Shown here: one piece after another, positions 1 to 64,000 of the stretch | How positions within the stretch are numbered: position 1 is the stretch's first letter | Layout of the letters: each line of letters begins with the position of its first letter | Source: Actinokineospora xionganensis | GTDB lineage: Bacteria > Actinomycetota > Actinomycetes > Mycobacteriales > Pseudonocardiaceae | Assembly (NCBI RefSeq): GCF_014323725.1 | Contig: NZ_JABVED010000002.1 | Coordinates: 186,001-250,000 of the forward strand | Length of the DNA stretch: 64,000 nucleotides | Direction of reading: 5' to 3' | Notes under the pieces: model-generated | The model's input: only the letters and a program-made list of their open reading frames with translations | The model's database searches: none | Told to the model about the DNA's origin: nothing | Translations under genes and position numbers: made by a program

Positions 1-32
1 TCTTGATCCCTGCACCCTCGTCCAGGCAAGCA

Positions 33-67
33 GAGTGGCCGCCACCCCGCACAGGTAGCGGCCACTC
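33..67 (-). terminator. Putative terminator after the arfA-arfC-like operon
   Basis: Perfect 10-bp inverted repeat GAGTGGCCGC / GCGGCCACTC (33-42 and 58-67) with a 15-nt loop. It begins 14 nt downstream of the TAG stop of the minus-strand gene ending at 81. There is no T-tract, which is usual for actinobacterial hairpin terminators. Confidence 0.6.
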
Positions 68-80
68 ATACCCGTCCTGC

Positions 81-1841
81 CTAGCTCTTCTCGCTGCGGC
101 GCTTGTTCCAGGCCGTGAACCCAGCCTGCTCCGCATCCGAAGCGGTCTTGAACCAGACCTCAGCCCGAGTCCGTGGGTAGTACGGCGACTCGGTCGTGTG
201 GAACAGCATCGAGTCCGCGTTCCCCTTGATGGTGAACTCATCCGAAGGCGCCGATCCATCAGCCTTCGGATTCGCCGAGTTCGGCCCGAACGGTCCCTCA
301 GGCACCCGAGCGACCGCCTGCCGCGGGACCTCCGTCTGACCCCGTTCCGCACCACCGACGCGGTTCCAGGGCCGGAATCCCGCCGCCTCCGCCTCTTCCG
401 CGTCGCGGAACCAGACTTCGGCTTTGGTCACCGAATAGAACGCTGACTCCTCGGTGTGGAACAGCATGGAGTCGACGTTGCCCTTGACCTTGAACTCTTC
501 CGCGGGGGCGGTGCCGTCGGCCTTCGGCTTGGCCGAGCCCGCGTACTCGCCCGCCTCCCACGTCGGCTGTGCCACGGCGGGCCGCGCCTCACGCTTGGTG
601 CGAGACCACGGCGTGAAGCCCGCGCGCTCGGCGTCGGCGGCGGACTTGAACCAGACCTCCGCCTTGGTGCGGCCGTAGTACGGGGATTCGGTGGTGTGGA
701 ACAGCATCGAGTCCGCGTTGCCCTTGATGGTGTACTCGGGGCCGGGGGACGCCCCACCGGGTCCGGGACGCGCCGATCCCGGGCCGTACGGCTCCTCGAT
801 GGCAGGCGCCTCCGCGACGGCCGTGGAGGTGGCGAACATCGGGGTGCCGCCCTTGCCCGCGTCCGCGTCCGTGTCCGACTCCGGTTCCACTGGGAGGCCG
901 CGGTCAGCGCCGGAACCAGTGGAACCGACGACGTGCGAGCCGAGGCCCGTGTCGGAACTCTGGTCGGACCCGTTGCCGGAACCCTTGTCGGACTCCGGGT
1001 CGGCGACCGGACCCGTGCCCGCGAGGCCGTCGGCGCCCGAGCCGGTGGCCACGCCCGTGGCGGCGGCACCGGCGATCGGGCCGGAACCCGCGAGGGTGCC
1101 CGGACCGCTGTCCTCGTCGGTCGGCGAGCCGTTCTTGTCGGTCGTGCCCGCCCGCCGTGCCGCCATCCCGGCCGCCGCGCCCGCGGCCGCGCCGCTGGTC
1201 GCGGAGCCGCTCACGTTCAGGTCGCTCACGGCTTCCTCGTCGGACATGGCGGGGAGGGTGTCGCGGTTGCCTTCCTCCATCGAGGGCGGCGGGGCGGCCA
1301 TCCACTCCGTCTTGCTCGAGTCGTCCTCTTCGACGAGGTGGTGCTTGGCCGTGGTGGCGGCGGTGGCCGTCTCCTTGGCTGAGTCCTCGTCCTTGTCCTC
1401 CATCTTGCCCACCGCGGCGCCGCCCGCGGTGGCGAGGCCTGCCGCGCCGAGCATGGCGGCCGGGTCGGACTTGGGCTCGTCGTCCAGTGAGCCCTTCAAC
1501 GTGCCGGAGCGACCCGTGTCGTCGAGCGTCTGGACCGGGATGCGGCCGGTCGGGGTGTCGTCGCCCGGAGTGTCGTCGGCGCGCAGGGTTCCGGTGCGCT
1601 CATCGTCGTCGAGCGAGCCCAGTGCGGAAGCACGTGGCCGTGCCGAGGCGCTCGCCTTGTCCGTGCTCGCGGCGCGCTTGGGCGAGCGGTCGCTGTCCTT
1701 GACGGCGGGGCCACCGATGCGTTCCTCGGTCACCTCGACCTTGGGCTTGCGGAAGAACCGCTGAACCAGCCAGGTGAAAAGCGCACCCAGCAGAAAGGAC
1801 AGCAGCAACCAGAGCCACACCTGCCCGAAGAGATATTTCAT
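81..1841 (-). CDS. Membrane-anchored protein with three C-terminal sunset-type repeats (ArfC-like)
   Basis: 586 aa. One N-terminal membrane segment (about residues 4-25, rich in W and L) is followed by a basic stop-transfer stretch, then a long low-complexity region rich in Gly, Ala, Ser and Asp. Three C-terminal repeats (about 350-426, 427-513, 514-586) each carry [Y/F]xxKGNxDSMLFHT, then an ESxxY segment, a KAEVWF or RAEVWF segment and a final AGFxxW. This matches what is called a sunset domain in actinobacterial ArfC-like channel accessory proteins. The gene starts 11 nt after the OmpATb-like gene, so the two are probably co-transcribed. Function is inferred from this pairing; the repeat could also bind peptidoglycan or a partner protein. 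The three repeats are close copies, suggesting internal duplication. Confidence 0.75.
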   Translation of the reverse strand: MKYLFGQVWLWLLLSFLLGALFTWLVQRFFRKPKVEVTEERIGGPAVKDSDRSPKRAASTDKASASARPRASALGSLDDDERTGTLRADDTPGDDTPTGRIPVQTLDDTGRSGTLKGSLDDEPKSDPAAMLGAAGLATAGGAAVGKMEDKDEDSAKETATAATTAKHHLVEEDDSSKTEWMAAPPPSMEEGNRDTLPAMSDEEAVSDLNVSGSATSGAAAGAAAGMAARRAGTTDKNGSPTDEDSGPGTLAGSGPIAGAAATGVATGSGADGLAGTGPVADPESDKGSGNGSDQSSDTGLGSHVVGSTGSGADRGLPVEPESDTDADAGKGGTPMFATSTAVAEAPAIEEPYGPGSARPGPGGASPGPEYTIKGNADSMLFHTTESPYYGRTKAEVWFKSAADAERAGFTPWSRTKREARPAVAQPTWEAGEYAGSAKPKADGTAPAEEFKVKGNVDSMLFHTEESAFYSVTKAEVWFRDAEEAEAAGFRPWNRVGGAERGQTEVPRQAVARVPEGPFGPNSANPKADGSAPSDEFTIKGNADSMLFHTTESPYYPRTRAEVWFKTASDAEQAGFTAWNKRRSEKS

Positions 1842-1852
1842 GGTCTGGTCTC

Positions 1853-3028
1853 CTAAAGGACGACGATTTCGACCCGGCGATTGGCCGCCTGGCCTGCTGC
1901 GGTGTTGTTGGGCGCCACGGGCTTGGTGCTGCCGTAGCCCTTGGCGGTGATGCGGTCCGCGGCGACCCCGAGCTGGGCGAGTCGCGATTGGACGGTGGCG
2001 GCGCGCTGGTCGCTGAGCTGCTGCCCGTCGACGCTGTCGTTGCCCGGCGCGTCGGCGATGTGGCCGCCGACCTCGATGGACACGCCCTTGAGCAGCGGCG
2101 CGATCTGCTGCACCGTGTTCTCCCCCGCGGGGGTGAGCGTGGCCGAGTTGGGCTGGAAGGTGATCGGCTGGGCCGCGATCAGTGCGTTGATCTGCTGCTG
2201 CACAGCCGCTTTGTCGACCGGCGGGGCGGCGACGGTCAGCTTGTTGTCGATCTTGGCGCCGCCCGCCATCGCGGTCGCCGCCTGTTCCGCCGCGGCCTTG
2301 TCCTGCTCGGTCGGGACCGAACCGGACAGGGTCACCGTGTCGCCGTCCCAGCTCACGCCGCGGTCACCCGGGGCGGTGCCCAGGATGCCCACGGCCTTGC
2401 CCAGTTCGGCCGCGGGCAACGGAAGCGTCGCTCCCGGCGTCACGGTCAACTGGTCGACGACGGGACGTCCGCCCGCGGCCTGGGTGGCGGACGCGACGAG
2501 AGCCGCGCGCGCGGCCTCATCGGGAACGGCGCCGCTCAGCACGACCGAGCCGTCCTTGAGGTCGGCCTTCATCGGGACACCCGGCGCCGGTGGCACCGGG
2601 TTCGCCGAGCTCGCCGGCGCACTGGAAGCGTTGGGACCAGTGGAGTCCGTGCCCGCGGTGTCGCCCGCGGGTCCACCCGCGACGGACGCCGACCAGACCC
2701 CGTCGACCGACTCGACCGCGCCGCGCGCGGCGTCGATCTGCCCGGCCGGGACACCCGAGACGTTGGCGACGACGCCGTCCATCCGCACGTCGGCTCCGGA
2801 GATTCCCGCTGCCGCGAGAGCGTTCTGCGACTTGAGCGCGAGATCGGACTCGACTTCATCGCGTTTGCCGAACGGCGTGACGGTCGCCAGCAGCGCGAGC
2901 AGCGCCGGGATCAGCACCAGCCCCAACAGCCAGGGCAAAATTCCGCCGCGTCGATCGTAGTTCGTGGTCTTCGTGCGACGAATCAGAGTTTCGCCTGGTT
3001 GAAGGGAATCTGAAACGGAACCTGGCAT
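1853..3028 (-). CDS. arfA: OmpATb/ArfA-like BON and OmpA domain protein
   Basis: 391 aa. Short cytoplasmic N-terminus, one membrane segment at about 30-51, two or three BON-like modules (the middle ones end in DQLTV and NKLTV), and a C-terminal OmpA-type domain (last ~118 aa) with SDQRAATVQSRL and RITAKGYG. This is the architecture of M. tuberculosis OmpATb (ArfA), linked to acid adaptation and ammonia release. ATG at 3028 is preferred because a GGAG lies 5 nt upstream; a GTG at 3052 has its GGAG directly abutting it. The sunset-repeat gene follows after 11 nt, matching the ArfA-ArfC pairing. A small ArfB-like gene was not seen. Confidence 0.8.
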   Translation of the reverse strand: MPGSVSDSLQPGETLIRRTKTTNYDRRGGILPWLLGLVLIPALLALLATVTPFGKRDEVESDLALKSQNALAAAGISGADVRMDGVVANVSGVPAGQIDAARGAVESVDGVWSASVAGGPAGDTAGTDSTGPNASSAPASSANPVPPAPGVPMKADLKDGSVVLSGAVPDEAARAALVASATQAAGGRPVVDQLTVTPGATLPLPAAELGKAVGILGTAPGDRGVSWDGDTVTLSGSVPTEQDKAAAEQAATAMAGGAKIDNKLTVAAPPVDKAAVQQQINALIAAQPITFQPNSATLTPAGENTVQQIAPLLKGVSIEVGGHIADAPGNDSVDGQQLSDQRAATVQSRLAQLGVAADRITAKGYGSTKPVAPNNTAAGQAANRRVEIVVL

Positions 3029-3160
3029 GGCAGCTCCGAACGGGACAAACACCTCCGATCGTCCATTTGGACGACCTCTAGCACTCCGAAAAGCGCACGG
3101 TGTCTTTTATCATTCCCGCAACATAGCCGCCACTTGGAGTGAACGGCCGACTCCCCGGCG

Positions 3161-4768
3161 TCAAGCCAGCGGTCGGAACCCCACTCGCTCGGCGTCGGCG
3201 ACCGACCGGAACCACACCTCGGCGATGGTCCGGTCGAACTTCGGCGACTCGGGTGAGCAGTACCGAAGCGCGGTGACGCTGGCCTTGATGACGTAGTCGC
3301 CCGACGGCGATTCCCCACCGGGCAACGGCATCGCCGATCCCGGACCGAACGGGCCCGGCGGGACGAACGGGTCGACCCCGCCCATCGGCGCCTGCTTCAG
3401 CGCGGTGCGCGAGCGCCGCGGTCGGCTCTCGGGCAGGACCGACGTCGCGGCCACGGCTTCGTCCGCCGGGCGGATCGGCTCGAACAGGGAGCGCTCGGCC
3501 TCGGCCGCGGGCGCCGTCGCGGTCGCCGGGGTGGCGGGCGCGGGCGGGGCGGGCTGGATGCCGAACGGGATCCGGCCCTGTGGCTTGGCCGGGATGCGCT
3601 TGGGCAGCGCGCTGGTCGTGGTGGTGACGCGCACCTCTCCGTACGCCAAGTTCGGTTCCTCCGCGGGCTCGGTCGCTGCCACTGGCTGCGCGACTGGCGG
3701 CGCGGGCAGTGGATCCGGCTCGACGACGGACGTGGGCGGCACGGGGCGGACGAACTGCGTGGCGGCGTCGATCGACGCCGCGGGCGCCGGGGCGCTGACG
3801 GTCCGGTCCGGTGCGGCCTGGTCCTCCTGCTCTTCATCGAGATCGTCGACGAGAGCGTCGTCGGTGTTGTCCTGCTCGCCTTCGGCATCGATCCGGCGGA
3901 TCAACTCGGCGGGGATCGGGGTGGTGTGCTGGGTGAAGATCGTGCCGCCACCGGTGTCGGAGCGGTCGTCCTCACGGCTGCGGGCGACTTCGGCCTCGGC
4001 TTCGGCCAAGTCGTCGACGAGGTGTTCGTCGCCGGGCTCGGCCTGCCCGGGCAACCACTTCTCGGCGGGAGCCTCGCTCAGCTCCGCCGCGCGGTCGGCC
4101 GGGATGTACTGGGTGGTTTCGGCGGCGTCGGCGAGCAGCGACCCGGCGTGCCGGGTCTCCTCGACCTCACCCAGGCGCAGGGCGCCGCGCTCGTCGGCGT
4201 CGTCCTGACCGTCCTCGGCGTGGTCGTACTCGTCCCGCCGGTCGTACTCGTCGCGCTGCTCGTCCTGCGCGTCGTCGGCGCGGTCCGGCTCGGCGTCGTA
4301 GTCGTCCTGGGTGTCGAGGCGGGCGTGCTCGGCGGCGAACAGGGCCTGGTCGAACTCGCCGCTGTCGCCGCGGCGGCTGTCCTGGCCATCGCGCTCGTCA
4401 CGGTCATCGTGATCATCGCGGTGGTCGTCGTGCTCACCGTGCGCGTCACGCTGGTCGAGCTGGGCGAAACCGTCGCGGTAGTCGCCGCGGTCCTGGGACT
4501 CGAAGCCGGGAACGAGAGCGGGCGCCGACCGGAACTCGTGCGATTCGTAATCGTCGGCGAAGTCCGTGGCACGCGGCAAAGGGTCGGCGTACGAGGTCGC
4601 GTAGTCCTCGGCGGGCGCCTGGGCCTCACGCCTGCGGGAAGCGGCGAGCCGGTTCTGCAGATCCGCGACGCGCTTGCGCGCCGGGTTCGCGATCAGGATC
4701 CAGCACAGCAGCGCGCCGACCAGGAATCCGGCGAGGCTCCACACCCACACCTGACCGAAGAACGGCAT
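3161..4768 (-). CDS. Membrane-anchored acidic protein with one degenerate sunset-type domain
   Basis: 535 aa. N-terminal membrane segment (about residues 5-26, FFGQVWVW start resembling the FGQVWLW start of the 81-1841 protein), a short basic stretch, then a very long acidic Asp/Glu/Arg-rich disordered region and a Pro/Ala-rich region. The last ~66 residues form a single sunset-type unit ending in an AEVWF segment and VGFRPL. The KGNxDSMLFHT core is replaced by a diverged sequence with YCSPESP. It is probably a paralogue of the 586-aa protein. It lies 132 nt upstream of arfA on the same strand, so it could head the same transcript. ATG at 4768 follows a GGGAGGGAG stretch. Specific function unknown. 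Confidence 0.7.
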   Translation of the reverse strand: MPFFGQVWVWSLAGFLVGALLCWILIANPARKRVADLQNRLAASRRREAQAPAEDYATSYADPLPRATDFADDYESHEFRSAPALVPGFESQDRGDYRDGFAQLDQRDAHGEHDDHRDDHDDRDERDGQDSRRGDSGEFDQALFAAEHARLDTQDDYDAEPDRADDAQDEQRDEYDRRDEYDHAEDGQDDADERGALRLGEVEETRHAGSLLADAAETTQYIPADRAAELSEAPAEKWLPGQAEPGDEHLVDDLAEAEAEVARSREDDRSDTGGGTIFTQHTTPIPAELIRRIDAEGEQDNTDDALVDDLDEEQEDQAAPDRTVSAPAPAASIDAATQFVRPVPPTSVVEPDPLPAPPVAQPVAATEPAEEPNLAYGEVRVTTTTSALPKRIPAKPQGRIPFGIQPAPPAPATPATATAPAAEAERSLFEPIRPADEAVAATSVLPESRPRRSRTALKQAPMGGVDPFVPPGPFGPGSAMPLPGGESPSGDYVIKASVTALRYCSPESPKFDRTIAEVWFRSVADAERVGFRPLA

Positions 4769-4867
4769 CTGCCACTTCTCCCTCCCGGCCGCGCCATCGC
4801 GGCGCGTAAGACCGTTGTTCGAGCCTAGAGGAGGCTACTGCGGTCGAGTTCACGACAGGGATGCTCC

Positions 4868-4881
4868 CCGGGATTTCCCGG
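4868..4881 (-). terminator. Small hairpin after the polyprenyl synthase gene
   Basis: CCGGG-ATTT-CCCGG, a 5-bp GC stem with tetraloop, 33 nt past the stop at 4914. It is the only hairpin I see in the 145-bp gap before the next gene; a weak terminator candidate. Confidence 0.3.
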
Positions 4882-4913
4882 ACACATCACAGTTTCGCGT
4901 CGCCGGTAGTGCC

Positions 4914-5930
4914 TTATCGGGTACGGGCGACTACATAACGTGTCAACAGATCCAATGCCTCGCGTGCCGCGCATTCCGGAAGGGACACCAATTCGTTCTT
5001 CGCCGAAATTGCGTACTCGTCGAGAGTCTTGCGCGCGCGCTCCAGTCCGGGCGACTTCCGCAGCCGGGTGAGGGCGTCCTCGACGCCGTCGTCGTCGGTG
5101 ATCGGGCCGGCGAGCAGCTCGGTGAGCCGGGGGTCTCCGCCATCGTCGATGGCGTAGAGCATCGGGAGCGTCAGCACGCCTTCGCGCAGGTCGGTTCCGG
5201 GCGTCTTGCCGGACTCGGCGGCGGGCGAGGCGATGTCGATGACGTCGTCGGAGAGCTGGAACGCGGCGCCGATGATCTCGCCGTACTTGAACAGCGCCTC
5301 GGTCTGCTCTGGGGTTGCGCCGGAGAACATCGCGCCGTAGCGGCCCGCGGTGGCGATCAGGGAGCCGGTCTTCTGGCCGATCACCGACAGGTAGTGCTCG
5401 ATCGGGTCGCTGTCGCGGGGGCCGACGGTCTCGCGCAGCTGGCCGGTGACCAGCTCGCGCATGGTCTCGGCGATGATCCGGGTCGCGGCGGCGCCGAGGT
5501 CGGCGACGAGCATCGACGCGTGGGCGAAGAGGAAATCGCCGGTCAGGATGGCGATCGAGTTGTCCCACCGGGCGTTGGCGCTCGCGTCGCCGCGGCGCAT
5601 GGTGGCCTCGTCCATGACGTCGTCGTGGTACAGCGTGGCCAGGTGGACCAGCTCCACCGCGGCGGCGGAGGCGATGACCTGCTCCGTGTTGCCGTCGTTG
5701 AACTGCGCGCACAACAGGGTGAAGAGCGGCCGAAAACGCTTGCCGCCCGCCTTCACCAGGTGCAGCGCGGCCTGGTCGACGAAATCGACGTCGCTGCGCA
5801 CGACGGAGCGCAGCAGCTCCTCGACCGTCGCCAGTCCGGTGACGACGGCGTCGACGAGCGCCGGGTCGGCGTTGTCGAGTCCCAGCGACGCGGGCACCTC
5901 GGAAATGGCCGAGTTCTCGGTGTCAGTCAC
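4914..5930 (-). CDS. grcC1: Long-chain polyprenyl diphosphate synthase (menaquinone side chain)
   Basis: 338 aa. Trans-isoprenyl synthase family: GGKRFRP at about 62-68, first Asp-rich motif DDVMD at about 103-107, second motif DDVID at about 228-232, GQKTGSL between them. A small Ala sits five residues before the first motif, a position where small residues allow long products, so a C35-C50 chain is more likely than C15/C20. In M. tuberculosis the related grcC1 lies beside menJ and menG; here it lies with all three classes of quinone gene, so the product is probably the menaquinone tail. GTG start with AGGAG upstream. Product length cannot be read from sequence. Confidence 0.88.
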   Translation of the reverse strand: MTDTENSAISEVPASLGLDNADPALVDAVVTGLATVEELLRSVVRSDVDFVDQAALHLVKAGGKRFRPLFTLLCAQFNDGNTEQVIASAAAVELVHLATLYHDDVMDEATMRRGDASANARWDNSIAILTGDFLFAHASMLVADLGAAATRIIAETMRELVTGQLRETVGPRDSDPIEHYLSVIGQKTGSLIATAGRYGAMFSGATPEQTEALFKYGEIIGAAFQLSDDVIDIASPAAESGKTPGTDLREGVLTLPMLYAIDDGGDPRLTELLAGPITDDDGVEDALTRLRKSPGLERARKTLDEYAISAKNELVSLPECAAREALDLLTRYVVARTR

Positions 5931-6004
5931 TCGCGGCGCTCCTGATCAGCGTGGTTGGTGAAAATGAGCCTACTTGGCGGTTGAACTTCCACGTCAGGCA
6001 ATGG

Positions 6005-6017
6005 GCGTGACTCACGC
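6005..6017. promoter_or_regulatory. Palindrome in the divergent promoter region
   Basis: GCGTGA-C-TCACGC, perfect 6-bp arms around one base, in the 161-bp gap between the divergent polyprenyl synthase and membrane-protein genes. It could be a regulator site; no matching family is assigned. Confidence 0.3.
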
Positions 6018-6091
6018 AACGTTCCCGCTTGAGTAGTAGTCCGGATTCTCGATCGGGGTTCGATGAGTCAGGATCACCCGTGCGAACCTAG

Positions 6092-6961
6092 GTGAACGTG
6101 ACTGTGCGGCTTGCGGCTGTGGTGCTCTTCCTCGCTCTGCGGCTGTCCGCGGACGGCTGGTTGCTCGTGATTTACCTGTTCACGGTCATCGGACCGGTCC
6201 TCACGCTGGCGCCTCTGTTCTTCGCCATCAGGACCGCGAAGCGGGGAACGCTGCCGAGCGACCTCGCGGCTCCGTTCGTGGCGGCGGCCGTGTCCCTGGT
6301 CGGCGCCGGGCTGCTTGTGGCCGACTACGGCGACACGCCCACCGCCAGGATTCCCGTGCTCGGCTCGACGAGGGTTGGCTCGGACAGCGCGCTGATGGCC
6401 CTGGACGCGGTGGGCTGGCTGTTCGTGCTCGGCTTCATCGGTTCGGTGGTGTGGATCTTCGTGGCGGTGCGCATGGCCGGGCCGCCCGCGCCGACCCGCA
6501 AGGGCGTCGTGATCGGCGCGAGCGTCGCGGTGGCCCTCGTCGCCGTCGTGGTCGTCCCGATCGTCACCAAGGCGCCCTCGAACGCGGGTGACGGGGAATT
6601 GGCCGGGCGGATGGTGCGCGAGGCAGTTCAGGCCGAAGACGCCACCGCCACCTGGGAGACCTGCGACAACTACCAGGGCGCCCAGTACGTGGTCTCCATG
6701 GCCGTCTACTGGACCTTGGCCGACATCGAACTTCAGTTGGGCGACCGGGTCCAGGCCGCTCGGTGGGACAGCACCAAGGACTGGGAGTCCTCGCACGCGA
6801 CAACCCTCGGCGGGCACGAGGTGGTGGCGCGTCGGGCCACGATCGGTCGGGCCACGGTCGGCACGACGTCGCAGGTGGAGGTCAAGAGCACCTGTGTCGC
6901 GGTCGGCGAGGGTCGGGCCAGGGAACTGGAAATCGAACTCCCGGCGAAGCTGGGCACATGA
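6092..6961 (+). CDS. Four-helix membrane protein with extracytoplasmic C-terminal domain, unknown function
   Basis: 289 aa. Hydrophobic segments at about 24-46, 58-78, 95-120 and 138-158, then a soluble domain of about 130 aa with two Cys, presumably outside the membrane. I do not recognise the family. GTG start at 6092; no clear Shine-Dalgarno sequence, so translation may be leaderless or start slightly elsewhere. It is transcribed towards the nuo operon and ends at a strong shared hairpin, so it is independent of both neighbours. Confidence 0.7.
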   Translation: MNVTVRLAAVVLFLALRLSADGWLLVIYLFTVIGPVLTLAPLFFAIRTAKRGTLPSDLAAPFVAAAVSLVGAGLLVADYGDTPTARIPVLGSTRVGSDSALMALDAVGWLFVLGFIGSVVWIFVAVRMAGPPAPTRKGVVIGASVAVALVAVVVVPIVTKAPSNAGDGELAGRMVREAVQAEDATATWETCDNYQGAQYVVSMAVYWTLADIELQLGDRVQAARWDSTKDWESSHATTLGGHEVVARRATIGRATVGTTSQVEVKSTCVAVGEGRARELEIELPAKLGT

Positions 6962-6998
6962 GAAACGGGGCCCCGCGAACATCGCGAGGCCCCGTTTC
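6962..6998. terminator. Strong bidirectional terminator between convergent genes
   Basis: 11-bp perfect stem GAAACGGGGCC / GGCCCCGTTTC (6962-6972 and 6988-6998); the loop holds a further CGCG/CGCG pairing. It begins one base after the stop of the plus-strand membrane protein and ends 9 nt before the nuoN stop, so it can end both transcripts. The A-rich/T-rich stem ends give a short T-run in each direction. Confidence 0.85.
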
Positions 6999-7007
6999 AC
7001 CGACCGT

Positions 7008-8591
7008 CTAGCGGATGGCGAACACTCCGCCCGCGGCCCAGTCGAGGGCGAAGGCGGGGGCGATGCCGAGCAGCAGCGTCACTACGACGCTGAGGGTGAT
7101 GGCGGCCGTGGTGAACGCGCCCGGGACCGTGACGGTGGGGCCGTCGGCGGCGGGCTCGCTGAAGTACATCAGCACGATCACCCGCAGGTAGAAGAACGCC
7201 GCGACCGCCGAGGCGACCAGGGCGATGACGACCAGCGGCGCCATGCCGTCGGCCAGGGCGGCCTCGAACACGACGAACTTGCCGACGAACCCGCTGGTCA
7301 GCGGGATTCCGGCGAGCGCCAACAGGATGAAGGTGAACACGCCCGCCACCAGCGGCGAGCGCTTCGCCAGTCCCGCCCACTGCGACAGGTGCGTCGCCTC
7401 GCCCGAGGAGTCGCGGACCAGGCTGATCACGCCGAACGCGGCCAGCGTGGTGAAGCCGTAGGTCAGCAGGTAGAACAGCGTCGCCGACAGGCCCTTCTCG
7501 GTCAGTGCGATGGCGCCGACGAGCAGGAAGCCCGCGTGGGCGACCGAGGAGTAGGCGATCATCCGCTTGACGTCGGTCTGGGTCAGGCCGAGGACCGCAC
7601 CGATGATCATCGAGACGATGGCGACGCCCCACAGGACGCTGCGCCATTCCCAGCTGGTGGCCTCGAACGCGACCTGCAGGACGCGCAGGATGCCGCCGAA
7701 CGCGGCGACCTTGGTGCAGGCGGCCATGAACGCGGTGACCGGGGTCGGCGCGCCCTGGTAGACGTCCGGGGTCCAGGTGTGGAACGGGCCGACGGAGGCC
7801 TTGAACAGCAGGCCGACGATCAGCAGCGCCATACCGGCGAACAACAGCGTGTCGGAGCGGTCCGTGCCGGCCGCCGCGGCCGCGATGTCGGAGAGGCGAA
7901 CCGAGCCGGCGTAGCCGTAGAGCAGGGCCAGGCCGTAGAGGAAGAACGCCGAGGCGAACGCGCCGAGCAGGAAGTACTTGACCGCCGCTTCCTGCGAGAG
8001 CAGGCGACGACGGCGGGCGAGGCCGCACATCAGGTACAGCGGCAGTGACAGCACTTCCAGTGCGATGAACATCGTCAGCAGGTCGTTGGCCGAGCAGAAG
8101 ATCATCATGCCGCCGAGCGCGAACAGCGTCAGCGGGAAGACCTCGGTCTGCATGCCGGTCGCGGTGACCTGGGCCCTGTCCTGGAGGGTGCCGGGGCGGA
8201 TCGCCGCGGTGGCGACGAACGCGCCGCCGGGCTCGACGGAGCGGTCGGCGATCAGCAGCACCGCGCCGAACGACAGCGCCAGCAGCGTGCCCCAGAGGAA
8301 CAGCGCGGGCCGGTCGACGGCGAGCGTGCCGAACATGGCCAGCTCACCGGCCGCGGGAGCGTCGGTCAGGTAGAACGCGAGTTGGAGTCCCGCGCCCACC
8401 ACCGCCAGCAGCGTGAGCACGACCTGCGCGGGCCAGCGCTGGTGGCGGGGCAGGAACGCCTCGAACAGCACACCCACGCAGGCCGCGCCGAGCACGATCA
8501 GGATCGGCCAGATCGCGGTGAGCGGCGGCGCCTCCACCTTGGGGGTGGGGGGCAACGGCTGGTCCTGGGCGAGCAGCAGGACCGTCGACAT
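7008..8591 (-). CDS. nuoN: NADH-quinone oxidoreductase subunit N
   Basis: 527 aa, about 14 membrane helices, proton-translocating antiporter-like subunit of complex I. Typical motifs include SVGPFHTWTPDVYQGAP, the lysine-rich DVKRMIAYSSVAHAGF segment and KEGLS-type loops. Last gene of the nuo operon, followed by the terminator at 6962. ATG at 8589-8591 shares its A with the nuoM stop (TGATG), so translation is coupled to nuoM. The reading frame stays open far upstream, but that stretch is a shadow of nuoM. Confidence 0.97.
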   Translation of the reverse strand: MSTVLLLAQDQPLPPTPKVEAPPLTAIWPILIVLGAACVGVLFEAFLPRHQRWPAQVVLTLLAVVGAGLQLAFYLTDAPAAGELAMFGTLAVDRPALFLWGTLLALSFGAVLLIADRSVEPGGAFVATAAIRPGTLQDRAQVTATGMQTEVFPLTLFALGGMMIFCSANDLLTMFIALEVLSLPLYLMCGLARRRRLLSQEAAVKYFLLGAFASAFFLYGLALLYGYAGSVRLSDIAAAAAGTDRSDTLLFAGMALLIVGLLFKASVGPFHTWTPDVYQGAPTPVTAFMAACTKVAAFGGILRVLQVAFEATSWEWRSVLWGVAIVSMIIGAVLGLTQTDVKRMIAYSSVAHAGFLLVGAIALTEKGLSATLFYLLTYGFTTLAAFGVISLVRDSSGEATHLSQWAGLAKRSPLVAGVFTFILLALAGIPLTSGFVGKFVVFEAALADGMAPLVVIALVASAVAAFFYLRVIVLMYFSEPAADGPTVTVPGAFTTAAITLSVVVTLLLGIAPAFALDWAAGGVFAIR

Positions 8592-10240
8592 CACTGACAC
8601 TGCAGTTGCCTCTCTGCGGGAACCGGGTCGACCAGGGCCGCTTCGCACATCGTGGCGTCCACTGTGGGAGTCACGACGTCGAGAACCGGCTTCGGGTACA
8701 CGCCCAGGCCGATGATCAGCAGGAGCAGCGGTGCGAGCACCAGCTTCTCCCGGCCGTTCAGGTCGAAGATCGCCTTGTGCGCGCTGACCTCGGGTTCGAG
8801 TTTGACCTTCACCGCGCCGGGTCCGCCGGAGGTCGCGTCCACCGGCGCGTCGATGGGCGGTTCCTGGGTGACCAAGGCGTTGCCGCGCAGCGGACCGGTC
8901 ATGATCCGCTGGTAGAGCCACAGCACGTAGATGGCCGCGAGGACCATGCCGGTGGTGGCGATGATGGTGAACACGGGCTGGTTCGGGAACGAGCCGATGA
9001 GGACCAGGAACTCGCTGATGAACGAGTTCGTGCCCGGCAGCGACAGCGTGCTCAGACCCGCGATCAGCAGCATGCCCGCGAGCACCGGGGTCAGCTTCGA
9101 CATGCCGCCGTAGTCGGCGATGCGGGTCGAGCCGCCGCGGGAGATCACCATGCCGATGACCAGGATCAGCATCCCCGTGGCGATGCTGTGGTTGAGCATG
9201 TAGGTCACCGAACCGGCCATGGCCTGCGAGCTGAACGCGAAGATGCCCAGCGCGATGAACCCGAAGTGGGCGATCGAGACGTAGGCGACGAACCGCTTCA
9301 TGTCGGTCTGTCCGGAGGCCAGCATCGCGCCGTAGATGATGCCCGCGACCGCGAGGACCAGCACGTAGGGCGCCAGTTCCTTGCTCGCGTCGGGGAACAT
9401 CGGCAGCAGGTAGCGCAGGAAGCCGAAGGTGCCGACCTTGTCGAGCACACCGACCAGCAGCACACCGACGACGATCGGCGCCTCCGCGGTGGCGTCCGGC
9501 AGCCAGGTGTGGAACGGCACCAGCGGCGCCTTGAAGGCGAACGCGGCGAAGAAGCCGAGGAACAGCCAGATCTGCGTGCTCAGTGGCGCGTCGGACACGA
9601 CCCCGACCAGCGTCTGCCAGTCGAAGGTGCCCTTGCCCAACTCGTCGCCCGCCATGACGTAGCAGGCGATCACGGAGGCCAGCATGATCAGGCCGCCGAG
9701 GAACGAGTACAGGAAGAACTTCACCGCCGCGTACTGCCTGCGGGCGCCGCCGTAGGAGCCGATCAGGAAGTACATCGGGATCAGCATGATCTCGAAGAGC
9801 ACGTAGAACAGGAACACGTCGGTCGCGGCGAACACGCCGATGGTGAGTGCCTGCTCCAGCAGGATCAGCGCGAAGAACCCGCCCGCGGTGCGGCCCTCGG
9901 GCAGCTTGTCGGCCCAGCCCGCGCCGATCACGATCGGGGTCAGCACGGCGATGGTCGCGATCATCACGAGCGCGATGCCGTCGACGCCGAAGGAGATGTG
10001 CACGCCGAAGGACGGGATCCAGTCGAAGGAGAACGACTGCTGCAGCCGCGCCCCGCTCGCCTCGAACTTGCCCCACGCGCACGCGGCCATGGCCAGCTCG
10101 CCGATGGAGAAGACGAGCGCGGCCTGCTTTGCCAGGCGGTCGTTCTTGCGCAGGGCCATGACCACTCCCGCGCCGACGAGCGGCAACAGGAGTAGAACGG
10201 CCATGACCCAGGAGCCGTCGCCGGAGACGGTCGGACTCAT
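8591..10240 (-). CDS. nuoM: NADH-quinone oxidoreductase subunit M
   Basis: 549 aa, multi-spanning antiporter-like subunit. Diagnostic stretches are [11 protein letters not shown](A)EAP and [17 protein letters not shown]. The start overlaps the nuoL stop by 4 bp (ATGA), and the stop overlaps the nuoN start. The C-terminus extends about 40 residues beyond the last helix and ends in a Cys-containing tail. It forms a proton channel in the membrane arm of complex I. Confidence 0.97.
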
Positions 10241-12213
10241 GCGAACCTCACCATCAAGAACGCGGCGATCACCAGGATCGACCCTCCGAGCATGGATAGG
10301 GCGTAGGAGCGGACGAAGCCGGTCTGGGTGCGCCGCAGGCGACCCGAGCTACCGCCCAGACCCGCCGCGAGACCGTTGACCAGGCCGTCCACACCCCGGT
10401 TGTCGACGAAGACCAGCGCCCGGGTGAGCCAGATGCCCGGCCGACCGAACAGCGCCTCGTTGAGGTGGTTGCCGTACAGGTCGGCGCGCGCGGCGCGGAC
10501 CGGGAACGACACCCGCACCGGCCGGGTGACCGGCTGCTCGCGGCGACCGAAGATCAGGTACGCGATGAGCGCGCCGAGGAAGGACAGCGCCACCGTGAGG
10601 ACCGCGATCAGGCCGTGCGACAGCGGCCCGTGCGTCTCAAGCGTCGCGCCGACGGTCGGTTCGAGCCAGCCCGCGAGCCGGTCGCCGAGGGCGAGGAACG
10701 CGCCCGCGCCGATCGAGCCGACGGCCAGCACGATCATCGGGATCGTCATGCTCGCCGGCGACTCGTGCGGGTGGTAGTCGCGGCCGTCCTCGGACTTGAG
10801 GTTCTCGTAGCGCGGCTTGCCCAGGAACACCAGGATCAGCAGGCGCGTCATGTAGAACGCGGTGATCCCGGCGCCGAGCAGGGCCACGCCGCCGAAGACC
10901 CAGCCGCGCCAGCCGGTTTCGCCGAAGGCCGCCGCGATGATCGCGTCCTTGGAGAAATAGCCCGACAGGAACGGGAAGCCGATCAGCGCGAGGTAGCCCA
11001 GGGTCCAGGTGATGAAGGTGACCGGCATCTTGCGCGCCAGCCCGCCCATGCGGCGGATGTCGCCCTCGTCGTTCATGCCGTGCATGACCGAACCAGCCCC
11101 GAGGAACAGCCCGGCCTTGAAGAAGCCGTGCGTGAGCAGGTGCATGATGCCCAGGGCGTACCCGGCCGGGCCGAGGCCCACAGCCAGGATCATGTAGCCG
11201 ATCTGGCTGACCGTGGAGTACGCGAGGACCTTCTTGAAGTCGTCGTACGCGCAGCCGATGACGCACCCGATGATCAGCGTGAGCGCACCGATGATCATCA
11301 CCGCGAAGCGCGCGTCCGCGGCCTGAGGCAGCGAGTAGATCGGGCTGGAGCGGGCGATCAGGTAGACGCCCGCGGTCACCATCGTCGCCGCGTGGATCAG
11401 GGCCGAGACGGGGGTCGGACCGGCCATCGCGTCCGGAAGCCAGGCCTGCAGCGGGAACTGGCCCGACTTGCCGCACGCGCCGAGCAGGAGCAGCAGGCCG
11501 ATCGCGACGACGGTCGCGGTGGACTGGTCGCCGATCTTGTCGAACACCACGTCGAACTGGGTGCTGCCCATGGTCTTGAACATCAGGAAGATCGCCAGGG
11601 CCAGGCCGACGTCACCGACCCGGTTCATGATGAACGCCTTCTTCGCCGCCGTGGCCGCGAAGTCCTTGCCCTGGTACCAGCCGATGAGCAGGTAGGAGGC
11701 GAGACCGACGCCCTCCCAGCCGAAGTAGAGCGTCACGAACGAGTTGCCCAGGACCAGCAGCAGCATCGCCGCGATGAACAGGTTCAGATACCCAAAAAAT
11801 CGACGCCGACCGGCGTCATCATGCATGTAGCCGATCGAGTAGATGTGGATCAGCGAGCCCACACCGGTGATCAGCAGCACGAAGGTCAGCGACAGCGGGT
11901 CGAGGCGCAGCCCGAAGTCGATCTGCAGCGCGCCGACGTTGATCCACTCGAACAGGCTCAGGTTCTGCAGCCGGTCGTCCGCGGCGAGCGACGTGCTGCC
12001 GAAGAAGAGGACCAGGCCGTAGACGAAGGCCGCGATGACCGTGGCGCTGCCGAGCAGGTGGCCCCACTTGTCGGTGCGGCGGCCGCCGAGCAGCAGCACG
12101 GCCGCGCCGAAGGCGGGCAGCAGGAGCAGCAGCCAGGCGGCGCTCGCCGCGCCGCTCGCCTGCTGTACCACTGTGTCTAGCCCCCCGGTAGCGAGGCTCA
12201 TTTTTCCCGACAC
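10237..12213 (-). CDS. nuoL: NADH-quinone oxidoreductase subunit L
   Basis: 658 aa, the distal antiporter-like subunit with the long lateral helix typical of NuoL. Motifs: [51 protein letters not shown] and the HGFFKAGLF lysine segment. GTG start at 12213 with GGGAG about 6 nt upstream; an ATG four codons in is the alternative. It lies 10 nt after nuoK. Confidence 0.97.
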
Positions 12214-12223
12214 CGAGTTCTCC

Positions 12224-12523
12224 CTAGTACTTCAGCAGGTTGGAGTCGTCGACCGAGGCGGTGCGGCGGGTGCGGAAGATCGACATGATGATCGCCAGAC
12301 CCACCACCACCTCGGCGGCGGCCACGACCATCACGAAGAACGCCATCACCTGGCCGGACAGGTCGCCGTTGATCCGCGCGAACGTCACCAGCGTCAGGTT
12401 CACGGCGTTGAGCATCAACTCGATGCACATGAACACGACGATGGCGTTGCGGCGCACCAGGACGCCGACCGCGCCGATGGTGAACAGCAGCGCCGACAGC
12501 AGCAAGTAGTAAGTCGGGGTCAT
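12224..12523 (-). CDS. nuoK: NADH-quinone oxidoreductase subunit K
   Basis: 99 aa, three membrane helices, the usual NuoK length. The conserved buried Glu residues are present ([11 protein letters not shown] and [11 protein letters not shown]). Overlaps the nuoJ stop by 4 bp. Part of the proton relay between the quinone site and the antiporter subunits. Confidence 0.97.
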
Positions 12524-13353
12524 GACCCGTCCTCCTTACCGGGAGCGAGCGCGCGGGCGTCGGGCTCGGGCAGCGTGCCCGCGACGGCCTTGCGATCCCG
12601 CTCGAGCTTCTGCGACGCGGTGGCCTCGATGAGCCGCGAGAGCGACTCCGGGGCGACCGAGCCGTCGGGCAGCAGCGCCGGGGTGGCCACCGAGTTCGCC
12701 GTGGCGAACACGCCGGGGCCGGGCAGCGGCGAAGGCCGGTCGTGCTCGCCGCGGAAGCGGGCCTCGACCAGTTCCTTCTGCGTCTTGCGGCCCTTCTGGT
12801 GCCGGTCGACGTAGCCCAGGATCATCGCGCCGACGGCGGCGGTGATCAGCAGCGCCGAGGTCAACTCGAAGGGGAAGAGGTAGTCGGTGAAGATCAGGCG
12901 GCCGATGTTGGCGACGTTGCCGTCACCGCCGTTGGCCTGTTCGCCCGTGAGCCCCATGATCGTGACCTCGTTGAGCGACCGCGCGATCGCGGCCACGATC
13001 AGCACCGCGAGGCCGACGCCGAGGACGCCCGCCCACAGCCGCTGGCCGCGCAGCACTTCGACGACGGAGTCCGAGGAGTCACGGCCGACGAGCATCAGCA
13101 CGAACAGGAACAGCATCATGATCGCGCCGGTGTAGACGATGATCTGCACGAAGCCTAGGAACGGCGCCTGCTGGACCATGTACAGCGCGCCCAGGCTCAG
13201 CATCGTCAGCACCAGGAACAGCGCCGAGTGCACCGCGTTGCGGGCGAAGATCATGCCGAGCCCGCCCGCCAGGGCTAGCGGGCCGAGCACCCAGAAGGTG
13301 ATCGCCTCACCGGTGGACACGGTCTGCTGGACCGCGAGGAGCGTCGCGCTCAC
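12520..13353 (-). CDS. nuoJ: NADH-quinone oxidoreductase subunit J
   Basis: 277 aa, five membrane helices with the conserved [18 protein letters not shown] segment, then an actinobacterial-type extended C-terminal tail of about 90 polar residues. GTG start at 13353 overlaps the nuoI stop by 4 bp (GTGA). The longer frame upstream is a shadow of nuoI. Confidence 0.95.
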
Positions 13354-13898
13354 TTGAGTTCCTCCCCGACGGAGTCCGGGTAGCCGTGCTTGCGCGCCAG
13401 GAACGGAGCGTTGACGTAGTAGTCCTGCTCGTTGTCGCCCAGGCGCATCGGGTGCGGCGGCTGCTCCATGCCCGGCAGCAGCGGCGCGAGCAGCTGCTCC
13501 TTGGTGTAGATCAGCCGCTGCCGGTCGTCGTCGGCCAGCTCGAAGTCGTTGAGCATGGTCAGCGACCGGGTCGGGCAGGCCTCGATGCACAGGCCGCAGC
13601 CGATGCAGCGCAGGTAGTTGATCTGGTAGTCGGCGCCGTAGCGCTCACCCGGCGAGTAGCGCTCGTCGTCGGTGTTGTCGCCGCCCTCGACGAAGATCGC
13701 GTCGGCCGGACACGCCCAGGCGCACAGCTCGCAGCCGACGCACTTCTCCAGGCCGTCCGGGTGCCGGTTGAGCTGGTGGCGGCCGTGGTAGCGCGGTGCG
13801 GTGCCGGGGAAGTTCTCCGGGTACTCCTCGGTGACGACCTTCTTGAACATCGTCGAGAAGGTCACCCCGAAGCCCTTGAGGGGATCGAAGACGCTCAT
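13350..13898 (-). CDS. nuoI: NADH-quinone oxidoreductase subunit I
   Basis: 182 aa, 8Fe ferredoxin-like peripheral subunit. Two complete 4Fe-4S motifs, [12 protein letters not shown] and [12 protein letters not shown], hold clusters N6a and N6b. ATG at 13898 has GAGGAG 5 nt upstream. A 40-nt gap separates it from nuoH, the second longest gap inside the operon. Confidence 0.97.
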
Positions 13899-13938
13899 GT
13901 CAGCTCCTCGTGACCGTTGCGTGGGTTGACGAAGACGC

Positions 13939-15246
13939 TCACTGTGTCTCCACCGCGCCAGACTCCTTGTCACCCGCGGCGACCGCTGCGGGCTCACGCC
14001 GCGAGCGACGCACCCGGGCGGGCTTCGCGTTCTTGTCCGGCACCCGCAGATCCAGCGGCGGGATCGGGTAGCCGCCGCCGGTGACCGGCACGCGGTTGTC
14101 GTCCAGCTCCACCTTGCGCTCGGGCAGCAGGAAGCTGAGGCCGATGAGCAGCACCAGCACCACACCGCCCGCGATCAGGATCGTCGGCGCGGAGATGGCC
14201 TCCTCGTTGCGGAAGGCCCGCAGCGCGACGACCAGGACGATCCAGACCAGGTTGGCCGGGACGAGGATCTTCCAGCCCAGGCGCATGAACTGGTCGTAGC
14301 GCATGCGGGGCAGCGTGCCGCGCAGCCAGATGAAGGCGAAGAGGAACAGCCACACCTTGCCGAGGAACCACAGCAGCGGCCACCAGCCGGAGTTGAACAT
14401 GTTGTCGTTGATGAGCGACAACGGCCACGGCGCCATGTACCCGCCGAGGAACAGCGTGGTCGCCATCGCGGAGACGATGACCATGTTGACGTACTCGGCG
14501 AGGAAGAACAGGGCGAACTTCATCGAGCTGTACTCGGTGTGGAAGCCGCCGACCAGCTCGGACTCGGCCTCGGGGAGGTCGAACGGAGCCCGGTTGGTCT
14601 CACCGACCATGGAGATGATGAAGATCAGGAAGCTTGGGATCAGCAGGTAGAAGTACCAGCCGGTCTGCTGTGCGTCGACGATGTCGCCGGTGGACAGCGA
14701 CCCGGTGTAGAGGATGACGGCGACGATCGAGAGGCCGAGCGCGATCTCGTAGGAGATCACCTGCGCGGCCGACCGGAGACCACCGAGCAGCGGGTACGGC
14801 GAGCCGGAGGCCCAGCCCGCGAGCACGATGCCGTAGACACCCATCGACGAGCAGGCCAGCACGACCAGCACACCGACCGGCAGGTCGATCAGCTGCAGCA
14901 CGGTCCGCTCACCGAAGATGGAGACCTCGGGGCCGAACGGGATCACCGAGAGCGCCAGGAACGCGGGGATCGTCGCGATGACCGGCGCGAGGAAGTAGAC
15001 CTTCCGGTCGGCCGTGTCCGGGATGATCTGTTCCTTGAACGGCAGCTTGATCGCGTCCGCGAGGGACTGGAACCAGCCGTTCGGTCCGACCCGGTTGGGG
15101 CCGGGCCGCTGCTGCATCCTGGCGACGATCTTGCGTTCCAGGATGATCATCGCGGTGGTGGCGATCGCGCCGAAGCCGAGCAGCACCACACACTTGATCG
15201 CGATCAGCCAGATCGGGTCGTCGGCGAGCAGTTGCGCCCGGTTCAT
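13939..15246 (-). CDS. nuoH: NADH-quinone oxidoreductase subunit H
   Basis: 435 aa, about eight membrane helices, forms the quinone chamber with NuoB and NuoD. Conserved [19 protein letters not shown] loop, FKEQIIPD and the [18 protein letters not shown] segment are all present. The C-terminus carries an added ~40-residue basic/Pro-rich tail, common in actinobacteria. Start overlaps the nuoG stop by 4 bp (ATGA). Confidence 0.97.
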
Positions 15247-17687
15247 GAGTTGCCTCCAGGTTCCACGGTCACCACGGAGCCGTGGCCCGCGCCCAGGACC
15301 CGGCGGGTGGCCGAGTCGCCGGAGTTGCCCGGCAGCCAGACCACGCCGTCGGGCAGGTCGGCGACCTGGACCGGCACAGTGATCGCGCCGCGGTCGGTCG
15401 CGACCTTGGCGGTGCCGGTCACGGCGATACCGAGGTCGGTGGCGGTCTTGAGGGACAGGCGCGCGAACACCGGTCGGGCGGTGCCCGCCAGGTGCGGCTC
15501 GTCGTCCTGCATCGACCCGTTGTCCAGCAGCATCCGCCAGGTCGCCAGCACCGTGCCGGTCGCGGCCGCAGCCGCCTGCACGTCCGGCGCGATGGCCGTG
15601 CGGGGCACGACCGGCAGCCGGGCCAGGTCGGCCGCGGCGGCGGCCGGGGTCTGGGTGAACAGGTCGACGTCCATCTCCACGGCGAGCGAGTCGAGGACTC
15701 GGCCATCGGGCATGGCGCCGGTGCCTTCGAGGGTGTTGCCGAACTCGCGGCGGCGACCCTCCCAGTTGAGGTAGCTGCCGGACTTCTCCACCGCGGGGGC
15801 GATCGGCAGCACCACGTCGGCGTGCGCGGTGACCGCGCTGTGCCGCAGTTCGAGGCTGACGATGAAGCCCGCGGCGGTCAGTGCCCGCTCGGCGAGCGCC
15901 GGGTCGGTCAGGTCGAACGGGTCAACACCGCCGACGACGAGACCGTCGACGCGGCCGTCCGCGGCGGCGGCGAGGATGCCGTCGGTGTCGCGGCCGGGGG
16001 CGGCGGGCAGCGAGCCGGGCTTGAGGCCCCACGCCTGCTCGACGTCGACTCGGGCGGAGATGTCGGTGACCAGGCGGCCACCGGGCAGCAGCGTCGGCGC
16101 GGCGCCCGCGTCGAGCGCCCCGCGCTCACCCGCGCGGCGAGGGATCCACGCGACCTTGGCTCCGGTGGAGTTCGCCAGCCGCAGCACCGCGCTGAACAGG
16201 CCGGGGACCTGCGCGGCGCGTTCGCCGACGAGGATCACCGCGCCTTCGGCACCAAGGGCTTCGGTGACGTCCGGGGCGTGCGTGGCCAGGCCGTCGAGCG
16301 CGCCGGGCTCGGCACCGGGCTTGCAGGCCAGGAGCGTGCCCTGGGTCTTCTCGACGCTGGGGCTCGTCCACTGTCCGACGTGGAAGACCTTGGTCTTGTG
16401 CTTGCGGGCCGCCTTGCGCAGCCGCAGGAACACGATCGGCGCTTCCTCTTCTGGCTCGAACGCCACGCACAGCACGGCGGGGGCGTTCTCGATGCCCTTG
16501 AAGGTGACTCCGGTTTCCGGGGTCGTGCCGACCACGGTCGAAGCGAGGAAGTCGAGTTCCTCGGCCGAGTGGGGGCGGGCGCGGAAGTCGATGTCGTTGG
16601 TGCGCAGGGCTATGCGGGCGAACTTGGCGTAGGCGTAGGCGTCCTCGACGGTCAGCCGACCGCCCGCGAGCACCGCGGCGCCCTTGCCGTCACGCGCCTT
16701 CGCCAGGCCAACGGCTGCGACCTGCAGCGCCTCGGTCCAGCTCGACTCGACCAGTTCGCCGGTCTTCGCGTCGCGCACGAGCGGCCGGGTGATCCGGTCG
16801 CTCGCGGTGGCGTAGCGGAAGGCGAAGCGGCCCTTGTCGCAGATCCACTCCTCGTTGACCTCGGGGTCGTCGCCCGCCAGCTTGCGCATGACCTTGCCGC
16901 GCCGCCAGTCGGTGCGCTCGTCGCAGCCCGACGAGCAGTGCTCGCACACGCTCGGGGTCGAGACCAGGTCGAACGGGCGGGAGCGGAACCGGTACGCGGC
17001 GCTGGTCAGCGCGCCCACCGGGCAGATCTGGATGGTGTTGCCGGAGAAGTAGCTCTGGAAGGGCTTCTCCTCGGCGATACCGATCTGCTGCTGCGCTCCG
17101 CGTTCGAGCAGTTCGATGAACGGGTCGCCCGCGATCTGCGCGGAGAACCGGGTGCAGCGCTGGCAGAGCACGCAGCGTTCGCGGTCGAGCAGCACCTGGG
17201 TGCTGATCGGAATCGGCTTGGGGAAGGTCCGCTTGGTCTCGACGAAGCGCGAGTCCGTGCGGCCGTTCGACATGGCCTGGTTCTGCAGGGGGCATTCGCC
17301 GCCCTTGTCGCAGATCGGGCAGTCGAGCGGGTGGTTGATGAGCAGCAGCTCCATCACGCCCTGCTGCGCCTTGTCGGCGACCGGCGAGGTGAGCTGGGTC
17401 TTGACGACCATGTCGTCGCCGACGGTCATCGTGCAGGAGGCCTGGGGCTTGGGCATGGGGCGCCCGCCCATCTCGACCTCGACCAGGCACTGGCGGCACG
17501 CGCCCGCCGGTTCGAGCAGCGGGTGGTCGCAGAACCGCGGGATCTGGATGCCGAGCCGCTCGGCGGTGCGGATGATCAGCTCGCCCTTGGGCGCGATCAC
17601 CTCGGCGCCGTCGATGGTCAGCCGCACGTGTCCCTCGGGAACGGGCGGCTTCTCGACGTCAGTGGGGTTCTCGGGCGCGATGGTCAT
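15243..17687 (-). CDS. nuoG: NADH-quinone oxidoreductase subunit G
   Basis: 814 aa. N-terminal 2Fe-2S ferredoxin domain ([15 protein letters not shown]), an [17 protein letters not shown] segment, the CVLCQRC cluster segment, and CEHCSSGCD plus a later Cys of the type that holds cluster N7, followed by a molybdopterin-oxidoreductase-like domain. The presence of the N7 cysteines is typical for actinobacteria. ATG at 17687 overlaps the nuoF stop by 4 bp. The open frame continues upstream only as a shadow of nuoF. Confidence 0.97.
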
Positions 17688-18988
17688 GACTGCGCTCCTG
17701 CCAGTGCGTGCGCGCCGACCCTGTTCTTCTCGCACAGGGCCAGGAATTCGTCGCGGAAGTACTTGATGCCGCTGGTGATCGGGCTGACCGCGCCGTCGCC
17801 GAGCGCGCAGAACGAGCGGCCGAGGATGTTGTCGCAGATGTCGAGCAGCGTGTCGATGTCCGCGGGGGTGCCGTGGCCTTCGACCATGCGCTGCAGGATG
17901 CCCGCGAGCCAGTACGTGCCCTCGCGGCACGGGGTGCACTTGCCGCAGGACTCGTGCTCGTAGAACTCGGTCCACTTCATGACCGCCCACGGCACGGACA
18001 CGGTCTCGTTGAAGACCATGACCGCGGTGGTGCCGAGCATGGATCCGGCTTCCGCCGCGCCTTCGAAGTCCAGGGGGACGTCGAGGTGTTCGGCGGTGAA
18101 CATCGGTGTGGACGAGCCACCCGGGGTCCAGAACTTCAGCGGGACGCCGTCTTTCATGCCGCCCGCGAGTTCGAGCAGTTCCCGCAGGGTCGTGCCGAGC
18201 GGGGCCTCGTACTGGCCGGGCTGCTCGACGTGGCCGGAGATCGAGTAGATCTTCGGGCCGGGCGACTTCGCGGTGCCCATGGTGCGGAACCAGTCGGAGC
18301 CGCCGTTGACGATGAACGGCACGCTGGCGATGGTCTCGACGTTGTTGACCGTGGTCGGCGCGGCGTAGAGACCGGCCGCGGCGGGGAACGGCGGCTTGAG
18401 TCGCGGCTGGCCTCGGCGGCCTTCCAGCGAGTCGAGCAGCGCGGTCTCCTCGCCGCAGATGTAGGCGCCCGCACCGGCGTGGACGGTGATCTCCAGGTCG
18501 AACCCGGAGCCGAGGATGTCCTTGCCCAGGTACCCGGCGGCGTGTGCCTCGCGGACCGCCGCGTTGAGCCTGCGGATGCAGTGCAGGGCCTCGCCGCGCA
18601 CGTAGATGAAGCAGTGGTGCGACCGCATCGCGTACGAGGCGATGACACAGCCCTCGATCAGCGAGTGCGGGTCGGCCATCATCAGCGGGATGTCCTTGCA
18701 AGTTCCCGGTTCGCCTTCGTCGGCGTTGATGACGAGGTAGTGCGGCTTGTCCTCGTTCTGCGGCATGAACGACCACTTGATGCCCGCGGGGAAGCCCGCG
18801 CCGCCGCGGCCGCGCAGACCGGAGTCCTTCACCAGCTGCACGAGCTGTTCCGGTGTGCCCTTGAGCGCCTTGCGCAGCGCGGTGTAGCCCTCGAGCTGCT
18901 CGTAGGTCTTGATCGACCAGGACTGCGGGGACAGCCAGCGCTTGGTCAGCACGGGGGTGACCGGCGCGGGCTTGTTGGGAGTAGTCAC
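17684..18988 (-). CDS. nuoF: NADH-quinone oxidoreductase subunit F
   Basis: 434 aa, the NADH-oxidising subunit. FMN/NADH-binding segments [13 protein letters not shown] and [14 protein letters not shown], and the N3 cluster segment [10 protein letters not shown] with a downstream Cys. GTG start at 18988 overlaps the nuoE stop (GTGA). Works with NuoE and NuoG as the electron-input module. Confidence 0.97.
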
Positions 18989-19845
18989 TTCTTCTCGACC
19001 TCCGGCAGCGCGACATCGGTCATCGCGGGAGCGGTCCAGCCGCGGTCCTCGGCGAGCTTGGCCCCGCGCAGCGTCTCCACCGCGGCGGACGGGCCGTCCA
19101 CAGTGGAGCGGTAGTCGACCTCGTCCTCGGGCCAGAACCCGGCGAGCTCCAGCTCCGCGGTGCGGAAGTCGCGCAGCGGCGCGCCCCGCGTCGGCTGGGG
19201 CTTCTCCCCCGCGCGCAGCGCGTCGACGAGCGCGACGGCCGACTCGGGGGTCTGGTTGTCGAAGAACTCGTAGTTGACCTGCAGCACCGGGCCCAGGTCG
19301 CAGGCCGCGAGACACTCGGCGTGCTCCAGGGTGATCGAGCCCGGCGCACCCGGCTCGCCCACGGTCTCGTTGTGGCCCAAGCGCTTGCCGCCCTCACCGA
19401 GGTGCTCACCGAGCGCCTTGTAGATGGCGTCGCCGCCGAGCACCGCGCACAAGGTGTTGGTGCACACCGAAACCAGGTGCTCACCGCAGGTCTTGCGCTT
19501 GTACATGGTGTAGAAGGTCGCGACCGCGCTGACCTCGGCCGCGCTCAGGTCGAGCTGGGCGGCGCAGAACTGGATGCCCGACTGGCTGACCTTCCCCTCG
19601 ACTGACTGCACGAGGTGCAGCATCGGCAGCAGCGCCGAACGCGACTGCGGGTAGCGCGCGACGATCTCCTGCGCCTTGGTGACGATGTCCTCGCCGAAGA
19701 TGCTCAAGTCCGCGGAGGACTCCTCGACGAGATGCCCCGCCGGAACCGGAGAGATACCGGTGACGTCGACGTCGGGCACCGTCTCCTGGTGCGTCGTGCC
19801 GGCTCCGAGACTGGAGCCGCCGTAGGTCTGACCGGTGCTGCTCAT
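18985..19845 (-). CDS. nuoE: NADH-quinone oxidoreductase subunit E (extended form)
   Basis: 286 aa. Thioredoxin-like 2Fe-2S core with CTNTLC and CLAACD segments for cluster N1a. The core is about 160 aa; there is an additional ~50-residue N-terminal extension and a ~60-residue C-terminal tail, as is usual in actinobacteria. ATG at 19845 overlaps the nuoD stop by 4 bp. Confidence 0.95.
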
Positions 19846-21182
19846 CGGTCGCAACCTCCCATCACGGGGTCGATCGAGGCGACGGCGGCGATCACGTCGG
19901 CGACCATGCCGCCCTCGGACATCGCGGGCATCGACTGCAGGTTGATGAAGCTTGGTTCGCGCACGTGCACGCGCATCGGGCGGGTGCCGCCGTCGGAGAC
20001 GAGGTGGTAGCCCAGCTCGCCGCGCGGGGACTCGACCGGCACGTACACCTGGCCCGCGGGCACCTTGAAGCCCTCGGTGACCAGCTTGAAGTGATGGATC
20101 AGCGACTCCATGGACTGCCCCATGATCTTGCGGACGTGCTCCAGGGAGTTGCCCATGCCGTCGGCGCCGATGCTCAGCTTCGCGGGCCAGGCGATCTTCT
20201 GGTCGGCGACCATGACCGGGCCCGGCTCGAGCTTGTCGAGGCACTGGCGCACGATCTTGAGCGACTGGTGGATCTCCTCGACGCGCAGCAGGTACCGGGC
20301 GAAGGCGTCGGCGGCGTTCGAGGTCGGGACCTCGAAGTCGTACTCCTCGTAGCCCAGGTACGGCTCGGTCTTGCGCAGGTCCCAGGCCAGGCCCGCGGAC
20401 CGCAGGATCGGGCCGGTGATGCCGAGCGCGAGGCACGCGTCGACCGGGAGGTACCCGATGCCGACGAGCCGGTTGCGCCAGATCGGCTGACCGGTCAGCA
20501 GCTTGTCGTAGTCCGGCAGGCGCGAGTCCATCACCTTGAGGAAGTCGCTGACCTTCTGGTGATAGTCCGCCGGGAGGTCCTGCGCGAGACCGCCGGGCCG
20601 GATGAACGCGTGGTTCATCCGCAGGCCGGTGAGGTGCTCCAGCAGGTGCAGGACTTCCTCGCGCTCACGGAAGCCCGCGGTCATCGCGGTCAGCGAGCCG
20701 AGCTCCATGCCACCGGTGGCCAGCGCGACCAGGTGCGAGCTGATGCGGTTGAGCTCCAGCAGCATCACCCGGGCGACCTGGGCGCGACGCGGCGCCTCGA
20801 CGCCGAGCAGCTTCTCGATCGCCAGGCAGTACGCGGCCTCGTTGGACAGCGGCGCCAGGTAGTCCATGCGCGTCACGAAGGTGACGCCCTGGGTCCAGGT
20901 GCGGTACTCGCAGTTCTTCTCGATGCCGGTGTGGAGGTAGCCGACGACCGAGCGGGCCTGGGTGACCGTCTCGCCCTCGAGTTCGAGCACCAGGCGGAGC
21001 ACGCCGTGGGTCGAGGGGTGCTGCGGGCCCAGGTTGATGACGATGCGCTCGTCGTGGATGGCGTCGTCCAGGATCTCGTCCCAGTCGCCACCCGTGACGG
21101 TGTAGACGCGACCCTCGGTCGTGTCGCGCTCGTCCGCATAGTCAACAGAGTGTGGATGCGAGTTGTTCGGCTGTGTGGTCAC
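19842..21182 (-). CDS. nuoD: NADH-quinone oxidoreductase subunit D
   Basis: 446 aa, 49-kDa-type subunit lining the quinone site. [13 protein letters not shown], the [15 protein letters not shown] segment and the C-terminal [17 protein letters not shown] segment are conserved. GTG start at 21182 overlaps the nuoC stop. Confidence 0.97.
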
Positions 21183-21994
21183 GAGTAAGACCTCCGCTGG
21201 TCGGGCGGGGGGATCTCCGCGCCCTTGTACTCCACCGGGATCCCGCCGAGCGGGTAGTCCTTGCGCTGGGGGTGGCCATCCCAGTCGTCCGGCATGAGGA
21301 TCCGGGTCAGCGCGGGGTGTCCGTCATAGACGATCCCGAACATGTCCCAGGCCTCGCGCTCCTGCCAGTCGGCGGTCGGGTAGACCTCGACGACCGACGG
21401 GATGTGCGCGTCGGTGACGTCGACCGCGACCTCCAGCCGGATGCGGCGGCGGAACGTCATCGACGTCAGGTGGTAGACGGAGTGCAGCCGCTGCGGGATG
21501 TCGACCCCGTAGTCCACACCGGACACCGAGCTGCACAGCTCGAAGCGCAGGGCGGGCTCGTCGCGCAGGGTCCAGCAGAGCGCGACCAGGTCTTCGCGGC
21601 GGACGTAGAAGGTGATCTCGCCGCGGTCGACGGTGACCTGCTGGATCGCCTCGGCCGGGATCTCCCGGCGGGCCATGGCCGCGCGCAGGTCGTCGGTCAG
21701 CTCGTCGAACCAGCCGCCGTACGGACGCTCGGCCGGGGCCGGGGCGTACGCGGGCAGGCTCAGACCGCCGAAGCCGGTGGTGTCGCCGGTGCCCGCGACG
21801 TTGAACATGCCCTTGCGGGTGCGGCCCAGGACGACGGGCTCAGCGGGGACGGGCGCCTGGTGCTCGGCGGGACGGGCCAGGTCCTTCTCAGGCTCCTGGC
21901 CGGGCTCGGGCCGAGCGGCGCTCGAGTACTCGGTGCCAGGGGCGCGCCCGCTGTCCTCGGTGGGCTCGTCGCCGGTGGTGGGGGTGTCAGTCAT
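21179..21994 (-). CDS. nuoC: NADH-quinone oxidoreductase subunit C
   Basis: 271 aa. The C-terminal two thirds is the 30-kDa subunit domain ([44 protein letters not shown]). The first ~80 residues are a Pro/Glu-rich extension absent from short NuoC forms. ATG at 21994, 4 nt after the nuoB stop. Confidence 0.96.
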
Positions 21995-21998
21995 GGCT

Positions 21999-22550
21999 CT
22001 ACTTCTTCTTCGCGTACTTGATCGAAGACGCGATCAGCTCGGTGCGCTCACCACTGGCGGCGCGGATCGCGGCGCGGGTGGCGTTGATCGGCTCGTCCTG
22101 GATCTTGGCGTGCAGCTTGAGGATCGCGTCGAGCAGCATCTCCGGGCGCGGCGGGCAGCCGGGCAGGTACATGTCGACCGGCACGATGTGGTCGACGCCC
22201 TGCACCACGGCGTAGTTGTTGAACATGCCGCCCGACGAGGCGCACACGCCCATCGCCAGCACCCAGCGCGGCTCGGCCATCTGGTCGTAGATCTGCCGCA
22301 GGACCGGGGCCATCTTGTTGGTGACCCGGCCGGCGACGATCATCAGGTCGGCCTGGCGCGGGGAGGCGCGGAAGGCCTCCATGCCGAAGCGGGCGATGTC
22401 GTAGCGCGGACCGCCGGTGGTCATCATCTCGATGGCACAGCAGGCCAGTCCGAACGTGGCAGGCCACAGCGAGTTCTTGCGTCCCCAGTTCACCAGCTTT
22501 TCCAGGCTGGCCAACATGATTCCGTTGGGGAGCTTCTCTTCGATACCCAT
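21999..22550 (-). CDS. nuoB: NADH-quinone oxidoreductase subunit B
   Basis: 183 aa. Carries the N2 4Fe-4S cluster: adjacent Cys pair in [20 protein letters not shown] and PGCPPRPE. N2 is the last centre before the quinone. ATG at 22550 has AAGGAGG 8 nt upstream, the strongest ribosome-binding site in the operon. Confidence 0.97.
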
Positions 22551-22571
22551 GACGTCTGCCTCCTTCCCCCG

Positions 22572-22976
22572 TCAGTTCCAGTCGAGGCCGCCGCGACGCC
22601 AGACATAGGCGTACGCGAAGCCGACCGTTGCGATGAACAAGAAGATCTCCACCAGGCCGAACAGGCCGAGGGCGTCCGCTGAGACCGCGAACGGGTAGAG
22701 GAACACCATTTCGATGTCGAACAGGATGAAGAGCATCGCCGTGAGGTAGTAGGCGACCGGCACGCGGCCACCGCCCGCGACCGGCTGCGGCGATGGCTCG
22801 ATGCCGCACTCGTAGGCCTCGAACTTCGCCCGGTTGTAGCGACTCGGGCCCAGGAGCGGGCCCAGCAACGCCGAGAACACCGCGAAGCCCGCCGCCAGGA
22901 CGAACATCACGACCAAGGGGAAGTAGATCCCCAAGCCTGACGACACATCCGCTGACTGTGCTTGGAGCATCGACAC
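22572..22976 (-). CDS. nuoA: NADH-quinone oxidoreductase subunit A
   Basis: 134 aa, three membrane helices; KFEAYECGIEP and LFDIEMVFLYP are diagnostic. First gene of the complex I operon. GTG at 22976 is taken as start; an ATG two codons in is possible (AAAGGA lies about 10 nt upstream). The 289-bp region upstream holds two Rex-type operators and a long dyad. Confidence 0.96.
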   Translation of the reverse strand: MSMLQAQSADVSSGLGIYFPLVVMFVLAAGFAVFSALLGPLLGPSRYNRAKFEAYECGIEPSPQPVAGGGRVPVAYYLTAMLFILFDIEMVFLYPFAVSADALGLFGLVEIFLFIATVGFAYAYVWRRGGLDWN

Positions 22977-23028
22977 CGCCGCTGTCCTTTCCCGCCGCCT
23001 ACGGCCGGAACCCTATGGGTCCTCGGTC

Positions 23029-23068
23029 ACACCCGAGCTGGTTAGGATGACCTAACTAATTCGGGTGT
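23029..23068. promoter_or_regulatory. Nested 40-bp dyad upstream of nuoA
   Basis: Outer arms ACACCCGA (23029-23036) and TCGGGTGT (23061-23068) and inner arms GTTAGG (23041-23046) and CCTAAC (23051-23056) share one centre at 23048.5. It can be a protein-binding site or, if transcribed, a hairpin in the nuo leader. The inner part TTAGG-N4-CCTAA resembles half of an IdeR/DtxR iron box (14 of 19 positions), too weak to claim. Confidence 0.55.
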
Positions 23069-23071
23069 AGT

Positions 23072-23089
23072 TTGTGAAAACATTCACAA
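23072..23089. promoter_or_regulatory. Rex operator, site 1 (nuo promoter)
   Basis: TTGTGAA-AACA-TTCACAA, a perfect match to the known Rex operator consensus TTGTGAA-N4-TTCACAA. Rex is the actinobacterial repressor that senses the NADH/NAD+ ratio and is known in Streptomyces coelicolor to act on respiratory genes including nuo. The site lies 96 bp upstream of the nuoA start. Confidence 0.85.
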
Positions 23090-23103
23090 GCCAAACCGCT
23101 CGG

Positions 23104-23121
23104 ATGTGAAGGGCTTCACAA
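23104..23121. promoter_or_regulatory. Rex operator, site 2 (nuo promoter)
   Basis: ATGTGAA-GGGC-TTCACAA, 13 of 14 consensus positions for Rex. Its centre is 32 bp, about three helical turns, from that of site 1, so two Rex dimers would bind on the same face of the DNA. Confidence 0.8.
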
Positions 23122-23161
23122 CATATCGGCGCCAGTCTAGGACCTGGCTCACAACGCGAAA

Positions 23162-23227
23162 CGCGGCCCCCTCGGCAACTCTCCGTGAACGAGTGATGTC
23201 CACAACAGAGTCATCGAGAGGGCCGCG
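23162..23227 (-). terminator. Long-loop inverted repeat after menJ
   Basis: 13-bp arms CGCGGCCCCCTCG (23162-23174) and CGAGAGGGCCGCG (23215-23227) with one mismatch and a 40-nt loop. It lies downstream of the menJ stop at 23266 and upstream of the nuo operators, so it may end the menJ transcript. Confidence 0.5.
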
Positions 23228-23265
23228 ACCTGCGCTAACGCGGTGCTAGCGCCTGCGAACAGAAG

Positions 23266-24567
23266 TTACTTGACAGTAGGTGCCAGCCGAGTCGCCGCGG
23301 TGATCACGCGGTCGAAAGCGTCGCCGTCCTTCTGGTCGTAAAGGCCCGCGAGCAGCTTCAGAACGAGCTTCATGAGGGTCTCGCGGGGCATTCCGTATTT
23401 GGTGGCCGTCCGCATGACCACCGGATTTCCGATCAGCTTGGAGAAGACGTTGCCGAGCCGGTAGTAGCTGCCCAGCGACTGCCGCAGCGCCAGCGGATAC
23501 CCGGCCAGCGCGCGCTCGCGAGCCGGTCCCTCCCCACGGGCCATCGCCTGGACGACGCACTCGGCGGCCAGCCGGGCGGACTCCATCGCGTAGCCGATGC
23601 CCTCGCCGTTGAACGGGTTGACCATGCCGCCCGCGTCGCCGACGAGCAGCAGGCCGTCGCGGTAGTGCGGGGTCCGGTTGAAGCCCATGGGCAGGCCGGC
23701 GCCGCCGATCTTGCCCAGCGCGTTGTGCTCGCGGAAGCCCCACTCCTCGGGGGTGCCATCGAGCCAGGAGCGCATGAGCTTGCGGTAGTCGGTCTTGCCG
23801 TAGGCCTTCGACGTGGAGAGCATGCCGAGCCCGACGTTGACCGTGCCGTCGCCCATGCCGAAGATCCAGCCATAGCCGGGCAGCAGGACGGGGTTGGCCG
23901 GGTCGGACTTGTCCCACAGCTCCAGGTGCGACTCCAGGTAGTCGTCCTTGCTGCGGGGGCTGGCGTAGTAGCGGCGGACCGCGACGCCCATCGGCCGGTC
24001 GTCGATCTTCTCCATGCCCAGCGAGAGCGCGAGCCGGGCGGAGACGCCGTCGCAGGCCAGGATGATCGGCGCGCGGTAGGTGACCGGGGTCTTGTCGGGG
24101 CCCGCCTTCGCTGTGACGCCGACGACCCGGCCGGTGCGCTCGTCGGTGACCGCGCCGATCACGGTCGTCTGCTCCGCGAGCCGGGCGCCCGCGCGCTGGG
24201 CGGTGCGGGCGAGCATCTCGTCGAAGTCCTGGCGGGTGCGGACCACGCCGTAGGGCGGGAAGGAAGCCAGGTCCGGCCAGTCGAGTTCGAGGGTCACCCC
24301 GCCGCCGACCACGCGCAGGCCCTTGTTGTGCAGCCAGCCCGCTTCCTCGCGGGTGTCGATCCCCAGGTCGATGAGCTGCTTGACCCCGCGCGGGGTCAGC
24401 CCGTCGCCGCAGACCTTCTCGCGGGGGAAGGTGCTCTTCTCCAGGAGCAACACATCCAGCCCCGCGCGCGCCAGGTAGGTCGCGGCGGTGGAACCGGCCG
24501 GGCCGGCGCCCACCACGATGACCTCGGCGTCCTCGCCCGCCTTGCGGCGACTGATCGAAGTGCTCAT
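23266..24567 (-). CDS. menJ: Geranylgeranyl reductase family FAD oxidoreductase (menaquinone reductase MenJ-like)
   Basis: 433 aa. N-terminal FAD-binding VIVVGAGPAGSTAATYLARAG, then PREKVCGDGLTPRGV typical of geranylgeranyl reductases, and a second FAD segment LLVGDAGGMVNPFNGEGI. M. tuberculosis MenJ (Rv0561c) saturates one isoprene unit of MK-9; position beside nuo, menG and the polyprenyl synthase supports the same role. Start ATG at 24567 chosen because AAGGAG lies 5 nt upstream; the open frame extends 17 codons further without such a signal. The leader holds a Rex-like site and begins 44 bp from the end of a TnpB element, so part of the promoter may be element-derived. Confidence 0.88.
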   Translation of the reverse strand: MSTSISRRKAGEDAEVIVVGAGPAGSTAATYLARAGLDVLLLEKSTFPREKVCGDGLTPRGVKQLIDLGIDTREEAGWLHNKGLRVVGGGVTLELDWPDLASFPPYGVVRTRQDFDEMLARTAQRAGARLAEQTTVIGAVTDERTGRVVGVTAKAGPDKTPVTYRAPIILACDGVSARLALSLGMEKIDDRPMGVAVRRYYASPRSKDDYLESHLELWDKSDPANPVLLPGYGWIFGMGDGTVNVGLGMLSTSKAYGKTDYRKLMRSWLDGTPEEWGFREHNALGKIGGAGLPMGFNRTPHYRDGLLLVGDAGGMVNPFNGEGIGYAMESARLAAECVVQAMARGEGPARERALAGYPLALRQSLGSYYRLGNVFSKLIGNPVVMRTATKYGMPRETLMKLVLKLLAGLYDQKDGDAFDRVITAATRLAPTVK

Positions 24568-24575
24568 GACGCTCC

Positions 24576-24593
24576 TTGAGAAAGCTTTCACAT
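24576..24593. promoter_or_regulatory. Rex-like operator in the menJ leader
   Basis: TTGAGAA-AGCT-TTCACAT matches the Rex consensus TTGTGAA-N4-TTCACAA at 12 of 14 positions. It overlaps the Shine-Dalgarno sequence of menJ by two bases (CTCCTT, 24572-24577) and lies downstream of a possible -10 hexamer TAGACT (24601-24606, minus strand), a position suited to repression. Confidence 0.5.
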
Positions 24594-24611
24594 ACGCCAC
24601 CGAGTCTAGAG

Positions 24612-24655
24612 TTGACATCCTCCCCCAAGCCGAAGGCGGGGGATTCCAACAGCGA
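24612..24655 (-). ncRNA. Right end / omega-RNA (reRNA) region of TnpB element 1
   Basis: Transcript-sense hairpin with a 5-bp C/G outer stem and GCC-TTC-GGC inner stem, at 24622-24642, preceded by CGCTGTTGGAATCCCC and ending in TGTCAA. In IS605-family elements the guide RNA overlaps the 3' end of tnpB and ends at the right end, so the RNA probably begins inside tnpB; its 5' end cannot be seen here. Confidence 0.6.
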
Positions 24656-25849
24656 TTACCTCACCATGAGGAGGTCGCGTTGAGGTTCACGGTTCGCAGG
24701 CTCACCCAACGGCAGGCCTCCCCGTGCAGCCACGGCATGCCCTGCCGCGAATCGAATATTAAGGGCCGCGTTCACGTCCGCGTTGCAAGCGAAACCACAG
24801 GACCGGCACCGGAAGACGGCTTGGCTCTCGCGCGCCCCCCGAACCACAACCCCACACGCCGAACAACGCTGACTGGTGAACCGCGGATCGACCTTCACCA
24901 CCCGGCCCGGAGCCTTCTGCCCCAAGCGGGCCGCGAGCAGGCCCCACCCGTTGGCGAGGATTCCCCGGTTCAGCCCGGCCTTCTGCCGCACACCCCGACC
25001 GGGGGTGTCGATAGTGCCCTTCGCCGACCGGGTCATGTTGCTGATCTTGAGGTCTTCGACCGCGATCAGATCGAACTGCCGGGCCAAGCGGGTGCTGGTC
25101 TTCTCCACCCAGTCCTTGCGCCGGTCGGTCTCGCGGGCCTTGAGCTTCGCGATCGCCGTCTTGACCTTGCCGCGCCGGTTGGAGCCGCGTTGTGCCCGGG
25201 CGAGCTTGCGCTGCAGCCGCAGCAGGCGGGCCTGCTCGGTTCCGCGAAGGGCGGGCGCTTTCAGCAGTTCACCGGTGGACAGCGCGGCCGACACCACCAC
25301 ACCCCGGTCCACACCCACCACCGCACCGGTGCCCGGCCCTGCGATGGGCTCGGGCACCACAGCGAACGCCAGATGCCAACGACCGGCACGATCCCGAGTG
25401 ATCCGGTAGGACTTCACACCGTCGACCACGGCACGCGACCAGCGGAACCGCACCCAGCCGACCTTGGGCACCTTGACCTCGCCGACATGGCGGGACACTC
25501 GACGAACGTCGCCCGGACCGACCGTCACGATCCGAAAACCCTCGATCTGTCCGCGGCGGCGCCAGGTCGGTCGCCGGTGGGTCCGGCGGAAGAAGCTGGC
25601 CATCGCCTGGGCGAAATCCTTCAACGCCTGCTGCTGCACCATCACCGACCCCGCCGCCAACCACGGGTTCTCCGCCCGCGCCTGCGTCAACTGGCGACAC
25701 TGCGCGATGTACCCCGGTGCCGCCTTGCGTCCCAACCGCCAGTGGGCGTGTTGCTCCACCGCGAGGTTCCACACGAACCGGGCATGCCCACAATGCTCCA
25801 ACAACAGCCGCTCCTGGGCGGGCGTCGGCTGCAGACGGAACCTGGACAT
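24656..25849 (-). CDS. tnpB: RNA-guided endonuclease TnpB, copy 1
   Basis: 397 aa. N-terminal helix-turn-helix domain (RFRLQPTPAQE start, GHARFVWNLA), OrfB central domain, RuvC-like active site with Asp near 181 (GVDRG), Glu near 265 (AVEDL) and Asp near 358 (NADVN), and a zinc finger CSAC...CRSC. All catalytic and zinc ligands are intact, so the nuclease is probably active. About 85% identical by eye to the copy at 56006. ATG at 25849; the frame remains open upstream but similarity to copy 2 supports this start. Sits between menJ and the DUF4328 genes. Confidence 0.93.
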   Translation of the reverse strand: MSRFRLQPTPAQERLLLEHCGHARFVWNLAVEQHAHWRLGRKAAPGYIAQCRQLTQARAENPWLAAGSVMVQQQALKDFAQAMASFFRRTHRRPTWRRRGQIEGFRIVTVGPGDVRRVSRHVGEVKVPKVGWVRFRWSRAVVDGVKSYRITRDRAGRWHLAFAVVPEPIAGPGTGAVVGVDRGVVVSAALSTGELLKAPALRGTEQARLLRLQRKLARAQRGSNRRGKVKTAIAKLKARETDRRKDWVEKTSTRLARQFDLIAVEDLKISNMTRSAKGTIDTPGRGVRQKAGLNRGILANGWGLLAARLGQKAPGRVVKVDPRFTSQRCSACGVVVRGARESQAVFRCRSCGFACNADVNAALNIRFAAGHAVAARGGLPLGEPANREPQRDLLMVR

Positions 25850-25978
25850 GCCGATCAACCTACTGATCAGCACCGACAGAAACGGGATCGCATGGCCCAC
25901 GCGTCGACTGAGGTGTGAAACAGTTCGCCCGCCGTGTCCGATGTCTCGCGGCACGTCGACGACGCTCCTGGGGGAGTA

Positions 25979-26674
25979 ATGACCGCACCGAACGCTGCCG
26001 TCCTGCTGGGTGAGCAACGTCGCTATCTGCTCGTCCGACCGACTGGTCTCGCGGGCTATCTCGCCGTCGTCCTGATCGCGCTGGCCGTCGCCACCGGGTT
26101 GGTGACGGCGTGGTCGGCGTGGAACAGCTACTACGTCTTCGAACAGTTCGAGCAGGGCAGCGCGACGGTCGGGCCCGATGAGGTCGTCGCCGCCGAGGAC
26201 CTGTGGATCTCCCTGGTCGTCACCGATTACCTCGTGTTCGTGCTCGCGGGAATCGCGTTCATCACGTGGCTGTACCAGGTCCGCCGCAACGCCGAGATCT
26301 TCTGCGACGCGCCCCATCGCCGCTCCGGTCGGTTGGTCGGCTGGAGCTGGGTCGTCCCGATCGTCAATTTCTGGTACCCGTTCCAGGTGGTCATGGACAT
26401 CTGGAAGGCCAGTGACCCGGCCACCCCGCGCAGGCTGGATTCCTTGCGCACGGTGCAGGCAAGCCCTCTACTCGGCCTGTGGTGGGGGTTCTGGTTGGCG
26501 TCCTACGCCGTCAGCACACTCGGCGCGCTGGTCCCCACGAGGACCCCGCTGGACGAACTGCTGGCGGGCGCGGTCGTGATCACCGCGGCCGAGATGCTCA
26601 CGGCCGTCGCGGGTGTGCTGATCATCCTCTGTACCCATCGGATTATCCGCTGGCAGGCACAGCCTCGCGTCTGA
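25979..26674 (+). CDS. DUF4328 family membrane protein, first of three
   Basis: 231 aa, about four to five membrane helices. Diagnostic stretch: charged NAEIFCDAPHRRS loop, then WVVPIVNFWYPFQVVMDIWKASDP, PRRLDSL and the final RWQ. DUF4328 proteins are widespread in actinobacteria and have no established biochemical role. ATG at 25979 has GGGGGAG just upstream. First of three tandem paralogues, 32 nt before the second. Confidence 0.85.
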   Translation: MTAPNAAVLLGEQRRYLLVRPTGLAGYLAVVLIALAVATGLVTAWSAWNSYYVFEQFEQGSATVGPDEVVAAEDLWISLVVTDYLVFVLAGIAFITWLYQVRRNAEIFCDAPHRRSGRLVGWSWVVPIVNFWYPFQVVMDIWKASDPATPRRLDSLRTVQASPLLGLWWGFWLASYAVSTLGALVPTRTPLDELLAGAVVITAAEMLTAVAGVLIILCTHRIIRWQAQPRV

Positions 26675-26706
26675 CATCGTGCATACGCGCCACTGACTGG
26701 GGAACC

Positions 26707-27423
26707 ATGACCGCACCAGCTGTAGACCCGTACCTCTACCGAATGTTGAGACCCGTGGCCGGGCTGGGCGCCGTCTCCGCCGTCCTCATCGCGATCACCG
26801 CCACGCTCGGCGTCGTGTCGGCATGGTCCACTTGGAATATCTATTTCCTGCTCGAGCGATTCTTCGACGATGATTTGACGGTCGGCGCGGCCGACCTGCT
26901 CGCGGCGAAAGACACCCTCTTCGCGGTCGCGTGGAGCCGCGGCGGCGCGCTCGTCGTCACCGCTGTCGTGTTCGTCGTCTGGCTGCGCCGGGCACGGCTC
27001 AACTCCGAGACCATCTGCGAAGTGGCCCACCGGCGCTCCCGCGGCTGGGTCGTGGGGTCGTGGGTCTGCCCGGTCGTCAACCTGTGGTTCCCCTACCAGG
27101 TGGTCAGCGACGTCTGGAAAGCGAGCAACCCGGACACGCCGCGGCGGCTCGAGACGCTCCAGGCCGAGCGGATGGCGCCACTGCGGTTCGTCTCGGGCAG
27201 CAGGCACCTGGGGCTCTGGTGGGGCTGCTGGGTGGCCGCTTTCGTGATCCAACAGGTCGCGGCGGTGGTCACCTACGAGGACAAGCCGACAATGGAGATG
27301 ACCCTGGTGGCGACGATCGCCGATACCCTGACGATGTTCTTGCTGGCCGTGTCCGGAGTGCTCATCATCCTGGCCGTGCGGCAGATCACCCGCTGGCAGT
27401 CGCCGCCGCGGGGAGTGTCATGA
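26707..27423 (+). CDS. DUF4328 family membrane protein, second of three
   Basis: 238 aa, same topology as its neighbours. Loop LNSETICEVAHRRS, core [24 protein letters not shown], then PRRLETL and RWQ. ATG at 26707; the stop overlaps the next start by 4 bp (ATGA), so the second and third genes are translationally coupled. Function unknown. Confidence 0.85.
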   Translation: MTAPAVDPYLYRMLRPVAGLGAVSAVLIAITATLGVVSAWSTWNIYFLLERFFDDDLTVGAADLLAAKDTLFAVAWSRGGALVVTAVVFVVWLRRARLNSETICEVAHRRSRGWVVGSWVCPVVNLWFPYQVVSDVWKASNPDTPRRLETLQAERMAPLRFVSGSRHLGLWWGCWVAAFVIQQVAAVVTYEDKPTMEMTLVATIADTLTMFLLAVSGVLIILAVRQITRWQSPPRGVS

Positions 27424-28118
27424 CCGGAACACAGCCTCGCCGATATCTCTCCCTTCGGCCGGTAGGCAGGCGTGGAATCGTGGCGTCCGTGCTGATCGCG
27501 GCCTCAGTCGGGTTGGCGATCGCTTCCGCGGTGGCGAACTGGAACGCCTACCTCGCCGTGGTCGACTACAAGCGCCGCGACGCGACCTTCGAGGACGCGC
27601 TCGCCGCCCGCGACCTGACCATCGAGTACGGCGCGACCTACTTCTTCGTGTTGGCCGCCGCCGCGATCACGTTCCTGTTGTGGCTCTACCGCGCCCGCGC
27701 GAACGCCGACTTGCTCTGCGACGCGCCGCATCGGCATTCGAAGCCGTGGGTCGGTGGGTCGTGGTTCTGCCCGGTGGTGAACCTGTGGTTCCCGTACCAG
27801 GTCATGTCCGACGTGTGGAAGGCCAGCAAGCCGGAGACGCCGTGGCGGCTGGAGTCGCTCAAGCAGGTTCCGGGCAGCCCGCTGCTGTGGGTGTGGTGGG
27901 CGTGCTGGGTCGGCAGCTTCGTGATCGGCCGGGTGTCGGCGCTGGTCAACGACCAGCAGACGTCGCCGACCCTGGAGAAGTACTACACGCTGGCGATCGT
28001 CAAGTCGGTGAGCGCGGCCCTGATGATCGTGGCGGGCGCGTTGATCATCGTGGTGATCGTCCGGATCGGCCGCTGGCAGGAGCGGCCCCGAGACGACCTG
28101 GCCCTGGCTACGGCTTGA
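27420..28118 (+). CDS. DUF4328 family membrane protein, third of three
   Basis: 232 aa. Loop [13 protein letters not shown], core [24 protein letters not shown], then PWRLESL and RWQ. The core of this copy is closest to the second one, consistent with stepwise tandem duplication. Its 3' end overlaps the convergent menG gene by 11 bp. Confidence 0.85.
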
Positions 28119-28794
28119 CAGCCCGGTGCAGCGCGACGACGCCGAAGGTGAGGTTGAGCCACTCGACCTCGCCCCAGCCCGCCTCGGCGATCATCTCCGC
28201 GACGGTGCGCTGGTCGTGCCAGTCGCGCATCGACTCGGCCAGGTAGGCGTAGGCCTCGGCGTTCGAGGAGAACGGGCGGGTCACCAGCGGCAGGCCGCGC
28301 AACACCGTGTTGTGGTAGAGCCAGCGCAGGATCTTGGCGGGCGGCTGGGAGACCTCGCAGATCACCAGTCGCCCTCCCGGCCTGGTCACCCGGGCCATCT
28401 CGCGCAGCGCGGCGACGGTGTCGTTCATGTTGCGCAGGCCGAAGGACACGGTGACGGCGTCGAAGGCGTCATCGGCGAACGGCAGGTGGAAGGCGTCCGC
28501 GGCGACCTTGGGGACCGCCCGGGACCTGCCGCCGCGCAGCATCTCCTGGGAGAAGTCGGCGGCCACGCACCAGGCGCCGGAGCGGGCGTGCTCGATGGTC
28601 GAGACCGCGGTGCCCGCGGCCAGGTCGAGCACCTTCTCCCCCGGTCCCGCGTCGAGGACGCGGCGGGTCTGTTCGCGCCATCGCCGATCGAAGCCGAGGG
28701 TCATCACCGAGTTGGTGCGGTCATACCCCTTGGCGACTCCGTCGAACATCTCGGCGATGTCTTGCGGATCCTTGTCCAAACCGGCGCGAGCCAT
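28108..28794 (-). CDS. menG: Demethylmenaquinone methyltransferase
   Basis: 228 aa, UbiE/MenG-type class I SAM methyltransferase. SAM-binding [12 protein letters not shown], then [20 protein letters not shown] and [14 protein letters not shown], which are specific to this family. Catalyses the last step of menaquinone synthesis, C-methylation of demethylmenaquinone. It follows two glycosyltransferase genes by 22 nt, as menG follows mgtA (Rv0557-Rv0558) in M. tuberculosis. Confidence 0.93.
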
Positions 28795-28816
28795 GGCCGA
28801 ACTGTACGAGAAGACC

Positions 28817-29926
28817 TCAGTTGAGGCTCAGCGCGGTCAGCATTCCGCGGACCGACGTGGGCCAGTCGAACTGCTCGGCGCGCGCCCGGGCGGCGGCACG
28901 CCGATCCGGCTCCGGTACGGAGAGCAGCCCCTCGACCGCGCCCGCGAAAGCAGGGGCGTGGTCTGAGACCGCCGCGCCGCACTCCGGGCGCACCAGCTCG
29001 CCCAGGGCTGACGACTCCGAGACGACCACCGGGGTGCCCGAGGCGAGGGCTTCCAGCGCGGCCAGCCCGAACGTCTCATGCGGTCCGGGGGCGAGTGAGA
29101 CGTCGGCGGTGGCCAGGAGCGCGGCGACGTCGGCGCGGTCGGAGACGAAGCCGAGGAAGGTGACCGGCAGGCCGCTCGCGCGCCTGCGCAAAGCGGCCAT
29201 CCGGGGGCCGTCGCCCGCGACCACGAGCCGCACCCGGTGCCCGGAGCCGTGGAGTTCGGCGAGGGCGTCGACGCTGCGTTCGACGTGCTTCTCCGGGGAG
29301 AGCCTGCCGCAGTGCACGAGCAGGGCGTCCGCGCCGGCGGCCAGGGTCGCGCGAAGAGCGTTGTCGTGGCGGGTGGGGGCGAACGTCGTGAGGTCCACAC
29401 CGAGGGGGACGCGGCGGATGTTGTCCGCGCCGATGCGGTCGAACTCCCCGCGCGCGAACTCGGTCGTGCAGACCACGGTGTCGTAGGAGGCGGCCATCCG
29501 GCGGTTGGCGGCGTCCGCGAAGCGCCGGGCGACCGGGCCGGGCAGGAGGAACTGCTCCAGCAGTCGGTCGAGCCGCTCGTGGGAGATGACCACGCTGGGG
29601 ACGTCGTGGTCGGCGGCCCAGTGGCCCATGCCGCGCAGGGTGAGCCGGTCGGAGACCTCCAGGCGGTCCGGCCGCAGGCTTGGCATGAGTGCCTTGACCC
29701 GCATCGGGTCGACGGCCCGGTAGCCGCCGGTGCCGGGGATGGCGGGGGCGGGCAGGGTGAGCCGCCGGACGCCGGACGGCAGCCATTCGTCGCGGCGGTG
29801 CCCGCCGGGGACGACGAGGGTGACCTCGTGCCCGGCGGCCACGTATCCCGCGCCCAGGTGGTGCAGCGCGGTTCGAAGACCTCCGGAGCGCGGGCCATAG
29901 AAGTTGGCGAGCTGCACGATTCGCAC
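28817..29926 (-). CDS. GT4-type glycosyltransferase
   Basis: 369 aa. N-terminal acceptor domain starts [21 protein letters not shown]-terminal GT4 donor domain has [19 protein letters not shown] and [18 protein letters not shown] (EX7E motif). Probably transfers a sugar, perhaps mannose, to a lipid or glycan in the envelope. GTG at 29926 shares one base with the TAG stop of the upstream gene (TAGTG), so translation is coupled. The acceptor cannot be told from sequence. Confidence 0.85.
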
Positions 29927-31044
29927 TAGGCGGCCTTGGACCGTCGCCTTCCAATGGCGACATCGTCGTAGTGGCCGACCAGTTCCTCGCACACCGCTGA
30001 CCACGTGCGGCTCAGCACGTCGGCCCTCCCCGCCGCACCCATTCGGCGGCGCAGCAGGGTGTCGGCGAGCCGCTCGACGGTCGGCCGGAGTTCCGGACCG
30101 AAGCGCGCCGGGTCGAGGAGGAAGCCGGTGCGGCCGTGGTCGACCAGGTCGCGTGGGCCGCCCGCGTTGGGTGCGATCACCGGCAGGCCGGACGCCATCG
30201 CCTCCTGGACGGTCTGGCAGAACGTCTCGTGCGGTCCGGTGTGGACGAAGACGTCGAGGCTGGCGTAGGCCGCGGCGAGGTCGTGGCCACCGCGGAAGCC
30301 GAGGAACGCCGCGCCGGGCAGGCGGGCGCGCAGGTTCTCCAAGTCCGGCCCGTCGCCGACCACGACGACCCGCACGCCCGGCAGGTCGTTGAGCACCGCG
30401 AGGTGCTGGACCTGCTTCTCCGGCGCGAGCCTGCCGACGTAGCCGACGAGCAGCTCGCCGTCGGGCGCGAGTTCCGCGCGCAGGGCACGGTCGACGTGTT
30501 CGGCGGCGAAGCGCTTGGTGTCGACCCCTCGCCCCCACCTGTGGACGCGGGGGATGCCGTGGCTGGCCAGGTCGCGGACCGACGCGGTGGACGGCGCCAG
30601 GGTCCGGTCGGAGTTGGCGTGGATGCGGCGAATCCAGCGCCACGCCGCCCGCGAGCCGCGGCTGAGGCCGTACGCGGCGGCGAACCCGGCGACGTCGGTC
30701 TGGTAGACGGCCACGGTCGGCACGCCGAGTCGTCTGGCCGCCCAGAGTCCGCCCGCGCCGAGGACGAACGGCGAGGCGAGGTGGACGACGTCGGGCTCGA
30801 AGTCGGCGAGGTCGGTGAGGATCTTCGGCGTCGGGACGCCGATGGGCAGGGACGTGATGACGGGCAGGTCGACCGCGGGCACACGACTGACGTTCGCGTG
30901 CAGGTAGCGGTCGGGCCCGGCACCGGGCGCGATGACCATCGCCTGGTGCCCGCGCTGATGGAGGTGTTCCACGATCCGCAGCACGGAGTTGCTGACCCCG
31001 TTGACCTGCGGCAGGAAGCTCTCGGTGACGATGGCGACGCGCAC
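29926..31044 (-). CDS. mgtA: GDP-mannose-dependent mannosyltransferase, MgtA-like
   Basis: 372 aa, GT4 fold. RVAIVTESFLPQVNGVSNSV at the N-terminus, donor-site GYVGRLAPEKQVQHL and HETFCQTVQEAMASGLPV (EX7E). Resembles M. tuberculosis MgtA (Rv0557), which mannosylates glucuronic-acid diacylglycerol and was earlier called PimB; the gene also precedes menG there. Two stacked GT4 genes here suggest successive sugar additions on one envelope glycolipid. GTG at 31044 chosen where family similarity begins; ribosome-binding site is weak, and starts up to 25 codons upstream are possible. Confidence 0.8.
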   Translation of the reverse strand: MRVAIVTESFLPQVNGVSNSVLRIVEHLHQRGHQAMVIAPGAGPDRYLHANVSRVPAVDLPVITSLPIGVPTPKILTDLADFEPDVVHLASPFVLGAGGLWAARRLGVPTVAVYQTDVAGFAAAYGLSRGSRAAWRWIRRIHANSDRTLAPSTASVRDLASHGIPRVHRWGRGVDTKRFAAEHVDRALRAELAPDGELLVGYVGRLAPEKQVQHLAVLNDLPGVRVVVVGDGPDLENLRARLPGAAFLGFRGGHDLAAAYASLDVFVHTGPHETFCQTVQEAMASGLPVIAPNAGGPRDLVDHGRTGFLLDPARFGPELRPTVERLADTLLRRRMGAAGRADVLSRTWSAVCEELVGHYDDVAIGRRRSKAA

Positions 31045-31139
31045 AACAGCAACGTCGCACCTGGCTATTGCCCGCGAGGGGTCACCCGAATGACCGATAG
31101 GCGAACTGCGCCGGAACACCCCGTGAGTCGGGTGGACAC

Positions 31140-31212
31140 GGCCAAGCTTGGCCTGGTCATCCGCGGGTGGTCACCTCGGCGTCGCACCACGGACACCCGG
31201 AGTGGTCACTCT
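31140..31212 (+). promoter_or_regulatory. Repeated TGGTCAC motifs and a palindrome upstream of the inositol phosphatase gene
   Basis: The 176-bp divergent gap holds a 14-bp perfect palindrome GGCCAAGCTTGGCC (31140-31153) and two related sites, GGGTGGTCACCTC (31165-31177) and GGAGTGGTCACTCT (31199-31212), 35 bp apart. A possible -10 (TAGGTT, 31212-31217) follows. They may be operators; no regulator is assigned. Confidence 0.35.
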
Positions 31213-31220
31213 AGGTTGGC

Positions 31221-32054
31221 ATGACGCTCTTGTCCTCTCGTCCCCGCAAGCCGGTCGAGCCCGGCCTGCTGTCCAGGGCCCTCGAGGTCGCTGGACGCCT
31301 CGCCAACGACGCCACGGATGTCATCACCGCGACAGCCGGACGCGGGGCCAGGCCCGGGATCGAGGACTCACCCTTCGACTGGGTCACCGACACCGACCGC
31401 ACCCTCGAACGCCACACCCGCCGCATCCTGACCGCCGAATTTCCGGGCATTCCGGTTGTGGGCCAGGAATTCGGCGCGGACGTGGGCTCCGAGGACGCCG
31501 AGTTCCGCTGGGTCGTCGACCCGGTCGACGGCACCGCCAACTACGTCGCCGGGGTCCCCTGGTGCGCCTACAGCCTCGCCCTGGTGGATGCGGAGGGCCC
31601 GGTCGTCGGCGTGGTCGCGGACCCCTTCCGCGGCCAGATCTATGCCGCGGCCCGCGGACGCGGCGCCCGGGCGAACGGGCAGCGCGTCTCCCTGACCGAC
31701 CGGACCTCGACCGCGGGCGCGATCGTGTGCACGGAACTGACCCGCACCGGCCCGTGGCCGGGAATGGGCGGCTTCATCGAACGCGCCGCGTCCGCCCGGG
31801 CAGGAGTACGGGTGCTGGGGTCGGCGGCCCTGGCCATCGCCCAGGTAGCCCTCGGCCACGCGGCCGCCGCGGTCCTGCACAGCTACCACGAGTGGGACGT
31901 CGCGGGCTCGGTCGCACTGGCCCTGGAGTCGGGCGCGGCGGTGTTGGACCGGCATGGGGAGGACTTGGCGTTGCCGGTCGACGGTCTGTTGGTGGCCGCG
32001 CCGGGGGTGGCAGACCAGGTGCTCACGTGGTGGCAGGAGTCGGCCAACGCGTGA
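31221..32054 (+). CDS. Inositol monophosphatase family phosphatase
   Basis: 277 aa. Metal-binding motifs of the family: WVTDTD, then DPVDGTANYVAGVP, and C-terminal WDVAGSVAL. Members dephosphorylate inositol-1-phosphate, histidinol phosphate or fructose bisphosphate; the substrate here is uncertain. Inositol phosphatase activity would fit the neighbouring mannosyltransferases (phosphatidylinositol mannoside synthesis), but this is inference from location. ATG at 31221 lies only a few bases after a possible -10, so the transcript may be leaderless. Confidence 0.85.
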   Translation: MTLLSSRPRKPVEPGLLSRALEVAGRLANDATDVITATAGRGARPGIEDSPFDWVTDTDRTLERHTRRILTAEFPGIPVVGQEFGADVGSEDAEFRWVVDPVDGTANYVAGVPWCAYSLALVDAEGPVVGVVADPFRGQIYAAARGRGARANGQRVSLTDRTSTAGAIVCTELTRTGPWPGMGGFIERAASARAGVRVLGSAALAIAQVALGHAAAAVLHSYHEWDVAGSVALALESGAAVLDRHGEDLALPVDGLLVAAPGVADQVLTWWQESANA

Positions 32055-32192
32055 CCGGTTGCCCAACTTTCGATTGAGTTTCGCCTACCTCGATCGACTC
32101 CCGGATCCCACACATTCGACCGATGTCCCGCGGCCATCGCAGCGGCAGGGTGGAGGTATGGGAGAACCCAGCCGCACAGCCCCCTACCGGTG

Positions 32193-34250
32193 TCAGCCGA
32201 GACGTGACCGAGTCCGCCACAACACCAACACGAAATACGGCGTCCCGATCAACGCGATCACCAGCCCAGCAGGCACCTGCGCCGGCGCGATCACGGTGCG
32301 CCCCAACGTATCCGCGACGCTGACCAGCACAGCGCCCAACACCGCCGCCACCGGGATCACCCGCCCATGCCGCCCACCGACGAGCGACCGGGCAAGGTGC
32401 GGCGCGACCAGTCCGACGAAGCCCACGACCCCGATCGCCGACACCGCCGTCGCGGCCAGCACCGCGGCAGCGGCGAGGAGCAGCAACCGGGAGCGGTCCA
32501 CCCGGAGACCGAGCACCCGAGGAGTGTCGTTGTCGAGAGCGTGTAGATCGAGTTCCCGATGCCGGGACCACAGCAGCGGTGTCAGCACCAACAGCGCCAA
32601 GCCGATCGGGATGAGCTGTTCGAGCGTGCGCCCATAGGTGGAGCCCGACAGCCAGGTCAGTGCCTTCGCGGTGTTCCACGGATCGGAGGTGACGAGCAGC
32701 AGCGTGATCACGGCCATTCCACCCGACCAGGTAGCGATTCCGATGATCACCAACCGGTCGGAGTCCAGTCCCGATCGCCACGCCAGTCCGTAGACCAGGG
32801 CGAACGCGGCCGCGGCCCCGACTCCGGCTGCCCCCGCGATGTGCCAGGCGCCCGCCATCGGCACGGCGGTGATCAGCGTGACGGCGCCGATGCCCGCACC
32901 CGCGGTGATCCCGAGCAGGCCGGGTTCGGCCAATGGGTTGCGGCTGACGGATTGCACGGCGCAGCCCGCGATGGCCAGCGCGGCTCCGGCGGTGAGGGCG
33001 GCGGCGACCCGGGCGAGTCGTTGGTCCAGCACGAACGTCAGGGCCGGTCCGGTGCGGCCGGAAAGCCAGTTCGCGAGGTCACCGAGCAGCACCAGGCGGT
33101 CGCCGAGCAGAAGTCCGATGAGAGGAGTGACGGCCAGCAGAACCGTGAGCACGACCCCGGTCGCGATGAGCCCGCGTCGCGACCCGGCGACGGCCACCCG
33201 ACCCGTGGGTGTGCTGGGTGCCGGGCCACTTGACCGGCCGCGTCGGGCGAGCCAGACAAGGACTGCGGCGCCGAGGATCGTGGTGACCACGCCGGTCGGG
33301 ACCCGCAGGGCCTCGGCCGAGCCCATGGCGGCGCGGAGGGCGACGTCGGCGCCGAGCACGAGGACGACGCCGACCAGGCCGGACAGCGGCAACGTGATCC
33401 GGTGTCCGCCGAGTTTGGGCGCGAGCAGGCGGGTGATCACGGGTGCGCACAGGCCGACGAAGCCGACCGGGCCCGCCACCGTCACGGCGGCGGCGGTGAG
33501 GGCGACGGTGAGCAGGACGGCGCCGACCCTGGTGCGGCGGACCCGCAGGCCGAACACGGTGGCGGTGTCGTCGCCGAGGGCGAGGACGTCGAGGGAGGGG
33601 CCCATCGCGATCAGTGCCACGACGGCGACCAGCACGACCGGGGCCATCTGCTGGGTCGCCACCAGGTCGCTGACCGTCAGGGAACCGCTGCCCCAGGCGA
33701 ACAGGCCGGTTGTCTCCTGCTCGAACAGCAACAGCAGCAAGATCGTCGCGGAATGGAGGGTCAGAGCGATCGCAGAACCGACCAGCACGAGCCGGGGGCT
33801 TGCCGTGCCTCCGCCGGACATCCCGAGCACGGCGGTGGCCGCGGCGAGGCCGCCGAGGAACGCGACGGCCCCGGCGGGGACGGTCGGCAGGGCTAGGCCC
33901 GCCACCGCGGCGGCGACAACGGCCAGGTGGGCGCCCGCGTTGACCGCGAGGGTGTCCGGTGAGGCGAGCGGGTTGCGGGCCACCGACTGCATACCCGCAC
34001 CCGCCACACCCAGGGCCAGCCCGACCAGCAGCGCGGTCAGCAGCCGCGGGAGCCGCGAGCCTTCGAGCACCGCCAGGGTGGCCGGATCTCCTTGGCCGAC
34101 CACGGCTTTGAGCACGTCGAACACGTCGACCGAGGAGGTGCCCTGGGTGAGGTGAACGGCTGAGAGCACCGCGATCGCCGACAGCGTCCCGACCGTCACC
34201 ACACCCGCGCGGGTGCGGGCGGGCCCCCGCACAAGGAGATCCGTCGACAT
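32193..34250 (-). CDS. Iron-siderophore ABC permease, fused double FecCD protein
   Basis: 685 aa with two FecCD halves in one chain, as in E. coli FhuB. Each half carries the VARNPLA / VSRNPLA segment and GxVGFVGLxAP (GPVGFVGLCAPVITR; GVVGFVGLVAPHLAR). About 20 membrane helices are expected. Forms the complete transmembrane channel without a partner permease. ATG at 34250 shares one base with the stop of the binding-protein gene (TGATG). The joint of the halves lies near the RSSGPAPSTPTG linker. Confidence 0.92.
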   Translation of the reverse strand: MSTDLLVRGPARTRAGVVTVGTLSAIAVLSAVHLTQGTSSVDVFDVLKAVVGQGDPATLAVLEGSRLPRLLTALLVGLALGVAGAGMQSVARNPLASPDTLAVNAGAHLAVVAAAVAGLALPTVPAGAVAFLGGLAAATAVLGMSGGGTASPRLVLVGSAIALTLHSATILLLLLFEQETTGLFAWGSGSLTVSDLVATQQMAPVVLVAVVALIAMGPSLDVLALGDDTATVFGLRVRRTRVGAVLLTVALTAAAVTVAGPVGFVGLCAPVITRLLAPKLGGHRITLPLSGLVGVVLVLGADVALRAAMGSAEALRVPTGVVTTILGAAVLVWLARRGRSSGPAPSTPTGRVAVAGSRRGLIATGVVLTVLLAVTPLIGLLLGDRLVLLGDLANWLSGRTGPALTFVLDQRLARVAAALTAGAALAIAGCAVQSVSRNPLAEPGLLGITAGAGIGAVTLITAVPMAGAWHIAGAAGVGAAAAFALVYGLAWRSGLDSDRLVIIGIATWSGGMAVITLLLVTSDPWNTAKALTWLSGSTYGRTLEQLIPIGLALLVLTPLLWSRHRELDLHALDNDTPRVLGLRVDRSRLLLLAAAAVLAATAVSAIGVVGFVGLVAPHLARSLVGGRHGRVIPVAAVLGAVLVSVADTLGRTVIAPAQVPAGLVIALIGTPYFVLVLWRTRSRLG

Positions 34251-35209
34251 CAGGCGGTGGCGGCCTTGACGACCTGCTCGGCGATGGTGATGACCGACTT
34301 CGGTCCGCCGAACGTCCAGGTGCCCGAAGCGAACTTGGTGACCTTCTTCGACACCACGAACGGAAGTCGCTGCCACACCGGGTTCGCGGCAAGGCCCTCG
34401 GTGAACACGTCTTCGCCGGAAGCGCTGTAGAGGAGGATGGTCTTCGGGTCGGTGATCGAACTCAGGCCCTCGACGTCGGTCTGGCCCAGGCCCCACTGCG
34501 GGTCGACCTTGCCGGTGTAGGCGTTCTTCAGGCCCACGTTCTCGGCGATGTCGGAGACGAGCGAGCCCTTGCCGAACGGGCGGATGTTGATCGTGCTGCC
34601 TTCCTTCCAGCCGTCGGCCATCAGGAACGGCGTGCCGGACGCGCCCTTGGCCTCGACGGCCTTGCGGCTCTCGGCGAGCTTGGCGTCCATGTCGGTGAGG
34701 AGCTTGTCGGCTTCGGCGGTCTTGCCGAGGGTGGCGGCGATGAGCTTGAAGTCCTCGCGCAGGCGGTCGAAGTTGCGGGTCGCGTCGGTGCTCTTGGTGA
34801 CCACGACCGGCGCGTACTTCTCCAGCCGCGGCACCAGGGTGGAGTCGCGCTCCTCGGCCATGATGATCACGTCGGGGGCGAGGGCGGCGATCGCGTCCTC
34901 GCTGGGTTCCTGGCGCTTGCCGACGTCCTTGACGGTGCCGTCGAGCGGGGCGGCGGAGTCCCACTTCTTGTAGCCGTCGGGATCGGCGACGCCCGCGGGC
35001 ATCACGCCGAGGGAGGCGACCATCTCCGCCTCGCCCCACTCCAGCACGACGACCTTCTTGGCCGCGGACTTGAGGGTCACCTCCTTGCCTCGCGCGTCGG
35101 TGACCGTGACCGGCGCGTCCGCGCCCCTGGTGTCGTCGGTGGCCGGGGTTTCGGTGGTGCCGCAGGCGGAAAGCAGGATCGCGGCCGCGATCAGGGGCAG
35201 TGCGCGCAT
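34250..35209 (-). CDS. Iron-siderophore ABC transporter substrate-binding lipoprotein
   Basis: 319 aa. Lipoprotein signal with LLSAC lipobox (Cys near 16), then a type III periplasmic-binding fold: PVTVTDARGKEVTL, VVVLEWGEAEMVASLGV, ALAPDVIIMAEE. Binds a ferric siderophore outside the membrane and hands it to the fused permease. It lies between the ATPase and permease genes on one transcript, downstream of an iron box. Confidence 0.92.
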   Translation of the reverse strand: MRALPLIAAAILLSACGTTETPATDDTRGADAPVTVTDARGKEVTLKSAAKKVVVLEWGEAEMVASLGVMPAGVADPDGYKKWDSAAPLDGTVKDVGKRQEPSEDAIAALAPDVIIMAEERDSTLVPRLEKYAPVVVTKSTDATRNFDRLREDFKLIAATLGKTAEADKLLTDMDAKLAESRKAVEAKGASGTPFLMADGWKEGSTINIRPFGKGSLVSDIAENVGLKNAYTGKVDPQWGLGQTDVEGLSSITDPKTILLYSASGEDVFTEGLAANPVWQRLPFVVSKKVTKFASGTWTFGGPKSVITIAEQVVKAATA

Positions 35210-35239
35210 GTGCTCGTCTTTCTATCGGGGAGGGGGAAA

Positions 35240-36034
<795 letters not shown>

Positions 36035-36058
36035 CGCGACGAGTCCTCCAGCTGACAT

Positions 36059-36077
36059 GGAGGTTAGGCTAACCTAA
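36059..36077. promoter_or_regulatory. IdeR/DtxR-type iron box
   Basis: GGAGGTTAGGCTAACCTAA matches the 19-bp iron box consensus TTAGGTTAGGCTAACCTAA at 17 positions. It lies 24 bp upstream of the chosen start of the siderophore-importer ATPase. Iron-loaded IdeR/DmdR would repress the operon; expression is expected under iron limitation. Confidence 0.88.
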
Positions 36078-36091
36078 ATTCAATCCCCGTC

Positions 36092-36111
36092 GACGTGGTC
36101 TGCACCACGTC
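36092..36111 (-). terminator. Hairpin between the paa and iron-uptake operons
   Basis: GACGTGGT-CTGC-ACCACGTC, perfect 8-bp stem with tetraloop, 15 nt past the paaE stop. It probably ends the paa transcript and separates it from the iron-box promoter; it could also be an operator. Confidence 0.6.
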
Positions 36112-36126
36112 TACCAGGGTTGATCA

Positions 36127-37206
36127 CTAAGCGTCGAAGTCGACCGTCACCGAATCCGTCACCGGCAGGCCCTGGCAGGTGAGGACGAACCCGGCGTCCA
36201 GCTCGTGCTGTTCGAGCGCGTAGTTGCGACGCATCTCGACCTCTCCGACGACGACCTTCGCCCGGCACGTCCCGCACACGCCGCCCTTGCAGGCGAACGG
36301 CAGGTCGGCGCGGACGCGCTGCGCGGCGTCGAGAATCGGCTCGTCGTACGGCAGCGCGAGGGTGGTCTCGCGGCCGTCGAGCAGGATCGTGACGGCGGAC
36401 GTCGGACCGTCGGGCCGACGGTCCTCGGCGCGCTTGGGCTCGGGCGGCGGCTCGTCCACATAGAACAGTTCGCGGTGGATCTTGGTGGCCGGGACGCCGC
36501 GCTCGGTCAGGACCGCGTAGGCGTCCTGGACCAGGCCGAAGGGGCCGCAGAGCCACCAGTGGTCGATGTCGGTCGCGGGCACGACCTGGTCGCACAGCGC
36601 GGCGAAGCGCTCGGCGTCGAGGCGGCCGGAGAACAGTTCGACATCGCCCGGCTCACGGGACAGGACGTGTACGAGCTGCAACCTGGTCGGGTAGCGGTCC
36701 TTCAGGTCGGCGAGTTCCTCGGCGAACATGACCGTGTCGGAGCGGCGGTTGCCGTAGAGGAGGCTGACGCGGTTTCCCGGCTCGGCCAGGACCGTGCCGA
36801 CGATCGAGATGACCGGCGTGATGCCGGAGCCCGCGGCGACGAACGCGTGGTGGCTCGGGGTGGTCAGATCGGGGGTGAAGTTTCCTTGCGGGGCAAGGAC
36901 TTCGAGCGTGTCACCGGGTTCGAGGTCGTTCACCAGCTTGCTGGAGAACAGGCCGCCCTCGACGCGCCGCACGCCGATGCGCGGGTCGGCGCCGACCGGG
37001 GCGCAGATCGAGTACGACCGGCGTTCCTCGCGGCCTTCGACGTCCTGTCGCAGCGTGAGGTACTGGCCCGCACGGAAGGCGAACTCGTCGGCGAGGTCCG
37101 CGGGAATGTCGAAGGTGACCGCGACGGCGTCGTCACAGAGCCGGTCCACCCGCTTCACGGGGAGCGAGTGGAAGGTTGACCGGCGGGTCATGGCGGCGGC
37201 GGTCAA
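36127..37206 (-). CDS. paaE: Phenylacetyl-CoA epoxidase reductase subunit PaaE
   Basis: 359 aa. N-terminal ferredoxin-reductase domains (RSYSICAP FAD segment, AAGSGITPVISI NADPH segment) and a C-terminal plant-type 2Fe-2S domain with CKGGVCGTC and a later Cys. Passes electrons from NADPH to the PaaA di-iron site. TTG at 37206 is taken as start because AAGGAG is 6 nt upstream; ATG at 37191 would be 21 nt from it. The TTG directly follows the paaD stop with no gap. Confidence 0.93.
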   Translation of the reverse strand: MTAAAMTRRSTFHSLPVKRVDRLCDDAVAVTFDIPADLADEFAFRAGQYLTLRQDVEGREERRSYSICAPVGADPRIGVRRVEGGLFSSKLVNDLEPGDTLEVLAPQGNFTPDLTTPSHHAFVAAGSGITPVISIVGTVLAEPGNRVSLLYGNRRSDTVMFAEELADLKDRYPTRLQLVHVLSREPGDVELFSGRLDAERFAALCDQVVPATDIDHWWLCGPFGLVQDAYAVLTERGVPATKIHRELFYVDEPPPEPKRAEDRRPDGPTSAVTILLDGRETTLALPYDEPILDAAQRVRADLPFACKGGVCGTCRAKVVVGEVEMRRNYALEQHELDAGFVLTCQGLPVTDSVTVDFDA

Positions 37207-37695
37207 CTAAATCTCCTTGATTTGTTCGAACGGCTCTCGGCAGTCCTCGCAGCGGCGCAGGGCTTTGCACGCGGTGGAGCCGAAGCGGGACAGTTCGGTG
37301 GTGCGCGCGGAGCCGCAGTGGGGGCAGCTCACGCGGCGCTTCGGTGGCTCCAAGGTGAGCGGGATCGGGCCGACCGCGCGGGGGCCGATGCGCGACGGCG
37401 GGGCGATGCCGTGCTCGGTGAGCTTGCGCAGACCGTCGTCGCTGATCCAGTCGGTGGTCCACGCGGGGTGCAGGACGGTACGGATCTCGACATCGCGGTA
37501 ACCCGCCTCGGTGAGCTTCTCGTGCAGGTCCGACCGCATCTCGTCGAGCGCGGGGCAGCCGGAGTACGTCGGTGTGATCGTCACGACCACGCGGTCGCCG
37601 ACCTCGCTGACCTCGCGCAGCACGCCGAGATCGGCCAGGGTGAGCACCGGGAGCTCGGGGTCGAGCACCTGCTCGGCGACCTGACGCGCGCTCAC
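37207..37695 (-). CDS. paaD: Phenylacetyl-CoA epoxidase assembly protein PaaD
   Basis: 162 aa. N-terminal MIP18/DUF59 domain (DPELPVLTLADLGVLREV, TPTYSGCPALDEM) and a C-terminal zinc-ribbon-like CPHCGS...CEDC. Thought to help assemble Fe-S or iron centres of the epoxidase. GTG at 37695 overlaps the paaC stop by 4 bp. Confidence 0.92.
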   Translation of the reverse strand: MSARQVAEQVLDPELPVLTLADLGVLREVSEVGDRVVVTITPTYSGCPALDEMRSDLHEKLTEAGYRDVEIRTVLHPAWTTDWISDDGLRKLTEHGIAPPSRIGPRAVGPIPLTLEPPKRRVSCPHCGSARTTELSRFGSTACKALRRCEDCREPFEQIKEI

Positions 37696-38573
37696 CACAC
37701 GCCTCCCGGCAGGGCGCGCGCGACCACCTGCATCTCGGCCAGGAGAGGCGCCATGGCCTCGGTGTGCACGCCGCCTCGGCCGCCGCCCGGGACGCTCGCG
37801 ACGTCGGGACGGGTCAGACCGGCGGCACCCAGCACTGTGTCGAGCACGCTGTCCACTTCGGACCTGAGCTCGGCCGGGTCGACGGCGACGCCCGCCTCGG
37901 CCAGGCGGTGCTCGATGGGGTGCGCGGTGAAGAGCTCGTCGAGGTGCGGCCAGACCACAGCGAGGCCCGCGACCATGCGCTCGCGGGAGTAGTCCGTGCC
38001 GCCCGCGAGTCGCAGCACCCACTGGGCGGCGTGGTCGCGGTGATAGGTCAGCTCCTTGACGCCCTTCGCGGCGACGGCGGCCAGCACCGGGTCGGCCGAG
38101 CCGGTCAGCCGGTGCAGCAGCGCGAGGCGCCACGCGGAGAAGACGAGCAGGCGGGCCATGGTGGTGGCGAAGTCGCCGCCGGGGCCGGGGCCGCAGTCGA
38201 TCTCGGCGAGATGGACGTTGCGGAACTCGGACGAGTCGCGCAGGTAGGCCAGGGCGTCCTCGTCGGTTCCCTGGATCTCCCCGGCGCGGGAGAGCAGCAT
38301 CCGGGCCTGGCCGAGGAGGTCGAGCGCGATGTTGGCCAGCGCGACGTCCTCTTCCAACTCAGGGGCCTTGGCGCACCACTCGGCGAGACGCTGGGCGTAG
38401 ACCAGGGCGTCGTCGCCGAGCATGAGGCAGTAGGCGGCGAGGTCGTCACGGTCCACAGTGGACGAAATGGCGCGGTCCACACCGGACAGCGCGTGGGTGA
38501 AGCCGGTGCCGAAGGCCCAGTGCTTCTCCTCGTGCCCCTCGACGAGGGACTCGTAGGCATTGTCGAAGCTCAT
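37692..38573 (-). CDS. paaC: Phenylacetyl-CoA epoxidase structural subunit PaaC
   Basis: 293 aa, ferritin-like helical protein of the PaaA/PaaC family lacking a full iron site. ALANIALDLLGQARMLL and ELTYHRDHAAQWVLRL are typical. Pairs with PaaA to hold the catalytic subunit. Stop overlaps paaD start; start overlaps paaB stop. Confidence 0.93.
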   Translation of the reverse strand: MSFDNAYESLVEGHEEKHWAFGTGFTHALSGVDRAISSTVDRDDLAAYCLMLGDDALVYAQRLAEWCAKAPELEEDVALANIALDLLGQARMLLSRAGEIQGTDEDALAYLRDSSEFRNVHLAEIDCGPGPGGDFATTMARLLVFSAWRLALLHRLTGSADPVLAAVAAKGVKELTYHRDHAAQWVLRLAGGTDYSRERMVAGLAVVWPHLDELFTAHPIEHRLAEAGVAVDPAELRSEVDSVLDTVLGAAGLTRPDVASVPGGGRGGVHTEAMAPLLAEMQVVARALPGGVW

Positions 38574-38863
38574 AGATGCGGCACATCCTCGGGAATGGCG
38601 TAGAACGTCGGGTGCCGGTAGACCTTGTCGCCCGCGGGGGCGAAGAACGGGTCCTTCTCGTCCGGGCTGGACGCGGTGATGGCGTCAGCCTTGACGACCC
38701 AGATGCTCACGCCCTCGTTGCGGCGCGTGTAGAGGTCGCGCGCGTTGCGCAGCGCCATCTCGTCGTCGGGTGCGTGCAGGGAGCCGACGTGCACGTGGTT
38801 CAGCCCGCGCTTGCCGCGAACGAACACTTCGTAAAGAGGCCAAGACGACCTGGGCTCAGTCAT
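38570..38863 (-). CDS. paaB: Phenylacetyl-CoA epoxidase subunit PaaB
   Basis: 97 aa, usual length. [26 protein letters not shown] and [17 protein letters not shown] are diagnostic. Small structural subunit bridging PaaA-PaaC heterodimers. Overlaps both neighbours by 4 bp. Confidence 0.95.
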
Positions 38864-39783
38864 GCCACCCGCTCCTTCTTAGCCGCGTAAGCGGCAGCTG
38901 CTTCCCGAACCCACGCGCCGTCCTCGTGCGCCTTGCGGCGGTTCTCGATCCGCTCGGCGTTGCACGGGCCGTCGCCCTTGACGACCTGCCAGAACTCGTC
39001 CCAGTCGATGTCGCCGAAGTCGTGGTGGCCGCGCTCGGCGTTCCAGGCGATCTTCGGGTCCGGCAGGGTGACGCCGAGCTTCTCGGCCTGCGGCACGGAC
39101 ATGTCGACGAAGCGTTGACGCAGCTCGTCGTTGGTGTGCCGCTTGATCCGCCAGACCATGGACTGCTCGGTGTTGGACGACTCGGCGTCCGGCGGGCCGA
39201 ACATCATCAGGGACGGCCACCACCAGCGGTTGACGGCGTCCTGCACCATCGCCTTCTGCGCGTCGGTGCCACGCATCATGGTCATGAGGAGTTCGTAGCC
39301 CTGGCGCTGATGGAAGGACTCTTCCTTGCAGACGCGGATCATGGCGCGGGCGTACGGGCCGTACGAGGTGCGGCAGAGCGGCACCTGGTTGCAGATCGCG
39401 GCGCCGTCGACCAGCCAGCCGATGACGCCGACGTCGGCGAAGGTGAGCGTGGGGTAGTTGAAGATCGAGGAGTACTTCTGGCGGCCCTCGATGAGCTTGG
39501 TCGTGAGGTCCTCGCGGTCGGCGCCGAGGGTCTCGGTGGCGGCGTAGAGGTAGAGGCCGTGACCGGCCTCGTCCTGCACCTTGGCCAGCAGGATCGCCTT
39601 GCGCCGCAGGCTCGGGGCGCGGCTGATCCAGTTGCCCTCGGGCTGCATGCCGATGATCTCGGAGTGCGCGTGCTGCGCGATCTGCCGGATCAGCGTCTTG
39701 CGATAGCCGTCCGGCATCCAGTCGCGCGGCTCGATCCGATGGTCGGCGGCGACGACGCGCTCGAATTCGCGTTCCAGGTCCAC
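38860..39783 (-). CDS. paaA: Phenylacetyl-CoA epoxidase catalytic subunit PaaA
   Basis: 307 aa. Ferritin-like di-iron oxygenase; carboxylate/His ligands lie in [13 protein letters not shown] and [13 protein letters not shown]. Forms the 1,2-epoxide of phenylacetyl-CoA, the oxygen-dependent step of phenylacetate breakdown. First gene of paaABCDE, all joined by overlaps. GTG start at 39783. Two direct-repeat operators lie just upstream. paaK, paaG, paaZ and similar genes are not in this window. Confidence 0.95.
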
Positions 39784-39789
39784 ACGGTC

Positions 39790-39832
39790 GATGTTACACC
39801 TGGAGGCAAATTTTGAAGAGAGGTGTTACACC
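39790..39832. promoter_or_regulatory. Paired operator candidate upstream of paaA
   Basis: Two near-identical 11-mers, GATGTTACACC (39790-39800) and GGTGTTACACC (39822-39832), spaced 32 bp start to start. The second is a perfect palindrome around one base, the first deviates at one base. They lie 7 to 49 bp upstream of paaA and overlap the 3' end of the preceding gene. A PaaR (TetR-family) type repressor is the natural candidate but the motif does not prove it. Confidence 0.6.
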
Positions 39833-40914
39833 GCGAGCTTGCGCCGTGCGCGCAACGAACGAAGGTGCAGTGGCCCCGGCTTGCGCAGCCACCACACCAG
39901 CCCCACAGACACCGTCCAGACGGCGAAGAGGGTGGTGAAGGCGGGCAGGAAAGTCAGGGTGGCGCCCCGACCGGCGACCCGGACGAGGTCGGGGTCACGC
40001 ATGTCGTACTCGACCCGGACGACCTGGCCCTCTTCGAGCGCCTCGGGGTAGAGGACACCGACGTTGGGAACGTGCTCGGCGCCGTCGGGGGTCTGGAAGC
40101 GCACGAGCGTGCGGTGGGCGGTGACGTCGAGGACCTCGGCGTCGGCCCGGCCGGTATGGCTCTCGATGGCGGAGTCCTCGGCGCCCGCGGCGATGACCAG
40201 CAGGAAGCCGAGGAGGGTGGTGATGACGGCGATGAAGAGGATGGCGCAGGCGGCTGCCCGGCGGAGCTTGTAGGGCTGGGGCTTGACTCCGTCGGGGAGC
40301 GCATCGTGAGGCTCGACGTGGTCACGGTGCGTTTTGGTGGGGGCGGGCATCTCGCCATCGCCTTCGCTGTCGGGTACGTGCGGCTCGACACCGGCGCCTG
40401 GCCGCTGGGCGGGGTGGGGCTCAGTGGCGTCAACATCGGCGGGGACCGATTCAGCGGCCGACCCAGGCAGGCGCGATACCGCAGCCCCATCATCAGCCCG
40501 CTCAGCGAGGCGCGCCTCCGTGATCCCGCCGCCAGGTGATCCAGCTGGGCTGGGTTTGGAAGCAGCATCGTCGGTGGAGTCGGCCAGTTGGGTGCGTTCG
40601 AACGTCACTTCGCTTGCCTCGGCGGCCGACCAGGTGTCGCCGACCTGCTTTGCCGGCTCCGCGGATTCGGGTGGGGCCGACCGCGTCGCCTCGGCTTCGG
40701 CGGTTGACCAGGGGTCGGCGTCCGCCAAGTGGGCCATCGCGGTGGGTGGCGCCTCGGCGGTGGCGACCGGGTCGGCGGGGGCTTTGAGCTGGGAGTTCAC
40801 CTTGTCCCCGCCGGTGGGCCGATGTGGGGTTTGGGCGGGTAGGGGCGTCACCAGGTCCGGTCCGACGCCGTCCAAGGCCCGGACGGGGGATCCCCGCTCC
40901 TCCATCTTTGCCAC
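39826..40914 (-). CDS. DUF3592-like membrane protein with long disordered N-terminus
   Basis: 362 aa. The first ~215 residues are low-complexity Ala/Pro/Glu. The C-terminal part has two membrane helices (AAACAILFIAVITTLLGFLL and FLPAFTTLFAVWTVSVGLVW) flanking an extracytoplasmic segment with GRADAEVLDV, VRVEYDMRDPDLVRV, which matches the DUF3592 layout. Function unknown. It lies 71 nt after menD on the same strand and may be co-transcribed. GTG start at 40914 is tentative. Confidence 0.65.
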   Translation of the reverse strand: MAKMEERGSPVRALDGVGPDLVTPLPAQTPHRPTGGDKVNSQLKAPADPVATAEAPPTAMAHLADADPWSTAEAEATRSAPPESAEPAKQVGDTWSAAEASEVTFERTQLADSTDDAASKPSPAGSPGGGITEARLAERADDGAAVSRLPGSAAESVPADVDATEPHPAQRPGAGVEPHVPDSEGDGEMPAPTKTHRDHVEPHDALPDGVKPQPYKLRRAAACAILFIAVITTLLGFLLVIAAGAEDSAIESHTGRADAEVLDVTAHRTLVRFQTPDGAEHVPNVGVLYPEALEEGQVVRVEYDMRDPDLVRVAGRGATLTFLPAFTTLFAVWTVSVGLVWWLRKPGPLHLRSLRARRKLAV

Positions 40915-40985
40915 CCCCCGAGCCTATCCGCACCGGTTTTCGCTGGTCGGCGTTTCCCTCAGATGACGCGTCGTCGCTGGTGGGC

Positions 40986-42671
40986 CTATGGGGTGTGGAG
41001 GCGGGCGATGGTCTCGCGGAGATGGGCGTGCAGCGGGCGCAGAATGGCCCGGTCGGCGCGTACTTCGATCACGCGCAAGCCGGATGCGGGGGCGAGCGCC
41101 TCGGTGAGGGCGGCCGCGGAATCCGCCACCGTGTGCGGCACGTGATAACCCGCACAGAGGCTGCTCAGGTCCGCGCCGGTGGGCGTGCCGAAGACGCGTT
41201 CGAAGCCGGCCGCGTGTTCGTCGGCGCCCTGTTCCAGCAGGGAGAAGATGCCGCCGCCGTCGTCGTTGAGGACGACCACGGTCAGGTTGGGGCGTTCTTC
41301 CTCGGGGCCTAAGAGCAGGGCGTTGAGATCGTGCAGGAACGTCAGGTCGCCGATGAGGGCGTAGGTCGGGCCGCCGGTGCCGATGGCGGTGCCCGCCGCC
41401 GCGGAGACGTTGCCGTCGATGCCCGCGACGCCGCGGTTGGCGTGGATGGTGAGGTCGGCGCGGTGGTCGGCGGCGATGTCGACGTCGCGGACCGGGTTGG
41501 ACGAGCCGAGGAACAGGGTCGCGCCCGCGGGCAGAGCGGCGACGACGTCGCGGGCGACGTGCAGGCCGGTGGGCCATGGCTGGTCGTCGAGGACGGAGTC
41601 GACGGCCTTGACGGCGGCCTTCTCGGCGGCGCGCCAGCCTGCGAGCCAGGTGGGGTCGTAGTCGGTGACGTGGGTGAGATCGTCGTCGTCGAGCCAGCCG
41701 CGGACGTGAGTGGCGACGTACTGCGGGTCCGTCCATTGTGGATGGTCACCGATGCCGTAGACCGGGGCGCGGTCCATCAGGCCGCGCACACCGCGCGACA
41801 GGGTGGGCCTGCCGACGACGATCACCGCGTCCGGCCGCAGGTGTTCGGGCAGGGCGCCGCTCCCGAGGAGCAGCGGGCCGCGCCGCAGGACGTGGGCGCC
41901 GCCGATGACCGCGGCCGCCGCGCCGACGGGCTCGGCGACCACCGGCCAGCCCGCCTTCGCCGCGACCACCGCCGCCGCGGCCGCGCGGGCCGGATCGCCG
42001 CTGCCGACGACCATCAGGGAGCGGGCGGGCAGGGGGAAGTCGACGCGGTTGCCGGGCACGGTGCGAGCGGCCGAGGAGGTGGTCCAGCGGGAGCCGTCTG
42101 GTCGGCCGTCGAGGCTGTCGGGCCAGTCGGCGGCGTCGGTGGGGACGAGCGGCTCGCGGAAGGGGATATTGAGCTGGACCGGGCGCCCTGTCTCCGCGCG
42201 CGCGACGCCACGGCAGACCAACCCGCGCCAGACGGGGTTCAGGCCCGCGCGCGCCTCGGCGACCGGGAAGTCGACGGCGACGGCGGAGCTGCCGAAGATG
42301 TTGCGCTGGTCGATGGTCTGGTTGGCCCCGGTGCCGTGCAGCTCGGGCGGGCGGTCGGCGGTGATCAGGAGCAGGCCGATGCCGCAGTGGTGGGCTTCGA
42401 GGACGGCCGGGTGCAGGTTGGCAACGGCGGTGCCGGAAGTGCAGACCACGGCGGCGGGGCGGCCGGTGGCCTTGCCGATGCCGAGGGCGAAGAAGGCCGC
42501 CGACCGTTCGTCGACGCGGACATGCAGGGTGAGCACCCCGGCCAGCGACGCCTTGTGAAGGGCGAAGGACAGGGCGGCGTTGCGGGAGCCGGGGCACAGC
42601 ACGATGTGCCGCACGTCGTTGCGCACCAGCTCGTCGACGACGACGGTCGCCATCGCGGTGGACGGGTTCAC
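40986..42671 (-). CDS. menD: SEPHCHC synthase MenD (menaquinone synthesis)
   Basis: 561 aa, thiamine-diphosphate enzyme. VLCPGSRNAALSFAL and VDERSAAFFALGIGKATGRP at the N-terminus; TADRPPELHGTGANQTIDQ; ThDP-binding GNRGVAGIDGNVSAAAG-type segment and GDLTFLHDLNALL. Joins 2-oxoglutarate to isochorismate. GTG at 42671 with GGAG about 4 nt upstream. A 295-bp repeat-bearing gap separates it from the upstream gene. Confidence 0.95.
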   Translation of the reverse strand: MNPSTAMATVVVDELVRNDVRHIVLCPGSRNAALSFALHKASLAGVLTLHVRVDERSAAFFALGIGKATGRPAAVVCTSGTAVANLHPAVLEAHHCGIGLLLITADRPPELHGTGANQTIDQRNIFGSSAVAVDFPVAEARAGLNPVWRGLVCRGVARAETGRPVQLNIPFREPLVPTDAADWPDSLDGRPDGSRWTTSSAARTVPGNRVDFPLPARSLMVVGSGDPARAAAAAVVAAKAGWPVVAEPVGAAAAVIGGAHVLRRGPLLLGSGALPEHLRPDAVIVVGRPTLSRGVRGLMDRAPVYGIGDHPQWTDPQYVATHVRGWLDDDDLTHVTDYDPTWLAGWRAAEKAAVKAVDSVLDDQPWPTGLHVARDVVAALPAGATLFLGSSNPVRDVDIAADHRADLTIHANRGVAGIDGNVSAAAGTAIGTGGPTYALIGDLTFLHDLNALLLGPEEERPNLTVVVLNDDGGGIFSLLEQGADEHAAGFERVFGTPTGADLSSLCAGYHVPHTVADSAAALTEALAPASGLRVIEVRADRAILRPLHAHLRETIARLHTP

Positions 42672-42857
42672 TCGACTCCATTCCGATCGACCGCGAGCCG
42701 ACGGCCCGCGGTCCCTGACTTGCGACTCGCGGTCGGGACCGTAGAGCCCGTGGCAACCGACCGAGAGTTCGCCGACCAGCGGCGAGACGGCGCCGGGCGA
42801 GCACCCGCGAATGTTGAACTCACCTGCCGGAAGGGGCGACTCGCGGGCGCCAACGGC

Positions 42858-42962
42858 GGACTCGGTGTCGCGAACGTGGGACTCGCGGTCGCGAACGTGG
42901 GACTCGCGGTCGCGAACGTGGGACTCGCGGTCGCGGGCGGGGAACTCGGTGTCGCGGGGGTG
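42858..42962. repeat. Five tandem 21-bp repeats (GAGTCC-ACGTTC family)
   Basis: Unit GGACTCGCGGTCGCGAACGTG, three copies near-identical (42858-42920) and two degenerate (42921-42962). The array starts 5 nt after the stop of the minus-strand gene at 42967; read in that transcript's direction the unit contains GAGTCC-C-ACGTTC, also found at 63.6 kb. Degenerate relatives (GAGTTC-A-ACATTC near 42803-42822) fill the rest of the gap 42672-42966. No gene is seen there. Confidence 0.8.
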
Positions 42963-42966
42963 GGGG

Positions 42967-44283
42967 TCACGGGAGGGTGGGGGGTGGGAACAGGACTTGG
43001 GTGCGGAGCGCCCAGCGGGCTATGGAGGTGCCTGCGTCGGTGAGGCCTACGCGGCGGGCGTTCCAGTCGGCGTCGAGGGCGTCGAGGGTTCTCAGGGCTT
43101 TGAGGAAGCGGGAGGCTGCTTCGCGGGCGTGGGGCTCGCCGAGCGGGAGCCCGGCAGGGTCGGTCCACGTGTCTTCGGTGAGGACGTGGGCGATCTTGGC
43201 GAAGATGCGGTCCGGGGACATCCGGTCTTCCAGGAGCAGCGCGCCGAGGACTACTTCCTGGATGACGGCCATGGCCGGGCGGTCGGTGGCGACGATCGTC
43301 TCCCCGACGGCCATGAGCAGGGCGTCCGGGTCGTCGACGACGGTGTCGCCGCGGTCGGTGAGCAGCAGCCGCGAGCCTGAGCGCTCGACCAGGCCGAAGT
43401 CGGTGGCCAGCTCCCGCAGCAGGCGAATCGGGGGCCAGGCGGACTCGCCGCGGCCCGCCGACGGGGCTTCGCGGCAGGTGGGCATGACCGCCGCGAGTTC
43501 GGCGACCAGTGCGGTGGGCAGGTAGCCGCGCTCGGTGAGGCGGGCGCCCTTGCCGCGGCAGGCGTCGAGGAGGGTCTCCAAGGCCGGGAGATCGTAGCCC
43601 GCGGCCTCGGGGGGCCTGCGGATGTCGGGGCGCAGGCGGACCAGGACCTCGCGGCGGGTCTGGCTGCCGCGGCCGAGGATCCACGAGTCGAGGCGTTCAT
43701 CGAGGAGTTTGCCGAACCAGGTGTCCTCGCCGGTGGTGTCCGGGCTCATCAGCAGCCGCAGCACCAGCTCGACGCGTTCGGGCTCGTCGGTGCCGTCGGC
43801 GCGCAGGGTGCCCGCGTCGATGGCTTCCTCGAGCATCCGGCCCGCCGCCGCACGGAGGGCCTGTTCGACATCGCCCGCGTGGTCTGACCAGGTCAGCGTG
43901 GGCGGGTCCGGGGGGTAGACGCCGGAGGAGCGCCAGGCCCGCTCGACCAGGGCGCGGTAGCGGTCGTCGTCGCGGGCGGCGTCGAGGATGGCGTGGGTGG
44001 CCTCGCCGCGGCAGAGGCAGGCGTAGTCGCCGTGGCCGAGAAGGTCGAGCAGCTCGGCGAAGGCCTCGCAGGTGTCGTGCAGGTCGTCGAAGGCCTCGGC
44101 GCCGTCGGGGCGGCGGGCGGCCAGCGGCAGCGTGCCCCACACCATCTGCTGGACCTCGTATTTGGTGACCTTGGTCGGGTGGGCCGCTGTCGCGCGCATC
44201 ACCTGCCAGAGGGCGTGCGCGTGCTTCGCCGCGGTGTCGTCCCGCGCGCGAATCACTTCCAGAGCCGAGTCGAGGTCGTGCAC
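42967..44283 (-). CDS. Conserved-looking hypothetical protein, function unknown
   Basis: 438 aa, soluble, no signal peptide or membrane segment. I do not recognise the family. The middle contains GARLTERGYLPTALVAEL and the following LRELATDFGLVERSGSRLLLTDRG, which reads like a winged-helix unit; a similar LVGLTDAGTSIARWAL lies near the end. The N-terminal third is helical with three Cys or so (YACLCRGEATHAI). GTG at 44283 is taken as start; it is transcribed divergently from menB, and its 3' end abuts the 21-bp repeat array. Confidence 0.7.
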   Translation of the reverse strand: MHDLDSALEVIRARDDTAAKHAHALWQVMRATAAHPTKVTKYEVQQMVWGTLPLAARRPDGAEAFDDLHDTCEAFAELLDLLGHGDYACLCRGEATHAILDAARDDDRYRALVERAWRSSGVYPPDPPTLTWSDHAGDVEQALRAAAGRMLEEAIDAGTLRADGTDEPERVELVLRLLMSPDTTGEDTWFGKLLDERLDSWILGRGSQTRREVLVRLRPDIRRPPEAAGYDLPALETLLDACRGKGARLTERGYLPTALVAELAAVMPTCREAPSAGRGESAWPPIRLLRELATDFGLVERSGSRLLLTDRGDTVVDDPDALLMAVGETIVATDRPAMAVIQEVVLGALLLEDRMSPDRIFAKIAHVLTEDTWTDPAGLPLGEPHAREAASRFLKALRTLDALDADWNARRVGLTDAGTSIARWALRTQVLFPPPTLP

Positions 44284-44354
44284 ACCCCCAGCTTTACACG
44301 CCGACCCGCAACCCCGCGAACGACTGTCCACAGGCGCGCCGGCATGCTCGCGGT

Positions 44355-45266
44355 GTGGCTGACCGCGAGGTATCCGAGCTGTTCGACCCGGCGCAGTGGC
44401 GCGAGATCGACGGGTTCGACTTCACCGACATCACCTACCACCGCGCCGTGGACACGGGCGCCGTGCGGATCGCGTTCGACCGGCCCGAGGTGCGCAACGC
44501 GTTCCGGCCGCACACGGTCGACGAGCTGTACCGCGCGCTCGACCACGCGCGGATGAGCTCCGATGTCGGCTGTGTCCTCATCACCGGAAACGGCCCGTCG
44601 GCCAAGGACGGCGGCTGGGCCTTCTGCTCCGGCGGTGACCAGCGCATTCGCGGGCGCACCGGCTACCAGTACGCCTCCGGCGAGACCGCCGAGACGGTCG
44701 ACCCGGCGCGCGCGGGCAGGCTGCACATCCTGGAGTGCCAGCGGCTGATCCGGTTCATGCCGAAGGTCGTCATCGCGGTCGTCCCCGGTTGGGCCGCGGG
44801 CGGTGGGCACAGCCTGCACGTGACGTGCGACCTGACGCTGGCCAGCACGGAGCACGCCCGCTTCAAGCAGACCGACGCCGACGTGGGCAGCTTCGACGGT
44901 GGCTTCGGCTCGGCGTACCTGGCGCGGCAGGTCGGGCAGAAGTTCGCCAGGGAGATCTTCTTCCTCGGCCGGACGTACACCGCCGAGGACATGGTCAAGA
45001 TGGGCGCGGTGAACCAGGCGGTGCCGCACGCGGAGCTGGAGGCGACCGCGCTGCAGTGGGCGCGGGAGATCAACGGCAAGTCGCCGACAGCGCAGCGGAT
45101 GCTCAAGTACGCGTTCAACGCGATCGACGACGGCTTGGTGGGCCAGCAGATCTTCGCCGGCGAAACCACCCGGTTGGCCTACATGACCGATGAGGCCGTC
45201 GAGGGGCGCGACTCGTTCCTGGAGAAGCGCGACCCGGACTGGTCACGCTTCCCGTACTACTACTGA
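44355..45266 (+). CDS. menB: 1,4-dihydroxy-2-naphthoyl-CoA synthase
   Basis: 303 aa, crotonase family. FDRPEVRNAFRPHTVDELYRAL, FCSGGDQRIRGRTGY and VVPGWAAGGGHSLHVTCDLTLA (oxyanion hole), then FDGGFGSAYLARQVGQKFARE and the C-terminal FPYYY-type end. Closes the second ring of the naphthoquinone. GTG start at 44355, no strong Shine-Dalgarno sequence. Overlaps the convergent NAT gene by 7 bp. Confidence 0.95.
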   Translation: MADREVSELFDPAQWREIDGFDFTDITYHRAVDTGAVRIAFDRPEVRNAFRPHTVDELYRALDHARMSSDVGCVLITGNGPSAKDGGWAFCSGGDQRIRGRTGYQYASGETAETVDPARAGRLHILECQRLIRFMPKVVIAVVPGWAAGGGHSLHVTCDLTLASTEHARFKQTDADVGSFDGGFGSAYLARQVGQKFAREIFFLGRTYTAEDMVKMGAVNQAVPHAELEATALQWAREINGKSPTAQRMLKYAFNAIDDGLVGQQIFAGETTRLAYMTDEAVEGRDSFLEKRDPDWSRFPYYY

Positions 45267-46150
45267 GCGGCGCGGCGGCGGGCGCCTTTGCCCGCCACGT
45301 ACTGCTCATGGTCCACGCACAGTCGGGCCCACAAGGCGTCTCGGCGGTCCGCGCCGATTTCCGGCAAAGGCAGGCCGAAGACGTCACCGAGCAGGCCGAA
45401 GTAGTCGCCGCGGTCGGCGATCTCGGTGTGGGTGACGCCGTCGGCGTTGGTCTCCTTGTACAGCCGGCCGCGCAACTCGCGGATTGTCTTCGCGTCGCGG
45501 TTCGAGACCGTCACGACGCGGACGAAGCCGGAGTCCGGGGACGTGCACAGGTGGTCGTGTTTGGCGAGGAAGTCGTCGACCTTGGCCTGCGCGGGGGCGA
45601 AGTCCATGCCGATGAACGATCCGCGTGCGTCGTGGTCGAGGCGCCAGCCGCCGGGGACGACTTCGGAGGGACGCAGCGCGAAGGTGTACGGCGCCTGCTC
45701 GTAGACGCCCTCGGCCAGCGGGATCGGGTCGTACAGGCCGTCACCGAGGCCCGCGTCCACCATCCACGGTCCACCGTCGAGGCCGTGGACTTCGATCACC
45801 AGGTGGTTGGCCGTGATACCCGGCTCGTCGCCCTTGCCGCCTTGGACCCCGCCGACGCGCCAGTGGACGTCGAAGCCGAGCCAGGCGAGCAGGGTGCTGA
45901 AAGCGCCGTTGAGGTGGTAGCAGTAGCCGCCCCGGCCGCGCAGCAGGTAGCGCAGGGAGTCGAGGGGGTCGACGGTGCGCTGCTCGCCGAGGGCGATCCA
46001 GACGGTCTCGTACGGGATCTTCTCGACCTGGGCCCGGTGCAGTTCGCGCAATGTGTCCAGGGTCGCGGGCGGCGGGGTGCGTAAGCCGAGCCTCGTCAGG
46101 TAGGCATCGCGCAGCGGCTCGTTCACTTGCCGCCCCCAGGTTTTGGTCAT
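45260..46150 (-). CDS. nat: Arylamine N-acetyltransferase
   Basis: 296 aa. Cys-His-Asp triad visible: Cys in RGRGGYCYHLNGAF, His in ITANHLVIEV, Asp in MVDAGLGDG. Transfers acetyl (or other acyl) groups from CoA to arylamines; in mycobacteria NAT is linked to lipid or sterol breakdown. Here it lies between menB and menE, transcribed against both. ATG at 46150 given; GTG at 46126 is an alternative closer to the usual NAT start. Confidence 0.9.
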   Translation of the reverse strand: MTKTWGRQVNEPLRDAYLTRLGLRTPPPATLDTLRELHRAQVEKIPYETVWIALGEQRTVDPLDSLRYLLRGRGGYCYHLNGAFSTLLAWLGFDVHWRVGGVQGGKGDEPGITANHLVIEVHGLDGGPWMVDAGLGDGLYDPIPLAEGVYEQAPYTFALRPSEVVPGGWRLDHDARGSFIGMDFAPAQAKVDDFLAKHDHLCTSPDSGFVRVVTVSNRDAKTIRELRGRLYKETNADGVTHTEIADRGDYFGLLGDVFGLPLPEIGADRRDALWARLCVDHEQYVAGKGARRRAAQ

Positions 46151-46180
46151 CGCCAGAGGCTAGTGGTGGAAACTGTGTAT

Positions 46181-47314
46181 ATGCACGACCTGCGAGTTCT
46201 CGATCCGGACACATCCGAATTCATGAAGGCGCTACGGGCGGCGCTGGACGGCTCGGGTCCCGCCGTGCTGCCGGTCGCCATGGGACAGTCCGGTGAGGAC
46301 ATGGCGCCGGGCGAGCCGCTGGAACCCGACACGGCGCTGGTCGTGCGCACGTCCGGCTCGACCGGCAAGCCGAAGGGCGTGTTGCTGTCGGCGAAGGCGC
46401 TGCGGGCTTCCGCGGACGCGACCCACACGCGCCTCGGTGGGCCGGGCACGTGGCTGCTCGCGATGCCCGCGCACCACATCGCCGGGGTGCAGGTGCTGGT
46501 GCGGTCGATCGTGGCGGGCACCGAGCCGGTCGTGATGCCGCGCACCGCGTTCCGCCCCAAGGTCTTCACCGAGTCGGCCTCGGACGCGCTCGGCTCCCTC
46601 GGCCCGGTGTACACCGCGCTGGTCCCGACCCAGCTGACCAGGATCGTCGAGGACGGCGGCGACGCGCTCGCCGCGCTGCGCGCCTTCGACGCGGTCCTGG
46701 TCGGCGGGGCGGCGGTGTCCGCGCGCACGCTGGAACGCGCGCTCGACGCCGGGGTCCGGGTCCGCACCACGTATGGGATGTCGGAGACCGCGGGTGGATG
46801 CGTCTACGACGGGGTGCCGCTCGACGGGGTGGACGTGCGGATCGACGATGGGGTCATCGAACTGAGCGGCCCCATGCTGGCCAACGGCTACCGGCTGGAC
46901 CCGAAAGCAACCAAGGAGTCCTTTGTAGATGAATGGTTCCGGACGTCGGACGCGGGCGGGTTTCGTGACGGAGTGCTGCGTGTGTTCGGCCGAGTCGACG
47001 ACCTGATCAATACCGGTGGGGTGAAGGTCGCCCCCGCCGCGGTCGAAAATGTCCTTACGGCGCAGAGAAATGTCGCGGAAGCCTGCGTCGTCGGCGTGCC
47101 GGACGCGCAGTGGGGGCAGCGGGTCGCGGCCGCGCTGGTGCTGACCGGCGCGGTGGACGAAGGCGAGCTGCGGTCGGTCGTGCGAGCCGAACTCAGTGCC
47201 CCCGCGGCACCCAAGGACTTCATCGTCTTGGCGGCACTACCGCTGATCGGACCAGGGAAACCGGACCGGCGGGCGCTGGTCGAGATGTTCTGTTCCCAGG
47301 GCGGGAACGGCTAG
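46181..47314 (+). CDS. menE: o-Succinylbenzoate-CoA ligase
   Basis: 377 aa, short ANL-superfamily enzyme. AMP-binding VVRTSGSTGKPKGVLLSAKAL, TTYGMSETAGGC, WFRTSDAG, GRVDDLINTGGVKV and the catalytic Lys in GPGKPDRRAL. Activates succinylbenzoate to the CoA thioester used by MenB. ATG at 46181; GTG a few codons upstream is possible. It is 30 bp from the divergent nat gene. Confidence 0.93.
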   Translation: MHDLRVLDPDTSEFMKALRAALDGSGPAVLPVAMGQSGEDMAPGEPLEPDTALVVRTSGSTGKPKGVLLSAKALRASADATHTRLGGPGTWLLAMPAHHIAGVQVLVRSIVAGTEPVVMPRTAFRPKVFTESASDALGSLGPVYTALVPTQLTRIVEDGGDALAALRAFDAVLVGGAAVSARTLERALDAGVRVRTTYGMSETAGGCVYDGVPLDGVDVRIDDGVIELSGPMLANGYRLDPKATKESFVDEWFRTSDAGGFRDGVLRVFGRVDDLINTGGVKVAPAAVENVLTAQRNVAEACVVGVPDAQWGQRVAAALVLTGAVDEGELRSVVRAELSAPAAPKDFIVLAALPLIGPGKPDRRALVEMFCSQGGNG

Positions 47315-47379
47315 CGCGATGGGGTGGAATCGGCGCGCGGGGACACCGGGCGGCACAGGAAGTCCCTAGCGTGTGGGGA

Positions 47380-48279
47380 ATGGGAGCGAGAAACCGGGCT
47401 AGCGTGCGCGAGCTGGGCGATTTGTTGCGGGAGCACCGGGAGGCGGCGGGGCTGACGCTGCGGGACCTCGCGCCCAAGTTGGGGCGTTCCATCGCGCACC
47501 TGCACCGGATCGAGACGGGATATCGGGGCACTACCTCAGAGACGGAGGTGGTGCACTACCTGGCGACCTGCGGCGCGCGATATCAGGACGTGGAAGCGCT
47601 GATCACGTTCTGTCGAGAGGCCGGCGACGACCGGGGCTACTGGCTGGCGCCGCACGGGCAGTGGATGTCGGACTCCCTGCGGTCGCTGATCTTCCACGAG
47701 ACCACCGCCACCCGGTCGATCAGCTACGAACCCGAAGTCATCCCCGGCCTGTTGCAGACCGAGCCATACGTCCGCGCACTGCTCGCCCGCCAAGATTTCA
47801 CCGATGAGCGGCGGGCAGCATTGCTGCAAGCGCGCATGGAGCGGCAGCGGATCCTGTTCCGCAACAACCCAACCCAGTTCACCTTCTTCGTTCACGAGCG
47901 CGCCCTGCGCTTGGAGGTCGGCGACTACCGAACGATGGCCGAGCAACTGCTCGCGATGCTGTTCTTCGCCGACCAGCGGAACATCCAGATCCGCATTTTG
48001 CCATCGTCGGCCCGCGACACCGCAGTCTTCGGCGGAGCGTTTCGGCTGCTGGGCTATCCGAAGTTCGCACCCCTGGTCTACCTCGATTGCCACATCGCCG
48101 GCCTGTTCCTGGAAGACGCCCGGCAGGTGGCGGACTTCCAATCGCTTATGAGGCAGATAGCCAAGGTCGCCCTCGATGCGGGACAATCTCGAGGGCTCGT
48201 CGCCACGCTGGCGGACGAGTACGACCGGGCGGAAGGCGGCTGGGATGACGCAAGGCGGGTGGCGCAAGAGCAGCTTTAG
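47380..48279 (+). CDS. XRE-family regulator with DUF5753 (WhiJ-like)
   Basis: 299 aa. N-terminal helix-turn-helix (ELGDLLREHREAAGLTLRDLAPKLGRSIAHLHRIETG) and a long C-terminal DUF5753 domain (SYEPEVIPGLLQTEPYVRALL, VHERALRLEVGD, ILPSSARDTAVFGGAFRLLGYP). Such regulators pair with small DUF397 proteins in actinomycetes and some influence development. Here a DUF397 gene overlaps its 3' end. ATG at 47380. Confidence 0.9.
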   Translation: MGARNRASVRELGDLLREHREAAGLTLRDLAPKLGRSIAHLHRIETGYRGTTSETEVVHYLATCGARYQDVEALITFCREAGDDRGYWLAPHGQWMSDSLRSLIFHETTATRSISYEPEVIPGLLQTEPYVRALLARQDFTDERRAALLQARMERQRILFRNNPTQFTFFVHERALRLEVGDYRTMAEQLLAMLFFADQRNIQIRILPSSARDTAVFGGAFRLLGYPKFAPLVYLDCHIAGLFLEDARQVADFQSLMRQIAKVALDAGQSRGLVATLADEYDRAEGGWDDARRVAQEQL

Positions 48280-48430
48280 CTCAGGAGGCGAAACCGATTG
48301 CGTCGAGGTTTCTCTAGGGGTGGAACACGCGCGGGTGCGGGATTCCAAGAACGCAGACGGGCCTGTCCTGACCGTCACGCCTGCCGCCTGGGGCGCGTTG
48401 GTCGGCGCGGTGGACCTGATCAACAACTGA
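48245..48430 (+). CDS. DUF397 small protein partner of the XRE regulator
   Basis: 61 aa. GWRKSSFSSGGETDCVEV, then VRDSKNADGPVLTVTPAAWGAL: the complete DUF397 signature. It overlaps the preceding regulator by 35 bp in a different frame, so both are made from one message. DUF397 proteins are thought to modulate their cognate DUF5753 regulator; the target of this pair is unknown. Confidence 0.9.
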   Translation: MTQGGWRKSSFSSGGETDCVEVSLGVEHARVRDSKNADGPVLTVTPAAWGALVGAVDLINN

Positions 48431-48436
48431 GGCCGA

Positions 48437-48676
48437 TCACTCCTGCACCCCGGCCTGGCCGTGGCTGAGCAGATCGCCGGGCTGGCAGTCGAGCACCGCG
48501 CACAGCCTGCTCAGGGTGCTGAACCGGACCGCCCGCGCCCGCCCGTTCTTGAGCACCGACAGGTTCACCAGCGAGATACCCGCCCGGCTCGACAACTCGG
48601 TCAGGGTCATGCCGCGCTCGGCCAGGACACGGTCGAGGTGCACTGAGATGTCGTGGATCTCGTGGGCGTCGGTCAC
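48437..48676 (-). CDS. Small XRE regulator (YozG-like) paired with DUF2975 protein
   Basis: 79 aa, essentially one helix-turn-helix: DRVLAERGMTLTELSSRAGISLVNLSVLKNGRARAVRFSTLSRLCAVLDCQPGDLL. GTG at 48676 overlaps the stop of the DUF2975 gene by 4 bp, so both are co-translated. Probably represses its own operon through the TTATCG repeats at 49318. Convergent with the DUF397 gene, 6 bp between stops. Confidence 0.88.
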   Translation of the reverse strand: MTDAHEIHDISVHLDRVLAERGMTLTELSSRAGISLVNLSVLKNGRARAVRFSTLSRLCAVLDCQPGDLLSHGQAGVQE

Positions 48677-49299
48677 ACCGTCCACGTGAGGTCCTCCCGC
48701 ATGCGGGCGCTGATCCGCAGCACCCGGGCGAACGAGATCAGCAGCGTGCCGAGGAAGATCGCCAGGATGGAGGGCTCGACGTCCCACAGCCAGAACTGGC
48801 TGAGCGGATGGTCGACCATCGACTGGAGCAGGCGTTGGCGGGCCCACGCTTCGACGAGAGCGGCGGTCACGCTGCCCGCGAGCACCACCCAACCCACGAT
48901 CCGCAAGCGCGCGGCGAACCTGTCGACGAACACCCCGTGGCGCCTCGCGGCGCGGAACATGAGCATGGCCAGCGAAAGCGTCACCGCGAACACGAGGAAA
49001 CTCGGCAGCTTGGTCGCCACGTGCCAGGCCTGCTGCGCACCCGACGGCTCGTGAGCGCAGAAGCGGACGCCCGCCACCGACGCGCCCGCGCCCGGTGCGA
49101 GGTCAGGCACCAGGGTCTCCTCGGACCCGCGGACCGGGAACCCGGAACTCGCCTCCACGCACACACTCGCGCTCCCGAAGCCGAACATGGCCCCGGAACC
49201 CCCGACCGCCGTCACCAAGCTGATCGCCGTCATGGCCAGAACGAACGCGAACACCAACTTCACCGACGTCTGGATCGGATCCAGCGGATTCTTGGTCAT
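48673..49299 (-). CDS. DUF2975 family membrane protein
   Basis: 208 aa, four membrane helices: about 14-36, after a 60-residue extracytoplasmic loop with Cys, then a helix with KLPSFLVFAVTLSLAMLMF, then RIVGWVVLAGSVTAALVEA and a last one with SILAIFLGTLLISFARVL. The arrangement HTN regulator plus DUF2975 membrane protein is common; the membrane protein may sense a signal or control the regulator. ATG at 49299 chosen over a start 11 codons upstream. Confidence 0.82.
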   Translation of the reverse strand: MTKNPLDPIQTSVKLVFAFVLAMTAISLVTAVGGSGAMFGFGSASVCVEASSGFPVRGSEETLVPDLAPGAGASVAGVRFCAHEPSGAQQAWHVATKLPSFLVFAVTLSLAMLMFRAARRHGVFVDRFAARLRIVGWVVLAGSVTAALVEAWARQRLLQSMVDHPLSQFWLWDVEPSILAIFLGTLLISFARVLRISARMREDLTWTV

Positions 49300-49317
49300 C
49301 GCCACCCCCGGGTTAAC

Positions 49318-49347
49318 GTTTATCGATAACAACGATAATCGATAAAC
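49318..49347. promoter_or_regulatory. Operator candidate of the XRE/DUF2975 operon
   Basis: 10-bp perfect inverted repeat GTTTATCGAT (49318-49327) and ATCGATAAAC (49338-49347). TTATCG(A/T)T occurs three times (one on the plus strand, two on the minus). It is a short A+T-rich island 19-48 bp upstream of the DUF2975 start, and lies between this operon and divergent menA. Probably bound by the small XRE protein. Confidence 0.65.
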
Positions 49348-49394
49348 CCGGGCCTGTCGCCCCCCTGTTCCGACCCGTCAACCAAGATGGACGC

Positions 49395-50267
49395 ATGGCG
49401 ACAGTCGCGGAATGGGTCCAGGGCGCACGGGTGCGGACGCTGCCGAACTCGGTCGCGCCGGTGTTGGTCGGCGCGGGCGCGGCGGCGGCGCTCGGCGGGT
49501 TCTCCTGGTGGAAGTCGCTGCTCGCGCTGGTGGTGGCGCTGTCGCTGCAGGTCGGGGTGAACTACGCCAACGACTACTCCGACGGCATCCGGGGCACCGA
49601 CGACAACCGTGTCGGGCCGCTGCGGCTGGTCGGCTCCGGGTTGGCCACCCCGTCCTCGGTGAAGCTCGCCGCGTTCGCCTGCTTCGGCATCGGCGCGCTG
49701 GCCGGGCTGGTGCTGGTGATCGTGAGCGCGCAGTGGTGGCTGTTGGCCGTGGGCGCGCTGTGCATCGCGGGGGCCTGGTTCTACACCGGCGGGTCCAAGC
49801 CGTACGGGTACTCCGGGTTCGGCGAGGTCGCCGTCTTCCTGTTCTTCGGGCTCGTCGCCGTCCTTGGCACGCAGTACATCCAGGCCGGGACAGTCAGCTG
49901 GGCGGGCCTCGCGTGCGCGGTGTCGATGGGGTCGTTCTCGGCGGCGGTGCTCGTCGCCAACAACCTGCGGGATGTGCCGACCGACCGGATCGCGGGGAAG
50001 ACCACGCTGGCCGTGCGGCTCGGCGAGGAAGGCACGCGGGTGCTTTTCGCTGCCCTGGTGGCGATCCCGTTCGTGGTCAGCGTCGCTCTGGTCACCCAGA
50101 CCTGGTGGGCGCTCGCCGGCTTGGCCGCCGCGGTCTTGGTCGTGCCCGCGCTCAAACTGGTCCTCGGCAAGGCGACCGGGCCCGCGCTGATCCCGGTGCT
50201 CAAGCAGACCGGGCTCGCCATGCTGGCGTGGGCGGTCATCACCGCCCTGGCCGTCGGACTCAGCTAG
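49395..50267 (+). CDS. menA: 1,4-dihydroxy-2-naphthoate polyprenyltransferase
   Basis: 290 aa, UbiA superfamily, eight or nine membrane helices. First Asp-rich motif [15 protein letters not shown] and second [22 protein letters not shown]. Joins the polyprenyl tail to the naphthoate ring, the step linking the polyprenyl synthase at 4.9 kb with the men ring genes. ATG at 49395. Overlaps convergent cvnD by 8 bp. Confidence 0.95.
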
Positions 50268-50850
50268 CCGCGGCCCGCGCCTTGGCGAAGGTGTTGCGCA
50301 GCACGGCCAACAGCGCGTCGCGCACGGAGAGCTTCTCGCGGGCGTCGAACATGATCAGTGGCACCTCGTCGGCGATGGCCAGCGCCCAGCGGATGTCGTC
50401 GGGCTCGTGGGCGAGTTCGCCGCCGAACATATTGACCCCGACAACGAACGGCAGACCGGCCTTCTCGAAGTAGTCGACCGCCGGGTAGCAGTCGTCCATC
50501 CGTCTTGTGTCGACAATGACCAGCGCGCCCAACGCGCCGCGCACCAGGTCGCCCCACATGAAGCCGAAGCGGTCCTGGCCGGGGGTGCCGAACAGGTACA
50601 GCTTCACCTCTTCGTCGATGGTGATGCAGCCGAAGTCCATGGCGACCGTGGTCGTCGTCTTCGCCGGGACCTCCCCGACCCGGTCGATCTCCGCGCCCAC
50701 CGATGTGATGGCGGCTTCGGTGGTCAGCGGCGAGATCTCCGAGATGGAGGCCACCGCGGTGGTCTTGCCGACGCCGAACCCGCCGGCGATGACGATCTTG
50801 ACCGGTGCCGGCGGACGCTGCGGGCGCTCAGCGGATGGCTTCGAGTCCAC
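50260..50850 (-). CDS. cvnD: Conservon GTP/ATP-binding protein CvnD-like
   Basis: 196 aa. P-loop [11 protein letters not shown], switch-like [23 protein letters not shown] and a GVNMFGGE segment in place of NKxD. Ras-like GTPase of roadblock conservons; acts with CvnA-C as a membrane-linked signalling unit resembling a G-protein system. GTG at 50850 overlaps cvnC by 23 bp; AAAGGG lies about 6 nt upstream. Last gene of the operon. Confidence 0.9.
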
Positions 50851-51184
50851 GAATGACCCTTTCGATCATGCTGAGATCCTGGGCCGGGGTCGCGCCCGGC
50901 CGCCGGAGGACGACGTATCCGAGTTCGGCCAGATCGGCCACCAGCACCCTGGCCACCCCGATGTGCAGCTTGAGCGACGCGGCGATCTCGGCGACGGACA
51001 TGGTCTTGCGGCACAGCGCGATGATCTCGCGCCGCTCGAAGGCGAGGTCGGAGTGCGCCGCGGCGCCGAGGCTGCTGGACATCACCTGCGCCTCGATCTC
51101 CAAGGTGTCGTCCACCGGCTTGGCCCGACCCGCGGTGAGCAGGTAGGGCCGCAGCAGGGAGACGTCCGGTCGGCTATCCGACAC
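50828..51184 (-). CDS. cvnC: Conservon DUF742 protein CvnC-like
   Basis: 118 aa. VSLLRPYLLTAGRAKP at the N-terminus and a winged-helix-like ALCRKTMSVAEIAASLKLHIGVARVLVADLAELGYV, the DUF742 signature. Adapter between roadblock protein and the GTPase. Overlaps cvnB by 11 bp and cvnD by 23 bp. Confidence 0.92.
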   Translation of the reverse strand: MSDSRPDVSLLRPYLLTAGRAKPVDDTLEIEAQVMSSSLGAAAHSDLAFERREIIALCRKTMSVAEIAASLKLHIGVARVLVADLAELGYVVLRRPGATPAQDLSMIERVIRGLEAIR

Positions 51185-51608
51185 TGTTCTTGAGCTCTTC
51201 GATCAGCTGCGGCGTCAGCACCGCGCTGGCCCGGTTGGCGAACATCGCCATCTCGTAGGCGATGGTGCCCAGGCTCGCCTCCTTGGTGGCGAGCACGCCG
51301 AGCGAGCAGCCGATGCTGATCGTGCAGACCAGCAGGTAGCCGCGCTCCAACTCGATGATCACCTTGTCCGGCTGGCCAAGCGGGTGGCTGTCGGACACAC
51401 CGTTGGCCAGTCCGAGCATGGCCGAGGAGATCGCCGCGAGCCGGTCGGCGTTGGCCCGCACCAAATCCGCGGACATCGCGATCAGCAGGCCGTCGGCGGA
51501 CACCGCGATCGCGCCGATGGCGCCCGCGGTGTTCTGGGTGAACCTGCTGACCAGCCAGTTGAAGTTCTGCGCATCGACGCTGATCGCGGGGGCCGGCGGC
51601 CTGCTCAT
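51174..51608 (-). CDS. cvnB: Conservon roadblock/LC7 protein CvnB-like
   Basis: 144 aa. Roadblock fold: NFNWLVSRFTQNTAGAIGAIAVSADGLLIAMS, then ERGYLLVCTISIGCSLGVLATKEASLGTIAYEM. In other conservons it binds CvnA and regulates CvnD nucleotide state. ATG overlaps the cvnA stop by 4 bp. Confidence 0.93.
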   Translation of the reverse strand: MSRPPAPAISVDAQNFNWLVSRFTQNTAGAIGAIAVSADGLLIAMSADLVRANADRLAAISSAMLGLANGVSDSHPLGQPDKVIIELERGYLLVCTISIGCSLGVLATKEASLGTIAYEMAMFANRASAVLTPQLIEELKNSVG

Positions 51609-54199
51609 CTTGTGCTCTCTCTCCTCGGACTCGTCCCTGGGTGCGGGGCGGTTTCCTGGGGGCTGACGTTATCCGTAACGATGGCCGCTTTCGCCAATCC
51701 CATGGCGAATTTGTCGAAGGCGGCCCGTTCGGACTCGGGGTCGCGCCTGTGCCAGGCCCGCACGGCCGGTGGCGCCGACGCGAAAGCGGCCGGACGCAGC
51801 CCCGGCGCGAGGTTCTCGCCGGGGACGCGCCTGCTCAGTCCGCCGCGCGCCGAGGACGGCGGCGGGTCCGCGGCACGGGCGAACGCGCCGTGGAAATCGT
51901 TGAGCGCAGCGCGGGCGGCTTCCGGGTCGTGCCGCGGCCTGCTCTGACGGGGAGCGGGTGGCGTGGGGGGAGTACCGGGCAGCTGTGCGCCCGCGACCCG
52001 GCGGTTCAGGCCGCCGCGCGACTCGGTGGGCCTGGCCTGCGCCTGGATGAAACCGGTGTGGAAGTCGTCCATCGCGGCGCGCGCGGCCTCCGGGTCACGC
52101 TCGGGGGGTGGGCTCGCCTGCCTCAGCGTCTCGCCCGCGGGCTCGGTGCTCGGGACCCGGCGGCGCAGGCCGCCGCGCTCCGGTTGCGCGGCAGGCGGGG
52201 ATGAGGGCGGGGGCCCGGCCTGCTCGCCGGAGAAGGTGGGGAACCAGAAGAACCCGTCGGTGCGGGTGGCGGGCGGGATCTGGAAGCCCGGCATCAGCGG
52301 GAGCAGCGGCTGGGGCGCCGGTTCCGGTTCCACGACCCGGCGCAGGTAGGACTCGACCGCGATGTGGACCCGCGCGGTCACGCCGCCGCCCGGGGTGGAG
52401 TCGAGTTCGACGCGCAGCGAGTGCCTGCGGGCGAGCCGTCCGACCACGAACAGGCCGAGCACGGTGGTCGGGACGATGTCGAGCCGCTCCCGCTCGACCA
52501 GGCGACGGTTCTCCTCGGCCAGCTTCTCCGGTGGCAGGCCGATGCCGTGGTCGACGATCTCGATCACGCAGGTGCCGTCGGTCTGGAACTTGGCGCCGAC
52601 CTCGACGGTCGTGGTCGGCGGGGAGAACGACGTCGCGTTCTCCATCAGCTCGGCGAACACCAGCACCAGGTCGGCGCCGATATCCGCGGCGAGGGTGACG
52701 TCGGAGATCGAACCGAGTCGAACCCGTTGGTACTCCTCGATCTCGGCCAGCGCGGACCGCAGCGTGGTGGACAGCTCGATCGGCCCGGAGAGCCTGCCGC
52801 GGTCGGCGGTGCCCGCGACGACGAGGAGGTTGTCGGCGCTGCGGCGCAGGCGGGTGGAGACGTGGTCGAGCCGGTAGAGGCGTTCGAGGAGCCGGACGTC
52901 CTGCTCGTCGCGTTCGAGCTCGTCGACCAGGGCCATCTGCCTGCCGACCAGGTTCTGGGTGCGCTGCGCGACGTTGACGAACATCAAACTGACGTTGCGC
53001 CGGGTGAGCGCCTGCCGCTCCACCAGCGAGGACGCCGTGCTCTGCACCCGGTTGAACGCGGCGGCGAGCCTGCCGATCTCATCGGCGCTGGCGACCTCGA
53101 TCTCCGCGAGCCGGGGCGCCTGCACCTCGGCGACCTCGGTGTCGGTGACCCGGACCAGTTCGGTCTCGGCCAGGTCGGCAACTGAGGTGGCGGCGTCGGT
53201 GAGTCTGCGCAGCGGGTCGGAGATCGAGCGGCTGACCCGGATCGCGAGGAGGGCGACCAGCATGATCAGCAGCGCCGCGCCGAGACCGACGCTGTGCGCG
53301 ATCAGCCCGGCGTCGGAGGCGCGGTCGGCGGCGGCCGTGGTGACCTGGTCGGTCACCTTGTCCTGGGCGACCCGGCGCATCCGCGACTGGGTCTGCACGG
53401 TGGCGAGGGCGTCGAAGATGAACGACTCGCCCGCGTTGGCCTCGGGGTCCAGCGGCAGCCGCGCGGCCAGGGCGGCCACCTCGCGGGCCAGGTCGCCCTG
53501 GTCGACGGCGACGACGACGGCCGCGTGCTCGACGTCGGCCTGCTGGACGAACCGCTCGGTCAGCATCCGGGCCTGCGCGGAAGCCTTGTCCAGCAACACC
53601 TGCCCGGTGGTCGGGTCGAGCGCGGTGGCGATGATCGCCATGCCGTAGAGCTCGTTCTCCTCGTTGGCCCGCAGCAGCGAGTCGAGAACGGTGAGCTGCC
53701 GAGTGCCCTCGGCGTCACTGGTCCGCTGCGGCACCAGGCGGAGCGCGTCGAGAATCGCGCCGATGACCGCGTGGTAGGTGCGGGCCACCGCGTCCGGCGA
53801 GATGCCCCGGCGCAGCGCGCTCTGCCGCAGCTCGCGCAGCGAACCGATGCGCACCAAGGCGGACGCGAGTTCCTCGATGCCCTCGCCTTCGAGGGAGTCG
53901 AGAGCGGCGGCGGCCGCGGTGTCGACGGTCCGCTGCTGGCGGACCAGGTCGGTGTTGTCCCCGCTCGCCGACGCCAGGTAGCCGGCGGTGAGCAACCGCT
54001 CGCGCTGCAACTCCCACACCAGGCCACCGAAGTCCCGGGCGCGGCCCGCGATGTCGGCGGTGCGGCCGGCGGAGCGGGCGTCGCCGATCCCGCCCGCGAC
54101 GAACGGGACCGCCACGAGGACCACCGCGGTGAGCGGGACCAAGAGCAGGACGTTGAGCCTGCCCCGGATGCCGAGCCTGCTCAGGATTCCCAGAGTCAC
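51605..54199 (-). CDS. cvnA: Conservon sensor histidine kinase CvnA-like with NIT domain
   Basis: 864 aa. Membrane helix (about 17-37), extracytoplasmic nitrate/nitrite-sensing-type (NIT) domain with LVWELQRERLLTAGYLAS, second helix (about 302-322), HAMP, then kinase core: LDHVSTRLRRSADNLLVVAG, N-box ELMENATSFSPP, DHGIGLPPEK and PGGGVTARVHI. The last ~220 residues hold three repeats of an RGGLxRRV segment followed by DPExxRAAxxxF. GTG start overlaps the upstream ABC-ATPase stop by 4 bp, coupling the sensor to a transporter. Confidence 0.9.
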   Translation of the reverse strand: MTLGILSRLGIRGRLNVLLLVPLTAVVLVAVPFVAGGIGDARSAGRTADIAGRARDFGGLVWELQRERLLTAGYLASASGDNTDLVRQQRTVDTAAAAALDSLEGEGIEELASALVRIGSLRELRQSALRRGISPDAVARTYHAVIGAILDALRLVPQRTSDAEGTRQLTVLDSLLRANEENELYGMAIIATALDPTTGQVLLDKASAQARMLTERFVQQADVEHAAVVVAVDQGDLAREVAALAARLPLDPEANAGESFIFDALATVQTQSRMRRVAQDKVTDQVTTAAADRASDAGLIAHSVGLGAALLIMLVALLAIRVSRSISDPLRRLTDAATSVADLAETELVRVTDTEVAEVQAPRLAEIEVASADEIGRLAAAFNRVQSTASSLVERQALTRRNVSLMFVNVAQRTQNLVGRQMALVDELERDEQDVRLLERLYRLDHVSTRLRRSADNLLVVAGTADRGRLSGPIELSTTLRSALAEIEEYQRVRLGSISDVTLAADIGADLVLVFAELMENATSFSPPTTTVEVGAKFQTDGTCVIEIVDHGIGLPPEKLAEENRRLVERERLDIVPTTVLGLFVVGRLARRHSLRVELDSTPGGGVTARVHIAVESYLRRVVEPEPAPQPLLPLMPGFQIPPATRTDGFFWFPTFSGEQAGPPPSSPPAAQPERGGLRRRVPSTEPAGETLRQASPPPERDPEAARAAMDDFHTGFIQAQARPTESRGGLNRRVAGAQLPGTPPTPPAPRQSRPRHDPEAARAALNDFHGAFARAADPPPSSARGGLSRRVPGENLAPGLRPAAFASAPPAVRAWHRRDPESERAAFDKFAMGLAKAAIVTDNVSPQETAPHPGTSPRRESTR

Positions 54200-54987
54200 C
54201 GTCCACCTGCCGTCGCCCGGGCGGTGTGGGCCCGGTGTTGGGCGCGGACGATGTCCTCGATCGACGCGCGCAGGGCCAGGAAGTCGGGGTGGCGCTTGAT
54301 GTCGAGGTCACGGTCCTCGGGCAGCGCGACGGTGATGTCGGCGGCGACCCGGCCGGGGTCGCACGCCAGGACGACCACCCGGCCGCCGAGGAACACCGCC
54401 TCCTCGACGTCGTGGGTGACCATGAGCACGGTGGTGCCGGTGTCGCGCCACACTTGGCGGACGAGGACCTGCATGTCCTCCTTGGTCTGCACGTCGAGCG
54501 CGCCGAAGGGCTCGTCGAGCAGCAGGACCTCGGGCTCGCACGCCAGCGCCCTGGCGATCGCGACTCGCTGCTGCTGACCGCCGGAGAGCTGCCGGGGCAG
54601 CGCGTGCCGGAACTCGGTCAGGCCGGTCTCGGCCAGGTGCCAGTCGACCCGGGCGGCCCGGTCCTCCGGTGTGATCGGGAGCAGCTCCAGTCCGAAGGCG
54701 ACATTGCGCTCGACCGTTCGCCACGGGTACAGCGTCCCGGCCTGGGGCACCAGACCCCGGTCCGGGCCGGGGCCGGTGACCTCGGCGCCGTCGAGGGTGA
54801 TCCGGCCTTCGGTCGGCACGTCGAGCCCGGCGACGAGCGAGAGCAGAGTGGACTTGCCCGAGCCGCTCGCGCCGACGACACACAGGAACTCGCCCGAGGC
54901 GACGCGGAGATCGACGCCGTCGAGCGCGCGAACCGAGGCTGCCCCTGTCCGGAAGGACTTACCGACGCCGGAGAGTTCGAGCTTCAT
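54196..54987 (-). CDS. ABC transporter ATP-binding protein, nitrate/sulfonate/taurine type
   Basis: 263 aa. Walker A GASGSGKST, LVPQAGTLYPWRTVERNVAFGLEL (Q-loop), signature RQLSGGQQQRVAIARAL, Walker B VLLLDEPFGALD and H-loop MVTHDVEEAVFL: SsuB/TauB/NrtD class. ATG at 54987 overlaps the permease stop by 4 bp; the stop overlaps cvnA. Substrate unknown. Confidence 0.92.
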   Translation of the reverse strand: MKLELSGVGKSFRTGAASVRALDGVDLRVASGEFLCVVGASGSGKSTLLSLVAGLDVPTEGRITLDGAEVTGPGPDRGLVPQAGTLYPWRTVERNVAFGLELLPITPEDRAARVDWHLAETGLTEFRHALPRQLSGGQQQRVAIARALACEPEVLLLDEPFGALDVQTKEDMQVLVRQVWRDTGTTVLMVTHDVEEAVFLGGRVVVLACDPGRVAADITVALPEDRDLDIKRHPDFLALRASIEDIVRAQHRAHTARATAGGR

Positions 54988-55862
54988 CCCGTCCACCGCC
55001 CGACCTTGTTGCGCAGCAGACGAAGCACCACGTCGATCAGCACCCCGCAGAGGCCGATCACGATGAGCACGGCGAAGATCTTGTCGGTCTGCAGGAACCG
55101 CTGGGAGCGCACGATCCGGTAGCCGAGGCCCTCGGTCGAGTTGACCAGTTCGGCGACCACCACGAAGTTCCATGCGGCGGCGGCGTTGACCCGGACCGCG
55201 TCGACGATCCCGGGCAGCGAGTGCGGCACGATCACCTTGCGCAGCACTTCGCCGCGCCGAGCGCCGAGCGTGTACGACACGTCGATGAGCGGGCGCGGCA
55301 CACCGCGCACGACGTCGGAGACCATCAACGTGTTGAAGAAGACGGTGCCGATGAACAGCAGGGCGATCTTGGACGGCTCGCCGAGGCCCATCCAGATGAC
55401 CAGCAGCGGGATGAACGCGCTCGCGGGCAGGTAGCGCAGCACACTGATCAGCGGCTCGAACAACGCCTGCCCCGCCCGGAAAGTCCCCATGACGATCCCG
55501 ATCGGCACCGACACGGCGACGGCCAGGCCGAACCCGAACAACACCCGCTGGACGGTGGCCCAGAGGTCGGCGAACAGTTCGCCGGACTCGGCCATGCCGA
55601 TGCCCGCCGCGAGCACCGCGCCCGGCGAGGGCAGGAACCGCGACGGGACCACGCCGCTGGCCACGAGGACGACCCAGGCGAGGAACGGCAGGGCGAGCGA
55701 GAGCACCGCCAGGGTCAGGCGCGAGCGGCGGGAGATCGGGGCACGGATCGTGAGCAGCGGCGAGGTCCGCCCGGGTCGGGGCCTGCGCGGCAGCGGGCCC
55801 CATCCCTCCCGGCCGGACCGGGTGGTGTCGGTCGCCGCGGCGCCGACGGCGAGCGGACTCAC
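54984..55862 (-). CDS. ABC transporter permease, nitrate/sulfonate/taurine type
   Basis: 292 aa. About six helices; EAA loop with DVVRGVPRPLIDVSYTLGARRGEVLRKVIVPHSLPGIVDAVRVN. SsuC/TauC family. GTG at 55862 has GGGGGAT upstream. The usual neighbour, the binding protein, now lies 1.4 kb upstream because a TnpB element sits between them. Confidence 0.92.
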   Translation of the reverse strand: MSPLAVGAAATDTTRSGREGWGPLPRRPRPGRTSPLLTIRAPISRRSRLTLAVLSLALPFLAWVVLVASGVVPSRFLPSPGAVLAAGIGMAESGELFADLWATVQRVLFGFGLAVAVSVPIGIVMGTFRAGQALFEPLISVLRYLPASAFIPLLVIWMGLGEPSKIALLFIGTVFFNTLMVSDVVRGVPRPLIDVSYTLGARRGEVLRKVIVPHSLPGIVDAVRVNAAAAWNFVVVAELVNSTEGLGYRIVRSQRFLQTDKIFAVLIVIGLCGVLIDVVLRLLRNKVGRWTG

Positions 55863-56005
55863 CAGGATCCCCCGGGGATGCTTCGACGTTCACGGCGGCA
55901 AAGAGTCTGCAGCAATACGACCGCCACGACCCGAGCTGGCCCTGGCATGCCCCGATTCATCTGTGTCTCCGGGTTTTGTCGGTGGTGGTCGTTACGTTGA
56001 TCGGC

Positions 56006-57199
56006 ATGTCCCGATTCCGTCTCCAGCCCACCCCCGCTCAGGAGCAGGCGTTGTTGGAGCATTGTGGGCATGCGCGGTTCGTCTGGAACCTCGCCGTGGA
56101 ACAGCACGCCCACTGGCGGCTGGGACGCAGATCGGCGCCCGGGTATGCCGAACAGTGCAGGCAGTTGACCGAGGCGCGCGCTGCGAATCCGTGGTTGGCC
56201 GCCGGATCGGTGATCGTGCAGCAGCAGGCGTTGAAAGACTTCACCGAGGCGATGGCGAGCTTCTTCCGCCGGACCCACCGACGGCCCACCTGGCGCCGAC
56301 GCGGGCGGGCCGAGGGTTTCCGGATCGTGGCGGTCAAACCCGACGGCCTGCGCCGGGTGTCCCGCAACATCGGTGAGGTCAAAGTGCCCAAGGTGGGGTG
56401 GGTGCGGTTCCGCTGGTCGCGTGCCGCCGTCGATGGTGTGAAGTCCTACCGCATCACCCGGGACCGGGCGGGCCGTTGGCATGTGGCGTTCGCCGTGGCG
56501 CCCAAGCCCATCGCCGGACCGGGCTCGGGTGCGGAGGTGGGTGTGGATCGCGGAGTGGTGGTGTCGGCGGCGTTGTCCACCGGGGAACTGCTGAACGCAC
56601 CCACGTTGCGCCGACCCGAGATGGCGCGGCTGCTGCGGCTGCAACGTAAGCTCGCCCGGGCCCAACGTGGCTCCAACCGGCGCGGCAAGGTCAAAACGGC
56701 GATCGCGAAGCTCAAGACCCGCGAGACCGACCGGCGCAAGGACTGGGTCGAGAAGACCAGCACCCGCCTGGCCCGAGAGTTCGACGTGATCGCGGTCGAG
56801 GACCTCAAGATCACCAACATGACCCGGTCGGCGAAAGGCACCCGGGATGCGCCAGGCCGGGGCGTGCGGCAGAAGGCCGGACTGAACAGGGGAATCCTCA
56901 CCAACGGGTGGGGCCTGCTCGTCACCCGCCTGGATCACAAGGCCCCAGGGCGAGTGGTCAAGGTCGATCCGCGGTTCACCAGTCAGCGTTGCTCGGCGTG
57001 CGCGATCGTGGATCGGGAGGCGCGCGAGAGCCAAGCCGTCTTCCGCTGCCGGTCCTGCGGTTTCGCCGCCAATGCCGATGTGAACGCGGCACAGAATATT
57101 CGGCTCGCGGCAGGACATGCCGTGACTGCACGGGGAGGCCCACCGTTGGGTGAGCCAGTGAACCGTGAACCTCAACGTGACCTCCTTTCCATCGGGTAG
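56006..57199 (+). CDS. tnpB: RNA-guided endonuclease TnpB, copy 2
   Basis: 397 aa, same length as copy 1. RuvC residues Asp (EVGVDRG), Glu (AVEDLKITN) and Asp (NADVNAAQN) and the zinc-binding CSAC...CRSC are all intact. Differences from copy 1 are scattered substitutions without frame damage, implying both have been kept under selection or diverged before arriving. ATG at 56006 chosen by alignment to copy 1. Confidence 0.93.
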   Translation: MSRFRLQPTPAQEQALLEHCGHARFVWNLAVEQHAHWRLGRRSAPGYAEQCRQLTEARAANPWLAAGSVIVQQQALKDFTEAMASFFRRTHRRPTWRRRGRAEGFRIVAVKPDGLRRVSRNIGEVKVPKVGWVRFRWSRAAVDGVKSYRITRDRAGRWHVAFAVAPKPIAGPGSGAEVGVDRGVVVSAALSTGELLNAPTLRRPEMARLLRLQRKLARAQRGSNRRGKVKTAIAKLKTRETDRRKDWVEKTSTRLAREFDVIAVEDLKITNMTRSAKGTRDAPGRGVRQKAGLNRGILTNGWGLLVTRLDHKAPGRVVKVDPRFTSQRCSACAIVDREARESQAVFRCRSCGFAANADVNAAQNIRLAAGHAVTARGGPPLGEPVNREPQRDLLSIG

Positions 57200-57243
57200 T
57201 CGCTGTTGGAATCCCCACGCCTCCTGGCAGGGGAGGCTGTCAA
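57200..57243 (+). ncRNA. Right end / omega-RNA (reRNA) region of TnpB element 2
   Basis: CGCTGTTGGAATCCCC is shared with copy 1, followed by a hairpin: CCCC outer stem (57213-57216 with 57230-57233) and GCC-TCCT-GGC inner stem (57219-57228). The stems are as in copy 1 but the loop and bulge differ, the pattern expected of a structured RNA. Ends TGTCAA. Confidence 0.6.
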
Positions 57244-58241
57244 TCGGGGACCGCTTTCACGAAGCGGTCGTCGAGCAGGCCGTCAAGGATCGGGCGGTCC
57301 TTGACCAGGCCGGTGTCGACCATGAAGTCGACGATCTTGCCTGCCTGGAAGTTCAGGTGCGATGGCGTGGTTCCCGGCGTGAACGCGTCGAGGTTCTGCT
57401 TTCGGGTGAAGATCGTGGTGCCCGCGTCGTAGGAGCGGTACTCGTCGGCGGTGACCCCGCCGCGCTTGGCCATGATGTCGGTGGCCGCGCCCTTGTTGTC
57501 CCTGATCCACTTCACCGTCTCGAACCAGGTGTTCACCAGGGCCTGGACCTCGGCGGGGTGGTCCTTGACGAACTCGGCGGTGAACACCAGGTGGTCCGGG
57601 ATCGCGCCGGGGAACTCGGCGGAGGTGGCGACGGCCCGGCTTCCCGGGCGTTCGAGCGCCACGCTGGTGAAGGGCGCGAACGCCCCGACCGCGTCGACCT
57701 GGCCCGCGGCGAACGCGGCGGCGGCGGCGTCGGTGGCCAGCGGCACCAGTTGGATGTCCTTCTCGGTCAGCTTCGCCTCGGCCAGCGCGAGGAGCAGCAG
57801 GTAGTGGTCGACGGTGCCCTGCTCCACGGCGACCTTCTTGCCGCGGAGATCGCTGACGCTGACGATTCCCTCCGCGGCGATGATCTTGTCGTTGCCGGTG
57901 GAGTTGTCGTTGACCAAGACGATCTTCTGCTGGGCGCCGCCACTGACCGAGGCCAGCGTGTCGTTGAGGGTCTGGCTGTTGGCGTCGATCGCGCCGGTCG
58001 CCAGGGCGTTGAGGCTGTCGGTGTAGCTGTCGAAGTACTTCAACTCGACGTTCACGCCGTTCTTGGCGAAGATCCCCTGCTCCTGCGCGACCTGCCACGG
58101 GAACCAGCCCGGCCACGCGCTGAAGCCGAGCGTCACCTTCGTTCCCGACTCGGCGGCTTGCGACGTGCAGGCCGTCGCGCCTGAAACTGTTAACAGGCAC
58201 ACGACAGCGGCGATCAGCCTGCTGACCGAACTGGGCTTCAC
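57240..58241 (-). CDS. ABC transporter substrate-binding lipoprotein, nitrate/sulfonate/taurine type
   Basis: 333 aa. Lipoprotein signal ending GATAC (Cys near 25), then NMT1/SsuA-type fold: VTLGFSAWPGWFPWQVAQEQGIF, GAIDANSQTLNDTLA, LRGKKVAVEQGTVDHYLLLLAL. GTG at 58241 with GGAG 6 nt upstream. Its stop codon TGA (57240-57242, minus strand) lies inside the terminal TGTCAA of the TnpB element, so the natural C-terminus or stop was probably replaced on insertion. Most of the fold appears complete. Confidence 0.9.
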   Translation of the reverse strand: MKPSSVSRLIAAVVCLLTVSGATACTSQAAESGTKVTLGFSAWPGWFPWQVAQEQGIFAKNGVNVELKYFDSYTDSLNALATGAIDANSQTLNDTLASVSGGAQQKIVLVNDNSTGNDKIIAAEGIVSVSDLRGKKVAVEQGTVDHYLLLLALAEAKLTEKDIQLVPLATDAAAAAFAAGQVDAVGAFAPFTSVALERPGSRAVATSAEFPGAIPDHLVFTAEFVKDHPAEVQALVNTWFETVKWIRDNKGAATDIMAKRGGVTADEYRSYDAGTTIFTRKQNLDAFTPGTTPSHLNFQAGKIVDFMVDTGLVKDRPILDGLLDDRFVKAVPD

Positions 58242-58560
58242 TGCGTACTCCAGGGAGAGGCGAACGGGTCGGCTATCGAGCCGGGAAATGCGGGAGCTCG
58301 CCCTGGGAAAAAATGGGAATACGTTTGTCCACAGTAGAGTCGACGCCGGACTCCGTCATCAAACTCCCCCATCCCGCGGTGAACCCCAACGGGGCAAACC
58401 CTAACGGGGTACGACGAGGGCGACTAGAGAGCCACCAGTGGATCTCACCCGATCGGACTATCGGCGCTAAAGCATGTCACTATGCGCAATTGTGCGGCTA
58501 TTAGCGGAAATAAGCCGCGACGCCGAAAAAGTGGTCTGGATTACATTCCATACCCGACGT
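58242..58560. other. 319-bp gap without a gene, locally A+T-rich
   Basis: I see no credible coding region. The half next to 58561 is visibly lower in G+C than its surroundings. It holds two AACGGGG direct copies (near 58384 and 58404) and a hairpin (58495-58517). It should contain the promoter of the binding-protein gene. Confidence 0.5.
58495..58517 (-). terminator. Hairpin after the T7SS-substrate-like operon
   Basis: On the minus strand, CGGCTTATT pairs with AATAGCCG with one bulged T and a short loop, 43 nt past the stop at 58561. Likely terminator of the four-gene operon. Confidence 0.45.
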
Positions 58561-59004
58561 TCAGGGGTTGCGCGCCGACTCGTTCCGCCTTCTACGAATT
58601 ACCGTATAGAGAATGGGAAGGGACACGAGCGCGGCCGCCCCGGTGGAGAACGCGGGACTGCGGGTGATGATCCGCAGCTCGGCGGCCCAGCCGGTCCACA
58701 CGGTCAGCCCGCCGAGACACTTGATCACCGCGCCGCCGCCGAACCAGGGCTCGAGTTCGGTCACCTCGCCGAGCGCGCCCTTGCGCGAACCGATGTGGAC
58801 CGCGGTCTCGGGTCCGCCGTCCGCGGTCACCGTGCAGCCGCGCGAGCTCGCCTTGCGCTGCACCACGATCGTGCCGCCGGTCCACTGGTAGATCGCCGGG
58901 TCGCGGACGGTGCCGGAGACGTACGTGCCGCTGAAGGCGCCAACGGAGTAGACGGCCGCGTACAGCACGAGCAGCAGCCCGGCCAGCGTCAGTGCCCGCT
59001 TCAC
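58561..59004 (-). CDS. Two-helix membrane protein of the T7SS-substrate-like operon
   Basis: 147 aa. Helices at about 4-25 and near 118-137, with an extracytoplasmic part of about 90 residues between them containing two Cys, and a basic C-terminal RRRR tail. Family not recognised. Last gene of the operon; overlaps its upstream neighbour by 4 bp. The layout would suit a membrane receptor or immunity-type partner, but that is conjecture. Confidence 0.65.
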   Translation of the reverse strand: MKRALTLAGLLLVLYAAVYSVGAFSGTYVSGTVRDPAIYQWTGGTIVVQRKASSRGCTVTADGGPETAVHIGSRKGALGEVTELEPWFGGGAVIKCLGGLTVWTGWAAELRIITRSPAFSTGAAALVSLPILYTVIRRRRNESARNP

Positions 59005-59444
59005 CAGGCGTCTTCGCGGAGCACGATGCCCTCATCGCCCTCATCGCCGTCATCCGGACGACCGGACCGCGAGCTGCCCGCCTCGATGACCTCGTCGACG
59101 GAGTGGCCTTCCTCCAGCAACGTGTAGGCCTGCCGCAGCTGCGGCAGGCCGGCCTCCAGCGCCTCGCGCACCCCCGGCTCCCCCGCCGCCCGACCGCTGG
59201 TGATGTCGCGCCAGGTCAGGTCGCCCGCGTCGATCCGGGCCTGCAACTCGCGCAGCGCCTTGGGCGCGTCGGCGCCGCGGGCGTGCTCGGAGATGGCCTC
59301 GATGTCGGCATCGGTGAGACCGTCCGGCGGCTTGTCCGCGAACTGCTTCTCGACACTGGCCAAGGTCGCGTCGAGCGTCGCCAGCGCGACGTCGAGACTC
59401 GCCTCGGCCTCGCGGAGCCGGACGCTCTTCCAGTCGTCGTTCAT
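59001..59444 (-). CDS. Small helical hypothetical protein of the T7SS-substrate-like operon
   Basis: 147 aa, acidic, soluble, helical: SVRLREAEASLDVALATLDATLASVEKQFAD then TDADIEAISEHARGADAPKALRELQARI. No recognised domain. Overlaps the genes on both sides by 4 bp, so it is made in step with them; may be a chaperone or partner of the WXG-like protein. Confidence 0.65.
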   Translation of the reverse strand: MNDDWKSVRLREAEASLDVALATLDATLASVEKQFADKPPDGLTDADIEAISEHARGADAPKALRELQARIDAGDLTWRDITSGRAAGEPGVREALEAGLPQLRQAYTLLEEGHSVDEVIEAGSSRSGRPDDGDEGDEGIVLREDAW

Positions 59445-60358
59445 CGCGTTCCTCCGGTGGGCTGCGGTGCGCCCTGGCGGTTCTGGGTCGATGGGTCCGG
59501 ACGGTTCGCCTCCGCCCGGTCGTCCTTGTACTGGCCGTAGTGCTCGTAGCCCTTGTAGCCGTTCTTGGCCGCGCCGACCCCGCCCTTGCCGACATCCTTC
59601 GCGCCCGCACTGACCGAGGCCGCGCCGTCGCTGATGTCGCCCTTGGCGTCGGAGACGTCGTTGGCCGAGTTGATGGCGTCGTTCAGGTTACGGACGTCTT
59701 TGATCTTCATCAAAGCCGAGCCGAGGTCGCGTACGCCGCTGACGACGGTCTGGCAGCCCTGGATGATCTGCTCGATGCCGCGGATGATCTGCATGACCGC
59801 GTTGTAGATCTCGATCGCGTCGATGACCATCTTGACCGCGCGCGCCCACCCGACGACCGGGATCGGGATCAGCGCGATCGCCTCGATCAGCTTGTTGACC
59901 AGCTTCTTGATCAGCTTGAGAGCGAGGTCGCAGGCCTTCTTCGAGGCCTCGGCGACCTTCTCGAACGCGGTGCCGACCAGCTTGGCGGCCTGGGCGTCGG
60001 CCTCGATGCCGACCGTCCACACAGTACGGATCAGCAGCTCGAACTTCTGCGCGGCCTCGCCGTCCCAGTGCGGGTCGAGCTCGTCGAGACCGGTGTTGAG
60101 GTTGTCGCGGACCGACTGCAGGGCCCCGGAGATGTTCTCCCACTGCTTGCCGGTGGCGGAGATCTTCTCGAAGTCGCCGGTGATCGGCGTGATGATCGAG
60201 CTGACCAGGTCGTCGCCGACGACCTGCTCCCAGATCCAGTTGACGACCTGGACCTGCGCGCCCGCGTCCCGGATCGCGTCCTCGATCTTCAGTCCGCCGT
60301 CGATGGTCTCGGCGTTGTTCAGCGCGGTGGTCGGGTCGACCGAGTCGTCGTAGCTCAT
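59441..60358 (-). CDS. WXG100-like type VII secretion substrate candidate
   Basis: 305 aa. N-terminal helical hairpin of WXG type, with HWDGEAAQKFELL giving the W-x-G turn, then a long hydrophobic/amphipathic helical region (KLIKKLVNKLIEAIALIPIPVVGW... DAIEIYNAVMQIIRGIEQIIQG) and a Gly/Ser-rich polar tail. Resembles long WXG/LXG-like secreted proteins of actinobacteria. No enzymatic toxin domain is visible. Second gene of a four-gene operon; no ESX core genes (eccC, eccD) lie in the window. Confidence 0.7.
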   Translation of the reverse strand: MSYDDSVDPTTALNNAETIDGGLKIEDAIRDAGAQVQVVNWIWEQVVGDDLVSSIITPITGDFEKISATGKQWENISGALQSVRDNLNTGLDELDPHWDGEAAQKFELLIRTVWTVGIEADAQAAKLVGTAFEKVAEASKKACDLALKLIKKLVNKLIEAIALIPIPVVGWARAVKMVIDAIEIYNAVMQIIRGIEQIIQGCQTVVSGVRDLGSALMKIKDVRNLNDAINSANDVSDAKGDISDGAASVSAGAKDVGKGGVGAAKNGYKGYEHYGQYKDDRAEANRPDPSTQNRQGAPQPTGGTR

Positions 60359-60708
60359 CGCGCACCCACCGTCGGGACGCCGCTCGCCGCGGCGCTTCGC
60401 TGACCGTCCACTGTGGTCATTCGGCCGCAGGAAGTCCGGTCGGCCGTCTCATAGGCGTCGGCAGCGCCTTCCAGGGAAGTCTTGACGTTGCCGAGCTTCT
60501 CGTTGGCGAACTGGAGGGTCTCGCCATAGAGGTCGACGACGCCGTCGACCACCGGAACGAGCAGGCTCAGCAGGCCGGTGAAGCCACTGGTGTCGCCACC
60601 CTTGCTCCGGGCGTGGTCCTCGATCGTCTTGAAGTGGCCCGCGTTGCGGTCGAGCAGACCCGCGTAGCCGCGCAGCTCCTCCGGCTCGACCCTGAACTGT
60701 TCGCCCAT
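60355..60708 (-). CDS. EspC/DUF2580-like type VII secretion target
   Basis: 117 aa. FRVEPEELRGYAGLLDRNAGHFKTIEDHA, then GLLSLLVPVVDGVVDLYGETLQFANEKLGNVKTSLEGAADAYETAD: the helical hairpin of EspC-type (DUF2580) proteins, with YETAD near the end as secretion-signal-like YxxxD (here Y-E-T-A-D). ATG at 60708 with AGGAG 8 nt upstream. First gene of the operon; probably forms a dimer with the next protein. Confidence 0.78.
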   Translation of the reverse strand: MGEQFRVEPEELRGYAGLLDRNAGHFKTIEDHARSKGGDTSGFTGLLSLLVPVVDGVVDLYGETLQFANEKLGNVKTSLEGAADAYETADRTSCGRMTTVDGQRSAAASGVPTVGAR

Positions 60709-60800
60709 CGGTGGTGCTCCTGACGTGTCCCGCGCTCGGCGTGTGTCCCAGGGTTGACGGCCGCCTCGCGACGTCGGTTCCCACCGGGTGTCAGGGCTTT

Positions 60801-61916
60801 TCAGTTGCGAATTGGCGGGAGACTGTCCTCATGCCACTCGCCGGTGGCCAGGAAGTGCCGCAGGAACTCCTGGTACGGCTCGATGTCGAGCCCCTGGGCC
60901 GCCACCCACGCGTCGTCGTAGTAGGTGTGCGAGTAGCGCTCGCCGCCGTCGCACAGCAGCGTCACCACACTGCCGGACATCCCGGCGGCGCGGAGTTCGG
61001 CGATGATCTGGAACGCGCCCCACAGGTTCGTGCCGGTCGAGCCGCCCGCACGGCGTCCGATCAGCTCCTCGACGACCCGGATGACCGCGATCGACGCCGC
61101 GTCCGGCACCTTGATCATGCGGTCGATGACCTGGCCGAGGAACGACGGCTCGACCCGCGGCCTGCCGATGCCCTCGATGCGCGAGCCGCGGCTGCCGGTC
61201 AGGTCCGGCTCGGTGTCGCGCCAGGCGTCGAAGAACACCGAGTTCTCCGGGTCGACGACGGCCAGCCGGGTGTCCAGGGCGCGGTAGCGGATGTAGCGGC
61301 CGATGGTCGCGCTGGTGCCGCCGGTGCCCGCGCCGACCACCACCCACGCCGGCTCCGGGTTCGGCTCCTTCGACATCTGCTCGAAGACCGACTCGGCGAT
61401 GTTGTTGTTGCCCCGCCAGTCGGTCGCTCGCTCGGCGTGGGTGAACTGGTCGATGTAGTGCCCGCCGAGTTCGTCGGCGAGCTTGCGCGACTCGGCGTAG
61501 ATCTGGCCGGGCTCGTCGACGAAGTGGCAGCGCCCGCCCTGGCGCTCGATCAGCGCGATCTTCTCCGGGCTGGTCGTGCGCGGCATGACGGCGATGAACG
61601 GCAGGCCCAGCATCCGGGCGAAGTACGCCTCCGACACAGCGGTCGACCCCGAGGAGGCCTCGATGACCGGGGTGCCGTCGACGATCCAGCCGTTGCACAG
61701 CGCGTAGAGGAACAGCGAGCGGGCCAGGCGGTGCTTGAGCGATCCGGTCGGGTGGGTCGACTCGTCCTTGAGGTAGAGCTGGACGTTCCACTCCAGCGGC
61801 AGCGGGAACGGCAGCAGGTGCGTGTCGGCGCTGCGGTTCGCGTCGGCCTCGATGATCTTGATGGACCGGCAGACCCAGTCACGCGTCTTGGCGCTGCAGC
61901 GGTCGACCGCGGTCAT
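60801..61916 (-). CDS. cds1: PLP-dependent cysteine desulfhydrase, Cds1-like
   Basis: 371 aa, cysteine-synthase/beta family fold-type II. PLP lysine in [13 protein letters not shown], phosphate-binding [11 protein letters not shown] and [14 protein letters not shown]. Resembles M. tuberculosis Cds1 (Rv3684), which breaks L-cysteine down to H2S, pyruvate and ammonia. Ends an operon headed by an Lrp regulator, which fits cysteine detoxification. Overlaps the DUF1304 gene by 4 bp. A biosynthetic cysteine synthase role is less likely given the internal [14 protein letters not shown] segment and context. Confidence 0.85.
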
Positions 61917-62278
61917 CGCGCGAGCAGGACGAGCACCAGCGCGATGAGCGCGGGCACCGTCTGGACGTACAGGATGCGCAGCGACACCGTGGCGGCGCCG
62001 TAGAGACCGGCGATCATCACACAGACCAGGAAGAACACCTGGAACGACAGCGAGTCCGCGACGAGACCGTAGAAAAGACCGGCGGCCAGGAAGCCGTTGT
62101 AGAGCCCCTGGTTGCCCGCCAGCATGGCGGTCTCCGCGGCGAACTCGTGCGAGGTCCCGAACGTCCTGCGGCCCAGCGAGGTGTTCCAGAGGAACATCTC
62201 CAGCACAAGGATGTAGACGTGGATCAGGCCGACCAGCCCGAGCATGACCTTCGCTGCGGTGTCCATCTCAGTCCTCAT
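61913..62278 (-). CDS. DUF1304 membrane protein
   Basis: 121 aa, four membrane helices. [15 protein letters not shown], then the RRTFG and [13 protein letters not shown] segments that define DUF1304. Function unknown. ATG at 62278, or ATG four codons in. Overlaps DUF4229 by 11 bp and cds1 by 4 bp, within the Lrp-led operon. Confidence 0.88.
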
Positions 62279-62561
62279 CCGGTTCGTCGCCGCGCAGCTC
62301 CGCCCGGAGGCGGTCGCGTTCTGCGTAGCGGTTAGCCAGGCCCGCGGTGACCCGGTCGTTGAGGCGGCGGAACAGCAGCAGGCCCAGCGGGAACCCGACG
62401 ACCACGGCGATGGCCACCGAGACCAGCAGCGGGAGGTCGAACAGCACCAGGATCCCTGTCACGGCGCCGACCAGGGCGATCCGCACGAAGGTGTAGAGAG
62501 CGATGTCGCGCCCAAGGTGCGCGCCGGGCTTGTCCTGCACGGGCTGGACGTTACTCGGCAT
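62268..62561 (-). CDS. DUF4229 small membrane protein
   Basis: 97 aa. Two helices (FVRIALVGAVTGILVLF and LLVSVAIAVVVGFPLGLLLF) followed by a charged tail RRLNDRVTAGLANRYAERDRLRAELRG typical of DUF4229. ATG at 62561 overlaps the lrp gene by 11 bp. Function unknown; found near men genes in other actinobacteria. Confidence 0.85.
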   Translation of the reverse strand: MPSNVQPVQDKPGAHLGRDIALYTFVRIALVGAVTGILVLFDLPLLVSVAIAVVVGFPLGLLLFRRLNDRVTAGLANRYAERDRLRAELRGDEPDED

Positions 62562-63021
62562 GGGCGCTCCGTTCCTCGTCGACGGTGTTGGGCCGTCCCT
62601 CGAACCTGGTGGACAGCACCACGGTCGAGCGGGTGCGCGCAACACCCTTTATCCGGCGCAGCCTGCTCAGCGAGCGCTCCAGGTCGTCCACGGTCGCCAC
62701 CCGCACCTTGACCACGAAGGACTCGTCGCCCGCGACCCGGTAGCAGGACTCGACCTCGTTCAGCTCGGCCAGGGCGTCGGCGACGTCCTCGTCGTCGGCG
62801 GTGTCGGTCGGATGGATGGAGACCAGCGCGGTGACGTCGAGTCCGACGGCCCGCGGGTCGACCATGGCGTGATAGCCGGTGATGACGCCCGCGGTCTCCA
62901 GCTTGCCGACGCGCTCGTGCACGGCCGACGCGGACAGGCCCACCTGCCTGCCGAGATCGGCGTAGGTGACGCGGCCGTTGGTACGCAGGGCCGCGATGAT
63001 TCGGCGATCGACAGTGTCCAC
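62551..63021 (-). CDS. Lrp/AsnC family regulator
   Basis: 156 aa. N-terminal helix-turn-helix (DRRIIAALRTNGRVTYADLGRQVGLSASAVHERVGKLETAGVI) and C-terminal RAM domain (CYRVAGDESFVVKVRV). First gene of lrp-DUF4229-DUF1304-cds1. Lrp members such as DecR/YbaO control cysteine desulfidases in enterobacteria, so a cysteine-responsive role is likely but inferred. GTG at 63021. Confidence 0.9.
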   Translation of the reverse strand: MDTVDRRIIAALRTNGRVTYADLGRQVGLSASAVHERVGKLETAGVITGYHAMVDPRAVGLDVTALVSIHPTDTADDEDVADALAELNEVESCYRVAGDESFVVKVRVATVDDLERSLSRLRRIKGVARTRSTVVLSTRFEGRPNTVDEERSAHAE

Positions 63022-63168
63022 GGCGAAAGCCTACGACGCCGACCGCGCGTGTCCGAACCGGCCGTTTTGTCCCTTACTACCTCTTTACCATCACCCAACC
63101 GTTCGAGTACCCGACGGGCGAGATGCCACGATGATCCCGTTTGGTCGACTATCAAGGAGGCGGCGAAG

Positions 63169-63384
63169 GTGACCGTAGGCCACGTGGGGGAACGCCTGCT
63201 CACCCCCGGAGAAGTGGCGGCCCTGTTCCGGGTCGACCCAAAGACCGTGACCCGGTGGGCCACAGCGGGCCGAATCGGGTCCATCCGTACCCCCGGCGGA
63301 CACCGCCGGTTCCGCGAGACCGAGGTCCAGGCACTGCTGGCCGAGTTGACCACCGAAGCGACGGAGCCCGCGGAGCACGTCTGA
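63169..63384 (+). CDS. bldC: BldC-like MerR-type developmental regulator
   Basis: 71 aa. LLTPGEVAALFRVDPKTVTRWATAGRIGSIRTPGGHRRFRETEVQALL is near-identical in pattern to Streptomyces BldC, a small DNA-binding protein that binds cooperatively to direct repeats and controls the timing of development. GTG at 63169 with AAGGAGG 8 nt upstream. Divergent from the lrp operon across a 147-bp gap that must hold both promoters. Confidence 0.93.
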   Translation: MTVGHVGERLLTPGEVAALFRVDPKTVTRWATAGRIGSIRTPGGHRRFRETEVQALLAELTTEATEPAEHV

Positions 63385-63451
63385 CCTGCGCGTCCCCAAA
63401 ATCCGGACAAACGGGTTAACCTCGTGTTCTAGGCTTTTCGGAGGTGCCTCA

Positions 63452-63637
63452 ATGACTTACCTGCTGGCCGCTGTCGGTGCGATCACCATCGCGGTGCTGA
63501 TGTGGAAGGCCTTCGGCCCGCGCGCGGCCGAAGTCACGTCCACCCGCTCCACGATCGCCCCCGACGACGACCCCGACTTCCTCCGCAAACTCGGCGAGAA
63601 GACCCGCAAGCCCCCCAAAGAAGACCCACCCGCCTAA
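63452..63637 (+). CDS. Small single-helix membrane protein
   Basis: 61 aa. One membrane helix (about 3-19, LLAAVGAITIAVLMWKAF), then a polar tail ending in a KTRKPPKEDPP segment. ATG at 63452 has GGAGG 7 nt upstream. It follows bldC by 67 nt. Its TAA stop (63635-63637) is part of the left arm of the 52-bp inverted repeat. Function unknown. Confidence 0.75.
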   Translation: MTYLLAAVGAITIAVLMWKAFGPRAAEVTSTRSTIAPDDDPDFLRKLGEKTRKPPKEDPPA

Positions 63638-63773
63638 CCCGCGAGTCCAACGGTCAGAACAACGAGTCCAACGTTCAGAACATCATCACCAACGTCATGT
63701 TGGGCGGCGGACCTGCGCCGTTGATGTTCTGAACGTTGGACTCGTTGTTCTGACCGTTGGACTCGCGGGTTAG
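63634..63773. repeat. 52-bp perfect inverted repeat between convergent genes
   Basis: Arms at 63634-63685 and 63722-63773 are exact reverse complements, separated by 36 nt. Each arm starts CTAACCCGCGAGTCCAACGG and contains two 21-bp units CGAGTCCAACG(G/T)TCAGAACA. The stop codons of both convergent genes (TAA on each strand) lie in the outer ends of the arms. It probably works as a bidirectional terminator, and belongs to the repeat family at 42.9 kb. Confidence 0.9.
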
Positions 63774-64000
63774 CGGGGGAAGTCGTCGGCTACGGTGGCG
63801 GCCATTTCCAGGAGGGCCAGGCGGGTTTCGGGGGCCAGGCGGTCCAGTTCGATCTCCGCGCCCTCTTCCAGGTGCGGGTCGAACGGGATGCGGCACACCG
63901 CGCGGCAGCGGGACCCGAAGTGCTGGGCCAGCTTGTCGAGGTCGACCGAACCGGACTTCGGGCGCACCGAGTTGATCACCGCGACGGAGCGGGAGACCAG
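63770..64000 (-). CDS. MinD/ParA-like ATPase, C-terminal fragment (runs off the window)
   Basis: Last ~76 codons of a gene that continues beyond 64000. The visible part reads SVAVINSVRPKSGSVDLDKL, then CRAVCRIPFDPHLEEGAEIELDRLAPETRLALLEMAATVADDF, the usual end of actinobacterial MinD/ParA-like proteins, some of which are linked to type VII secretion. The ATP-binding part is outside the window, so this is a moderate call. Its TAA stop is within the right arm of the inverted repeat. Confidence 0.65.
   Translation of the reverse strand: MVSRSVAVINSVRPKSGSVDLDKLAQHFGSRCRAVCRIPFDPHLEEGAEIELDRLAPETRLALLEMAATVADDFPR

Follow-up and report, generated by a model that had tools for sequence, protein, structure and literature searches.

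In Streptomyces avermitilis, nuoA1, rex and wblE are proven targets of the NADH-sensing regulator Rex, which represses nuo, and cyd is a further target of this regulator (PMC5355995). The expression of nuoA1 is higher throughout in the rex mutant, and under oxygen limitation its rise is slight and brief, in wild-type and rex mutant alike (PMC5355995). The iron sensor IdeR of Saccharopolyspora erythraea binds a half-site at nuo as one dimer and in an iron-dependent manner (PMC8464063). The role of IdeR at one-dimer half-sites and its way of gene activation are listed as open in a review (PMC10317159). A paper on rex of Saccharopolyspora spinosa mentions neither nuo nor an operator (PMC4172946).

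Probable Rex operators in the window and in relatives

The window, i.e. the whole stretch of 64,000 nucleotides from Actinokineospora xionganensis that was analyzed (C12:186001-250000 of the 6.81 Mb genome), contains the following features around the start of nuo. Two inverted repeats, O1 and O2, had been named Rex operators in a preliminary description, with reference to Rex reportedly acting on nuo in Streptomyces coelicolor. That description did not include the IdeR half-site, the third Rex-like site or the probable promoters.

21179..21994, minus strand: nuoC (NF005856)
21999..22550, minus strand: nuoB (NF005012)
22572..22976, minus strand: nuoA (NF005922), 134 aa, GTG start with an in-frame ATG 6 bases on
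23010..23015, minus strand: predicted -10 element of promoter P2 (TAGGGT), with the IdeR half-site 26 bp upstream
23042..23055, unstranded: IdeR half-site TTAGG-N4-CCTAA (one-dimer site), exact match
23072..23089, unstranded: Rex operator O2 (nuoA-proximal), 14/14 consensus positions
23104..23121, unstranded: Rex operator O1 (distal), 13/14 consensus positions
23134..23139, minus strand: predicted -10 element of promoter P1 (TAGACT), 12 bp upstream of O1, proposed from conservation
23145..23260, minus strand: very strong RNA hairpins, possible terminator, between the GGR stop codon and P1
23266..24567, minus strand: GGR, a geranylgeranyl-reductase-family flavoprotein (TIGR02032 over cut-off)
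24576..24593, unstranded: third Rex-like site, 12/14, directly before the GGR ribosome-binding site
24603..24608, minus strand: predicted GGR -10 element (TAGACT)
24656-26317, minus strand: TnpB gene (NF040570, 239 bits, cut-off 100), directly upstream of GGR
28108-28794, minus strand: demethylmenaquinone methyltransferase (NF001241)

A scan of the window for TTGTGAA-N4-TTCACAA with up to three mismatches returned O2 as an exact match, O1 with one mismatch and the site at 24576-24593 with two. It confirmed the positions given earlier for the nuo repeats, 23072 (perfect) and 23104 (13/14), and their start-to-start distance of 32 bp. These three matches compare with 0.19 expected per shuffled window, and three were reached by 0/100 shuffles. 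The distance from the end of the inner operator to the first possible start codon of nuoA is 95 bp; the gene scored 177 bits with NF005922 (NCBIfam, cut-off 155). Genome-wide, 34 places match with up to three mismatches versus 18 for the reversed pattern, so that the weak matches are largely noise, and those with two or three mismatches were dropped as evidence. No more than one mismatch is seen at just four places: O1, O2, a site at C12:267299 (one mismatch) within the longest possible rex open reading frame, about 120 bp upstream of the start of Rex similarity, and a site at C67:171702 (one mismatch), located 69 bp ahead of a wblE-like WhiB gene (PF02467). A rex gene, whose absence had been set beforehand as the refuting result, was found as the single PF06971 match in the genome, 58 kb from nuo. 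Its product reached 373 bits with the Rex equivalog NF003992 (NCBIfam profile search, cut-off 226) and matches solved structures of Rex over both the DNA-binding and the nucleotide-binding part.

For comparison with relatives, a NuoA search gave 80 loci (L017-L096). The window was added and L058, with 42 bp upstream, was removed from all counts, which gives n = 80 (Pseudonocardiales); L058 is included among the 81 rows of the tree and of the element table. When up to 4 kb before nuoA were scanned, 80/80 loci had a Rex-like site with at most two mismatches (150 sites), whereas the reversed pattern gave none in 314,637 bases; as related loci share ancestry, these locus counts are not independent. 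With rex present, the four best genome matches at nuo, rex and the WhiB gene and all 80 loci conserved, the earlier naming stands: both repeats before nuo are very probably Rex operators, and Rex control of nuo is likely.

The location of the operators varies between loci. Within 420 bp of nuoA, 58 loci have an operator pair, four a single site and 18 none; the 58 include L070, a metagenome-assembled genome (MAG), with its pair 322-345 bp before nuoA and in front of an apparent GGR N-terminus. The 18 belong to Actinomycetospora, Saccharopolyspora, most Pseudonocardia and one MAG, and they have an operator before GGR instead. The distance from the GGR end to nuoA is 11-205 bp in these 18 and 251-2400 bp in the 52 measurable pair loci. 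Operators before GGR occur in 29/80 loci, and 11 loci, the window among them, have operators both there and at nuo. Other families of the order contributed 21 loci (L133-L153). A Rex site precedes the GGR start by 22-79 bp in 11 of them, four (L136, L138, L142, L148) have a perfect site on the projected nuoA start, and six have no Rex site in the stretch scanned, with the GGR upstream region missing in at least two. The gene for Rex was found in 49/50 queried genomes of the 80, the sole miss being a 3.0 Mb MAG. It is present in 26/26 queried genomes with an operator pair at nuo and in 23/24 of those with no or one site there, so the assumption that rex is missing where nuo has no operators was rejected. 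Given a site at nuo or GGR across the loci and the wide presence of rex, the Rex input to this gene pair appears to be widely kept while the operator position moves, in a direction that the tree does not tell. At least five changes of operator state and eight of spacing are needed on the tree. The shift between nuoA and GGR would thus be a clear case of a regulatory input that is kept while its place moves. In the NuoB/NuoD tree the row nearest to the window is A. enzanensis (91% identity). Two rows, L047 (titled Rhodococcus rhodnii NRRL B-16535, 12.4 Mb) and L062 (Actinosynnema sp. ALI-1.44), fall within Kibdelosporangium on this tree and are probably mislabelled.

GGR is probably a further target of the same Rex, through the site at 24576. 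TACACT or TAGACT is found 6-15 bp before 28/30 GGR operators, and our literature search found no report linking Rex with GGR. GGR is possibly the menaquinone side-chain reductase MenJ; its score with the MenJ model NF045655 is 254 bits, far below the cut-off of 700. Demethylmenaquinone methyltransferase, GGR and nuo form a menaquinone and complex I neighbourhood in one stretch. The hairpin-like end of the TnpB element reaches to about 10-20 bp from the predicted GGR -10 element, so that its insertion has probably replaced the GGR -35 region. The hairpins at 23145-23260 are two nested structures without a T tract (-65 kcal/mol, z -4.85, 0/200 shuffles as stable). A terminator match at 23102-23087 does not exceed chance (0.9 expected) and was discarded. 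The assumption that strong hairpins are confined to loci where nuo has a promoter of its own does not hold, since the best 90-nt folding from the GGR stop codon to nuoA is strong in either locus class (medians -44 and -39 kcal/mol). Read-through from GGR in loci without nuo operators is therefore suggested by the short gap alone.

Predicted promoter P1 and the spacing of the operator pair

In 57/58 tandem loci TACACT or TAGACT precedes O1 by 8-16 bp, and in 54 of them by 11 or 12 bp. A start about 7 bases after this conserved -10 element would place the P1 start near 23127, so both operators, beginning about 7 and about 39 bases further on, are probably located downstream of the start and inside the transcript. 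In the consensus scan no sigma-70 promoter was detected at P1 or P2 (none at 9/12) and the -35 elements are weak; both -10 elements are thus proposed from conservation alone. At low NADH/NAD+ Rex dimers on O1 and O2 would stop RNA polymerase at initiation or immediately after it. With rising NADH, Rex would leave and P1 would fire.

The preliminary description further took the helical phasing of the pair, three turns apart, as a hint of cooperative binding. The 58 pairs have spacings of 32 bp (48 loci), 33 bp (4), 31 bp (2) and 30, 24, 23 and 20 bp (one each), i.e. 54/58 lie at 31-33 bp. The operators themselves are well preserved, with O2 perfect in 54 tandem loci and with one mismatch in four, and O1 perfect in 36, with one mismatch in 20 and with two in two. 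Between 13 genus labels with 32-bp pairs the spacer is only 46% alike, compared to 82% and 85% for the operators, so the length of the spacer is kept more than its letters. This fits a constraint on length and speaks for cooperativity. Against it stand the pairs spaced 20, 23 and 24 bp at nuo or GGR and those at wblE, the latter being out of phase. A fixed layout of -10 element and operators would also hold the length without any contact between dimers, and no report of tandem or cooperative Rex sites was found in our literature search. Further spacings are 34 bp (L113/L114), 20 bp (L115/L116) and 24 bp (L111/L117), and among the matches listed, the wblE-like WhiB genes of other genera of the family (L107-L110, L122, L123) have tandem Rex-like sites with a spacing of 26 or 29 bp. 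These spacings at nuo and wblE make the phasing a tendency at nuo and no rule for Rex pairs. The tandem pattern was found in at least 149/200 genomes in a search of the family, with nuo and wblE pairs mixed, and the exact pattern in 2/394 genomes of the class, both of the genus of the window, in a sample with three genomes of the family. Cooperative binding of Rex at O1 and O2 is unproven and, in our judgement, somewhat doubtful.

An IdeR half-site and a second promoter-like unit

The half-site TTAGGNNNNCCTAA, as defined for IdeR in S. erythraea (PMC8464063), is matched exactly at 23042-23055, between the Rex operators and nuoA. The genome contains ideR (NF053665, 330 bits, cut-off 290). A second exact half-site (TTAGGCTAACCTAA) is located in the window at 36064-36077, and the genome has six exact half-sites. 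An IdeR box with at most one mismatch is present in 47/80 loci versus 0.1 expected in resampled sequence. With up to three mismatches, the box is followed by TAnnnT at a distance of exactly 25 or 26 bp in 70/80 loci, and by the narrower TAnGGT at that register in 62/80 versus none in the control. The same register between box and P2 -10 element is also found in loci without nuo Rex operators. Six of the ten loci that fail this test instead have a box with one mismatch ahead of the P1 -10 element, at 37 or 48 bp. Of the 57 pair loci, 24 have an IdeR box before P1, at 37 bp (3 loci), 38 bp (11), 39 bp (7) or 48 bp (3). No IdeR box was detected upstream of the window's own P1.

All four elements are present in 49 tandem loci. 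There, the gap between the P1 -10 element and O1 has a standard deviation of 0.9 and the O1-O2 distance one of 2.1, and the gap from the IdeR box to the P2 -10 element has one of 0.4. In contrast, the distance from O2 to the IdeR box ranges from 7 to 60 bp (standard deviation 16.8). Tight inner gaps next to a free distance point to two rigid and independent units with a loose link. The first would consist of P1 and the two Rex operators. The second lies between it and nuoA, and its IdeR half-site has its centre about 45 bases upstream of the predicted P2 start (about 23003).

IdeR is best known as a repressor. The fixed register suggests that IdeR activates P2, and the steps of the box register of about 11 bp (26, 37-39, 48), one helical turn, point to an activator facing the polymerase. 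Iron-loaded IdeR, as one dimer, would most likely activate P2, so that with iron at hand P2 would be active and the iron-rich complex I made. It is possible, but still tentative, that this applies to nuo of the Pseudonocardiaceae in general, with tandem Rex roadblocks reading NADH and a single IdeR dimer activating from a fixed helix face, at about -45 at P2 and at -57 or -67 at P1 (Amycolatopsis, Prauserella).

Redox state and iron as proposed inputs to nuo, and known systems

The sequence, the positions, their conservation and the presence of rex and ideR are directly seen. From these we infer starts, binding and directions of effect by which nuo would be controlled by two promoter units in series, a Rex-blocked P1 and an IdeR-activated P2 (probability roughly 0.6). 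The conserved IdeR-like control point beside the Rex operators makes it seem that complex I is set by both redox state and iron. The layout predicts that complex I is made only at high NADH, when electrons require an outlet, and from the second promoter when its iron can be supplied. The preliminary description had predicted that complex I is induced when NADH rises. Rex operators at nuo support part of this prediction, which is nevertheless too simple in view of the second promoter-like unit with its IdeR half-site and of the slight, brief rise of S. avermitilis nuoA1 under oxygen limitation, which both strains showed (PMC5355995). Both Rex and IdeR have been described at nuo before, in different actinomycetes, and what is new is their joint arrangement; our literature search found no report of Rex together with IdeR at nuo. 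If true, the two-input reading answers the published open questions on IdeR at half-sites and on activation, and the IdeR register makes both testable with reporters.

It might also be assumed that nuo is under ordinary Rex repression, where P2 and IdeR are incidental, the pair only raises occupancy and there is neither roadblock geometry nor iron input here. Rex of S. avermitilis represses nuo with one operator (PMC5355995), and two putative Rex sites are described for ldh1 of Staphylococcus aureus (PMC2883068), as such an assumption would have it. We consider it unlikely, since the IdeR box keeps its 25- or 26-bp register to the -10 element in 70/80 loci, also without nuo Rex operators, and IdeR binding at S. 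erythraea nuo is published (PMC8464063).

The repeats might be read by the cAMP receptor protein (Crp/GlxR), whose consensus is TGTGA-N6-TCACA. O1 and O2 both match this consensus exactly (six exact places in the genome) and the genome has Crp-type regulators (three HTH_Crp_2 matches over cut-off), but this reading is highly improbable and was rejected, since the positions specific to Rex are fixed (A7 and T12 in 58/58 loci in both operators, T1 and A18 in 58/58 at O2), 25/30 GGR operators begin with TC, TA or AC (positions 1-2), which mostly breaks the Crp T, while keeping GTGAA-N4-TT(C)AC-like cores, and the other near-perfect sites of the genome lie at rex and the WhiB gene.

The control by two units in series, with Rex at P1 and IdeR at P2, can be compared with several described systems. 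The consensus and the gene classes nuo, rex and wblE are shared with the operators of nuoA1-N1, cydA1B1CD, rex-hem and wblE in S. avermitilis (PMC5355995). Unlike cyd of that species, the window's own organism has a cydA (C23:31734-33116, L097) with no Rex site at up to three mismatches in the 1.5 kb upstream stretch. The nuoA1 gene of S. avermitilis has a single operator, TTGTGACCTGCTTCACAT, at -42 to -16 and over the -35 element (PMC5355995), whereas here two near-perfect operators are probably located downstream of the start. As the nuoA1 operator overlies the region from -35 to -10 (PMC5355995), the roadblock geometry proposed here would not be simply inherited. A downstream position as predicted here for nuo is described for cydA1 of S. 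avermitilis, where an operator and a half-operator cover -3 to +25 (PMC5355995). The ldh1 gene of S. aureus resembles nuo here in having two putative Rex sites before one gene, but its sites are predictions, and it is a fermentation gene from another phylum (PMC2883068). On the side of IdeR, the closest likeness is to nuo of S. erythraea, a bacterium of the same family, with TTAGG-N4-CCTAA before nuo (PMC8464063, PMC10317159). In these papers the position of the promoter and the role of the site are left open (PMC8464063, PMC10317159). The Saccharopolyspora loci in our set have the box 26 (or 25) bp before TAGAGT. Compared with the S. erythraea reports, 70/80 loci here keep a fixed register to a -10-like hexamer, and Rex operators adjoin in 58/80.
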